From the NCBI GenBank assembly GCA_005888295.1, contig VAWP01000046.1, forward strand, positions 19,945-54,234: a DNA stretch of 34,290 nucleotides, in the 5' to 3' direction. The notes under the pieces are model-generated. The model saw only the letters and a program-made list of their open reading frames with translations, made no database searches and had not been told where the DNA came from. The position numbers were made by a program, and so were the translations under genes. Origin of the DNA: Actinomycetota bacterium (lineage in GTDB: Bacteria > Actinomycetota > Acidimicrobiia > Acidimicrobiales > AC-9). This document shows, one piece after another, positions 1 through 34,290 of the stretch; within the stretch, counting starts at the first letter, position 1; each line of letters starts with the position of its first letter.

Positions 1-1086
1 GGCGGCCACGGCCACGACGACGTCGCGGAACCAGCCGTCGAGGAGTCCCGCGCCGTGCGGCCGAGCGGCAGCGAGTCCGCCGGCGGCGTTGCGCGTCCCC
101 GAGCTGGGCGTGGTGGCCGTCGGCGCCGGGACCTGCGTCGAGACGGCGGGCAGGTGGTCGGCTCGCGACTCCTTGGCGACCGGCGTGGCGAAGCCGAGGT
201 CGAGGAGCGCGGTCGCCGAGCGGTAGATGTCGGGAGACTGGAGAACGACGGCGACCATCGTGCGCCCGTCACGCGTCGCCGCCGCCATGAAGGTGTTCCC
301 GGCCGCCTTGGTGTGGCCGGTCTTGATGCCGATGGCTCCCGGGTACAGCTCCAGCCCACGGTCGACGTTGCGGATCACGTGGACCACCCCGTCGGGTGCG
401 GTGAACCGGTATTCCGGCAGATCGACGATCTGGCGGATGTCGGGCATCGCCAACGCCGTCCGGGCGATGATGGCCAGGTCGTAGGCGGAGATGAGGTTCC
501 CTCCCTGGACGGAGAACTCATCGTCGAGCCCGGCGGGGTCACGGAGGACCGGGTGGTCGACCAGGTGGAGGTCGGCGCCCGTGCGCTGCATCTCGGCCCC
601 GAACGCCTCGCGAGTGCCGCTGACCCGCTCGGCCAGCGCCAGCGCGGCGTCGTTGGCCGACAGCATGAGCATGGCGTGGAGGATGTCGGTGAACGCCCAC
701 ACCTGCCCCACCTTGAGACCCAGATTGACCGACTCGGTGCCCTGGGCGACAGGGCTGACGGGGACCACGCTGTTCAAGGGCAGGTGCTGAACGGCGACGA
801 TGGCCGTCAACACCTTGCTGATGCTGGCCGGCCGCATCACGACGTGATCGTTGGCGGCATCGACGACGTTGCCGGTGTCGGCGTCCACGACGACCCACGC
901 GGAGGGACCTGCCGGAGGCGGCAATCCGGGCGTGCCCGGAGGGGGCGTGGCCGGCGGCGGCGACGCAGGCGGGGGCACGGCCGCGACCGCCGACCGAGCC
1001 CCGGCAGGACCGGCCGTCAGGAGGGCGAGAACGAGCCCGAGCAGAACGAGGAGACGGTGGCGTCTGACCGCCACAGACAGGACCAC
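1..1086 (-). CDS. D-alanyl-D-alanine carboxypeptidase (class A PBP, S11), C-terminus off the left edge
   Basis: Exported penicillin-binding DD-peptidase that trims the terminal D-Ala from peptidoglycan stem peptides. The frame is open to base 1, so 362 residues are visible and the stop lies outside. All three S11 motifs are present: SISK (nucleophile S88, K91), SAN (S143, N145) and KTG (K255-G257). An Arg-rich start followed by a Leu/Val/Ala-rich stretch (about residues 6-30) looks like a signal peptide. A Pro-rich linker precedes the catalytic domain. The last visible residues (GWFRDVVVAVAA) could begin a C-terminal membrane anchor. I chose GTG at 1086 because an in-frame TGA sits two codons upstream and a TAGTCT -10 lies 6 bases before it; GTG at 1074 is an alternative. 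Function is confident; the exact paralogue (DacA, DacB or DacC type) cannot be decided. Confidence 0.93.
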   Translation of the reverse strand, partial: MVLSVAVRRHRLLVLLGLVLALLTAGPAGARSAVAAVPPPASPPPATPPPGTPGLPPPAGPSAWVVVDADTGNVVDAANDHVVMRPASISKVLTAIVAVQHLPLNSVVPVSPVAQGTESVNLGLKVGQVWAFTDILHAMLMLSANDAALALAERVSGTREAFGAEMQRTGADLHLVDHPVLRDPAGLDDEFSVQGGNLISAYDLAIIARTALAMPDIRQIVDLPEYRFTAPDGVVHVIRNVDRGLELYPGAIGIKTGHTKAAGNTFMAAATRDGRTMVAVVLQSPDIYRSATALLDLGFATPVAKESRADHLPAVSTQVPAPTATTPSSGTRNAAGGLAAARPHGAGLLDGWFRDVVVAVAA

Positions 1087-1092
1087 CGGTCA

Positions 1093-1098
1093 AGACTA
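1093..1098 (-). promoter_or_regulatory. -10 element (TAGTCT), leaderless promoter of the DD-carboxypeptidase
   Basis: TAGTCT fits TANNNT and lies 6 bases before GTG 1086, so the message would start at or next to the start codon. No Shine-Dalgarno sequence is present. Inferred from sequence only. Confidence 0.45.
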
Positions 1099-1142
1099 GG
1101 ACCCCGGTCGAGGCCGCGTTGTGCGGGCGACGCGCCGACTAC

Positions 1143-1799
1143 TTATTTCTTGGCCGGCTCGTAGTAGGGGTTGTCTCCACTGGCGTGGTCGGTCACGTCG
1201 ACGACCGACGTCACCTCTGGGATGGCGTCGGTGATCGCCACCTCTATCCCCTGACTCAGCGTGACCTTGGCCAGCCCGCACCCCTGGCAGCCGCCGCTCA
1301 GCCGGAGGTAGGCGGTCGAGTCCTCGACGGCCACCAGGTCGGCCCGGCCTCCGTGGGCAGCGATGCTCGGGTTGATCTGGCTGTCGAGCACGGCGACCAC
1401 CCGCTGGGCGACGTCCCCGCTCAGGTCCGCGGCGGGCCTGCCGCCCATGGCCGGGCTGCCCGTGGGGGGTGGGGTGTTGGGGTTGACGATCACCATGCCC
1501 GCACCGTCCCCGGCGCCGCTCACGTCGAGCGTGGCCCCGCGGATCTTGTCCACGCTCGCCTCGGGGATGACGACCGTCAGCTCGTCGTCGTGCTGCACCA
1601 GGTCGTCGGGTCCGGCGTCCGCCGCCGCCTCGAAGTACATGTCGTAGGTGTAGTTCGAGCCGGCGACTCCGCTGACCTCGAGCCAGAGGGCCAGCCGATC
1701 CCCATCGGTCTCCGACGCCCGGACATCGAGCACCATGCCGCGAGCCCGGTCGCTGACCTTCAGCACGGGCTGGAACTCAGGTGTCTGCTGCGAGCTCAT
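1143..1799 (-). CDS. NfuA-like Fe-S cluster scaffold/carrier (degenerate A-type domain + NifU C-terminal domain)
   Basis: Probable scaffold that binds a [4Fe-4S] cluster and delivers it to apoproteins. The protein has 218 residues. The N-terminal half (about 8-110) resembles the HesB/IscA fold but has no cysteines, as in NfuA, where that half recognises targets. After a Gly/Pro linker, the NifU C-terminal domain carries SGGCQGCGLA with C171 and C174 as the CxxC cluster ligands. ATG 1799 was chosen because GGGGGTGAGG lies just upstream. A longer in-frame extension exists but has no such signal and no family similarity. It stands alone, divergent from the ATP-grasp gene. Domain assignment is strong; the client proteins, possibly including the neighbouring radical SAM enzyme, are inference. 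Confidence 0.88.
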   Translation of the reverse strand: MSSQQTPEFQPVLKVSDRARGMVLDVRASETDGDRLALWLEVSGVAGSNYTYDMYFEAAADAGPDDLVQHDDELTVVIPEASVDKIRGATLDVSGAGDGAGMVIVNPNTPPPTGSPAMGGRPAADLSGDVAQRVVAVLDSQINPSIAAHGGRADLVAVEDSTAYLRLSGGCQGCGLAKVTLSQGIEVAITDAIPEVTSVVDVTDHASGDNPYYEPAKK

Positions 1800-1812
1800 A
1801 TCCTCACCCCCG

Positions 1813-1818
1813 ACGGTA
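1813..1818 (-). promoter_or_regulatory. -10 element (TACCGT) of the NfuA-like gene
   Basis: TACCGT lies 13 bases before ATG 1799 with a G-rich ribosome-binding sequence between, so the mRNA would have a very short leader. Position and match are seen; activity is inferred. Confidence 0.4.
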
Positions 1819-1888
1819 CCCTCGCCTGAGATGTCGTCGGTTCGTTCAGGCCGGGACCCCGGCCAGGGCACAGGAACATGATAGGTCC

Positions 1889-3057
1889 ATGGCCCGCCTG
1901 CTCCTGATCCTTCCGACCGCCACCTACCGGGCCCCCGACTTTCTCGACGCCGCCGCCCAGGTGGGCGCCGAGGTGGTGGTGGCCTCGGAGCGCCCGCAGG
2001 TGCTGGCCGAGACGATGCAGGACCGGTTCCTCGAGATCGACCTGCGGCGCCCGGACACGGCCGCCGACGCCATCGTGGCCCTGTCCCGCCGGCGCCGGAT
2101 CGACGGCATCGTCGCCGTTGACGACCGATGGCGACCAGGGACAAGGTGGCCATGCGGGACGACCTGGCGGCGGCCGCCGTGCGCCAGCCCCGCTACGCCA
2201 GCGTCGCTGTCGACGAGGACGTCGGCGAGGTGGCAGGCGCCGTGGGCTTTCCGTGCGTGATCAAGCCGCCGTCGCTGTCCGCCAGCCGCGGCGTCATCAG
2301 GGTCGACGACGCGGCCGGAGCGAAGCTGGCCGGCGACCGCGTGCGGGGGATCCTCGCCGAAGCCGGTGAAGATCCGAGCCGGCTCCTCGTGGAGGCCTAC
2401 GTGCCCGGCCCCGAGGTGGCCCTCGAAGGCCTCCTCCGTGGCGGGGCCTTCGAGACCCTGGCCGTGTTCGACAAGCCCGACCCGCTCGAAGGGCCCTACT
2501 TCGAGGAGACCATCTTCGTCACGCCGTCGCGCCTGCCCGAGGCTGCTGTCGCCGCGGTGGAACGCACCGCGGCCGAGGCCTGCGCCGCCATCGGACTGGT
2601 CGAAGGCCCGGTCCACGCCGAGCTTCGCACCGATGGAACCGATGCCTGGCTCATCGAGGTGGCCGCCCGCTCCATCGGCGGCCTGTGCTCTCGGGCCCTG
2701 TCCTTCGGCGTCGGGGTCAGCCTCGAGCGGCTGATCGTCTCCCATGCCCTCGGCACACCGATCGAGGGGCTGGCACGGGAGCGCCAGGCGGCGGGGGTGA
2801 TGATGCTCCCGATCCCCGCCGAGGGCCGTCTGGCGGCCGTCGGCGGCCAGGACCAGGCGCGACAGGTGCCGGGTGTCACCGGCCTGGACGTCTCCATCGC
2901 GCCGGGCCGGCGGGTGCGTCCACTCCCGGAGGGGGACCGGTACCTCGGCTTTCTGTTCGCCAAGGCGGAGACGCCCGAGGAGGTCGAGGCGACCCTCCGC
3001 CAGGCTCACGGGATGCTCGAGGTGCGGGTCGTCGAAGACGAGGAGGGTGACGGTTAG
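1889..3057 (+). pseudogene. ATP-grasp ligase, interrupted by an out-of-frame internal deletion near 2115-2128
   Basis: ATP-grasp enzymes ligate a carboxylate to an amine or thiol through an acyl-phosphate. The first frame (ATG 1889) gives a pre-ATP-grasp domain ending ...DGIVAVDD. The second frame resumes at 2128 with MATRDKVAMRD and continues through CVIKPP, the central domain and the C-terminal lobe (LIEVAARSIGG) to TAG 3057. Relatives have about 24 residues between VDD and ATRDK; here only about 5 bases remain, so about 67 bases seem missing, which also explains the frame change. The upstream frame otherwise runs on to 2260 as nonsense. The stop is one base before the radical SAM start, so the two are co-transcribed. 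It could be a real pseudogene, a split gene or a consensus error. The substrate is unknown. Confidence 0.82.
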
Positions 3058-3058
3058 C

Positions 3059-4507
3059 GTGGGCGGCGTGCGGGTGCTGCTCGTGTCGACGTACGAGCTG
3101 GGTCACCAGCCGCTCCACGTCGCCTCCCCTGCCGCAGCGCTGGCGCGGGCTGGTCACGAGCCCCGCTGTCTGGACCTCTCCGTGCAGCGATGGGACGAGC
3201 TCGGCCCCGAGGCCGTGGACTGGGCCGAGGCGGTGGCGTTCTCCGTCCCCATGCACACGGCCATGCGCCTGGCCGCCGCTGCCGCCCGTGCGGTGCGACG
3301 ACGCCGCCCCGAGCTGCCACTGTGCTTCTACGGCCTGTACGCGCCAATGGCCGACGACCCGAGCGTCGCCAGCCTCGCCGACCGCGCCATCGCCGGGGAG
3401 TACGAGCCCGCCCTCGTGGACTGGATCACCCAGCTGGCGGGTGATGGCGGGCCGATCGGCGCGCCGTTGGCCAACGGCGGCGACAAGGTCAGCCTCGAGC
3501 TGGGGCGGGGCCGGTTCTCTCCGCCCGCCCGCGACCTACTCCCTCCCCTCGACCAGTACGCCCGCCTCGCCGTCGGGGGTGAGGAGCGCACGGTCGGCTA
3601 CGTGGAGGCCAGCCACGGGTGTGCCCACCGCTGTCGACACTGCCCAGTACCCGTCGTCTACGACGGCCGCACCCGGCTCGTCGGCGAGGACGTGGTCGTG
3701 GCCGACGTCGCCCGCCTGGTGGCCGGTGGCGCCCGCCACATCACCTTCGGGGACCCCGACTTCCTCAACGGACCCCACCATTCGCTCAGGGTCGTGCGTG
3801 CGGTCCACGAGCGCTTCCCGCAGCTGACCTTCGACTGCACTACGAAGGTGGAGCACGTTCTCGCCCACCGCGGGGTCTGGAGGGAGATGGCGGCGGCTGG
3901 GTGTCTGTTCGTGGTGTCGGCGTTCGAGTGCCTGAACGACGACATCCTCGCCCGGCTGGACAAGGGCCACACCGCTGTCCAGGCCGCCGAGGCGGTGCAG
4001 ATCCTGCGGGCCCACGGGATCGAGACGCGCCCGTCCTGGCTGCCCTTCACCCCGTGGACGTCGCTGCAGGACGTGGCCGACATCGTGGACTTCGTCGCCC
4101 GCCACGATCTCGTCCCCAACGTCGACCCCGTCCAGTACAGCATCAGGCTGCTCGTGCCCCTGGGCTCGCTCCTGCTCGGCGACGACCAGCCGTCCCTCGG
4201 ACCCTACGACCCTGAGCTGCTGAGCTATGCGTGGCTGTCGCCTGACGCCCGGGTGGACGCCCTGCAGGCCCGGCTGGCCTCGATCGCCGAGGAGGCCGCG
4301 GCGACCGGCGAGACCGCTGGCACCACCTATCTGCGAATCCGACGGGCCACCGCCGAGGCGATGGGTGCCGCCGCCGACGACGATGCCGCGCCGGTGCTGG
4401 TCGCCGCGGGAGCCGGAGAAGGGCGGCCTCGCCTCACCGAGCCCTGGTTCTGCTGCGCCGAGCCGACGGCCGGGCAGTTCGGACCGCTGGGCCAGATGCC
4501 CGACTGA
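3059..4507 (+). CDS. Cobalamin-type radical SAM protein with C-terminal CCAEP tail
   Basis: Protein of 482 residues. An N-terminal Rossmann-like region (VRVLLVSTYELGHQ...) resembles the B12-binding domain of cobalamin-dependent radical SAM enzymes. The radical SAM core has CAHRCRHC (C188, C192, C195), the CxxxCxxC ligands of the SAM-binding [4Fe-4S] cluster. Near the end is FCCAEPT (C465, C466, then AEP). I recall this as the hallmark of a family named CUAEP/CCAEP-tail radical SAM (seleno)protein, where some members have selenocysteine at the second Cys; here both codons are TGC, so cysteine. GTG 3059 is one base after the ATP-grasp stop, with GAGGAGG about 12 bases upstream. GTG 3047 and 3068 are alternatives. 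The reaction is unknown; pairing with an ATP-grasp enzyme suggests a peptide or small-molecule modification pathway (inference). Confidence 0.9.
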   Translation: MGGVRVLLVSTYELGHQPLHVASPAAALARAGHEPRCLDLSVQRWDELGPEAVDWAEAVAFSVPMHTAMRLAAAAARAVRRRRPELPLCFYGLYAPMADDPSVASLADRAIAGEYEPALVDWITQLAGDGGPIGAPLANGGDKVSLELGRGRFSPPARDLLPPLDQYARLAVGGEERTVGYVEASHGCAHRCRHCPVPVVYDGRTRLVGEDVVVADVARLVAGGARHITFGDPDFLNGPHHSLRVVRAVHERFPQLTFDCTTKVEHVLAHRGVWREMAAAGCLFVVSAFECLNDDILARLDKGHTAVQAAEAVQILRAHGIETRPSWLPFTPWTSLQDVADIVDFVARHDLVPNVDPVQYSIRLLVPLGSLLLGDDQPSLGPYDPELLSYAWLSPDARVDALQARLASIAEEAAATGETAGTTYLRIRRATAEAMGAAADDDAAPVLVAAGAGEGRPRLTEPWFCCAEPTAGQFGPLGQMPD

Positions 4508-4642
4508 CGGACCGGAGGGGTTTCCTCGTCGACCGCGGCGCGCTCGTGTCGTTGTCCTGTTCCACATTGGGTCGAAAGTGGCGAGCACGTCGACGAGGCG
4601 GAGAAATCGGCGCGCATCCCGCCGACGGGCGAACGTCACGAC

Positions 4643-4648
4643 TACCGT
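4643..4648 (+). promoter_or_regulatory. -10 element (TACCGT), leaderless promoter
   Basis: TACCGT lies 7 bases before ATG 4656, with no Shine-Dalgarno sequence. It gives the Cys-rich gene its own leaderless promoter, separate from the radical SAM gene 148 bases upstream. Confidence 0.5.
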
Positions 4649-4655
4649 GGCCTTG

Positions 4656-5420
4656 ATGTCGCGGTCGAGACGCAAGGACCAGTACCCCGACGGCCTGCAC
4701 GAGTGGGTGAGCTTCGAGGACCCCGACGAGGACCGGACGTGGGTCTTCGACGTCACCTTCCTGCTCAGCTCGTGGACCTGCATCTTCGGACGGGGGTGCC
4801 AGGGCGTGCTCACGGAGGCCGCCCCCGAGCTCGGCCAGGGGTGCTGCTCGTACGGCGCACACTTCACTGACGACGAGGACGCGGCGCGCGTCGAGCGGGC
4901 GGCGGCCACGCTCGGACCTGACCAGTGGCAGCTCGGCCACCGCGCTCGGGGTGGTCCTCTCAAGCGCACAAAGTCGGGCGACCTGGCCACGAGGATCGTC
5001 GACGGGGCCTGCGTCTTCTTGAACCGTCCGGGGTTCCCGGGGGGCGCCGGCTGCGCGCTCCACCTCGCCGCCCTGGAGCAGCACCGGTCTCCGATGGACC
5101 TGAAGCCCAACGTGTGCTGGCAGCTGCCGCTGCGACTCGAGGACGACACCGGCGACGACGGTCACGTGACCACGACCGTCGGGCAGTGGGAGCGCCGGCA
5201 CTGGGGCGCCGGCGGGGCCGAGTTCCACTGGTGGTGCACCGAGGCCCCGGAGGCCTTCGTCAGCGCCGAGCCGGTGTTCCGCACCCTGCGCGACGAGCTC
5301 ATCGCCCTGGTCGGGCGGGACCCCTACGATCGGGTGAGCCGCTACCTCACCGACCGCTACTTCAACGGCAGCGCCTACCCGGCTGTGCCGGTGCCCCACC
5401 CCGCCGTTCGCCGCCGCTGA
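4656..5420 (+). CDS. Cys-rich conserved protein, YkgJ/DUF3109-like metal-binding pattern
   Basis: Protein of 254 residues with clustered cysteines: C-x5-C and a CC pair in the first third (CIFGRGC...GQGCCSYGAHF), then GACVFLNRPG, GCALHLAAL, and KPNVCWQLPLRL. This order (C...CC...C.FL...GC.LH...KP..CW..PL) resembles the zinc/iron-chelating YkgJ or DUF3109 type, which I know only as putative metal-binding proteins. There is no signal peptide or membrane segment; it is probably cytosolic. ATG 4656 is favoured over in-frame GTG 4647 by the TACCGT box 7 bases upstream. It follows the radical SAM gene on the same strand but has its own promoter, so a shared pathway is only possible. Gene reality is confident; function is unknown. 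Confidence 0.82.
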   Translation: MSRSRRKDQYPDGLHEWVSFEDPDEDRTWVFDVTFLLSSWTCIFGRGCQGVLTEAAPELGQGCCSYGAHFTDDEDAARVERAAATLGPDQWQLGHRARGGPLKRTKSGDLATRIVDGACVFLNRPGFPGGAGCALHLAALEQHRSPMDLKPNVCWQLPLRLEDDTGDDGHVTTTVGQWERRHWGAGGAEFHWWCTEAPEAFVSAEPVFRTLRDELIALVGRDPYDRVSRYLTDRYFNGSAYPAVPVPHPAVRRR

Positions 5421-5459
5421 GCATCGGCCGAGCCGGCCGCGGCACGCGGACCGGCGGAG

Positions 5460-5645
5460 TCAAGCTTCCTCGTCGAGCTCCTCGGCCTCGGCCAGGCACC
5501 AGGACGCGTGCCCCTTCCCGGCCTCGGCGCCGCACTCCGGGCACTGCTCTGCGGCGCCGTCCGCGTCACGCACCGTGGTTTGACCCTGCTGTCCGAGCTT
5601 CAACGTGCGTGCCTCTTCGAAGCGCCGGTGACGTCCCTTCTTCAC
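5460..5645 (-). CDS. Small zinc-ribbon-like protein (CPEC...HASWC)
   Basis: Short protein of 61 residues. A basic start (KKGRHRRFEEARTLKLG) is followed by CPECGAEAGKGHASWC, a likely Cys3His or similar metal site, and an acidic Glu/Ala-rich tail. I recall similar small actinobacterial proteins beginning KKGRHRRxEEAR but no assigned function. GTG 5645 was chosen because GGGAG lies 6 bases upstream and a TACACT -10 is 36 bases away, giving a leader of about 29 bases. A longer reading from TTG 5708 adds 21 residues but would place the promoter inside the gene. It is convergent with the Cys-rich gene and divergent from the 86-residue protein. Confidence 0.68.
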   Translation of the reverse strand: MKKGRHRRFEEARTLKLGQQGQTTVRDADGAAEQCPECGAEAGKGHASWCLAEAEELDEEA

Positions 5646-5681
5646 GAGCCGCTCCCAGGTGTCGACAGGTGCTGTGGCGAC

Positions 5682-5687
5682 AGTGTA
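5682..5687 (-). promoter_or_regulatory. -10 element (TACACT) of the small zinc-ribbon gene
   Basis: TACACT on the minus strand lies 36 bases before GTG 5645. A short leader carrying GGGAG fits between them. It is back to back with the TAGGGT box at 5738. Confidence 0.4.
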
Positions 5688-5737
5688 CCCCGCCGCCGCC
5701 GCGACCAAGCTCCTCCGGAACCGACCACGAAACTGGC

Positions 5738-5743
5738 TAGGGT
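5738..5743 (+). promoter_or_regulatory. -10 element (TAGGGT), leaderless promoter
   Basis: TAGGGT lies 8 bases before ATG 5752, with no Shine-Dalgarno sequence between; consistent with a leaderless transcript. Confidence 0.45.
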
Positions 5744-5751
5744 CTGCCGCG

Positions 5752-6012
5752 ATGCCCGAAGAGCTTGATGTTCAAGCCATGATAGAGCGTTTCCGGCAGC
5801 GTGCCGCGGCAGTGCGAAACCGTGGTCTGCCCCCCGTCGAAGGAGCGGAGCGCCGGCGGTTCGCCGAGCAGGCCCAGCGTGACTTCATGGACTTCGCCAT
5901 GATCGGGGACGCGCAGGGCAAGCTGGAGGACGGGATCCTCACGCTCCGTATCGACCTGCGCCCGCCGGCGGATGGGGGGGCCGAGGGCGGAGCGGGCGAG
6001 ACCGGAGGCTAG
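5752..6012 (+). CDS. Small conserved-looking protein of unknown function (86 aa)
   Basis: I do not recognise a family. The protein is mostly helical and charged: an Arg/Glu-rich N-terminal half with likely amphipathic helix (DVQAMIERFRQRAAAVRNRG), a central segment RDFMDFAMIGDAQGKLEDG, then a likely beta strand TLRIDLRP and a Gly-rich tail. There is no signal peptide, Cys or membrane segment. A leaderless promoter (TAGGGT, 8 bases) supports ATG 5752 over an in-frame upstream extension to 5659. It converges on the pseudo-ClpP gene, with a GC-rich hairpin between. Codon structure and promoter make it a real gene; function is open. Confidence 0.65.
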   Translation: MPEELDVQAMIERFRQRAAAVRNRGLPPVEGAERRRFAEQAQRDFMDFAMIGDAQGKLEDGILTLRIDLRPPADGGAEGGAGETGG

Positions 6013-6018
6013 GCCACC

Positions 6019-6044
6019 GTCCCCGGGTACCTCGTCCGGGGGAC
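6019..6044. terminator. GC-rich hairpin between convergent genes
   Basis: GTCCCCGG and CCGGGGGAC (one extra G) form a stem around a 9-base loop, in the 73-base gap between the stops at 6012 and 6086. No U-run follows, so it is at most a weak bidirectional terminator. Confidence 0.35.
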
Positions 6045-6085
6045 AGAGCGGTCATCGAGGTCGGCGCGGACGAGCACCGCGGGCG

Positions 6086-6637
6086 CTACGGCCGGACGAT
6101 CTCGTCGACGATCCCATAGCCGAGGCCGGTCTCGGCCGTGAGGTGCCGCCCGAGCCGCAGGTCCGCCTCGACGTGCTCGAAGGGCTGGCCGATCGCCTCC
6201 GCCAGGCGTCGGACGAAGTCCCCCACGCGGGTCTCCAGCTCGGTGGCCCGCCGGTGCAGATCGGTCGCCGGGCCCGCGAGGTCGGCCGTCGGCTCGCGGA
6301 GGTGGATCCGTCCCAGGGTCCCGATGCGACGGTGGCTGCAGACAGCGAGCACGCCCGCCATGGTCCCGCCCACCGTGCTGGCGACCGTCGCGGTGACGTG
6401 CACACCGAGCACGTCGATGGTGTCGATGAGGGCGAAGGCGACGTCGAGCGAGTCGGAATCGGCATTCAGCCGCAGCTCGACCGGATCGTCGCCGAGGGCG
6501 TCCAGGGTCATCATCGTGGCCGCCGCGTCGCTCGCCCGCTGATGGTCGATCCTGCCGCTGAGCAGGATGATCCTCCGGTCGAGCAGCGCCCGCTCGGCCG
6601 ACGGCCGAGGGTACCCGGACGGGAAGCTCCCCGTCAT
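6086..6637 (-). CDS. ClpP-like protein lacking the catalytic triad (pseudoprotease)
   Basis: Protein of 183 residues that aligns along its length with the ClpP encoded at 7097, down to the shared ending (YGIVDEIV versus YGIVDDII). None of the active-site residues is kept. The SPGG oxyanion loop reads ADSD. The Ser position (GMGMSAAAM) reads TVGGTMAGV, with Thr or Gly in place of Ser. The His position (IMIHQ) reads IHLRE. The Asp position (RDFYMTAEE) reads LGRHLTAET. It should fold like ClpP but not cleave peptides. Inactive ClpP relatives (for example ClpR) join mixed rings with active ClpP, so a structural or regulatory subunit is plausible (inference). Its ATG overlaps the XRE stop (ATGA), so the two are translationally coupled. 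Confidence 0.86.
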   Translation of the reverse strand: MTGSFPSGYPRPSAERALLDRRIILLSGRIDHQRASDAAATMMTLDALGDDPVELRLNADSDSLDVAFALIDTIDVLGVHVTATVASTVGGTMAGVLAVCSHRRIGTLGRIHLREPTADLAGPATDLHRRATELETRVGDFVRRLAEAIGQPFEHVEADLRLGRHLTAETGLGYGIVDEIVRP

Positions 6638-6954
6638 CGCACGTCGTCCCCGCGGGCGGGAGGACCCAGCCGGGTCGCCAGCCCGGCTTCCGGGTCCTCG
6701 GGCCCACCCAGTCGCCAGTCGATGACCTGGTCGACGGCGGCGGCGTAGCGCTCGAGGCTCGAGAGGCGCACGTCGCCCTGGCCCGACTCGAGCCGCGCCA
6801 CGGCCGACTGGGACGTGCCCATGCGGGCCGCCACCTCGGTCTGGGAGAGGCCGACCGCCACGCGCCGGGCGACCAAGGCTTCGGCCAACGCCTGTCGGCG
6901 CCGGGCCACGTCGCCGAAGCCGGGCAGGTAGCGATCGTGCCTGCGCTCACCCAT
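6634..6954 (-). CDS. XRE-family helix-turn-helix regulator
   Basis: Protein of 106 residues with a central HTH (about 22-75): VGLSQTEVAARMGTSQSAVA followed by RLESGQGDVRLSSLERYAAAV, typical of Cro/CI-type DNA-binding domains. The rest is short, with no effector domain. It is co-transcribed with the dead ClpP paralogue (4-base ATGA overlap) and divergent from active clpP. In Streptomyces the regulator PopR sits beside clpP3-clpP4 and activates them, so a comparable role is plausible by context only. ATG 6954 was chosen because a 20-codon reading frame on the apparent leaderless promoter ends across it. In-frame GTG 7005 would give 123 residues. Confidence 0.82.
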   Translation of the reverse strand: MGERRHDRYLPGFGDVARRRQALAEALVARRVAVGLSQTEVAARMGTSQSAVARLESGQGDVRLSSLERYAAAVDQVIDWRLGGPEDPEAGLATRLGPPARGDDVR

Positions 6955-7009
6955 CGGTCGAGAACCGGCCGCCCGGCCACGGGGACACGACCGGACGACG
7001 TCCACTCAT
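6947..7009 (-). CDS. Possible 20-codon leader ORF upstream of the XRE gene
   Basis: ATG 7009 lies 7 bases after TATCAT (7017-7022), the best -10 match in this divergent region. Its frame closes at TGA 6947-6949, overlapping the XRE start ATGGGTGA. It could deliver terminating ribosomes to the XRE start, which has no Shine-Dalgarno sequence. The sequence is Arg/Pro/Gly-rich with no recognisable motif. It may be chance. Confidence 0.3.
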   Translation of the reverse strand: MSGRRPVVSPWPGGRFSTDG

Positions 7010-7011
7010 GT

Positions 7012-7030
7012 CAACGATGATAACTCGTTG
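7012..7030. promoter_or_regulatory. Dyad CAACGA-N7-TCGTTG, candidate operator between XRE/pseudo-clpP and clpP
   Basis: A perfect 6-base inverted repeat with a 7-base spacer, 19 bases in all, covers the minus-strand -10 (TATCAT, 7017-7022) and abuts the plus-strand promoter region. Position and symmetry fit a binding site for a dimeric HTH regulator such as the adjacent XRE protein (inference). Confidence 0.45.
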
Positions 7031-7054
7031 GTGATATCGCATGTATGGTATAGA
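7028..7054 (+). promoter_or_regulatory. Probable clpP promoter (TTGGTG ... TATGGT/TATAGA)
   Basis: TTGGTG at 7028 and TATAGA at 7049 are 15 bases apart; TATGGT at 7044 is an alternative -10. Either gives a leader of about 40 bases, and clpP has a good GAGG ribosome-binding site. Confidence 0.4.
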
Positions 7055-7096
7055 CGCCGGCGGCCAGGCGCTGGCACACGACGGAAGCGAGGTGCC

Positions 7097-7726
7097 ATGG
7101 CGTCCTATCACTCCCTCATCCCTACGGTGCTCGACAGTGGGCCGCGCGGCGACCGGGCCTTCGACATCTACTCGCTGCTCCTGCGCGAACGGATCGTCTT
7201 CCTCGGTCAGGAGGTCGACGATCAGATCGCCAACCTCCTCATCGCCGAGATTCTGTACCTCGACGCCGAGAACCCGGACAAGGACATCTACCTGTACATC
7301 AACTCGCCCGGCGGCATCGCCTACTCGGGGATGGCCATCTACGACGTCATGCAGCACGTCCACTGCGACGTGGCCACCATCTGCGTCGGCATGGGCATGT
7401 CGGCGGCGGCCATGATCCTCGCAGGCGGAGCGGCGGGGAAGCGCTCGGCCCTGCCGAACTCCAAGATCATGATCCACCAGGGCTCTGCCGGAGCCAGAGG
7501 TGCGCCGCGCGACATGGAGATACAGCTCCAGGAGGCGCTGGCGACCACCCGGCGCATGGCCCAGATCCTCGCCCACCACACCCGTCAGCCGATCGAGCGG
7601 GTCGAACGCGACATCGACCGCGACTTCTACATGACGGCGGAGGAAGCTCTCGCCTACGGCATCGTCGACGACATCATCGCCCCCCGCCGGGGCGTGGCCG
7701 CGCTGGCGGCCGCCGCCGCGTCGTGA
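7097..7726 (+). CDS. clpP: ATP-dependent Clp protease proteolytic subunit ClpP (active)
   Basis: Serine peptidase that forms heptameric rings and degrades proteins fed by ClpX- or ClpC-type unfoldases. The protein has 209 residues, the usual length. NSPGG supplies the oxyanion hole. The triad is intact: S102 in GMGMSAAAM, H127 in KIMIHQG and D176 in DRDFYM. There is no obvious long propeptide. ATG 7097 follows GAGGTGCC, a good ribosome-binding site; an in-frame extension to GTG 7028 overlaps the promoter. The last codons overlap the next gene (GTGA). No clpX, clpC or tig is adjacent, which is unusual for a housekeeping clpP and fits an accessory copy. Its partner is probably the dead paralogue across the divergent promoter (inference). 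Confidence 0.96.
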   Translation: MASYHSLIPTVLDSGPRGDRAFDIYSLLLRERIVFLGQEVDDQIANLLIAEILYLDAENPDKDIYLYINSPGGIAYSGMAIYDVMQHVHCDVATICVGMGMSAAAMILAGGAAGKRSALPNSKIMIHQGSAGARGAPRDMEIQLQEALATTRRMAQILAHHTRQPIERVERDIDRDFYMTAEEALAYGIVDDIIAPRRGVAALAAAAAS

Positions 7727-8022
7727 CCGCGTCGCGGGCCCGGTGCGACGTCTGCGGGGACATCGTGGGCTCCAGCCACCCGTGGGACGTGCGGACGTGC
7801 TCGTGCGGGCGGCTCACGGTGAGCGGCGGCCCGAAGCACCGCCGGGTCCAGTGGAGCGCCGAGCCGGGGGCGGGGTGGACCGACCTCGGCGACGAGCCCG
7901 AGGATGAGCCCGACGACGAGCTCGCGAACGACGAGCTCGGAGACGACGGTGTCGCGGACGAGGACGTTGGCGACGACCGCGCTGCCGATGACGGCGGGAG
8001 CCGGCTCGGCGCCCGCCGATAG
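7723..8022 (+). CDS. Small zinc-ribbon protein (DUF7695-like) with long acidic tail
   Basis: Protein of 99 residues. The N-terminal half has CDVCGD (C8, C11), SSHPWDVRTCSCG (C26, C28) and SGGPKHRRVQW. This matches what I recall of DUF7695, whose members read roughly CxxCGDxxxSxHxHDxxxCxCGxxxxDGG. The second half (about 58-90) is almost all Asp/Glu with Gly, Ala and Leu, and very likely disordered. Its GTG shares four bases (GTGA) with the clpP stop, so it is translationally coupled to active ClpP. A metal-bound head with a negatively charged tail, made with a protease subunit, could be an adaptor or inhibitor; this is inference. It ends 6 bases before the FtsH stop. Confidence 0.75.
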   Translation: MTASRARCDVCGDIVGSSHPWDVRTCSCGRLTVSGGPKHRRVQWSAEPGAGWTDLGDEPEDEPDDELANDELGDDGVADEDVGDDRAADDGGSRLGARR

Positions 8023-8028
8023 GGCTCG

Positions 8029-9924
8029 TCAGCCGGTGCCGGCTCGAGCTGGCTGACGCCCCGGTGTCGCGGCGGCGGCCTCGACGTCGCGCCCGTCGAT
8101 CGTCTCTCGTTCGAGGAGCAGGTCGACCACCCGGTCGAGCGCAGCGCGGTGCTCGGTCAGCAGCCGGGTCGCCCGCTGCTCGGCCTCGCGCAGGAGCCGG
8201 GCCACCTCCTCGTCGATCAGCTGTTGGGTGCCCTCGGCGTACGGCCGGCCTCGACCGTCGGCGCCGAGGTAGTTGGGAGTCGAAGAAGAGAACCCGACCG
8301 GGCCCAGCCGATCGCTCATGCCGAAGTCCCGGATCATCCGGGTCGCCAGCTCGGTGGCGCCGGCGAGGTCGTTGCTCGCCCCACTCGAGGCCTCACCCAG
8401 CACGAGGAGCTCGCCAGCCCGGCCACCGAGGCGGACGGCCAGCGAATCGAGCAGGTAGCTCTCGGGATAGAGGTGGCGCTCGTCGATGGGGAGCTGCTCG
8501 GTGACCCCGAGGGCCATGCCCGACGGAAGGATCGTGACCTTGGCGACGGGGTCGGCATGGGGGGACAACACGGCCACCAGGGCGTGCCCGCCCTCGTGCA
8601 CGGCGACGGAGCGCTTCTCGTCGGGGAGCAGAGCGTTGGACGCGTCGCGGCGGCCGAGCAGGATTCGATCACGGGCCTCGGAGAAGTCGGCGCCGGCGAC
8701 CACCTCCCGGTCCGCCCGCACGGCGACGATGGCGGCCTCGTTGACCAGATTGGCGAGGTCCGCACCGGAGAACCCGGGTGTCAGCCCGGCGACCACGCCG
8801 AGGTCGACATCGGGCGCCAGCCTCCGCCCCTTGGTATGGACGGCCAGGATCTTGGCCCGCTCGGATCGGTTGGGAAGGGGGATCTCGACGGTCCGGTCGA
8901 AGCGGCCCGGGCGCAGCAGGGCGGGGTCGAGGGTCTCGGGGCGGTTGGTGGCGGCCATGACGACCACCCCGGTGGCCGGGTCGAACCCGTCCATCTCGGC
9001 GAGGAGCTGGTTCAGGGTCTGCTCCCGCTCGTCGTTGGACGCGAACAGCGCCGCGCCACGCTTGCCGCCGATGGCGTCGATCTCGTCGATGAAGATGATC
9101 GACGGCGCTCGCTTGCGAGCGGTGGCGAACAGGTCCCGGACCCGGGACGCCCCCACGCCCACGAACAGCTCGACAAAGCTCGAGCCGGTGATGGCGAAGA
9201 ACGGCACCTCGGCCTCGCCCGCCACCGCCCGGGCCAGCAGTGTCTTGCCCGTGCCCGGAGGGCCGACCATGAGCACCCCCCGGGGCCCGATGGCGCCGGC
9301 CCGGGAGTAGCGCTCGGGGTGGGAGAGGAAGTCGACGACCTCGCTCACCTCCTGCTTGACCCCTTCGTAGCCGGCCACGTCGGCGAACCGGGTCGGAGGT
9401 CGCTCCTCGTCGTAGAGCTTGGCGCGCGAGCTGCCGATCCCCATGATCCCGCCCGCCGCCCGGGCCGAGCGCCGGCCCAACAGCAGGAACAGGCCGAGGA
9501 ACAGGACGAAGGGCAGGAAGGACAGGATCGTGGGCAGCACCGAGCTGCTGGGGCCCACACCCGTGATGGCCACGCCGTGGGCCTGGAGGATGGGCGCCAG
9601 CTGGTTGTTGCCGAGGGCCAGCGGTATCTGGGAGCTGTAGTGCTGGCCGGCACTCCCCTTCAACTGGCCGGTGACCTTGCCGTTGGGGTCGATGGTGGCC
9701 GTGGACACCTGGTTGGCGTTGACCTTGTCGACGAAGGACGAGTAGTTGAGGTTGGTGACCGGTGGGGCGCTGCCCATCGCCGGTATGAACAGCAGGCCGA
9801 CGGTGGCGACGATGCCGACCACCAGGAACCAGACCCGCCAGCGAGGAGGCGGTGGTGGCACCGGCCGCTTCGGCGGGTCCGACGGCGGACCGGGCTTCGG
9901 TGGGTTGGAGTGATGCTGGATCAC
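8029..9924 (-). CDS. ftsH: ATP-dependent zinc metalloprotease FtsH
   Basis: Membrane-anchored AAA+ protease that extracts and degrades membrane and soluble proteins. The protein has 631 residues. A Pro-rich cytosolic start leads to TM1 (about 31-50), an external domain and TM2 (about 131-149). The AAA module has Walker A GPPGTGKT (221-228), Walker B IFIDE (277-281) and the second region of homology near ATNRPETLDPALLRPGRFDR. The peptidase has the zinc motif HEGGH (443-447), where most FtsH read HEAGH; the fixed His and Glu are kept. GTG 9924 follows a G-rich stretch. A TAGGTT -10 lies about 32 bases upstream. It is shorter at the C-terminus than many main actinobacterial FtsH, so it may be a second copy. 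Divergent from the GH13 gene. Confidence 0.96.
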   Translation of the reverse strand: MIQHHSNPPKPGPPSDPPKRPVPPPPPRWRVWFLVVGIVATVGLLFIPAMGSAPPVTNLNYSSFVDKVNANQVSTATIDPNGKVTGQLKGSAGQHYSSQIPLALGNNQLAPILQAHGVAITGVGPSSSVLPTILSFLPFVLFLGLFLLLGRRSARAAGGIMGIGSSRAKLYDEERPPTRFADVAGYEGVKQEVSEVVDFLSHPERYSRAGAIGPRGVLMVGPPGTGKTLLARAVAGEAEVPFFAITGSSFVELFVGVGASRVRDLFATARKRAPSIIFIDEIDAIGGKRGAALFASNDEREQTLNQLLAEMDGFDPATGVVVMAATNRPETLDPALLRPGRFDRTVEIPLPNRSERAKILAVHTKGRRLAPDVDLGVVAGLTPGFSGADLANLVNEAAIVAVRADREVVAGADFSEARDRILLGRRDASNALLPDEKRSVAVHEGGHALVAVLSPHADPVAKVTILPSGMALGVTEQLPIDERHLYPESYLLDSLAVRLGGRAGELLVLGEASSGASNDLAGATELATRMIRDFGMSDRLGPVGFSSSTPNYLGADGRGRPYAEGTQQLIDEEVARLLREAEQRATRLLTEHRAALDRVVDLLLERETIDGRDVEAAAATPGRQPARAGTG

Positions 9925-9956
9925 GAGCGTCCCCCCCTACGCACTAGGGAACCTCC

Positions 9957-9962
9957 AACCTA
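9957..9962 (-). promoter_or_regulatory. -10 element (TAGGTT) of ftsH
   Basis: TAGGTT on the minus strand, 32 bases before GTG 9924, leaves a short leader containing a G-rich ribosome-binding sequence. Confidence 0.4.
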
Positions 9963-9998
9963 GTTCGCCCTCGCCGCGAGGGGCCCCGCAGCGGCGGC

Positions 9999-10004
9999 TA
10001 CCGT
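9999..10004 (+). promoter_or_regulatory. -10 element (TACCGT), leaderless promoter of the GH13 gene
   Basis: TACCGT lies 8 bases before GTG 10013, with no Shine-Dalgarno sequence; supports GTG as the start. Confidence 0.45.
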
Positions 10005-10012
10005 GCCAGGCC

Positions 10013-11551
<1,539 letters not shown>

Positions 11552-11564
11552 CGTCACCAACTGC

Positions 11565-12634
11565 TCAGCCGGCGATCCGCCGATGCGAGCGCGCCTCGAG
11601 CACCAGCTCCCCGTGGCCGCCCACCGCAAGCGCACCCTCTCCAGCCAACAGCTGGCGGAGGGGCTCCCCGACCAGCGTCCGGCGCCACCCGTTGGCCAAG
11701 CGGGACTCGGCGCTGTCGCGGAGCAGGGCGTGCAGATCCGCCCGCGTGGCGAGCAGCGGCCCGTCGATCCGGAGCTCGGTCGCACGCTGGGCGAGCCAGG
11801 CGCCCGCCAGGGTGGCGACCGGACGCAGCCGGCGCTCGATCTGATCGCTCGGGGGCTGCCGGAGGGCGCCGTCGCCGAGCTCGAGGCCGGCGCGAACGGC
11901 ATCGAGCAACCCGGCCTCGGCCGCGACCTTGGCCCGGCGACCGTCGAGCCCCCGCACCCCGGCCAGCTCGTCCACCGTGGTGGGCGGTCGCTGGGCGATG
12001 GCCACGACGGCCAGATCAGGGAGCACGAAGCGGGCGGGCCGATCCGTCGCGGCGGCGCGGCGCTCGCGCCACGCGCCCACCGTCTGGGCGACGGCACACG
12101 CCGGCTGGGGCGGGAGAGCATGATCTGGCACTCCCCCTCCGCCCAACCGAGGCGGCCCAGGCGATCGAGCTCGGCGACCAGCGCTCGATGCAGGTCGAGC
12201 AAGTGTGCGGCGTCGGAGGCCGCGTACTGGCGCTGCTCGGCGCTGAGGGGGCGTCGGGTCCAATCGGTGAGGCGGTCGCCTTTGGCCAGGCGCTGGCCGA
12301 GCAGGTGCTCGACCAGGGTCGTCAGCGACGGGGCCGAGAGGCCGAGAAAGCCGGCGGCCAGCTGTGTGTCGAAGAGCCGCCGGGGCTTGGCCCCGCACGC
12401 CAGCTCGAGTACCTCGAGATCCTGCTCGGCCGCATGGGCCACACCGAGGCCGGGTCCCTCGAGCACCCGTCGCAGCCCGGTGAGGTCGACGCGGTACGGA
12501 TCGACGAGGGCCACTCCTCCTGGCCACACCAGCTGGACGAGGGCCAGATGCGGAAAGTACGACCGCTCGCGATGGAACTCGGTGTCGAAGCCGTACACCG
12601 GCGCGGTCTCGATCTCCGCGAGCAGCTCGTCCAT
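11565..12634 (-). pseudogene. rnd: Ribonuclease D (DEDD exonuclease + HRDC), interrupted by an out-of-frame internal deletion near 12080-12115
   Basis: RNase D trims 3' ends of tRNA precursors. The first frame holds the DEDD exonuclease: FDTEFHRERSYFPHLALVQL, then AHAAEQDLEVL, LFDTQLAAGFLG, LTDWTRRPLS and YAASDAAHLLDLH, ending GWAEGECQIML. The HRDC part lies in another frame: AVAQTVGAWRERRAAATDRPARFVLPDLAVVAIA, to TGA 11565. RNase D proteins have about 26 residues between ECxxML and the helix before AWRERRA; only 17 bases remain, so 60 or so are missing and the frame shifts. The 5' frame otherwise runs open as nonsense into the GH13 gene. ATG 12634 is taken as the start, but similarity (SWVDAQPAMDELL) extends upstream to a CTG at 12679. 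Genuine loss, split gene or sequence error are all possible. Confidence 0.85.
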
Positions 12635-12675
12635 GGCGGGCTGGGCGTCGACCCAGCTCGGGCCGGCCAGACCGC

Positions 12676-12768
12676 TCAGCCCTTCACGAGCCCGGCGTCG
12701 CCACCGGTGAGCTCGGTGAACCAGCTCGACTCGAAGCCCCGTGCATCGTCGAGTCGATGTGGCGTCAT
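12676..12768 (-). CDS. Possible 30-codon leader ORF upstream of RNase D
   Basis: ATG 12768 lies 8 bases after TAGCGT, a leaderless arrangement. The frame ends at TGA 12676-12678, inside a CTGA that also offers a CTG start (12679) in the RNase D frame. The peptide has no recognised motif. It may be a coupled leader, the true RNase D N-terminus separated by a further frame change, or chance. Confidence 0.3.
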   Translation of the reverse strand: MTPHRLDDARGFESSWFTELTGGDAGLVKG

Positions 12769-12776
12769 CGGTCTCG

Positions 12777-12782
12777 ACGCTA
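12777..12782 (-). promoter_or_regulatory. -10 element (TAGCGT) upstream of the RNase D region
   Basis: TAGCGT on the minus strand lies 8 bases before ATG 12768 and is the nearest promoter-like element to the RNase D gene. The overlapping TACGGT (12786-12781) is an alternative. Confidence 0.35.
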
Positions 12783-12828
12783 CCGTACGGCGAGCCCGCG
12801 CTCGCAGACCCTCACCCGCGAGAGCCTC

Positions 12829-13374
12829 TCAGCCGCCGTAGCTCATGCGGGTGTCCTCCATGCGCAGCGGCAGCGCGTCCTCGTCCCCCTGGAACCCCGC
12901 CTGCACCACCTCGCCCACGAAGAGGACGTGATCTCCCACCGGCAGTCGCTGGCGCATCTCGCAGTCCACGTAGGCGAGGGCCTGGTCGAGGATCGGCGCG
13001 CCCGTTGCCGCCTCGTGGACGGCGAAGCCGTTGAGCGTGCCCGATGCTTCGTCGTACTCGACGGGCTTCACGAACTTGCGGACGATGGCGCGATCCTCGC
13101 GGTCGACGACCGAGAGGCTGAAGGTGCCGCCGTCGGCGATGAGCGTGGCGGTGAGGGCCTCCTGCTCGACACTAACGGCCACCAGCTTGGGATCGAACGA
13201 GACCTGGGTGACCCAGTTGGCGGTCATGAGGTTCCGCCGGCCCCCGGCGCTGCTGCCGATCACGTACAGCCCGCTGGGCATGGTCCACAGCACGCGCCGG
13301 CGAACCTTGTCGTACTCCTCGGGATCCGCGCCCGGTGGGAAGGGGCCGACCAGCCCGCTCGTCGCTCCAGCCAT
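12829..13374 (-). CDS. Flavin reductase-like FMN-binding protein
   Basis: Split-barrel flavin-binding protein of 181 residues, related to the reductase components of two-component monooxygenases. Family features in order are RRRVLWTMPSGLYVIGSSAGGRRNLMTANWVTQVSFDPKLVAVSV (FMN pocket), then TFSLSVVDRED, a variable loop, AYVDCEMRQRLPVGDHVLFVGEVVQA and a short C-terminus. Length is normal for the family. ATG 13374 is preferred over in-frame ATG 13386 because a TATGTT -10 lies exactly 7 bases before it and includes the upstream ATG. No partner oxygenase is adjacent, so the physiological role is unknown. Divergent from the DUF3224-MarR pair. Confidence 0.87.
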   Translation of the reverse strand: MAGATSGLVGPFPPGADPEEYDKVRRRVLWTMPSGLYVIGSSAGGRRNLMTANWVTQVSFDPKLVAVSVEQEALTATLIADGGTFSLSVVDREDRAIVRKFVKPVEYDEASGTLNGFAVHEAATGAPILDQALAYVDCEMRQRLPVGDHVLFVGEVVQAGFQGDEDALPLRMEDTRMSYGG

Positions 13375-13381
13375 GGTGCCG

Positions 13382-13387
13382 AACATA
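13382..13387 (-). promoter_or_regulatory. -10 element (TATGTT), leaderless promoter of the flavin reductase gene
   Basis: TATGTT on the minus strand lies 7 bases before ATG 13374. Confidence 0.45.
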
Positions 13388-13463
13388 GCGCCGCACCGGG
13401 AGCGCCCTGTTACCCCGCTGGAACCCCGGTCGGGCAGGGGCCTTCCTGGCGTCCGGCGGAGGC

Positions 13464-13493
13464 TTGACGGTCAACCCTCCGGACGAGAAGAAT
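13464..13493 (+). promoter_or_regulatory. Promoter TTGACG-N18-AAGAAT with embedded palindrome
   Basis: TTGACG (13464-13469) and AAGAAT (13488-13493) are 18 bases apart, ahead of the DUF3224 gene. The -35 lies in the perfect palindrome TTGAC-G-GTCAA (13464-13474). This is the only clear -35/-10 pair in the window. Confidence 0.5.
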
Positions 13494-13512
13494 GCATGCA
13501 ACACACATGTAT
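13492..13512. promoter_or_regulatory. Inverted repeat ATGCATG-N7-CATGTAT, candidate MarR operator
   Basis: Two 7-base arms matching at 6 of 7 positions, 7 bases apart, straddle the probable start of transcription of the DUF3224-MarR pair. MarR proteins commonly repress their own operon through such dyads; binding here is inferred. The AT-rich composition is unusual for this window. Confidence 0.45.
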
Positions 13513-13532
13513 CTCGAGGAAGGGCGGCGATC

Positions 13533-13928
13533 GTGTCCACACATCTCGAAGGCGTCTTCGAAGTCACCTCGTGGTCGGAGGACCAGGCGGGCGGGCTCGA
13601 GGGCGCCGCCAAGGTGACGACGGCAGGGATCGGTCAGCGGTTCACGGGTGGCATCGAAGCGGAGACCAAGTGGGACATGGTGATGGCCTATCGCGACGAC
13701 GGCACCGCCGACTTCGTCGGCTACCAGCGACTCCAGGGCCGTATCGGCGACAAGGCCGGAACGTTCGTGCTCAAGGGCCTCGGCGAGTTCGACGGCAAAG
13801 AGGCGAGGACGCACCTCGAGGTGGTGCCAGGCACCTCGACCGGCGAGCTGAAGGGTCTGCGCGGCACCGGTGTCGCGGTCGCTCCGATGGGCTCCACCGG
13901 GACGTTCAGCCTCGACTACGACCTGTGA
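13533..13928 (+). CDS. DUF3224 family protein
   Basis: Small single-domain protein of 131 residues, recognised as DUF3224 from STHLEGVFEVTSWSEDQ at the start, WDMVMAYRDDGTADFVGYQRLQGRIGDKAGTFVLKGLGEFDGK in the middle, and the GTGxxxxPxGSTGTFSLDYDL ending. The family is a beta barrel of unknown biochemistry, often beside regulators in actinobacteria. GTG 13533 was chosen because GAGGAAGGG lies 8 bases upstream; the longer frame from 13464 runs through the promoter. The next gene starts one base after its stop, so the pair is one operon, probably controlled by its own MarR protein at the dyads at 13464 and 13492 (inference). Confidence 0.88.
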   Translation: MSTHLEGVFEVTSWSEDQAGGLEGAAKVTTAGIGQRFTGGIEAETKWDMVMAYRDDGTADFVGYQRLQGRIGDKAGTFVLKGLGEFDGKEARTHLEVVPGTSTGELKGLRGTGVAVAPMGSTGTFSLDYDL

Positions 13929-13929
13929 C

Positions 13930-14466
13930 GTGACCGCGGCTCCGGCCGACCAGACCGCCAACCTGCTCGGGGCCCTGGCCCTCGCCGTCACCGACCGGGT
14001 GGCGGAGGCGGTGACAGATCGATCGGGGTGCTCGGAGAGCGCGGCGGCGGCACTGTCGGCCCTCGACCAGTTCCTCGACCGACCCTCGGTCGATCGGCTC
14101 TCGCAGGTGCTCGGGCTCAGTCAGTCGGGCACGGTCCGTCTCGTCGACCGCCTCGAACAAGACGGCCTGGTGCGGCGCGGGCCGGGCGTCGACGGCGGCA
14201 CCACCGCGGTGCCCCTGACGGCGGCCGGCCGTCGTGTCGCGCGGGGGCTCGAGGCGGCCCGTCTCCAGGTGCTCGACAGCGTCCTGGGCCCGCTCACCGA
14301 GGACGAGCGGCACACGCTGGCGACGCTCGTGGGCCGCATGCTGGTCGGCATGATGCGAGAGCCGGGCGCGACCCGATGGACGTGCCGCATGTGCGACCTC
14401 GCCGCCTGCGGACGTCCCGCAGGCCACTGTCCCCTCGAGCGGGAGGCGCGCGCCCGCTACGGGTGA
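13930..14466 (+). CDS. MarR-type winged-helix regulator with a C-terminal Cys-rich motif
   Basis: Protein of 178 residues. The winged helix spans about 35-115: VDRLSQVLGLSQSGTVRLVDRLEQDGLVRRGPGVDGGTTAVPLTAAGR, with helices for dimerisation on both sides. After the usual MarR end comes WTCRMCDLAACGRPAGHCP, which places C152, C155, C160 and C167 in a CxxC-x4-C-x6-C pattern with H166, a likely zinc or Fe-S site and a possible redox or metal sensor (inference). I recall MarR-like actinobacterial proteins ending CRxCDxxxC...CP. GTG 13930 starts one base after the DUF3224 stop, with no separate ribosome-binding site, so it is coupled. Confidence 0.86.
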   Translation: MTAAPADQTANLLGALALAVTDRVAEAVTDRSGCSESAAAALSALDQFLDRPSVDRLSQVLGLSQSGTVRLVDRLEQDGLVRRGPGVDGGTTAVPLTAAGRRVARGLEAARLQVLDSVLGPLTEDERHTLATLVGRMLVGMMREPGATRWTCRMCDLAACGRPAGHCPLEREARARYG

Positions 14467-14535
14467 GCAGTGAGCACCGGCGACACACCGAGCGCGCTGA
14501 CCGCCGAGCGACGGGTGGTGTGAGAGCTCGCGGAC

Positions 14536-15000
14536 TCAGGAGTGCACGAGCGCGGCGGCGCGGGCTCCGGCCGACGCGAGCGCCTGCCGGGCTGTGTCCG
14601 CCTCGCGCACGATCGCAGCCAGTCCCGCCGCCCGGTTGGCGCCGAGACCCTTGTCCAGGTAGTGGTTGGCCAGCTGATACGCCGTCTGGTACGCCGTGTC
14701 CAGCTGGTTGGTCAAGCTCTGATCGGGGCTGGGGAGCTGGGCGTGGGCGATGGTCGCGTCATCCTGGAGCTGGACACTGACCGCCTGCAGGCCTCCCAGA
14801 TCCCCGGCGGTGGCGCTCTTCGTCACCTGGTCGAGCTCGGAACCGATCTTGGCGCTGGACGCGGTGAGCCCCACCCCGTGCGACCACCCCTGGACCCGCT
14901 GTGCCGGCGTGCCCGAGACGTCGGGCCCCGACGAGCAGGCGGCCATCGTCATCGAGGCGACGACGACAGCGGCCGACACGTACCACCGCTGATGCTTCAT
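14536..15000 (-). CDS. Putative lipoprotein of unknown function
   Basis: Protein of 154 residues. A short basic start (MKHQRWY) leads to a hydrophobic stretch and the lipobox-like MAAC with C22, followed by SSG, so it is probably lipid-anchored outside the membrane after cleavage. The mature part is helical and Ala/Gln-rich (SSAKIGSELDQVTKSATAGDL, SLTNQLDTAYQTAYQLANHYLDKG), with no cysteines after C22 and no family I recognise. ATG 15000 overlaps the PutA stop as ATGA, so it is translationally coupled to proline catabolism, though a functional link is only inferred. It converges on the MarR gene. Confidence 0.78.
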   Translation of the reverse strand: MKHQRWYVSAAVVVASMTMAACSSGPDVSGTPAQRVQGWSHGVGLTASSAKIGSELDQVTKSATAGDLGGLQAVSVQLQDDATIAHAQLPSPDQSLTNQLDTAYQTAYQLANHYLDKGLGANRAAGLAAIVREADTARQALASAGARAAALVHS

Positions 15001-18000
15001 GCCTCCTCGGGGCCGGCTGGCGCGAAGCCGCGGCGCAGCGTGTTCTCGGTGCTGGCAACGGGGTCGAGGAACTGCAACAGGTAGTCCGGGCCGCCCGCCT
15101 TCGAGCCCACTCCCGACAAGCCGTAGCCACCGAAGGGCTGACGCCCGACCACCGCGCCCGTGGTCCCCCGGTTGACGTACACGTTCCCGGCCCGCAGCTC
15201 GCTCGAGGCCAGCGCGATGTGGGCCGGAGAACGCGAGAAGACACCCGCAGTGAGCGCGTAGTCGGTGTCGTTGGCCAGCTCGACCGCATCGGCGAACGAC
15301 GCGGCGCGCTGCACGGCCAGCACGGGACCGAAGATCTCCTCCCTCGCCAGTGCTGCGTCCGGCGCAACGTCGGCCACCACCAGGGGCCCGGCGAAATAGC
15401 CCGACTCGGGCACGTCGTCGCGGTGCAGCACGACTCGTCCTTGGGTATGGGCCGCCTCCGAGCAGGCTCGCACCCGCGACTGCGCGTCGGCGTCGATGAG
15501 GGGCCCGACCTCGGTGGCCATGTGCCGCGGATGGCCGATCGACAGCTCGAGGGCGGCGCCTCGGACCCGCCTGACCAGCTCGTCGAAGACGGGATCGAGC
15601 ACGATCAGGCGCGAGGCGGCGGAGCACTTCTGTCCGGCATAGGAGAACGCCGACTGCACGACAGCGGGGACGGCCTGGTCGAGATCGGCGTCCGCGTCGA
15701 TGACGATGGCGTTCTTGCCCCCCATCTCGGCGACGACCCGCTTGAGCTGACGCTGGCCGGGGCGGTGCTGGGCTGCGCTGGCGTTCACCGCCAGCCCCAC
15801 GGCCTTCGAGCCGGTGAAGACGACGAAGCTCACGCCGGGATGGGACACGAGGTGCGCCCCGACCAGCTCGCCCAGCCCGGGCAGGAAACCCACCACCCCC
15901 CGCGGCAGTCCCGCCGCGGTCAGGCCTTCGATCAGCATCGAAGCCACGGCCGGTGCCTGCTCGGCCGGCTTGAGGATCACCGAGTTGCCAGCCACCAACG
16001 CTCCGGTCACCATGCCGGTGGGGATGGCCAGGGGAAAGTTCCAGGGGGCTATGACCACGCCCACGCCCCTCGCCCGGTAGGTGAGCCGGTTCGTCTCTCC
16101 GGGCGGCGACTCGACGGTGGCCCCCTGATCCAGGCGCAGCATCTCCCTGCCGTAGTACTCGCAGAAGTCGATGGCCTCGCACACGTCGGCGTCGGCCTCG
16201 GCCCACGGCTTTCCCGCCTCGAAGATCTCGAGGGTGGCCAGGTCGGTACGGCGGGCGCGCATCCATTCGGCCAGACGGAAGAGGACCGCCGCCCGCTCAC
16301 GCGCCGACGTCCTCCTCCATCGCTCGAGCGCCCGGTCCGCGACCTCGACGGCACGATCGGCCTCTTCGGGGCCGCACGATGCCGAGGTCGCAACAACGCA
16401 GTCGGGTTCGGCCGGGTCGACGGAGGCGATGGTCGCGGTCGTGTGCACCTTCTCCCCGCCGATCACCGCCGGCACGTCGAGACCCCGACCTCGTTCGCCG
16501 ACGGTCGTCTGCGTGTGCTCCACAGCAGCGGCGAAGGCGGCGCGGACACCGGCGCGCCGCCACTCGGCCACGGGTTCGTGGTGGTAGCGGCCCGGTTCGT
16601 CGGGGTCGGTGGCGGGGCGACTGGCCGGGAGCGTCGGTCCAGGAAGGTCGCCTGCCCGCGGCGGAGCCAGCAGATCATCGAGGTCTCGTTGCTGCGCGTA
16701 CTGACGACGCACGAAGCTCTCGTTGGACGTGTTCTCCAGCAACCGCCGCACGAGGTAGGACATGCCCGGCACCAGCTCACCCATCGGGGCGTACACCCGC
16801 AGCCGCAGCCCGAGACGCCCGATGGCGGCATGCACGGGCTCGGCCATCCCATAGAGCATCTGGAGCTCGTAGCCAGTGTCGGGGATGCCAAGGCTGCGTG
16901 CATAGGCGATGGAGTAGGCGAGCGAGCGGAGATTGTGCGAGCCGAAGGCGGCCCTGACCTTGCCGTGGTGATCGTGCAGCAGCCGTGCGCAACGCTCGTA
17001 GTTGGCGTCGGTCTGGGCCTTGTCCTCGAACACCGGGACCGACCACCCCTCGGCTCCAGCCTGCACGGTCTCGGCGTCCCAGTAGGCCCCCTTCACCAGA
17101 CGCACCCCGATCGGCCGGGCGCCGACGACCGTCGCCATCCGCCCGGCGGACCAGGCGACGAAGTCGGTCAGGTCGGCGGCGGCGTCCTTGAGGTAGGCCT
17201 GCACCACCACGCCCGCATCCAGGCGGGCCAGGTCCGGCTCGTCGAGCATGGTCCGGAACAGCTCGAAGGCCAGCTCCTTGCTGTCGTAGTCCTCGGTGTC
17301 CAGCCAGACGAACGCACCCCGGTCGACGGCGAGCTTGAGCAGGGGGCGCAGACGGTCGGCTGCCTGGGCGATCGCTTCGGTCCCGGTGAGGGGCCCGAAC
17401 CGCGGTGCCAGGGCGGACGGTTTGATGCTGACGCTGACGCGTGGCAAGGGTCCCACGTCGTCGCGTTCCAGGTGGTCGTCGGGCGCCCAGCCGGCGCTGG
17501 CGTCCAGCAGCACGCGAAGCACCTCGTCCACGCGCGCCGCGTACCGGTCCGCTTCGGCTCCGGTGAGTGTCTTCTCACCCAACAGATCGACGGTGGAGGC
17601 CGTGCCGGCGCGCCACAGACGCCCGAGTCGATCCGCCACCTCGGCCGGTGTCGTCCCGACGATGAACTGCTGGGCCATGCGGGCGATGTTGCGGCGGGCC
17701 ACGGCTGCCGACAGCCGCTCTCCGCGGGGAAGATGCTCGGCCACACCCACACCGAGGTCGAGCAACCGCGGTGCATCGGCGCCGGCGAAGTACTCGTGGA
17801 GATGGCGGAGGGCGTCTGCGTCGCCGGTCGTGGCGGGGAACACGTCGACCAGACGGAACAGCTGGGTCTTGAACGACGGGTTGGCCATGGCCCAGGCCAG
17901 CATCCGCTCGCTCCACCACGACAGCCGGTAGACCCGGGCCCGCTCGCCCGAGCCGAGCTCGGCGATGCGCCGAGCGAGGTCGGTGACTTCCGCCTCGAGC

Positions 18001-18011
18001 GGTGGCGGCAC
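14997..18011 (-). CDS. putA: Bifunctional proline dehydrogenase / L-glutamate gamma-semialdehyde dehydrogenase
   Basis: Oxidises proline to glutamate in two steps, FAD-dependent and then NAD-dependent, with channelling of the intermediate. The protein has 1004 residues, the size of minimal PutA without the DNA-binding RHH domain. The PRODH barrel (about 90-450) includes SVSIKPSAL, FVWLDTEDY, RLVKGAYWD and the conserved end AYSIAYARSL...YELQMLYGMAE...RVYAPMGELVPGMSYLVRRLLENTSNESF. The aldehyde dehydrogenase half has WNFPLAIPTGM, general base E762 (VAEMGGKNA), nucleophile C796 (GQKCSAASR) and EEIFGPVLAV. GTG 18011 was chosen because TACCGT lies 7 bases upstream; GTG 18020 overlaps that box. It is followed by an ATGA-coupled lipoprotein. 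Confidence 0.96.
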   Translation of the reverse strand: MPPPLEAEVTDLARRIAELGSGERARVYRLSWWSERMLAWAMANPSFKTQLFRLVDVFPATTGDADALRHLHEYFAGADAPRLLDLGVGVAEHLPRGERLSAAVARRNIARMAQQFIVGTTPAEVADRLGRLWRAGTASTVDLLGEKTLTGAEADRYAARVDEVLRVLLDASAGWAPDDHLERDDVGPLPRVSVSIKPSALAPRFGPLTGTEAIAQAADRLRPLLKLAVDRGAFVWLDTEDYDSKELAFELFRTMLDEPDLARLDAGVVVQAYLKDAAADLTDFVAWSAGRMATVVGARPIGVRLVKGAYWDAETVQAGAEGWSVPVFEDKAQTDANYERCARLLHDHHGKVRAAFGSHNLRSLAYSIAYARSLGIPDTGYELQMLYGMAEPVHAAIGRLGLRLRVYAPMGELVPGMSYLVRRLLENTSNESFVRRQYAQQRDLDDLLAPPRAGDLPGPTLPASRPATDPDEPGRYHHEPVAEWRRAGVRAAFAAAVEHTQTTVGERGRGLDVPAVIGGEKVHTTATIASVDPAEPDCVVATSASCGPEEADRAVEVADRALERWRRTSARERAAVLFRLAEWMRARRTDLATLEIFEAGKPWAEADADVCEAIDFCEYYGREMLRLDQGATVESPPGETNRLTYRARGVGVVIAPWNFPLAIPTGMVTGALVAGNSVILKPAEQAPAVASMLIEGLTAAGLPRGVVGFLPGLGELVGAHLVSHPGVSFVVFTGSKAVGLAVNASAAQHRPGQRQLKRVVAEMGGKNAIVIDADADLDQAVPAVVQSAFSYAGQKCSAASRLIVLDPVFDELVRRVRGAALELSIGHPRHMATEVGPLIDADAQSRVRACSEAAHTQGRVVLHRDDVPESGYFAGPLVVADVAPDAALAREEIFGPVLAVQRAASFADAVELANDTDYALTAGVFSRSPAHIALASSELRAGNVYVNRGTTGAVVGRQPFGGYGLSGVGSKAGGPDYLLQFLDPVASTENTLRRGFAPAGPEEA

Positions 18012-18018
18012 GCCGCCC

Positions 18019-18024
18019 ACGGTA
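18019..18024 (-). promoter_or_regulatory. -10 element (TACCGT), leaderless promoter of putA
   Basis: TACCGT on the minus strand lies 7 bases before GTG 18011 in the 85-base gap after the DUF3151 stop, so putA may be transcribed separately as well as from upstream. Confidence 0.45.
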
Positions 18025-18096
18025 CCGTCCGAGGGCCCGCCGCCGGCAGCGCGGTCGCAGTCGCCGTCAGGTCCTCGAGGGCGCCGGCACCGCGGG

Positions 18097-18543
18097 TCAG
18101 CGCTCAGACGTGCTCTCGCGCCAGCCCGGGTCGAGCTGGTGGAGGAAGTGCCGGCACCGCTCGGCCTCGTCGGTCTCGCCGATGGCCCCAGCGACACGGG
18201 CCAGGCCCGCCAGGCAGCGGAGGAACCCGCGGTTCGCCTCGTGGCTGGAACGCACGTAGCCCGAGCCCCGCCAGCCGGCGCCCCGCAGCGCGTCGAGCCC
18301 GCGGTGGTACCCGACGCGAAAGTAGGCATAGGCCTCGGTGTCGTCCCGGGCCAGATCGCCGAGAGACGCCCACGCGTCGAGGTACCGGGGGAAGGCGGCA
18401 GCGACCTCGGCCACCGCGGCCCGCCGCTGATCGCGCCCGACCTCGAGCGCGGCCTGGAGCCGCTCTCGGGCGGCAGCCGGAGCCAGGGCGAGCTGCGTCT
18501 CGGGCGGACCGCCCGAGAGGGAGATGGGGGACTCGTCGGCCAT
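18097..18543 (-). CDS. DUF3151 family protein (actinobacterial, helical repeat)
   Basis: Protein of 148 residues recognised as DUF3151 by AFPRYLDAWASLGDLARDDTEAYAYFRVGYHRGLDALRGAGWRGSGYVRSSHEANRGFLRCL and the ending FLHQLDPGW. The pattern of paired helices is TPR-like. The family is widespread in actinobacteria with no assigned biochemical role. ATG 18543 starts at MADESPISL. An upstream in-frame extension overlaps the divergent HIT gene and is not family-like. It lies 85 bases upstream of putA on the same strand; conserved linkage elsewhere is not something I can confirm. No clear -10 was found for it. Confidence 0.88.
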   Translation of the reverse strand: MADESPISLSGGPPETQLALAPAAARERLQAALEVGRDQRRAAVAEVAAAFPRYLDAWASLGDLARDDTEAYAYFRVGYHRGLDALRGAGWRGSGYVRSSHEANRGFLRCLAGLARVAGAIGETDEAERCRHFLHQLDPGWRESTSER

Positions 18544-18568
18544 GGCGCATCGTCGCACACGTCGCCCG

Positions 18569-18574
18569 TAGGCT
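18569..18574 (+). promoter_or_regulatory. -10 element (TAGGCT), leaderless promoter of the HIT gene
   Basis: TAGGCT lies 9 bases before ATG 18584, with no Shine-Dalgarno sequence. Confidence 0.4.
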
Positions 18575-18583
18575 CGCCCGGCG

Positions 18584-19057
18584 ATGACGCCGCCGCCCGG
18601 CGACCGGCTCCCCGGTTGCACGTTCTGTGACATCGTCGCCCACGACGTCGCCACCGATCTGGTGCTCGACGAGAGCTCGATGGTGGCCTTCCTCGACCGG
18701 CGACCGGTGTTCCCGGGCCACGTGCTGGTCGTGCCCCGGCTCCATTTCGAGACGCTGGTCGACCTGCCGCTCCGACTGGTCGAGCCGCTCTTCGCCACGA
18801 CCAGGCGAGTCGCCGGCGCCGTGGCCCGAGCCATGGAGGCCGACGGCAGCCTCGTGCTCATGAACAACCGCGTGAGCCAGAGCGTGCCCCATCTCCACAT
18901 CCACGTGGTGCCCCGGCGGTTCAAGGACGGGCTCAGGGGTTTCCTCTGGCCCCGGCAGCGCTACGAGGACGACGAGGCCGAGGCCCGGGTGGCGGCGGCC
19001 GTCCGCGCCGCCCTGGCGACCGAGGCGATCAGCGACGCGCCCCAGCAGGGAGGATGA
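18584..19057 (+). CDS. HIT family hydrolase/transferase
   Basis: Protein of 157 residues of the histidine-triad superfamily, nucleotide hydrolases or transferases acting on AMP-linked substrates. It has CTFCDIVAHDV near the start (one CxxC, often zinc-linked in this group), GHVLVVPRLHFETLVDLP and the triad HLHIHVVPR (HxHxHxx) near residue 105. Length is typical. Its TGA merges into the first base of a palindromic repeat copy (19057), probably where transcription ends before convergent TyrS. Substrate unknown. Confidence 0.92.
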   Translation: MTPPPGDRLPGCTFCDIVAHDVATDLVLDESSMVAFLDRRPVFPGHVLVVPRLHFETLVDLPLRLVEPLFATTRRVAGAVARAMEADGSLVLMNNRVSQSVPHLHIHVVPRRFKDGLRGFLWPRQRYEDDEAEARVAAAVRAALATEAISDAPQQGG

Positions 19058-19113
19058 GGCCGGCCCGGGAGGCCGGCCCAACGAGCGAGGCCGGCCCGGG
19101 AGGCCGGCCCAAC
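19057..19113. repeat. Tandem pair of GC-rich palindromic repeat units
   Basis: Two identical 26-base units (19057-19082 and 19088-19113) at a 31-base period. Each has GGCCGGCC arms around CGGGA and can form an 8-base-pair hairpin. They fill the gap between the HIT stop and the TyrS stop, so they may act as a bidirectional terminator. A third copy is at 21116. Confidence 0.75.
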
Positions 19114-19128
19114 AAGGGAGCCGGGCTG

Positions 19129-20415
19129 CTACCCGAAGCGCACCAGGTGCTGGTCCCGTCTTCCTCGGCGCAGCAGCAGGTAGCGGTCGCGCAACAGGTC
19201 CGCCGGGCCGAGCTGGCGGCCCCGGTCGAGCTCGCGGTGGTTGTTCACGTACGCGCCGCCCTGCTCGATGGTCGTGCGGGCGGCCGAGCGGGACGGGGCC
19301 AGTCCCGTCTCGACCATGGCCTCGACGAGTGAGAGGCCGCCGTCCGCCAGACGGTCCCTCGACCAGGTGCTGGACGGTGCGTCGGCGAGCACGTCCACGA
19401 GCGTCCGCTCGTCGAGCCCGGCGATCTCCTCGGAGAACAAGGCCGCCGCCGCCCGCTCGGCCTTGGCCGCGGCCTCGGCCCCGTGGACCAGGCGGGTCAC
19501 CTCCCGGGCGAGGGTCCGCTGGGACTCGCGAGCCTCGGGACGGGTGGCCACGGCCGTGTCGAGCTCCTCGAGCCGCTCGTGGTCGAGCCAGGTGTAGTAG
19601 CGCAGGTAGGTGCCCACCACGCTGTCCTCGGTGCGAAGGAAGAACTGGAAGAGCTGGTAGGCGCTGGTCCGCCGTTCGTCCAGCCACACGTTGCCGGACG
19701 CGGTCTTGCCGAACTTGGTCCCGTCGGGTCGCACCAGGAGCGGCCAGGTGAGGCCCCAGGCCTCCTCGCCGCGCAGGCGGCGGATGAGGTCGATGCCCAT
19801 GGTGATGTTGCCCCACTGGTCGCTGCCTCCCAGCTGCAACCGGCACCCGTAATCGTCGGAGAGGCGGAGGAAGTCGTAGGCCTGGAGCAGCATGTAGCTG
19901 AACTCGGTGAACGACATACCCTGCTCAGGGGTGGCCAGCCGGGCCCGCACCGTCTCCTTGGCGATCATCTGGCCCACACCGAAGTGCTTCCCGACGTCTC
20001 GGAGGAACTCGAGGAGCCGCAGCTCGCCGAGCCACTCGGAGTTGTCGACCAGGACGGCCTGGGCGGCGCCAGCGGCAGGTGTGAAGTCCAGGAACCGGCC
20101 GAGCTGGGCACGGATCCCGGTCATGTTGGCCTCGAGCGTGTCGGCGCTCAGGAGCTGGCGTTCCTCGCTCTTGCCGCTCGGGTCGCCGATCATCCCCGTG
20201 CCGCCGCCCGCCAGGGCGATCGGCCGGTGCCCGGCCTGCTGGAGGCGACGCAGGTAGAAGACGCCGATGAGGTGCCCGACGTGGAGGCTGTCGGCGGAGG
20301 GATCGAACCCGGCGTAGGCCGTCACGGTCTCCCCGTCGAGCGTGTCGGCCAGCCCCGCGTCGCTCACCTGCTGGACGAGACCACGAAACCGGAGGTCGGC
20401 AAGGAGCCCGCGCAC
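19129..20415 (-). CDS. tyrS: Tyrosyl-tRNA synthetase
   Basis: Class I aminoacyl-tRNA synthetase charging tRNA-Tyr. The protein has 428 residues, normal for bacterial TyrS. YAGFDPSADSLHVGHLIG carries the HIGH-type signature (HVGH, 45-48). GGGTGMIGDPSGKSEER follows, then the Tyr-binding region SYMLLQAYDFLRL and QLGGSDQWGNITMGIDLIRR, and KFGKT as the KMSKS-type loop. A C-terminal S4-like RNA-binding domain has MVETGLAPSRSAARTTIEQGGAYVNN. GTG 20415 gives the usual N-terminus (RGLLADLRFRGLVQQ); a TTG at 20454 would add a Gly/Pro-rich stretch unlike the family. The region between it and the TetR gene has no TA step at all, so no -10 could be placed. Confidence 0.96.
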   Translation of the reverse strand: MRGLLADLRFRGLVQQVSDAGLADTLDGETVTAYAGFDPSADSLHVGHLIGVFYLRRLQQAGHRPIALAGGGTGMIGDPSGKSEERQLLSADTLEANMTGIRAQLGRFLDFTPAAGAAQAVLVDNSEWLGELRLLEFLRDVGKHFGVGQMIAKETVRARLATPEQGMSFTEFSYMLLQAYDFLRLSDDYGCRLQLGGSDQWGNITMGIDLIRRLRGEEAWGLTWPLLVRPDGTKFGKTASGNVWLDERRTSAYQLFQFFLRTEDSVVGTYLRYYTWLDHERLEELDTAVATRPEARESQRTLAREVTRLVHGAEAAAKAERAAAALFSEEIAGLDERTLVDVLADAPSSTWSRDRLADGGLSLVEAMVETGLAPSRSAARTTIEQGGAYVNNHRELDRGRQLGPADLLRDRYLLLRRGRRDQHLVRFG

Positions 20416-20508
20416 CGAGGCCAGCCTGCCACGCGGCCCCCCACCGGGACACAACGATTCCGGAGCTCGACGGTGTCACGACGAGGACCCGAGGGCGAAA
20501 CGATCCCG

Positions 20509-21183
20509 ATGGCGCGACCCTGGAGCATGGGTGCTCGGCTCTCCCGCCAGGCGATCATCGATGCGGCGCGCGACCTGCTGGCGGCCGAGGGGATCGATGC
20601 GGTATCCCTGCGCCGGGTCGCCGGCGCCCTCGGAGTGACGGCCCCCGCCCTCTACGCCCACGTCACCGACAAGCGTGACCTCCTCCAGGGCGTGGCCGAC
20701 CAGGAGGGCCGGCGGGTGATCGAGCGCATCCGGTCCATCCCGGCGACGGACCCCCTGACCCTCATCCGGGCCCGCAGCCTGGCCTACGTGGACTACGCGA
20801 AGGAGAACCCGGCGCTGTTCAAGGCCATCTTCATGGTTCGGCCCGAGCTGACGGCCGAGCCCCAGGACGCCCAGGCCGTGGTCACGATGGCGACCGAGGC
20901 CTTTCAGGTCGGCGCCGCTCCGGTCTTCGAGCTGGCCCGAGCGGGGCTGCTCGGCAGGGTCGACCCCCACCTGGCCGCCCTGGCCATCTGGACCGCCACC
21001 CATGGTGTCGCCACCGTGATCCTCGCCGGGCCCGAGTTCGATCCCGAGCTGGAGCGGTCACTGGTCGAGACGGTGATCGACGCCGTCATCGCCGGGCTCA
21101 CGGGTCGGCGGCCACAGGCCGGCCCGGGAGGCCGGCCCAAGGAAGGAGGCTCGGGCGATCACGCGCCCGAGGCCGGCCCCTAG
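20509..21183 (+). CDS. TetR-family regulator with C-terminal tail encoded by a palindromic repeat
   Basis: Protein of 224 residues. The N-terminal HTH (about 10-58) reads [52 protein letters not shown], classic TetR. The ligand-binding half is helical ([24 protein letters not shown]...[43 protein letters not shown]), close to the TetR C-terminal domain with a WHG-like TATHGV. The last 20 residues are read from repeat DNA (21116-21140) and are Gly/Pro-rich, so probably a dispensable addition. ATG 20509; ATG 20527 is also possible. It is divergent from tyrS. Its TAG is also the start of the next gene's -10 (TAGGCT). Its target is unknown. Confidence 0.88.
21116..21140. repeat. Third copy of the GGCCGGCC palindromic repeat, inside the TetR 3' end
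   Basis: The 25 bases are identical to the two units at 19057 and 19088. Here they are translated as part of the TetR C-terminus. A partial GAGGCCGGCCCC follows at 21170. Identity over 25 bases at two loci 2 kb apart argues for a small dispersed element. Confidence 0.7.
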
Positions 21184-21186
21184 GCT
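21181..21186 (+). promoter_or_regulatory. -10 element (TAGGCT), leaderless promoter overlapping the TetR stop codon
   Basis: TAGGCT lies 7 bases before ATG 21194. Its first three bases are the TetR stop codon, so the two genes are packed end to start while keeping a separate promoter. Confidence 0.45.
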
Positions 21187-21193
21187 CGAGCGC

Positions 21194-23188
21194 ATGAACC
21201 GTCTGGCCGCCGAGACGAGCCCCTACCTCCGCCAGCACCGGGACAACCCCGTCGACTGGTACCCGTGGGGCGACGAGGCCTTCGCCCGGGCGCTCGTCGA
21301 GGACCGGCCGGTCATGCTCTCCGTCGGGTACTCCTCGTGTCACTGGTGCCACGTGATGGCTCACGAGTCGTTCGAGGACGAGGGCACGGCCGCCCTGTTG
21401 AACGAGCGTTTCGTGAGCGTGAAGGTCGACCGGGAGGAGCGGCCCGACGTCGACGCCGTGTACATGGAAGCCGTGCAGGCGATCACCGGACGGGGCGGGT
21501 GGCCAATGACGGTCTTCCTCACCCCCGACCGACGACCCTTCTACGGGGGCACCTACTTCCCCAAGGGTGACCGGGGCGGGATGCCCAGCTTCACGACGGT
21601 CCTGCAGGCCATCGACGCGGCCTGGCGCGAGCGGCGCGACGAGGTCATCGGCCAGGCCGAGGAGCTGGTCGGCGCGGTCGTGGCCAGGGTGCAGATCCCC
21701 TCCACCGAAGCGATGGCCGGCCGACCGGTGGCGGATTCCGCCGAGCTCCTGCAGGGCGGCTTCGCCGCGCTGCAGGCGGCGTACGACCCCGCCTGGGGAG
21801 GGTTCGGATCGGCCCCCAAGTTCCCCCAGCCCTCGATGCTCGAGCTGGCGCTGCGGGCCCACGACCGGACGGGAGGCGACGCCGCGCTCACCATGGTGTC
21901 GACCACGCTCGACGCCATGGCCTCGGGCGGCATCTACGACCACCTCGGCGGTGGGTTCGCCCGGTACTCGGTCGACGGCCGCTGGATGGTCCCGCATTTC
22001 GAGAAGATGCTCTACGACCAGGCCGGCTTGGCCCGCATCTACCTCCACGGCTGGCAGGTGACCGGGTCGCCCCAGTGGCGGCAGGTGCTCGAGGAGACGG
22101 TGGCGTACGTGCTGCGCGACCTCCGCGCACCCGGGGGCGGCCTGTTCTCGGCCGAGGACGCCGACTCCGAGGGTGTCGAGGGTCGCTTCTACGTCTGGAG
22201 CCTGGACGAGGTGACAGAGGTCCTCGGCCCCGAGCTGGCACCATCAGCCATCGACTGGTACGGCATCACGGCGGAGGGGAACTTCGAGGGCTCGAACATC
22301 CTGCACCGACCCCAGCGGGGCGATCTGTTGCGGCCCCCGGCGATCGAGCGAGCCCGACGCCTCCTCTTCGAGCATCGAGCCCGGCGCGTCCGGCCCGGGC
22401 TCGACGACAAGGTGCTGACCGAATGGAACGCCATGTTCTGCTCGACGCTGGCCGAGGCGGCAGCGGCGACCGGTCGGTCCGACTGGCGCGACGAGGCCGT
22501 GTCGGTCGCCGAGTTCCTGTTGCGATCCCTGCGCCGAAGCGACGGGCGGTGGCTGCGCTCGTGGCAGGGCGGCAAGGCGGGCCACCTGGCGGTGGCCGCC
22601 GACTACGCCTGGCTGGTCGACGCGTTCACCCGGCTGTCGGAGCTCACGGGCCAGGCCCGGTGGATCGAGACGGCACGAGACACGGCCAAGGCCATGCTCA
22701 TGCTGTTCTGGGACGTGACCCAGGGCGGGCTGTTCACCACGGGGGAGGACGCCGAGCGGCTCATCGTCCGGTCGAAGGAGCTGTTCGACGGGGCCACGCC
22801 GTCCGCCAGCTCGGTCGGGGCCACGGCTCTCGCCCGACTGGGGGCGCTGACCGGCGAGCAGGGCTACACCGACTGCGCCATGGCCATCCTTGCAACGCTG
22901 GGAGAGGTCATGGCCGCCCAGCCCACCGCCTTCACCCACGCCCTCGGCGCCGTGGACCTGCTGGCCGACGGAGTGACCGAGATCGCGGTCACCGGTGACC
23001 GGCCAGACCTGGTCGAGGCAGCGCACCGCCGCTACCTGCCCCGTGCCGTCCTGGCCTGGGGGGAGCCGTACCCGTCGCCACTGTGGGACGGTCGGGGCGA
23101 CGGCATGGCCTACGTCTGTCGCGACTACGCGTGCCTGGCGCCCACGTCGAGGGTCGAGGACCTGGAGGCCCAGCTCACCACCCGCTGA
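21194..23188 (+). CDS. Thioredoxin domain-containing protein (YyaL/SSP411, DUF255)
   Basis: Protein of 664 residues. The N-terminal thioredoxin-like domain (about 1-160) has [27 protein letters not shown] and CHWC (C49, C52), in the context [20 protein letters not shown] that identifies DUF255. The rest is a six-hairpin alpha/alpha barrel like N-acylglucosamine 2-epimerases and glycosidases: [61 protein letters not shown]. Length is close to the family norm. Human SSP411 is a relative; the biochemical role is unknown, with redox or sugar chemistry suggested. No signal peptide, so cytosolic. A gene of unknown function follows 35 bases downstream. Confidence 0.93.
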
Positions 23189-23223
23189 CCCGTCCATCCG
23201 ACAAGACACGCGCACGGGAAGGC

Positions 23224-23904
23224 ATGATGGGGGCCGTGAGTCGTACCGGTCTCTCCTCGCCCCGACTCGACCTCGCCGGCGCGGAGCTCCGGCTCCTGGT
23301 ACTGGCCGAGCGCCCGGACGAGTACCTGGCGGTCGACATCGACTCAGGGGCGTTCGTACGGGCCCACGGTGCCACTGACGCCGGCAGCGGCCCGCGCCAC
23401 ATCCTCGACGTGATCAAGGTCGAGCTGGCGACCAGCGAACACGCCACCGACCTGTCGCAGCCCGAAGCGGTCACGATGGCCGGGCCGGCCCGGCCGGCCC
23501 GGCGCGTCAGGCGCGGGCGGGTGAAGCGCTACCTACGGGCCCTCGTGGCACCGGACGGTGAGCCGCTGCTCGGCTTCCCCGCCTCGGCCACGCCCTACTG
23601 GACCCTGAACGGCACCCGTCCCTCGCTCGCCCTCGTCACCCCGAGCGACGGTCTCACGGTCACCAAGCGCGAGACCGACGGCACCCTGTGGGCCCGGTTC
23701 AACTGGGCAGGCAACCAGTACCACATGCCCGTCGACGACGCCCGCTTGTCAAGGGCGCTGGCGGACAGCGACCGGACTCGCCTCAGCGGGCGGGCGCTCG
23801 CCCGTGCCCTCGGCCACCGCCCGCACTACCTGCTGGTGGCGCTCGCCCCGCCGCGCAACGGCCACTGCTACAAGACGCTGGCGGCCGTGCTCCCTCGCCA
23901 GTAG
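23224..23904 (+). CDS. Protein of unknown function (226 aa)
   Basis: I do not recognise a family. The first part (about 10-85) looks alpha/beta: LDLAGAELRLLVLAERPDEYLAVDIDSGAFVRA. A basic Pro/Arg linker (AGPARPARRVRRGRVKRYLRAL) follows. The second part has strands and Trp/Tyr residues (ATPYWTLNGTRPSLALVTP, LWARFNWAGNQYHMPVDDARL), ending LGHRPHYLLVALAPPRNGHCYKTLAAVLP. There is no signal peptide and one Cys near the end. ATG 23224 has GGGAAGGC just upstream, and GTG 23236 is also possible. It is probably co-transcribed with the YyaL-like gene, 35 bases upstream. Codon bias and conserved-looking blocks make it a real gene. Confidence 0.72.
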   Translation: MMGAVSRTGLSSPRLDLAGAELRLLVLAERPDEYLAVDIDSGAFVRAHGATDAGSGPRHILDVIKVELATSEHATDLSQPEAVTMAGPARPARRVRRGRVKRYLRALVAPDGEPLLGFPASATPYWTLNGTRPSLALVTPSDGLTVTKRETDGTLWARFNWAGNQYHMPVDDARLSRALADSDRTRLSGRALARALGHRPHYLLVALAPPRNGHCYKTLAAVLPRQ

Positions 23905-23917
23905 GCGGCCGTCGCCC

Positions 23918-24862
23918 TCAGGCGGCCAGATCCGACAGCGCCCGGCGGAAGCGGTCGGTGGCTATCGTGCGCGCCGTCGCCTCGTAGGCGTCGCGGGCTG
24001 TCCGGTCGAGGCCGGCGCCTCGCATGAGGTTGACGCCGTGGGCCCGCACCTCGGCCGCCGACGGGCGCAGGAGCAGGACCTGGGCGCCTCGGCGCCGCGC
24101 TGCCCCTGCCTCCTGGGCCAGGGCCCGGGCGGGCCTCCTGCGGGCCAGCTGGATCAACGGCCCCGGTGGTCCTGCGGGATCGTACGCAAGTGGCGCCACG
24201 CCGATGATCAGGTCGCAGCCGGCGCGCCCGGCCAGGTCGAGGTTGGTCGTCGAGTGGGCGCCACCGTCGACGAGCACGTGGTCACCGACGCGCACGGGAG
24301 GGAAGATCCCCGGGATGGCGCACGAGGCCTCAACGGCGCGGGGCAGGTCGATGCGAACCTCGTCCTCGCGACCGAGGACGACCCTCCGACCGCTGTGGAT
24401 GTCGACGGCGCACAGCCACAGTGGCGCGGCCGGCCAGGCTGCCGGCAGCTCGGCGTCGAGGCGCTCGCTTCCCTCGGCCATGGCGAACAGCCCACCCGGG
24501 AAGACCCGCCGGAGCACACCCGGCACCTCCGGGGTCGGGACCCGAAGCACCGAACGGCTCAGGACGTACGCCGATCCGAGACCGCGCTGCACGAACTCGA
24601 CGGGTGAGGCGAAGTTGGGGGCGAGTATTCCCCTCCATCCGTCCCGCTGCTCGGTCCCGCTGTCCACCGCCTCGTTCCAGAAGTCAGCCGTCGACCAACC
24701 GCTGCGGAGGTAGGCGGCGATGGCCGCTCCGGCGCTGGTCCCGACGACCAGGTCAGCCGATGCCAGCCGCACCCCGCCCTCCTCCTCGAGGGCGCGGAGC
24801 ACGCCGGCGTGGTACGCGAGGCCGACCACCCCACCGGCGCCCAAGACCACCCCGAGCTTCAC
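23918..24862 (-). CDS. Patatin-like phospholipase
   Basis: Ser-Asp dyad acyl hydrolase of 314 residues. The glycine-rich oxyanion loop is LGAGGVVGLAYHAGVLRALEE; the nucleophile elbow is GTSAG with S43; the dyad Asp is in LVDGGAHSTTNLDLA (usual form DGG/DGA). Between lies a region typical of the short bacterial group, with IPGIFPPVRVGDHVLVDGG. There is no signal peptide, so the substrate is probably an intracellular lipid or acyl ester. GTG 24862 follows a G-rich run (GGGGGGGATC) that can serve as ribosome-binding site. It lies 39 bases after the possible GNAT gene on the same strand, so co-transcription is likely. It converges on the unknown gene at 23224. Confidence 0.9.
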   Translation of the reverse strand: MKLGVVLGAGGVVGLAYHAGVLRALEEEGGVRLASADLVVGTSAGAAIAAYLRSGWSTADFWNEAVDSGTEQRDGWRGILAPNFASPVEFVQRGLGSAYVLSRSVLRVPTPEVPGVLRRVFPGGLFAMAEGSERLDAELPAAWPAAPLWLCAVDIHSGRRVVLGREDEVRIDLPRAVEASCAIPGIFPPVRVGDHVLVDGGAHSTTNLDLAGRAGCDLIIGVAPLAYDPAGPPGPLIQLARRRPARALAQEAGAARRRGAQVLLLRPSAAEVRAHGVNLMRGAGLDRTARDAYEATARTIATDRFRRALSDLAA

Positions 24863-24901
24863 GATCCCCCCCGGTGGTGGACTACGACGAGGCGGGCCGG
24901 C

Positions 24902-25570
24902 TCACCGGCCCAACCGACCCTCGGCCAGGTCCTCCGCCATGGCCCATCCGAAGGCGACGAGGCAGTCGAAGCGCTTCTGGGTCAACGGCTTGAAGAAGGC
25001 GGCGACGTCGGCGGGGCCCGACTTGAGGCTGCGGTACTCGAGCACCCCAGCGGGCGATCCCGTACCACCCAGCACGAAGGACCGGTCGTTCAGGCGACCG
25101 TCGGCCCCGAAACGCTTCGCCAGTCGACGGCCCCACGCCCGCTCCTCCCCCGTCGGTCGGTGCTGTGGCCGGGGAACGACGTCGGAGAGTCCCTTGAAGG
25201 CGTCGAAGGCGCCGGGATCAGCCATGCGCGTACCGACGAGCACGTCCTCGTCGGGAAACGCGAGCAGGGCCCGGCGGTACTGGTCGTTCATCAGCGCCCG
25301 AACGACCTGCTCCCGCTTGGACGTCGGCTTCACCGAGGCGAGACCCACGAGCAGCGAGGGAGTCCCGCCGATGCGCTCGAGCGTGCAGAAGGAGAACCCG
25401 GCGAGCCGTCCGCCCTCGCGGGCCTGGGTGACGAGCACCCACTCGTCGCGCTGCTTGGAGAGGAACCCGACGTCGAAGCCCGCCGAGCCGTCGGTGCAGA
25501 TGTCGGCCATGTCGGCCAACTCGGCGTCGCTCAGCGCCGTGCAGTCCTTGGTGTCGACCTCGATGGACAT
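24902..25570 (-). CDS. Conserved-looking protein, possibly GNAT-fold
   Basis: Protein of 222 residues. The pattern ALSDAELADMADICTDG..., then REGGRLAGFSFCTLERIGGTPSLLVGLASVKPTSKREQVVRALMNDQYRRALLAFPDEDVLVGTRMADPGAFDAFKGL, resembles GNAT acetyltransferases, with strand 4, a loop and a following helix. The acetyl-CoA signature Q/RxxGxG/A is not clear, so activity is doubtful. The C-terminal half is unfamiliar (RRLAKRFGADGRLNDRSFVLGG...VAAFFKPLTQKRFDCLVAFGWAMAEDL). ATG 25570 has AAGAGGTC directly upstream; a longer frame continues into the dnaE 3' end without support. It lies downstream of dnaE on the same strand, with a hairpin between, and upstream of the patatin gene. Confidence 0.68.
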   Translation of the reverse strand: MSIEVDTKDCTALSDAELADMADICTDGSAGFDVGFLSKQRDEWVLVTQAREGGRLAGFSFCTLERIGGTPSLLVGLASVKPTSKREQVVRALMNDQYRRALLAFPDEDVLVGTRMADPGAFDAFKGLSDVVPRPQHRPTGEERAWGRRLAKRFGADGRLNDRSFVLGGTGSPAGVLEYRSLKSGPADVAAFFKPLTQKRFDCLVAFGWAMAEDLAEGRLGR

Positions 25571-25657
25571 GACCTCTTGAGTACTCCCGTTCGACCTGGT
25601 ACTTGGCTTGTCCCCCTCCAGATTACGGGATGGCGCCGGGATCTGTCCCATGCGGGG

Positions 25658-25687
25658 CCCGCCGATCGGGGGCTCGCGGCCGGCGGG
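25658..25687 (-). terminator. GC-rich hairpin downstream of dnaE
   Basis: CCCGCCG (25658-25664) and CGGCGGG (25681-25687) pair perfectly around a 16-base loop in the 136-base gap after the dnaE stop. No U-run; a weak or Rho-assisted terminator at best. Confidence 0.3.
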
Positions 25688-25706
25688 TGGCCCGGCGCAA
25701 CGCCGC

Positions 25707-28700
25707 TCAGCTGACGACGGCGTTGGGGCCGAGGAGGACCCGCACCTCGGCGACCACGCCGGACCGAGCATCCACGTTGAGCTCGTCCGGTAGGCGAAGC
25801 ACCTTGGCGCCGACGTGCAGGTACACCGGCGACGGGCCCGGGTGGTCGACGAGCAGCTGCTTGAGGTCCTGCAGCAACGGATCGGTGAGACTGGCCAGCG
25901 GGAGGCAGATCCGCAATGGCGGTCCGTCGTCGGCGACGAGCTGGGGGCGGGTGAGGCCCATGCACACCAGCTTGGGCTGGTCATCGCGGGTGTCGATCCG
26001 GCCCCGGACACAGACCGCCACGTCTTCCTCGAGCAGGGCCCCGAACTGGCGCATGGCGCTCGGGAAGACGAAGGTCTCGATCGAGGCCTCGAGGTCCTCG
26101 AGGACGAAGGTGGCCATCTGGTCGCCACTCTTGGTGTACTTGCGCACCAGGTTGGTGACGACGCCCCCGATCACCCGAACCTCGGCGTCGCGGTTGCCGT
26201 TGGCCGCGACCGGTGCCATCTCCCGAAGCTCGGTGATCGTACAGTCGGCGTGCTTGGCCAGGGCCGTCTCCATGCCCATGAGCGGATGATCGCTCACGTA
26301 CAGACCGAGCATCTCCTTCTCGAACGACAGACGCTGCGCCTTGTCGAACTCGACGTCGGGGATCGGCACCCTCGAGTCGTCGAAGCCGATCGTCGTCCCG
26401 GTCTCGCCGCTCGTCCCGTTGCCGTTCCCACCGGTCCCGCCTCCGTCGAGCGCCGCGAACAGGCTCATGATGCCCAGCTCGGCCTCTCGACGCCGAGCGA
26501 GGGTGCGGTCGACCACCTGCTCGAAGACGAGGCACAAGCCCTTGCGCGGGTGACCCATCGAGTCGAACGCGCCCGCCTTGATGAGCGACTCCACGGTCCG
26601 CTTGTTGAGCACTGCTGGGTCCACGCGGTCGCAGAAGTCGTAGAAGTCACGGAACGGGCCGCCGCGCTCGCGCTCGGCCACGACCTGGGCGACGAGACCC
26701 TCGCCGACGTTGCGGATGGCCGAGAGGCCGAACGGGATGGCTCCCGAGCCGTGCTCGGACGTCGTCTGGGCGGTGAAGTCCGACGCAGACACGTTGACAT
26801 CTGGTACCAGCACCTGGATGTGACGGGCCCGGCACTCGCCGAGGTACACGGCGGTGCGGTCCTTGTCGTCCTTCACGCTCGTGAGGAGGGCGGCCATGTA
26901 CTCCACGGGATAGTTGGCCTTGAGCCAGGCCGTCTGGTAGGCCACCAGCCCGTAGCCGTAGGAATGGCTCTTGTTGAAGGCGTAGTCGGCGAACGGCTCG
27001 ATGAGGTCGAACAGCGACGTGCCGAGAGCGGCGCCGTAGCCCGTCCGCTCGCAGCCCGCCACGAACTGCTCCCGCTCAGCGGCGATGAGCGATCGGATCT
27101 TCTTGCCGCAGGCCTTCCGGAGCCGGTCGGCCTCGGCCAGGCTGTAGCCGGCGAAGCGCTGGGCCACGCGCATCATCGACTCCTGGTAGATCATGAGCCC
27201 GTAGGTGTCCGCCAGGATGTCCTCGAGGTCGGGGTGGGGGTAGGTGATCGGTTTGCGGCCGCACTTTCGGTCGGCATAGTCGTTGTGCATGTTCGCGGCC
27301 ATGGGACCCGGCCGGTAGAGGGCCACCAGCGCGGCGACGTCCTCGAAACGGCTGGGAGCGAGGGAGCGCATGAGCGCGCGCATGGGCGCGCCCTCCAGCT
27401 GGAAGACCCCCACCGACCGTCCTTCACGGAGCATGGCGAAGGTCGCCTCGTCGTCGGGTGGGAGGGCGTCGATGTCCGGACGTGCGCCCCGTGAGCGCTC
27501 GATCAGGTCCAGCGCCCGCTCGATGACGCTCAGGTTGCGCAGGCCGAGGAAGTCCATCTTGAGCAGGCCCAGCTCCTCGACGCCGTGCATCTCGTACTGC
27601 GTGACGATGGGCGCGTCCTCGGCGGGTGTCGAGGGATCTGGCTTTCGCTGGATCGGGAGGTGCTCGGTGAGAGGGTCGCGCGTGATGACCACGGCGGCGG
27701 CGTGGATACCCGCCTGGCGCCGCAATCCCTCCAAGCCCTTGGCCACGTCGATCACCTGCCGGGCCTCGGGATCGCTCTCGTACATCTCCCGGAGACCGGT
27801 CGCCATCTTGAAGCCGTCCTCCTGGCCCTCGCGACGCTCGAGGCAGGCACCCAGAGGGGTGTCGCGGCCCATCACGAGGGGCGGCATGGCCTTGGCGATG
27901 CGGTCCCCCACCGCGTAGGGATAGCCGAGCACCCGGGCGGCGTCGCGCACTGCGGCCCGAGCCTTGATGGTCGAGAACGTCACGATCTGGGCGACGCGGT
28001 CCCACCCGTAGCGCTCGGCTGCGTAGCGGATCATCTCCCCTCGACCCCGCTCGTCGAAGTCCATGTCGATGTCGGGCATCTCCCGGCGGCCGGGGTTGAG
28101 GAAGCGCTCGAAGAGCAGGTCGTGGTGGATGGGATCCAGATCGACGATCCGCAGGCAGTAGGCGACACAGCAGCCGGCGGCCGAACCCCGGCCGGGCCCG
28201 ACGCGGATGCCGGAGGTCCGGGCGTGGCGGATGAGGTCCCACACGACGAGGAAGTAGGCCGAGAAACCCATCTCGGCGATGACACCGAGCTCGTAGTCGA
28301 GCCGCTCGACCACCGCCGTCGGAACGGGCCGGCCGTAGCGCTCCTCGGCTCCCACCATGGTCAGGTGGCGGAGGTAGGCCGCGGCTGCCGCCTCGCCGCC
28401 GCCGGCCGCGAACTCCTCCGGCACGGGGAACTCGGGCAGCTTGGGCTTGCCGAACTCGATGTCGACCGCGGCGCGCTCGGCCACCCAGAGCGTGTTGTTG
28501 CACGCGTCGGGCCAGTCGCGGAACAACGTCCGCATCTCCGACGCCGACTTGAGGTAGTGCTCCTCTCCCTCGAACCTGAACCGCTTGGGATCGTCTCGTA
28601 GGGCGCCGGTCTGGACGCACAGGAGCGCGTCGTGTGCCATGGCGTCGGTCCGATGGGTGTAGTGGCTGTCGTTGGTGGCGAGCAGCGGCGCCCCCAGCTG

Positions 28701-29342
28701 ACGGGCGATGTCGATGAGGCTGGCGTTGGTCTTGCGCTGCAGCTCGAGGCCGTGGTCCTGGAGCTCGACGAAGAGATGCTCCCGGCCGAATATGTCCTGG
28801 AGCCGCCCGGTCAGCTCGGTGGCCCCGGCGAGATCGCCCCGCTGCAGGGTCTGGAGAACGAGCCCGCCGAGGCAACCCGTGGTGGCGATGACGCCCTCGT
28901 GGTGGCGCTCGAGCAGCTCCCAGTCGAGCCGGGGCTGGTAGTAGTAGCCCTCCAGGTAGGCCGCGCTCGAGAGCTGCATGAGGTTGCGGTAGCCAACGGT
29001 GGACTCGGCGAGGAGCGTGAGGTGGTAGTAGAGCTTCTCCCCTCCCTCGACGTCGCCGCCGGTGTCGTCGACCCTGCCGCGCCGCACCGGTCGCTCGTGG
29101 CGGCTGGCGGCGGCCATGTAGGCCTCGATCCCGACGATGGGCACGACGCCCTGCGCCTGACACTCCTTGTAGAAGTCCAAAACGCCGTACATGTTGCCGT
29201 GGTCCGTGATGGCGAGGGCCGGCTGCCCGTCGGCCGCCGCCGCCGCCACCAGGTCCTTGACCCGGGCGGCCCCGTCGAGCATGGAGAACTCGGTGTGCAC
29301 GTGAAGGTGGGCGAACGAGTCGCCTCCAGCTCCGCCCGCCAC
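25707..29342 (-). CDS. dnaE: DNA polymerase III alpha subunit (DnaE1 type)
   Basis: Replicative polymerase of 1211 residues. The PHP domain opens with HLHVHTEFSMLDGA and keeps DHGNMYG, E and NDSHY metal ligands, so it is probably an active proofreading exonuclease as in mycobacterial DnaE1. The polymerase core has RVGPGRGSAAG and the catalytic aspartates D424 and D426 (PDIDMDF) and D597 (LLKMDFLGLRN). YQESMMRVAQRFAGYSLAEADRLRKACGKK and the FNKSHSYGYGLVAYQTAWLKANYP region are the fingers and the tandem HhH approach. The C-terminal OB fold (VRVIGGVVTNLVRKYTKSGDQMATFVLED) is followed by a short tail. GTG 29342 has AGGAGG 8 bases upstream. The promoter region holds a DnaA-box-like palindrome. Confidence 0.97.
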   Translation of the reverse strand: MAGGAGGDSFAHLHVHTEFSMLDGAARVKDLVAAAAADGQPALAITDHGNMYGVLDFYKECQAQGVVPIVGIEAYMAAASRHERPVRRGRVDDTGGDVEGGEKLYYHLTLLAESTVGYRNLMQLSSAAYLEGYYYQPRLDWELLERHHEGVIATTGCLGGLVLQTLQRGDLAGATELTGRLQDIFGREHLFVELQDHGLELQRKTNASLIDIARQLGAPLLATNDSHYTHRTDAMAHDALLCVQTGALRDDPKRFRFEGEEHYLKSASEMRTLFRDWPDACNNTLWVAERAAVDIEFGKPKLPEFPVPEEFAAGGGEAAAAAYLRHLTMVGAEERYGRPVPTAVVERLDYELGVIAEMGFSAYFLVVWDLIRHARTSGIRVGPGRGSAAGCCVAYCLRIVDLDPIHHDLLFERFLNPGRREMPDIDMDFDERGRGEMIRYAAERYGWDRVAQIVTFSTIKARAAVRDAARVLGYPYAVGDRIAKAMPPLVMGRDTPLGACLERREGQEDGFKMATGLREMYESDPEARQVIDVAKGLEGLRRQAGIHAAAVVITRDPLTEHLPIQRKPDPSTPAEDAPIVTQYEMHGVEELGLLKMDFLGLRNLSVIERALDLIERSRGARPDIDALPPDDEATFAMLREGRSVGVFQLEGAPMRALMRSLAPSRFEDVAALVALYRPGPMAANMHNDYADRKCGRKPITYPHPDLEDILADTYGLMIYQESMMRVAQRFAGYSLAEADRLRKACGKKIRSLIAAEREQFVAGCERTGYGAALGTSLFDLIEPFADYAFNKSHSYGYGLVAYQTAWLKANYPVEYMAALLTSVKDDKDRTAVYLGECRARHIQVLVPDVNVSASDFTAQTTSEHGSGAIPFGLSAIRNVGEGLVAQVVAERERGGPFRDFYDFCDRVDPAVLNKRTVESLIKAGAFDSMGHPRKGLCLVFEQVVDRTLARRREAELGIMSLFAALDGGGTGGNGNGTSGETGTTIGFDDSRVPIPDVEFDKAQRLSFEKEMLGLYVSDHPLMGMETALAKHADCTITELREMAPVAANGNRDAEVRVIGGVVTNLVRKYTKSGDQMATFVLEDLEASIETFVFPSAMRQFGALLEEDVAVCVRGRIDTRDDQPKLVCMGLTRPQLVADDGPPLRICLPLASLTDPLLQDLKQLLVDHPGPSPVYLHVGAKVLRLPDELNVDARSGVVAEVRVLLGPNAVVS

Positions 29343-29369
29343 GCGCCGTCCTCCTCTCCTCGAGCCCCG

Positions 29370-29390
29370 TCGTCCACAGCCTGTGGACGA
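29370..29390. promoter_or_regulatory. Perfect 21-base palindrome resembling two inverted DnaA boxes, upstream of dnaE
   Basis: Arms TCGTCCACAG and CTGTGGACGA are perfect reverse complements around one central base. Each contains TCGTCCACA, 8 of 9 matches to the actinobacterial DnaA box TTGTCCACA. It lies 28 bases before the dnaE start, in the probable leader just past the -10 (29409-29414). A role in DnaA-linked control is inferred. Another reading is the operator of an unknown dimeric regulator. Confidence 0.5.
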
Positions 29391-29408
29391 GTTACACCGC
29401 TGTCATTC

Positions 29409-29414
29409 ACCCTA
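29409..29414 (-). promoter_or_regulatory. -10 element (TAGGGT) of dnaE
   Basis: TAGGGT on the minus strand, 66 bases before GTG 29342, is the only good TANNNT near the gene. It gives a leader of about 60 bases that contains the palindrome and the AGGAGG site. No clear -35. Confidence 0.35.
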
Positions 29415-29607
29415 CCGCACCGCCACCGGCCTCGCCGCCCGCTGGAGGCACCTCCTTGTCCGCCCGGGCTGGTCGACCCGCGCTCAGGCATCGTGCGGTG
29501 TTCCACATTTCGTCGATAGCGCTGGCGCTTCGGCGGGATCAGCACCTCGTTTCGACCACAGGTGGAACCTCAGGAGCTTCCCCGCTCGCCCCTATCGCTG
29601 GCGGCGA

Positions 29608-30129
29608 TCAGAGATACGTGCCGGGGCGGGGGCTCTGGGCGTCCTCGCCGCTCGGTAGCTGGCGCCGCCGCATCTCCTCGAGTTGCGAGCGGGCGTTCAT
29701 CTGCTGCGCGAAGAGGGTCGCCTGGATGCCCTGGAACAGTCCCTCGAGCCAGCCGACGAGCTGGGCCTGGGCGACCCTCAGCTCGCCCTCGCTCGGCGTT
29801 CCCCCATCGAACGGAGACGAGATCCGGTCGAGCTCGGCGGCCAAGTCGGGCGAGAGCCCGTCGCTCAGCTCGTGTATCGACGTGTCGTAGATCTCGCGCA
29901 GCCGGGTCCGGCTCTTCTCGTCCAGCGGGGCCTGGCGGACCTCCTCGAGCAGCTGGCGGATCATGGACCCGATGCGCATCACTCTGGCCGGCTGGGCGAC
30001 CGTCTCGGTGGGCTCGACGGAGCCGCCCCCGGCGGGCGCCTCGTCGGCCTCGGCGCTCGGGCGGGTGCCGACCGCGCCCGGAGGGACAACGACCACGTTC
30101 GGAGGAGCTTCGGGTCTGTCAGGAGCCAT
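29608..30129 (-). CDS. bpa: Bacterial proteasome activator Bpa/PafE
   Basis: ATP-independent ring activator that opens the 20S proteasome gate for unfolded or misfolded proteins. The protein has 173 residues, the same length class as mycobacterial Rv3780. Characteristic blocks are AQPARVMRIGSMIRQLLEEVRQAPLDEKSRTRLREIYDTSIHEL, LSPDLAAELDRISSPF and LRVAQAQLVGWLEGLFQGIQATLFAQQMNARSQLEEMRR. It ends GTYL, where the mycobacterial protein ends GQYL; this terminal Tyr-Leu motif docks into the alpha-ring pockets. The N-terminus is disordered and Pro/Ala-rich. ATG 30129 has AAGGA upstream. It is 19 bases after the phosphodiesterase stop, so one operon. It implies a 20S proteasome elsewhere in the genome. 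Confidence 0.94.
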   Translation of the reverse strand: MAPDRPEAPPNVVVVPPGAVGTRPSAEADEAPAGGGSVEPTETVAQPARVMRIGSMIRQLLEEVRQAPLDEKSRTRLREIYDTSIHELSDGLSPDLAAELDRISSPFDGGTPSEGELRVAQAQLVGWLEGLFQGIQATLFAQQMNARSQLEEMRRRQLPSGEDAQSPRPGTYL

Positions 30130-30148
30130 CTTCGATCCTTAGTCCGGA

Positions 30149-31333
30149 TCAGGCCCGGCGCGCCAGCAGCGGTACCACCATCTCGGCCGAAGTCAGCGAA
30201 CCGTGCCTGCTGACGAGGCTGACCTCACCCGTGTCGGCGGGATCGAGAAACGCCACCGGCGCGTGCGCGACCAGGGCGACGTCGCCGAGGCGGTGCTCGA
30301 CCTCGGGCACGGGCTTCCCCCCGAGCCATCCCTCGGCCAGGACCTGCTCCCTCGTGCGCACCCAGGCAACGTGGCCGTAGGCGGACGACGCTCGCTCAGC
30401 CAGGCGGTCCGCAGTCCCGGGGCGGGCGTGAAGCCAGCGGAAGCGGCCCTCGCCCGACAGGAACGTGACGTCGGCCATGATCTCGGGGGACAGGGTGATC
30501 GTGTCGTCGCCGACGTCCACCTGCCCGTGGTCGGACGTGACGAGCAGGGCGGCACCGGCCGGCAGGGCGTCGAGCACGCCGGCGACGAGGTGGTCGGCGG
30601 CCGCCACCTCCGCTTCGTAGTGGGCGTCCAGCCCCCACTCGTGGGCCACCTTGTCGATGCCGTCGTAGTAGGCGTACACGAGTGGCTCGCCCTCGGTCAG
30701 CAACCGAGCCACCTCGACCGGCAGGGTCGAGGGCATGCGCCAGCCCCGGATCGGGGAACCGGCGAGGTGGGCGGCGGTGAAACCGGTGCTGACGAACTCC
30801 GCCCTCGTCACGGCGGGCACCCGCCTCCCGGCGAAGGCCGGCGAAGGCTGGAAGACGGCCGGCCGCACCTTGGTCCGGACGTCGCCCGCCTCGGTCCTCC
30901 ACCGCAGGACGTTCATCACCTCCTGCTCCCCCACGTGCACCCGGTAGCCGACGACACCGTGCTCTGCGGGGGTGAGGCCGGTCGTGATCGAGGTGAGGGC
31001 CGTCGCCGTCGTCGTCGGAACCACCGACGTGATCGGCCCTCCCGTCAGGGTCCGCACGGTCGGAGCCAGCTGGGGTCGTTCGAGCAGCTGCTCCCAGCCG
31101 AACCCGTCCAGGACCAGCAGGACGACCTGCGTCGCGTCCCGCACCGGCTCGGGAAGCCAGTCCGGGGGCTCGCCGCTCCGCCGTTCGAGCAGCGCGCCCA
31201 CGAGGCCGGTCAGGCAGGGACCTCCGTAGACGGGGAGCACGGGGCTGGGGGCAGCCGAGGCCGGTGACCGCGCGCCGCCCGGGGACGCGGCGTCGTCCCG
31301 CAGTGCCGGGGTCGGGGTCGGCTCGGCCTCCAC
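30149..31333 (-). CDS. Type I phosphodiesterase / nucleotide pyrophosphatase family protein
   Basis: Alkaline-phosphatase-superfamily metallohydrolase of 394 residues. VVLLVLDGFGWEQLLE holds the first metal-binding Asp. SVVPTTTATALTSITTGL provides the Thr nucleophile. YYDGIDKVAHEWGLD and LLVTSDHGQVDV give further metal ligands, and SRHGSLT the last His. There is no signal peptide, so it is cytosolic unless the Pro/Ala-rich start hides a secretion signal. GTG 31333 lies 7 bases after TAAGGT, a leaderless arrangement; a longer frame to 31432 would cross the divergent Rrf2 gene. Its product and substrate are unknown (nucleotide sugars or phosphoesters likely). Bpa follows directly, possibly co-expressed. 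Confidence 0.9.
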   Translation of the reverse strand: MEAEPTPTPALRDDAASPGGARSPASAAPSPVLPVYGGPCLTGLVGALLERRSGEPPDWLPEPVRDATQVVLLVLDGFGWEQLLERPQLAPTVRTLTGGPITSVVPTTTATALTSITTGLTPAEHGVVGYRVHVGEQEVMNVLRWRTEAGDVRTKVRPAVFQPSPAFAGRRVPAVTRAEFVSTGFTAAHLAGSPIRGWRMPSTLPVEVARLLTEGEPLVYAYYDGIDKVAHEWGLDAHYEAEVAAADHLVAGVLDALPAGAALLVTSDHGQVDVGDDTITLSPEIMADVTFLSGEGRFRWLHARPGTADRLAERASSAYGHVAWVRTREQVLAEGWLGGKPVPEVEHRLGDVALVAHAPVAFLDPADTGEVSLVSRHGSLTSAEMVVPLLARRA

Positions 31334-31340
31334 TACAGCG

Positions 31341-31365
31341 ACCTTACGCCTGGGGGCCCTACCAT
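31341..31365. promoter_or_regulatory. Face-to-face leaderless promoters: TAAGGT (minus) and TACCAT (plus)
   Basis: TAAGGT (31341-31346, minus strand) is 7 bases before GTG 31333, and TACCAT (31360-31365, plus) is 7 bases before GTG 31373. The -10 boxes are 13 bases apart, so RNA polymerase could probably occupy only one at a time; mutual competition is inferred. Confidence 0.5.
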
Positions 31366-31372
31366 GGAATAC

Positions 31373-31819
31373 GTGAAGGTGTCGACGAGGGGCGACTACG
31401 CCAGCCGGGCGCTGCTGTCCCTGGCGCTGCACGCGGCCGACGACGGACCGACGTCGGTACGCGACCTGGCCGAGCGCACCGGCCTACCCCAGCCGTACCT
31501 CGAGCAGATTCTCCTGGCTCTGAAGGGCGCCGGCCTCGTGCGCTCCAAGCGGGGCGTGGGCGGTGGCTACGTCCTGGCCCGGCCGGCGGACGAGATCACC
31601 CTGGGCCAGATCGTGAGCGCCGTCGACGGCCCGATCGTGGCCGGTGACTTCGGCGCGCCACACCAGAACGGTGCCTGCGACCACGAGGGCCAGTGCGTGC
31701 TGCTGGCGGTGTGGTCGGAGGTGGGCAAGCACATGCGGTCCCACCTCGACTCCTTCACGCTCGCCGACATGGTCTCACGGTCTCGCGGGTGGACCGCGCC
31801 CCTGGCCCCGCTCACCTAG
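31373..31819 (+). CDS. Rrf2-family transcriptional regulator, two-Cys variant
   Basis: Protein of 148 residues. The winged HTH (about 1-85) is VKVSTRGDYASRALLSLALHA, DLAERTGLPQPYLEQILLALKGAGLVRSKRGVGGGYVLARP, typical of IscR/NsrR/RirA relatives. IscR holds three ligand cysteines (92, 98, 104). Here C102 and C108 match the second and third (the latter in CVLLAVW), while the first is Pro (P96), with H97 and H104 close by. It could bind an Fe-S cluster with a His ligand, or act without one. GTG 31373 is supported by the usual VKVSTRGDYA start and TACCAT 7 bases upstream; ATG 31364 adds three residues. It overlaps the phosphatase stop by 8 bases in convergent orientation. Confidence 0.88.
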   Translation: MKVSTRGDYASRALLSLALHAADDGPTSVRDLAERTGLPQPYLEQILLALKGAGLVRSKRGVGGGYVLARPADEITLGQIVSAVDGPIVAGDFGAPHQNGACDHEGQCVLLAVWSEVGKHMRSHLDSFTLADMVSRSRGWTAPLAPLT

Positions 31820-32387
31820 CCGACCGGGAAGGCTCCTCGTTCCACAACCGGATGACGGAGGTCTCCCGCTCGTAGCCGAGGACGCTGATCGTCGCCGGGT
31901 CGAGAGCCAGGCGGCTCCCCTCCGCCGGCGCCAGGCCCACCCAGCGGGCCGCCAGCACCCGCAGGATGTGACCATGGGCGAAGAGGATGACGTCACCGGT
32001 GGCGTCGCGGAGGGTGGTGATGACACGGTCGGCCCGCCGGCCCACGTCGTCAGGCCGCTCGCCACCTGGGCACCCGTCGCGCCAGAGGAGCCAGCCCGGT
32101 CGCTCGGCGCGGATGTCATCGGTCGTGCGACCCTCGTAGTCGCCGTAGTCCCACTCGAGCAGGTCGTCGCACGGCTCGCCGTCGCCCATGCCGGCCAGCC
32201 GGCACGTCTCCGTGGCGCGGGTCAGGGGACTGGTCAGCACGCGCCAGAACCGCCTCCCCGCGAGCTCGGCCCCCGCCTGCTCGGCCTGACGCCGTCCCCC
32301 GTCGGTCAGTGGGACATCCGTGCGTCCGGTGTGACGCCCTGAGCGGCTCCAGTCTGTCTCGCCGTGACGGACGAGGGTGGCGATCAG
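31812..32387 (-). CDS. Histidine phosphatase (RHG/phosphoglycerate-mutase-like), CTG start
   Basis: Protein of 191 residues. The reading frame begins DLIATLVRHGETDWSRSGRHTGRTDVPLTDGGRRQA, whose RHG His is the phosphate acceptor. The next blocks are TSPLTRATETC, LLEWDYGDYEGR and LFAHGHILRVLAARW with the second His, typical of PhoE/CobC-like or broad-specificity phosphatases. No ATG, GTG or TTG lies between the upstream TAG and the RHG motif. CTG 32387 overlaps the preceding stop as CTGA and has GGAGG 5 bases upstream, so I take it as the start. A GTG at 32240 would delete the catalytic His. It is coupled to the UPF0104 gene upstream. Substrate unknown. Confidence 0.82.
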   Translation of the reverse strand: MIATLVRHGETDWSRSGRHTGRTDVPLTDGGRRQAEQAGAELAGRRFWRVLTSPLTRATETCRLAGMGDGEPCDDLLEWDYGDYEGRTTDDIRAERPGWLLWRDGCPGGERPDDVGRRADRVITTLRDATGDVILFAHGHILRVLAARWVGLAPAEGSRLALDPATISVLGYERETSVIRLWNEEPSRSAR

Positions 32388-33589
32388 GTCGCCCTCCGCG
32401 CGTCGAGGGGGTGGCCGGTCGGTGACACCGGGCTACCGGCGTCGGCGTCGCGCCGCTCGGTCGGGCGCTCCGATCGGGACGGGCGCTGACGGTGGTGGAT
32501 GGCCCAGGGATGGTGCTTGCCGTGGCGCCGACCCCGGCGTTGCTGCAGCGCCAGGTAGGCCCACGACAACCAGCCGAGGGGGACGACACCCCAGAAGCTC
32601 ACGATGCGGTAGAGGAGCACGATGGCCACCGCCTCGCTGGCGCTCTGCCCGTAGGCGATCAAGGCGAAGGTGAGGCTCCCCTCGACGATCCCGATGCCGC
32701 CGGGAGTGATCGGGAGACTGGCCGAGATCTGGGCCAGGGCGTAGGCGACGAGCACGCCCCGCCAGTGGACATGGGCCCCGAGGGCGAGCGTGCAGGCGAT
32801 CAGCGTTGCGCAGTTGCAGAGCCAGTTGGCCATGGCCAGGGCGAAGGCCACCAGCCAGCCGCGCAGGCCGGGACGGACGCGCCGGACCCGCGACCAGAAC
32901 AACTGCAGGACCGCTGCGACCCGTCCGCTCCGGGGAACGAGGCGCTCGGTCCACGCCACCAGGGCGCGGCAGCGCTGTCGAGCCCACGAGGAGTAGCGCA
33001 CCGCCAGGCCCACGGCCCCGGCGAGCACCGGGATGGCCGCCAGCGCGACCGCCAGCCACCGCAGGCTGGCCACGGGGCCCTGGCTGCCGGCCACCCAGAC
33101 ACCGGTGGCGAGGATGCAGAAGATGGCGAAGCTCGACAGGGCGCCGGCGACGAGTATCACCCACTCGGCCAGCACCCGGTCGGCACCGCGGCGCCGGAGC
33201 TGCTCGAAGGCGAAGGCGGCGGCCCAGACGGCGCCGCCCGGCAGCGTGACGGCCAGCGAGTTGCCGGCCAGGGTGATCTCGAAGAGCGCCCCGAAGCCGA
33301 GCCGCACGCCGCCCGCGTGCAGCAGCCACCGCTGGAGACGGGCGAAGACGACCAGCGACGCCAGCTCGAAGGCGATGGCGACGACCAGCCAGCCCCACTC
33401 GATATGGGTCAGCAAGGCTGCGCCCCGACCCAGCTGCTTCGTCTGGGTGCTGGCGGCGACGGCGGCCGCGATCAGGATGACGACGGCGAGGACCCCACGG
33501 ACCCACCTGATCCAGGACCGCCGCCGTCCCGGCCGAGGAGGCTCGCCTGGTGACGGCTCGGCGGACGTCTCGGGCCGATGGGGCCTCAT
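32384..33589 (-). CDS. Lysylphosphatidylglycerol synthase transmembrane region / UPF0104 family membrane protein
   Basis: Integral membrane protein of 401 residues. Hydrophobic segments start at WVRGVLAVVILIAAAVAAS and HIEWGWLVVAIAFELASLVVFARLQRWLL, and several more follow. Conserved features of the family are LRRRG, LPGGAVWAAAFAFEQLRR and the PGGIGIVEGSLTFALIAYG block, then LLYRIVSFWGVVPLGWLSW. Members resemble the flippase part of MprF and may move lipids; the lysyl-transfer domain is absent. The start is uncertain: ATG 33589 has no Shine-Dalgarno sequence. GTG 33640, which overlaps the end of a leaderless 22-codon ORF (GTGA), adds 17 residues. The stop overlaps the phosphatase start (CTGA). 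Confidence 0.85.
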   Translation of the reverse strand: MRPHRPETSAEPSPGEPPRPGRRRSWIRWVRGVLAVVILIAAAVAASTQTKQLGRGAALLTHIEWGWLVVAIAFELASLVVFARLQRWLLHAGGVRLGFGALFEITLAGNSLAVTLPGGAVWAAAFAFEQLRRRGADRVLAEWVILVAGALSSFAIFCILATGVWVAGSQGPVASLRWLAVALAAIPVLAGAVGLAVRYSSWARQRCRALVAWTERLVPRSGRVAAVLQLFWSRVRRVRPGLRGWLVAFALAMANWLCNCATLIACTLALGAHVHWRGVLVAYALAQISASLPITPGGIGIVEGSLTFALIAYGQSASEAVAIVLLYRIVSFWGVVPLGWLSWAYLALQQRRGRRHGKHHPWAIHHRQRPSRSERPTERRDADAGSPVSPTGHPLDARRAT

Positions 33590-33636
33590 GGTTGGCCATG
33601 CGCCCCGCGCGACGCGGCCCTCCTGTGCCACCGACG

Positions 33637-33705
33637 TCACGGAGCCTGCCTGTGGAGACCCCTCGACGAGCCGGTCCCCAAGGCAAGGCGCCGTTGACCG
33701 CCCAC
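33637..33705 (-). CDS. Possible 22-codon leader ORF upstream of the UPF0104 gene
   Basis: GTG 33705 lies 6 bases after TACCCT (33712-33717). The frame ends at TGA 33637-33639, which overlaps GTG 33640 in the UPF0104 frame (GTGA), with AGGCAGG just upstream. It may feed ribosomes to the membrane protein gene. No motif; may be chance. Confidence 0.28.
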   Translation of the reverse strand: MGGQRRLALGTGSSRGLHRQAP

Positions 33706-33822
33706 GGCCAAAGGGTATCCGTTCGCACCTCGCAGCCCACCCGATATCCACGCTGGCGGAACCGGCCCGACGAGCCCCTCGAGGGCCGCGCGGTCACCCG
33801 TCTGCCGCTCGTCGAAACAGTG

Positions 33823-33828
33823 TAATCT
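33823..33828 (+). promoter_or_regulatory. -10 element (TAATCT) with small dyad, right-end gene
   Basis: TAATCT preceded by TG (TGTAATCT, extended -10) is 9 bases before ATG 33838. The overlapping ATCTT-GT-AAGAT dyad may be an operator for an RHH-type or other small regulator. It is the most AT-rich spot in the window. Confidence 0.45.
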
Positions 33829-33837
33829 TGTAAGATC

Positions 33838-34290
33838 ATGGCACCCAAGGCACAGTCACAGCGAGCAGAGACCGAGCACATCCGGCGGTGGATCGTGCAG
33901 CACGTACCGCGGGGATGGTTCGCCGAGCCACCCACCGTCAACGTGGACGACGACGAGATCCTCGTCGTCGGGAGCCTGGGCGAGCCCGCGATCGAGCGTG
34001 GGGCCACCGATGCGACGAAGGCGGCGGCGAGGGTCGCCCGCATCCGCCAGTTTCGGGAAGAGACGCGTGAAGGGCGGATGCGAACCGCCGAGGAGGCCGA
34101 GCACGCATTCGGCCGCAAGGTGTCGTGGGGAGCGCGTTGCGGCGAGTCTCACGAGCTCTTCACGACCATGAGCGTCCCTGTGATGACCCGGCTGCGCATG
34201 GGCGAGCGGGCGGTGCTCGACATCCTCGTCGCAGCGGGCGTGGCCCGCAGTCGCAGCGACGCGCTGGCCTGGTGCGTCCGCCTGGTGGGC
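33838..34290 (+). CDS. Conserved actinobacterial protein with RHH-like C-terminal region, 3' end off the right edge
   Basis: The frame is open for 151 codons to the end of the window. The visible part starts MAPKAQSQRAETEHIRRWIVQHV, then VNVDDDEILVVGSL, an Arg/Glu-rich helix (RIRQFREETREGRMRTAEEAEHAFGRKVSWGARCGE), and VPVMTRLRMGERAVLDILVAAGVARSRSDALAWCVRLVG. I recall actinobacterial hypothetical proteins with that last block; it resembles a ribbon-helix-helix (strand MTRLRM, helix ERAVLDILVAAG, SRSDALAWCV). DNA binding is possible, and the dyad in its own promoter would fit autoregulation (inference). ATG 33838 is set by an extended -10 nine bases upstream. Function is unknown. Confidence 0.72.
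   Translation, partial: MAPKAQSQRAETEHIRRWIVQHVPRGWFAEPPTVNVDDDEILVVGSLGEPAIERGATDATKAAARVARIRQFREETREGRMRTAEEAEHAFGRKVSWGARCGESHELFTTMSVPVMTRLRMGERAVLDILVAAGVARSRSDALAWCVRLVG

What the first reader, a model, noticed from the sequence alone, without database searches (positions are those of the whole stretch)
3059..4507. CCAEP-tail cobalamin-type radical SAM enzyme with an ATP-grasp partner
The C-terminus FCCAEPT is the recognised CUAEP/CCAEP tail, in which the second Cys can be selenocysteine. An N-terminal B12-like region, CxxxCxxC and an ATP-grasp gene one base upstream form a compact biosynthetic unit of unknown product. The tail could act as a resolving thiol or receive the product.
Basis: partly seen in the sequence, partly recalled or inferred. 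Interest (0 to 1): 0.65.

Follow-up and report, generated by a model that had tools for sequence, protein, structure and literature searches.

The report
Cys-tail radical SAM enzyme with ligase
The gene is a cysteine version of a known but functionally unexplained radical-enzyme family that often carries selenocysteine in its tail; it almost always comes with one particular ATP-grasp ligase and is the sister family of the enzyme that builds the arsenic antibiotic arsinothricin, which gives a testable idea of what it does.

Summary
Window 3059-4507 (+) is a full member of NCBIfam NF040546 (CUAEP/CCAEP-tail radical SAM (seleno)protein; 565 bits, cut-off 500). The tail FC[C/U][A/S]EP is present in all 80 relatives fetched; 33 of 85 members examined carry TGA at the second position, never TAA or TAG, followed by a hairpin with compensatory changes in 6 of 7 pairs (a bacterial SECIS). 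The window has TGC and a decayed hairpin, though its genome keeps SelA, SelB and tRNA-Sec. The ATP-grasp partner is near-obligate: 23 of 24 rSAM genomes of the phylum carry it (10 of 372 others), as do all 29 searched genomes whose rSAM has no adjacent copy. In the window the ATP-grasp gene is broken by a net 67-nt loss (real or assembly error). The nearest characterised family is ArsL (arsinothricin, C-As bond formation), whose RCCLKC tail aligns on the CC pair. No arsenic-gene association; neighbours are Nfu, DUF169, SaoD/DsrE and, in two phyla, pyruvate dehydrogenase/lipoate genes. 'Cobalamin-type' is unsupported beyond the fold. Best guess: ArsL-like transfer of SAM's aminocarboxypropyl group to an atom held by the tail pair, in one pathway with an L-amino-acid-ligase-like enzyme. 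Substrate unknown.

The parts
3059..4507 (+). CUAEP/CCAEP-tail radical SAM protein, Cys form (start at 3059 GTG or 3068 GTG)
   Evidence: NF040546 565 bits, cut-off 500; 68% identical to L003, a Sec form; AF2 pLDDT 91.5
3620..3643 (+). radical SAM cluster motif CAHRCRHC (CxxxCxxC)
   Evidence: translation; three Cys invariant in 82 members and in the ArsL relatives
4448..4465 (+). C-terminal tail motif FCCAEP; the second Cys codon (TGC, 4454-4456) is the position that is TGA/Sec in relatives
4469..4487 (+). decayed remnant of the SECIS hairpin that follows the TGA in Sec relatives (about 4 of 7 pairs left)
   Evidence: Sec relatives 96% paired with covariation; Cys members 44%, no better than shuffles; window sequence
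1890..3057 (+). ATP-grasp L-amino-acid-ligase-like gene, broken: N part 1890-about 2125, C part 2128-3057 in another frame, about 23 codons missing
   Evidence: (ATPgrasp_N, ATP-grasp_4, LAL_C2)
1143..1850 (-). Nfu-like Fe-S carrier (degenerate A-type part + NifU domain with CxxC), divergent from the ATP-grasp gene; conserved neighbour
   Evidence: PF01106 70 bits; TIGR03341 94 bits, below its cut-off 269; within 6 kb of the rSAM gene in 41 of 81 loci

Best explanation
A two-enzyme pathway. The radical SAM protein is an ArsL-type enzyme. Its [4Fe-4S] cluster would cleave SAM in the non-canonical way to a 3-amino-3-carboxypropyl (ACP) radical and transfer this group to a thiophilic atom (As, Se, S or another; not identified) held by the vicinal Cys-Cys or Cys-Sec pair at the end of the protein, giving a 2-amino-4-X-butanoate. 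The ATP-grasp partner, an L-amino-acid-ligase-type enzyme, acts in the same pathway to form an amide or peptide bond, before or after the radical step. The Nfu-like protein would supply Fe-S clusters. Shown here: family, tail conservation, Sec usage, near-obligate ATP-grasp partnership, homology to ArsL including alignment of the CC pair. Inferred: ACP chemistry, the tail as substrate ligand, order of steps, product.
For: ArsL is by far the nearest named family: NF040542 281 bits, next family 40; reciprocally ArsL proteins score 336-364 bits with NF040546. Shared positions include E-x-G-x-Q-P near the N-terminus, CxxxCxxC, DxDF, E287, K299 and the tail CC. ArsL makes hydroxyarsinothricin from As(III) in E. 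coli, predicted as ACP transfer (PMC8552651); ACP radical transfer to arsenic is stated in PMC12159101 citing Yao 2024. ATP-grasp: 23/24 against 10/372 genomes (Fisher 2e-28), holding within two taxonomic families (13/13 against 3/14 of those listed), and 29/29 genomes with no adjacent copy. Several RCCLKC clusters also hold a ligase-type ATP-grasp gene. The ATP-grasp profile's best PDB match is L-amino acid ligase BL00235, 199 bits. Sec at the second tail position in lineages with SelB fits a soft-ligand or redox role.
Against: No ars genes seen in the neighbourhoods and no association with the arsenite methyltransferase ArsM: 13/24 against 157/372, absent from the window's genome. ArsL's third tail Cys and its Lys are replaced by Pro and Glu, and no other Cys is invariant, so three-thiolate As(III) binding is unlikely. 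The ATP-grasps of the RCCLKC clusters are not closer to this ATP-grasp family than other ligases (85-140 bits against 199 for BL00235). The ATP-grasp occurs without the rSAM (e.g. one-contig genome G331), so the ligase may act first or have another role. Model coordinates could not be read, so the tail-to-cluster distance was not measured.
Confidence: 0.35

Rival explanations
1. The pair serves the pyruvate dehydrogenase/lipoyl system: the ATP-grasp/rSAM pathway makes or repairs something that acts on the lipoyl group or protects its dithiol, and the tail pair exchanges with lipoyl thiols.
For: In 12 Chloroflexota loci lipB, lipA and aceE follow the rSAM gene (E2 and/or E3 beyond them where the contig reaches); in 8 loci of a separate, mostly Acidimicrobiia clade aceE lies divergently next to the rSAM gene (families confirmed). 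AceE is in 23/24 rSAM genomes against 129/372. Nfu proteins serve lipoyl synthase in other organisms (papers).
Against: Most loci, the window included, have no such neighbours; AceE correlates with clade and lifestyle; LipA is present in 21 of 22 rSAM genomes tested, so nothing is being replaced; no biochemical precedent.
Confidence: 0.2
2. The tail is a redox relay, a Cys-Cys or Cys-Sec pair on a flexible C-terminus like that of Sec thioredoxin reductase, which re-reduces the active site or a disulfide intermediate; the chemistry is otherwise an ordinary 5'-deoxyadenosyl-radical reaction.
For: Vicinal Cys-Sec near the C-terminus, exchanged between Sec and Cys at least 10 times on the tree; tail confidence in the model is only moderate (pLDDT 66-84), which fits mobility; the best fold match is AprD4, a 5'-deoxyadenosyl-radical enzyme (general knowledge).
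Against: ArsL, the sister family, has the homologous CC in a three-Cys motif that suits metalloid binding; the surrounding WFC-x-[A/S]-E-P is nearly invariant, more than a plain relay would need.
Confidence: 0.2
3. A true organoarsenical pathway: the tail pair holds As(III) or methylarsenite and the product is an arsinothricin-like amino acid, afterwards ligated to a dipeptide. (A special case of the best explanation.)
For: Sister to ArsL with aligned CC; a Cys pair would suffice for methylarsenite (inference); RCCLKC clusters also hold a ligase-type ATP-grasp gene; SaoD/DsrE-family neighbour in 6 loci.
Against: No ars neighbours and no ArsM association.
Confidence: 0.15
4. The rSAM modifies the product of the ATP-grasp enzyme, a small peptide-like metabolite, with no heteroatom transfer.
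For: Asymmetric dependence: the rSAM is almost never found without the ATP-grasp (1 of 24), the ATP-grasp is found without the rSAM (10 of 33, two of them cut off by contig ends); the ATP-grasp sits with Nfu even where the rSAM is elsewhere or absent.
Against: Does not explain the Cys/Sec tail or the ArsL relationship.
Confidence: 0.2

Closest known systems
NCBIfam NF040546 CUAEP/CCAEP-tail radical SAM (seleno)protein
   Same: Scores above the curated cut-off, same tail, same domain order; annotated in Thermomicrobium roseum (WP_012643191)
   Different: The window has the Cys form, nested among Sec forms, in a genome that still has Sec machinery; the family has no assigned function
ArsL (NF040542, RCCLKC-tail, arsinothricin biosynthesis)
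   Same: Nearest characterised family, homology over nearly the full length, aligned C-terminal CC pair, several clusters with a ligase-type ATP-grasp gene
   Different: Below the ArsL cut-off (281 against 450), tail FCCAEP instead of RCCLKC, no ars operon, a longer stretch before the tail
L-amino acid ligase (ATP-grasp, LAL_C2; BL00235, BacD)
   Same: The ATP-grasp partner has ATP-grasp_4 and LAL_C2 domains and its profile matches BL00235 best
   Different: A distinct conserved subfamily, mostly next to an Nfu-like gene; substrates unknown
AprD4 (PDB 6fd2)
   Same: Best solved fold match, Z 26.0, rmsd 4.0, 406 residues aligned
   Different: 16% identity; acts on an aminoglycoside sugar; no Cys/Sec tail pair known to me

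Membership tests
NF040546 CUAEP/CCAEP-tail radical SAM | profile score over the curated cut-off (500 bits) | tested here: met
   565 bits
NF040546 CUAEP/CCAEP-tail radical SAM | C-terminal C-C/U-A-E-P tail | tested here: met
   FCCAEPT at the tail; CC/CU invariant in 82 members
Bacterial selenoprotein | in-frame TGA with SECIS at the Sec position in this gene | tested here: not met
   TGC in the window, hairpin decayed
Bacterial selenoprotein (relatives) | in-frame TGA with covarying SECIS in relatives, SelB in the genome | tested here: met
   33 Sec members: 96% paired, 6 of 7 pairs with compensatory change, 0/500 shuffles; SelB over cut-off in 12 of 14 TGA genomes
ArsL (arsinothricin radical SAM) | profile score over 450 bits | tested here: not met
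   281 bits
ArsL (arsinothricin radical SAM) | RCCLKC tail | tested here: not met
   FCCAEP; only CC shared
ArsL (arsinothricin radical SAM) | ars operon context (arsQ, arsM, arsN) | tested here: not met
   no conserved ars gene among neighbours of 80 relatives; ArsM not associated
ArsL (arsinothricin radical SAM) | ACP transfer from SAM to arsenic | not testable with these tools
   needs enzymology
Cobalamin-dependent radical SAM enzyme | B12-binding domain over the Pfam gathering score | tested here: not met
   PF02310 27.0 bits, gathering 32.1
Cobalamin-dependent radical SAM enzyme | B12-binding-type fold and bound cobalamin | tested here: inconclusive
   fold matches OxsB and TsrM at Z 23-24 but AprD4 best; DxHxxG absent from the sequence; binding not testable here
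L-amino acid ligase (partner gene) | ATP-grasp_4 and LAL_C2 domains | tested here: met
   93.5 and 69.1 bits
RiPP radical SAM system | conserved small precursor gene nearby | tested here: not met
   no short ORF shared by more than two loci within 3 kb

The most novel reading that the evidence does not exclude
A widespread second branch of ArsL-type enzymes that uses a C-terminal Cys-Sec pair to hold a heteroatom while adding SAM's aminocarboxypropyl group, obligately paired with a dedicated amino-acid ligase and linked to lipoyl/pyruvate dehydrogenase metabolism: an unknown heteroatom-containing amino acid or dipeptide of Actinomycetota and Chloroflexota.
Probability: 0.2. Interest if true: 0.8.

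Novelty: new member of a known kind. Interest (0 to 1): 0.5.

Why it matters
The family has a curated name but no function. The near-obligate ligase partner, the sister relation to ArsL, the covarying SECIS and the two separate pyruvate dehydrogenase linkages turn 'unknown' into a short list of experiments. If the ArsL-like reading holds, selenocysteine would act as a substrate-holding ligand in a radical enzyme, and a new class of heteroatom amino acids would be expected in common soil and marine bacteria. Annotation matters too: the T. roseum Sec protein is cut off at its TGA in the public record.

Tried and rejected
Chance C-terminal CC: rejected (invariant in all relatives). TGA in relatives as genuine stop: rejected (only TGA, covarying hairpin, SelB). 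Hairpin as a by-product of the conserved protein sequence: Cys members at the same columns are no better than shuffles. Small precursor peptide: none. ArsM co-occurrence as support for arsenic: no association. Orthology of this ATP-grasp with the ATP-grasps of RCCLKC clusters: not supported, BL00235 scores higher. AceE co-occurrence: strong but confounded by clade and lifestyle, not counted as proof. Literature on CUAEP or RCCLKC: no full-text hit; two papers by Haft and co-workers on selenoprotein families are not held. AprD4 literature search gave little on cobalamin.

Full report
What is there. The frame 3059-4507 (+) encodes a 482-residue protein. It is a full member of NCBIfam NF040546, CUAEP/CCAEP-tail radical SAM (seleno)protein, 565 bits against a cut-off of 500. 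The radical SAM domain passes Pfam; the B12-binding match does not (27.0 against 32.1 bits). The relatives' start suggests GTG 3068; the GAGGAGG at about 3040 would allow 3059.

The tail. In 80 relatives from species-representative genomes the tail WFC[C/U][A/S]EP is always present. In 82 aligned members the three cluster Cys and the two tail positions are the only invariant Cys. Among 90 sequences, 37 have TGA and 53 TGC/TGT at the second position, none TAA or TAG (a few are duplicates of one locus).

Selenocysteine. 33 TGA members carry a 7-bp hairpin starting 15 nt after the TGA with a five-base loop; 96% of cells pair, 6 of 7 pairs have compensatory changes, and no shuffle of 500 reaches this. 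The same columns in 33 Cys members give 44%, the shuffle level. SelB passes its cut-off in 12 of 14 genomes with TGA and 2 of 7 with Cys (Fisher 0.017). The tree needs at least 10 Sec/Cys exchanges; the window's sister (SH-aLRT 91) and its five nearest rows are all Sec forms. The window genome has SelA, SelB and tRNA-Sec, so its Cys form is most simply a recent replacement. In Thermomicrobium roseum the public protein stops at WFC, but the DNA continues TGA-GCG-GAG-CCG, i.e. U-A-E-P.

The ATP-grasp partner. It has ATP-grasp_4 and LAL_C2 domains, and its family profile matches L-amino acid ligase BL00235 best among solved proteins. In the window the gene is interrupted: profile positions 1-80 and 104-406 are in different frames, 2 nt apart, so 23 codons are missing with a frameshift. 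No other lesion is seen, so this is a recent mutation or an assembly error. Across 396 genomes of the phylum (the window's included), the rSAM occurs in 24 (20 over the cut-off, one just under it, two partial at contig ends, and divergent G080), the specific ATP-grasp in 33, both in 23 (Fisher 2e-28). Inside two taxonomic families (codes f16 and f53), rSAM genomes have it 13 of 13 and the other listed genomes 3 of 14. Of the relatives without an adjacent copy, all 29 genomes searched hold it elsewhere. The ATP-grasp occurs without a detected rSAM in 10 genomes, two of them cut at contig ends.

Neighbourhood. The Nfu-like gene is divergent from the ATP-grasp gene in most loci. DUF169 lies near 22 loci and a SaoD/DsrE-family gene directly after the rSAM gene, on the other strand, in 6. 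In 12 Chloroflexota loci lipB, lipA and aceE follow, with E2 and E3 beyond where the contig reaches; in 8 loci of a separate clade aceE lies divergently upstream, directly or behind another gene. No small conserved ORF is found.

Relationship to ArsL. ArsL (NF040542) is the only other family with a strong match, 281 bits against 40 for the next, and ArsL proteins match NF040546 at 336-364 bits. The C-terminal CC pairs align, the third Cys and the Lys of RCCLKC do not. ArsL with As(III) makes hydroxyarsinothricin (PMC8552651); ACP radical transfer is reported by PMC12159101 citing Yao 2024. Several RCCLKC plasmid clusters hold a ligase-type ATP-grasp gene beside ars genes, but these ATP-grasps are not specifically closest to the one here. 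ArsM shows no association.

Structure. The AlphaFold2 model is confident (pLDDT 91.5). The best solved matches are AprD4 (Z 26.0, rmsd 4.0, 406 aligned), MgmA, OxsB and TsrM, i.e. the B12-type radical SAM architecture; the fold does not show that cobalamin is bound, and DxHxxG is absent from the sequence.

Reading. Family, Sec/Cys tail, ATP-grasp partnership and ArsL relationship are shown. ACP chemistry, the tail as holder of the acceptor atom, and the place of the ligase in the pathway are inferred. I give the ArsL-like mechanism 0.35, with lipoyl/PDH service, redox relay, modification of a ligase product, and a true arsenic pathway (a special case of the first) as rivals; these do not all exclude one another. 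The window protein is an ordinary member of a known, unexplained family; what is added is the evidence on its partners and relatives.

Noticed in passing
window 2080-2160: Net 67-nt loss with frameshift in the ATP-grasp gene; the flanking parts are otherwise intact, so recent mutation or assembly error.
   Followed up: partly
L112:8935-10440 (Thermomicrobium roseum plasmid): RefSeq protein WP_012643191 ends at WFC because TGA was read as stop; the DNA continues as Sec-AEP.
   Followed up: yes
L056: Record titled Bifidobacterium breve holds an rSAM gene nearly identical to that of Actinobacteria bacterium IMCC26256 (L052); probably a mislabelled or contaminated MAG contig.
   Followed up: no
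window 6086-6637 (-) and 7028-7726 (+): By eye, two ClpP-like protease genes lie close together, followed by an FtsH-like gene at 8029-9924 (-).
   Followed up: no
L036, L046, L021 and about 20 other loci: A DUF169 (PF02596) gene recurs beside the Nfu-like gene of this module; its role is unknown.
   Followed up: partly
G045, G057, G331, G340 (L093-L096): Genomes with the Nfu/ATP-grasp pair but neither the rSAM nor AceE; they may show what the ligase does alone.
   Followed up: partly
G080 (L092:9030-10346): Very divergent adjacent ATP-grasp/rSAM pair with tail FCCAAPPR and an Nfu-like frame on the other strand upstream.
   Followed up: partly

Follow-up and report, generated by a model that had tools for sequence, protein, structure and literature searches.

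We describe an accessory Clp protease module of Acidimicrobiales in which the gene for an active ClpP is divergent from those for an XRE-family regulator and a ClpP paralogue devoid of the catalytic triad, with an operator-like palindrome in the promoter shared by the two sides. With a switch of their own, an active and a dead ClpP side by side suggest that the protease is tuned by its inactive twin. On balance, we lean towards a self-regulated module, controlled by the XRE protein through the palindrome, in which the dead ClpP would act as a non-catalytic, non-docking subunit of the active one. The trio occurs, gene next to gene, in many soil and acid-loving relatives of the bacterium. A sequence-only reading of the window (the whole analysed stretch of 34,290 nucleotides) had noticed the genes; that observation is confirmed and its interpretation partly supported, neither of the two outcomes that it had named as refuting came about, and the palindrome in the shared promoter is new relative to it. 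The features, in window positions, are the following.

7097..7726, + strand: accessory active ClpP of 209 aa (triad S102/H127/D176; signature of the clade GMGMSAAAM; Pfam CLP_protease at 4.5e-73; clade 100/100)
6086..6637, - strand: dead ClpP paralogue, or pseudo-ClpP (183 aa; G/R/G at the triad positions; axial N-terminal motif absent)
6634..6954, - strand: XRE-family regulator (HTH_3, 3.6e-10; the open frame extends to a GTG at 7005, the ATG at 6954 being the preferred start)
7723..8022, + strand: DUF7695 zinc-ribbon protein with an acidic tail (PF24749, 1.2e-11; accessory, in a minority of loci)
7035..7052, no strand: operator-like palindrome TATCGCATGTATGGTATA, in the promoter common to both sides (off the family consensus TATCTCANNNNTGAGATA at 3 of 14 positions)
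7021..7038, no strand: possible second, weaker operator-like site TAACTCGTTGGTGATATC (4 positions off, overlapping the first site; a guess, seen in one genus only)

The coordinates and reading frames first proposed are right, and a chance open reading frame or frame artefact is rejected on the Pfam matches, fold, selection and conservation. The regulator keeps its identity as an XRE protein; N-terminal conservation and an available ATG favour a start at position 6954 over the assumed GTG at 7005. Its stop overlaps the start of dead clpP through an ATGA in the window, and the two genes are translationally coupled.

The active ClpP, aligned to E. coli ClpP, carries the Ser, His and Asp originally assigned to it, and among its relatives Ser and His are present in 81 of 81 aligned rows and Asp in 80, the remaining row being a gap. 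Two further ClpPs of the same genome have Pfam scores above that of the window's active protein; neither clpX nor clpC adjoins the window's gene, and the three proteins of the genome with a ClpB_D2-small domain are all encoded elsewhere, on different contigs, with a housekeeping clpP some 1 kb away in one case. The proposal that this is an accessory copy is thus supported.

The product of 6086-6637 on the minus strand matches the Pfam family CLP_protease (PF00574) at 5.5e-17 and 62.7 bits (cut-off 20.2), with no other Pfam match up to E = 1. Its AF2 model (pLDDT 94.2, pTM 0.86) has a true ClpP fold with a full handle helix and matches 6hwn and 6hwm in Foldseek with TM-scores by query of 0.88-0.91. 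Profile match and modelled fold place the protein in the ClpP fold family; the Ser-His-Asp triad of a ClpP enzyme is absent from it and present in its active partner. At E. coli ClpP positions 97/122/171, the alignment gives S/H/D in the active protein and G/R/G in the dead one, bearing out the earlier expectation that no triad residue would be found there. The same holds across 67 dead rows (no two identical, with at least one genome present twice, as L014 and L068), in which the triad positions hold Ser in none, His in none and Asp in one; the catalytic Ser position is fixed as Gly in 66, and therefore the loss appears to be maintained. The oxyanion loop, NSPGG in active form, reads NADSD in the window's dead ClpP, as had been noticed, but Gly at E. 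coli position 68 is kept in 51 of the 67 rows; because most of the dead family retains part of the loop, its full loss is a trait of the window's lineage and not of the family.

Elements of ATPase docking and ring contact are likewise eroded. In place of the axial N-terminal motif, 6-48 unconserved residues precede the aligned core (59 dead locus rows; the window row is not comparable). Pocket positions other than Y60, Y62 and F82 are those that we take to belong to the docking site. The three named residues come from the literature, where they are numbered Y74/Y76/F96; Tyr is found at position 62 in 8 of 67 dead rows versus 81 of 81 active ones. Dead ClpP has mostly lost the D/R residues that immediately precede the catalytic Asp. 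Its handle, the region through which rings normally touch, has a mean entropy of 2.26, as against 1.68 for the core and 2.00 for the C-terminal part, making the handle the least conserved of the three regions; the corresponding values for active ClpP are 0.51, 0.58 and 1.13. In a tree built from 128 of the 201 rows (active ClpPs, 26 of XRE type and 15 others; 34 dead; 52 housekeeping; and E. coli), all 34 dead rows form one clade (100/99) that spans many families, with branch lengths indicating evolution several times faster than that of the active partner. Of 9 pairs compared, 8 were informative (three of them drawn from one trio); their dN/dS values of 0.11 to 0.41 point to purifying selection, and a decaying pseudogene was rejected on this ground. 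The triad positions and the modelled fold support the assignment of dead ClpP as a catalytically inactive partner.

Among 80 loci of the active ClpP clade, 60 contain both the dead gene and the XRE gene, one the dead gene only, three (all at contig edges) the XRE gene only and 16 neither; one of these 16, L112, has a partial XRE gene and an operator at a contig edge. Of the four-gene arrangement first noticed, the three-gene part is conserved in related genomes, and in all 60 loci with both genes, as in the window, the XRE-dead pair is divergent from active clpP. XRE accompanies the dead gene in 60 of 61 loci, the remaining one, L068, having dead ClpP and an operator with no XRE match. Of 148 genomes of the order, 16 encode both dead and active ClpP, one dead ClpP only and none active ClpP only, neither being found in 131 (Fisher p 1.6e-20, with kinship ignored). 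The dead-only genome, G075, lacks the active clade and has no XRE gene seen nearby. These counts of genomes with dead ClpP, like that of the phylum scan below, are lower bounds, and they are not independent of the locus counts, since the genomes overlap the 80 loci (e.g. L066/G049 and L068/G122). Fast-evolving members such as L122, L123, L129 and L132 score only 127-141 bits with query A1, which is within or close to what ordinary ClpPs reach. Occurrence of the dead family elsewhere in the phylum was rejected: among 396 genomes, only the window's own exceeded 149 bits, and S/H/D is kept in all 14 of the next-best loci retrieved.

In 11 loci of the same ClpP clade, an AHSA1-type protein takes the place of the XRE-dead pair, followed in ten of them by an HTH regulator. 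Among the matches listed for these genomes, Ser and His are kept in 33 of 33 ClpPs and no dead ClpP is found, so this active ClpP seems able to do without a dead partner. By this pattern, the XRE-dead pair would behave as an exchangeable control cassette for the clade.

Solved structures related to the XRE profile come from proteins of the HigA, 434 and HipB types, the best being HigA3 at 40 bits. The palindrome TATCTCA-N4-TGAGATA lies in the promoter shared by XRE-dead and active clpP, and sites with up to four mismatches occur in 59 of 64 intergenic regions versus 1.8% of mononucleotide shuffles; with up to two mismatches, none was found elsewhere in 604 kb. Scanned at up to one mismatch, 12 of 14 whole genomes (the window's own not among them) have exactly one site, at the module promoter (11 so assigned by sequence and the twelfth by coordinates), and two have none. 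An operator that is usually unique per genome and located in the shared promoter supports, at the sequence level, the self-regulation proposed earlier. Among 60 cases, made up of the window and 59 loci, the XRE stop runs into the dead start in 54 (L082, one of the 60 two-gene loci, was left out because it has no usable start). Two congeners share the window's conserved operator block, and their sites differ from the consensus at 4 positions. Two genomes carry an insertion within the operator. A regulon beyond the module was rejected, no second site with up to one mismatch being present in the 14 genomes (two without any), as was a regulatory degron at the XRE C-terminus, where no shared ending was seen by eye.

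To our knowledge, the ClpPs without a triad described so far come mainly from the photosynthetic line and from apicoplasts (ClpR). In NCBIfam, the dead protein matches PRK12553 best (74 bits); with PRK12552, which we take to be the cyanobacterial ClpR model, it scores 35 bits where the cut-off is 263, which on that assumption places the protein outside the ClpR sequence family. As in the available account of ClpR of cyanobacteria, plastids and apicoplasts, a triad-less ClpP homologue stands beside an active ClpP (PMC7966870), but here the dead gene follows an XRE gene and is divergent from the active one, with the putative operator in between. In the Streptomyces literature, ClpP1P2 divides catalysis and ATPase docking between subunits that both retain canonical triads, and PopR, a ClgR paralogue, activates a bicistronic clpP3clpP4 operon (PMC9765437). 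By that account, the likeness lies in accessory ClpPs that exist beside housekeeping ones and have their own regulator, and in cutting and docking being shared out between subunits; as ClpP3, ClpP4 and PopR are described there, the present system differs in its one fully dead member and its divergent genes, in the window and the 60 loci alike, in place of a co-directional two-gene operon, and probably in its HigA/HipB-type XRE protein. The parallel with PopR once drawn for the window fails on gene order and is weakened by the solved relatives of the regulator.

The small XRE protein resembles HipB and HigA. The HipB operator is given as TATCC-N8-GGATA (PMC3376134), and the candidate operator here, TATCT-N8-AGATA, has the same span; by fold and by a palindrome in its own promoter, the protein would qualify as an autoregulator of this type. 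It departs from toxin-antitoxin systems in that its overlapping partner is a dead ClpP, with no toxin gene recognised beside it in the window. Our literature searches found no description of this dead-ClpP family, and the available part of an Acidimicrobiia proteostasis paper counts clpP copies with no mention of dead ones (PMC10490939).

In the mechanism that we favour, the XRE protein would bind the single palindrome between the divergent promoters, as a repressor or an activator, and would thereby set how much active ClpP is made from one promoter and how much XRE and dead ClpP from the other. Dead ClpP would most likely associate with active ClpP as a subunit that neither cuts nor docks, either within mixed rings or as an odd second ring, and might limit or redirect its activity, with a Clp ATPase presumably docking on the active subunits. 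In favour of this mechanism are the co-occurrence of the genes, the triad loss under purifying selection, the operator, the gene overlap, the retained fold and the contrast at Y62. Against it count the poorly conserved handle and the lost D/R residues of dead ClpP, the eleven AHSA1 loci, whose active ClpP does without a dead partner, the dead ClpP of G075, which has neither the active clade nor an XRE gene seen nearby, and L068 with no XRE match. Dead ClpP can thus be read as a putative tuning subunit within an exchangeable control cassette. A bolder version, less likely than not, is that instead of building a structural ring it supplies the protein half of a plug-in cassette of regulator and pseudo-protease, which one operator per genome would connect to one accessory ClpP and which a sister lineage would have swapped for the unrelated AHSA1-type and HTH cassette opposite the same ClpP. 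If this version is true, a dead paralogue would provide post-translational control of a self-compartmentalised protease, tied to transcriptional control within one gene pair.

An asymmetric 7+7 barrel, the arrangement suggested in the sequence-only reading, in which an ATPase-docking active homo-heptamer is stacked on a dead one, is the foremost rival of the favoured mechanism but clearly less probable. The division of labour described for Streptomyces ClpP1P2, the active subunit's Y62 set against a dead subunit devoid of most docking aromatics and of the axial motif, and a modelled monomer that appears intact with its full handle helix all agree with such a barrel; a strict version is nevertheless doubtful because the dead handle is the least conserved region, against a nearly invariant active handle, and because the active clade occurs without XRE-dead in the eleven AHSA1 loci, the loss of the D/R residues counting further against it. 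Unlikely, although not far behind, is a chiefly inhibitory, antitoxin-like sink that would hold active protomers from working rings until XRE is relieved; a dead gene co-directional and overlapping with an antitoxin-type XRE gene, HipB-like operator geometry and the fixed Gly would fit it, but the active ClpPs of the sister lineage live without dead ClpP. We give still less credence to a ClpP-shaped sensor or co-regulator that targets the XRE protein instead of active ClpP: the near-constant company of XRE and the AHSA1-type protein filling the same slot, mostly ahead of an HTH regulator, speak for it, and against it stand the tight co-occurrence of dead ClpP with the active clade, the retention of the whole ClpP fold, and dead genes with no XRE found in L068 and G075. 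A functionless relic, to which the fast evolution of dead ClpP might point, is scarcely credible given the dN/dS values, the conserved fold, the overlap with XRE and a single clade across many families.

A separately placed bacterial dead-ClpP family with its own regulator and operator would offer a compact three-gene system for the effects of dead subunits on a Clp protease, and natural contrasts exist between lineages that have the dead partner and those that lack it, as well as in the two genomes with the operator insertion.

The zinc-ribbon gene, with a 4-bp overlap at the ClpP stop, had been cast as encoding a dedicated adaptor. It lies downstream of active ClpP in 8 of 80 loci and is also found in the window's genus (L006, L007); with so narrow a distribution, that role is unsupported, and the gene was rejected as a core part of the module. 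Its product is the only DUF7695 protein found in its own genome.

The module pairs an active-type ClpP with an XRE regulator and a ClpP paralogue without a catalytic triad (dead ClpP), arranged as follows:

7097-7726, plus strand: active-type ClpP with S102/H127/D176 (Ser, His and Asp at the E. coli triad positions)
6634-6954 (open to GTG 7005), minus strand: XRE gene, the stop of which overlaps the start of the dead clpP
6086-6637, minus strand: dead ClpP-like gene (Pfam CLP_protease) with Gly, Arg and Gly at the triad positions

The catalytic residues of the active copy and the triad loss in the 6086-6637 protein, both proposed in the sequence-only reading, are borne out by alignment to E. 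coli ClpP (97/122/171), which found no Ser, His or Asp at these positions in the latter protein. CLP_protease is the sole Pfam match of the dead protein (62.7 bits vs a cut-off of 20.2), and the overlap with the XRE stop recurs in 54 of 60 cases (59 loci plus the window, leaving out L082, a locus that dropped out). The host genome (3.72 Mb, 198 contigs, 91.6% complete) contains four ClpP matches, two of them outside the module, both on other contigs; one is separated by about 1 kb from a frame of 441 aa that carries a ClpB_D2-small domain and is probably ClpX.

Among 67 dead sequences, the Ser97 position is occupied by Gly in 66 and Thr in 1, and position 171 by Gly (53), Ala (9), Arg (3), Asp (1) and Thr (1); position 122 is filled by Arg (23), Cys (11), Ser (10), Ala (7), Val (5), Phe (4), Thr (3) and Gly, Gln, Ile and Glu (one each), with His in 0 of 67. 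The 81 active sequences carry Ser in 81, His in 81 and Asp in 80, with one gap. The ATPase-docking Tyr62 is present in 81/81 active vs 8/67 dead sequences. The Phe82 position holds Leu, Val, Ala, Ile or Met in 62 of 67 dead sequences, which never retain Tyr60 (0/67); since active sequences mostly have His in place of Phe82 (71/81) and keep Tyr60 in only 5 of 81, their docking pocket is altered too. Many active ClpPs of the clade (L063-L140) have small residues at the C-terminus, for example VAS, AAS or LAS, with a slight likeness to Clp degrons.

An AlphaFold2 model of the dead protein, built from 67 family sequences (pLDDT 94.2, pTM 0.86), most closely matches ClpP1 of M. smegmatis and T. thermophilus ClpP in Foldseek (6pbu, 6hwn; TM by query 0.82-0.90). 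Residues 1-13 form neither helix nor strand, and mean pLDDT over the first ten is 61. By this model and these matches, the dead protein is a ClpP subunit that lacks the axial N-terminus. Across 59 locus sequences, 6-48 residues precede the aligned core, a number not comparable with the window's sequence, which was set by hand, and no common N-terminal motif was seen by eye in these 59. The dN/dS of the dead gene is 0.11-0.41 (8 informative of 9 pairs), and across the same 8 pairs that of the active gene is 0.06-0.12 and that of the XRE gene 0.02-0.22; together with the Gly fixed at the nucleophile position, the values for the dead gene show a maintained, faster-evolving protein. In the tree, 34 dead sequences form one group (100/99), the exact placement of which is unsure because the dead branches are long, and 41 active sequences form another (100/100), within ordinary ClpPs.

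Profile searches detected the dead family in 17 of 148 genomes of the order (triads checked), in 7 of 395 in a class sample (at least 196 bits, next 137) and in 1 of 396 in a phylum sample (209 bits, next 149); the latter two overlap the order sample, and all counts are lower bounds because the most rapidly evolving members reach only 127-141 bits against the family profile, A1. Given these counts, the family is patchy and centred on its own order. One of the class sample's 7 genomes, G294, belongs to another order, and its contig ends just past the dead gene. The active clade occurs in 16 of the 148 order genomes (at least 391 bits, next 270), all among the 17 with dead ClpP. The exception, G075, has its dead gene beside a DUF4234 gene, the ORF list showing no XRE gene nearby, and profile search found no active clade member in the genome; this lone gene (L161:190-1280, triad G/R/G) lies downstream of the DUF4234 gene. 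Elsewhere in the phylum, two tandem clpP frames with both triads intact (L150 of genome G583, 878-3237), which score comparatively high against the dead profile (143 and 125 bits), may be another divergent ClpP pair.

Scanning GTDB species genomes for the active clade, we retained 80 of 109 confirmed stretches. Three of the four genes in the neighbourhood put forward in the sequence-only reading recur together in 60 of these 80 loci, with dead and XRE genes divergent from the active gene; 1 has dead ClpP only (L068, operator present), 3, all at contig edges, XRE only, and 16 neither, among them L112, with a partial XRE gene and operator at a contig edge. Depositors labelled some of the MAGs Dormibacterota, Chloroflexi or Acidobacteria; transfer and misnaming are both possible.

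The shared promoter contains an operator-like palindrome, TATCTCA-N4-TGAGATA. Across 64 intergenic regions, the best site shows 0, 1, 2, 3, 4 and 5 mismatches in 12, 14, 14, 15, 4 and 5 regions, respectively; in mononucleotide shuffles (20 per region), the best site had 3 mismatches in 0.1% and 4 in 1.7%. Elsewhere in these loci (604 kb in all), no site has 2 mismatches or fewer. Ten further loci, several from genomes that the named loci already represent, have sites with 1-4 mismatches. Exactly one site with at most 1 mismatch was found in 12 of 14 whole genomes, picked mostly for good operators, and none in two; these single sites map to the module promoter, 11 by sequence and the twelfth (G045) by coordinates, and the reversed pattern, used as a control, yielded one site, in G850. 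In the window, the palindrome (7035-7052) departs from the consensus at 3 positions; it falls in a block that is also conserved in two congeners, where the corresponding sites carry 4 mismatches. In L085 (3861-5966) and L088 (3331-5436), an otherwise perfect operator is split at its centre by a 2080-bp insertion, a natural operator disruption, with imperfect inverted ends (GGCAACTATCCC / GGTAAGTATCCC), a flanking 8-bp repeat (CACATTTG) and one frame resembling a transposase by eye.

We found no published description of the dead family in the open-access literature searched. By analogy, it may share its working principle with ClpR, but it falls outside that sequence family (35 bits vs a cut-off of 263 for the model, which we take to be that of ClpR). 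The parallel drawn earlier with PopR does not fit in gene order; the regulator looks HigA/HipB-like. The HipB operator quoted in an excerpt of PMC3376134, TATCCN8GGATA, has the same span as the palindrome. Excerpts on Streptomyces ClpP1P2 describe docking and cutting as divisible (PMC9765437; PMC12607617).

Beyond the dead subunit, its fold, the gene overlap, the operator, the co-occurrence and the selection, which the comparative sequence analysis shows, we propose that the XRE protein would bind the palindrome and adjust both promoters, and that the dead subunit would join active ClpP, lowering or reshaping its activity, with active subunits taking over ATPase docking. A plain stacked 7+7 barrel of active and dead rings is kept as a rival, but mean entropy speaks against it (dead: handle 2.26, core 1.68, C-part 2.00; active: 0.51, 0.58 and 1.13), as does the ability of the active clade to live without the dead partner.

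The acidic zinc-ribbon protein had been read as a dedicated adaptor. A strongly acidic tail is present in the window's protein. A DUF7695 gene comes next after the active gene in 8 of the 80 loci and in the window's two congeners; the proteins of those eight loci are less acidic by eye. An adaptor role is a guess. An FtsH gene (8029-9924, minus strand; TIGR01241, 687 bits) lies directly downstream of the window's module; across the 80 loci, an FtsH query gave no match of at least 100 bits.

In exactly 11 of the 80 loci (L115, L121, L126, L127, L128, L130, L131, L133, L135, L136 and L140), a divergent AHSA1-domain gene (domain by Pfam in L127 and L128) begins upstream of the active gene, 90-145 bases from where the active HMM match starts, and is followed by an HTH gene in 10; the L126 contig ends there. 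By eye, these promoters have TTGCAC-type repeats in place of the XRE operator. The dead profile gave no full-length match above 120 bits in 15 genomes that lack the module at this locus, MAGs in which gaps could hide genes, and one match each (225-246 bits) in three module genomes. L142's genome, G846, does not truly lack the module because an XRE gene (107.8 bits) was detected in it, together with a fragment of the dead ClpP where a contig ends (L249:1-2500); with the active gene on another contig and aligning only from query residue 33, the module there appears split or rearranged. The five ClpP matches examined in the Dormibacterota/Chloroflexi-labelled genomes of L134, L137 and L139 are all S/H/D. 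Among the 33 ClpP matches listed for the eleven AHSA1 genomes, 0 are dead, 28 are S/H/D and 5 S/H/N (L227, L231, L232, L234 and L237), with Asn for the catalytic Asp, as also reported, in an excerpt, for Listeria ClpP1. In the tree, the AHSA1-type actives form one nested group (100/95) beside the XRE-type actives, which suggests that one control cassette was replaced by another.
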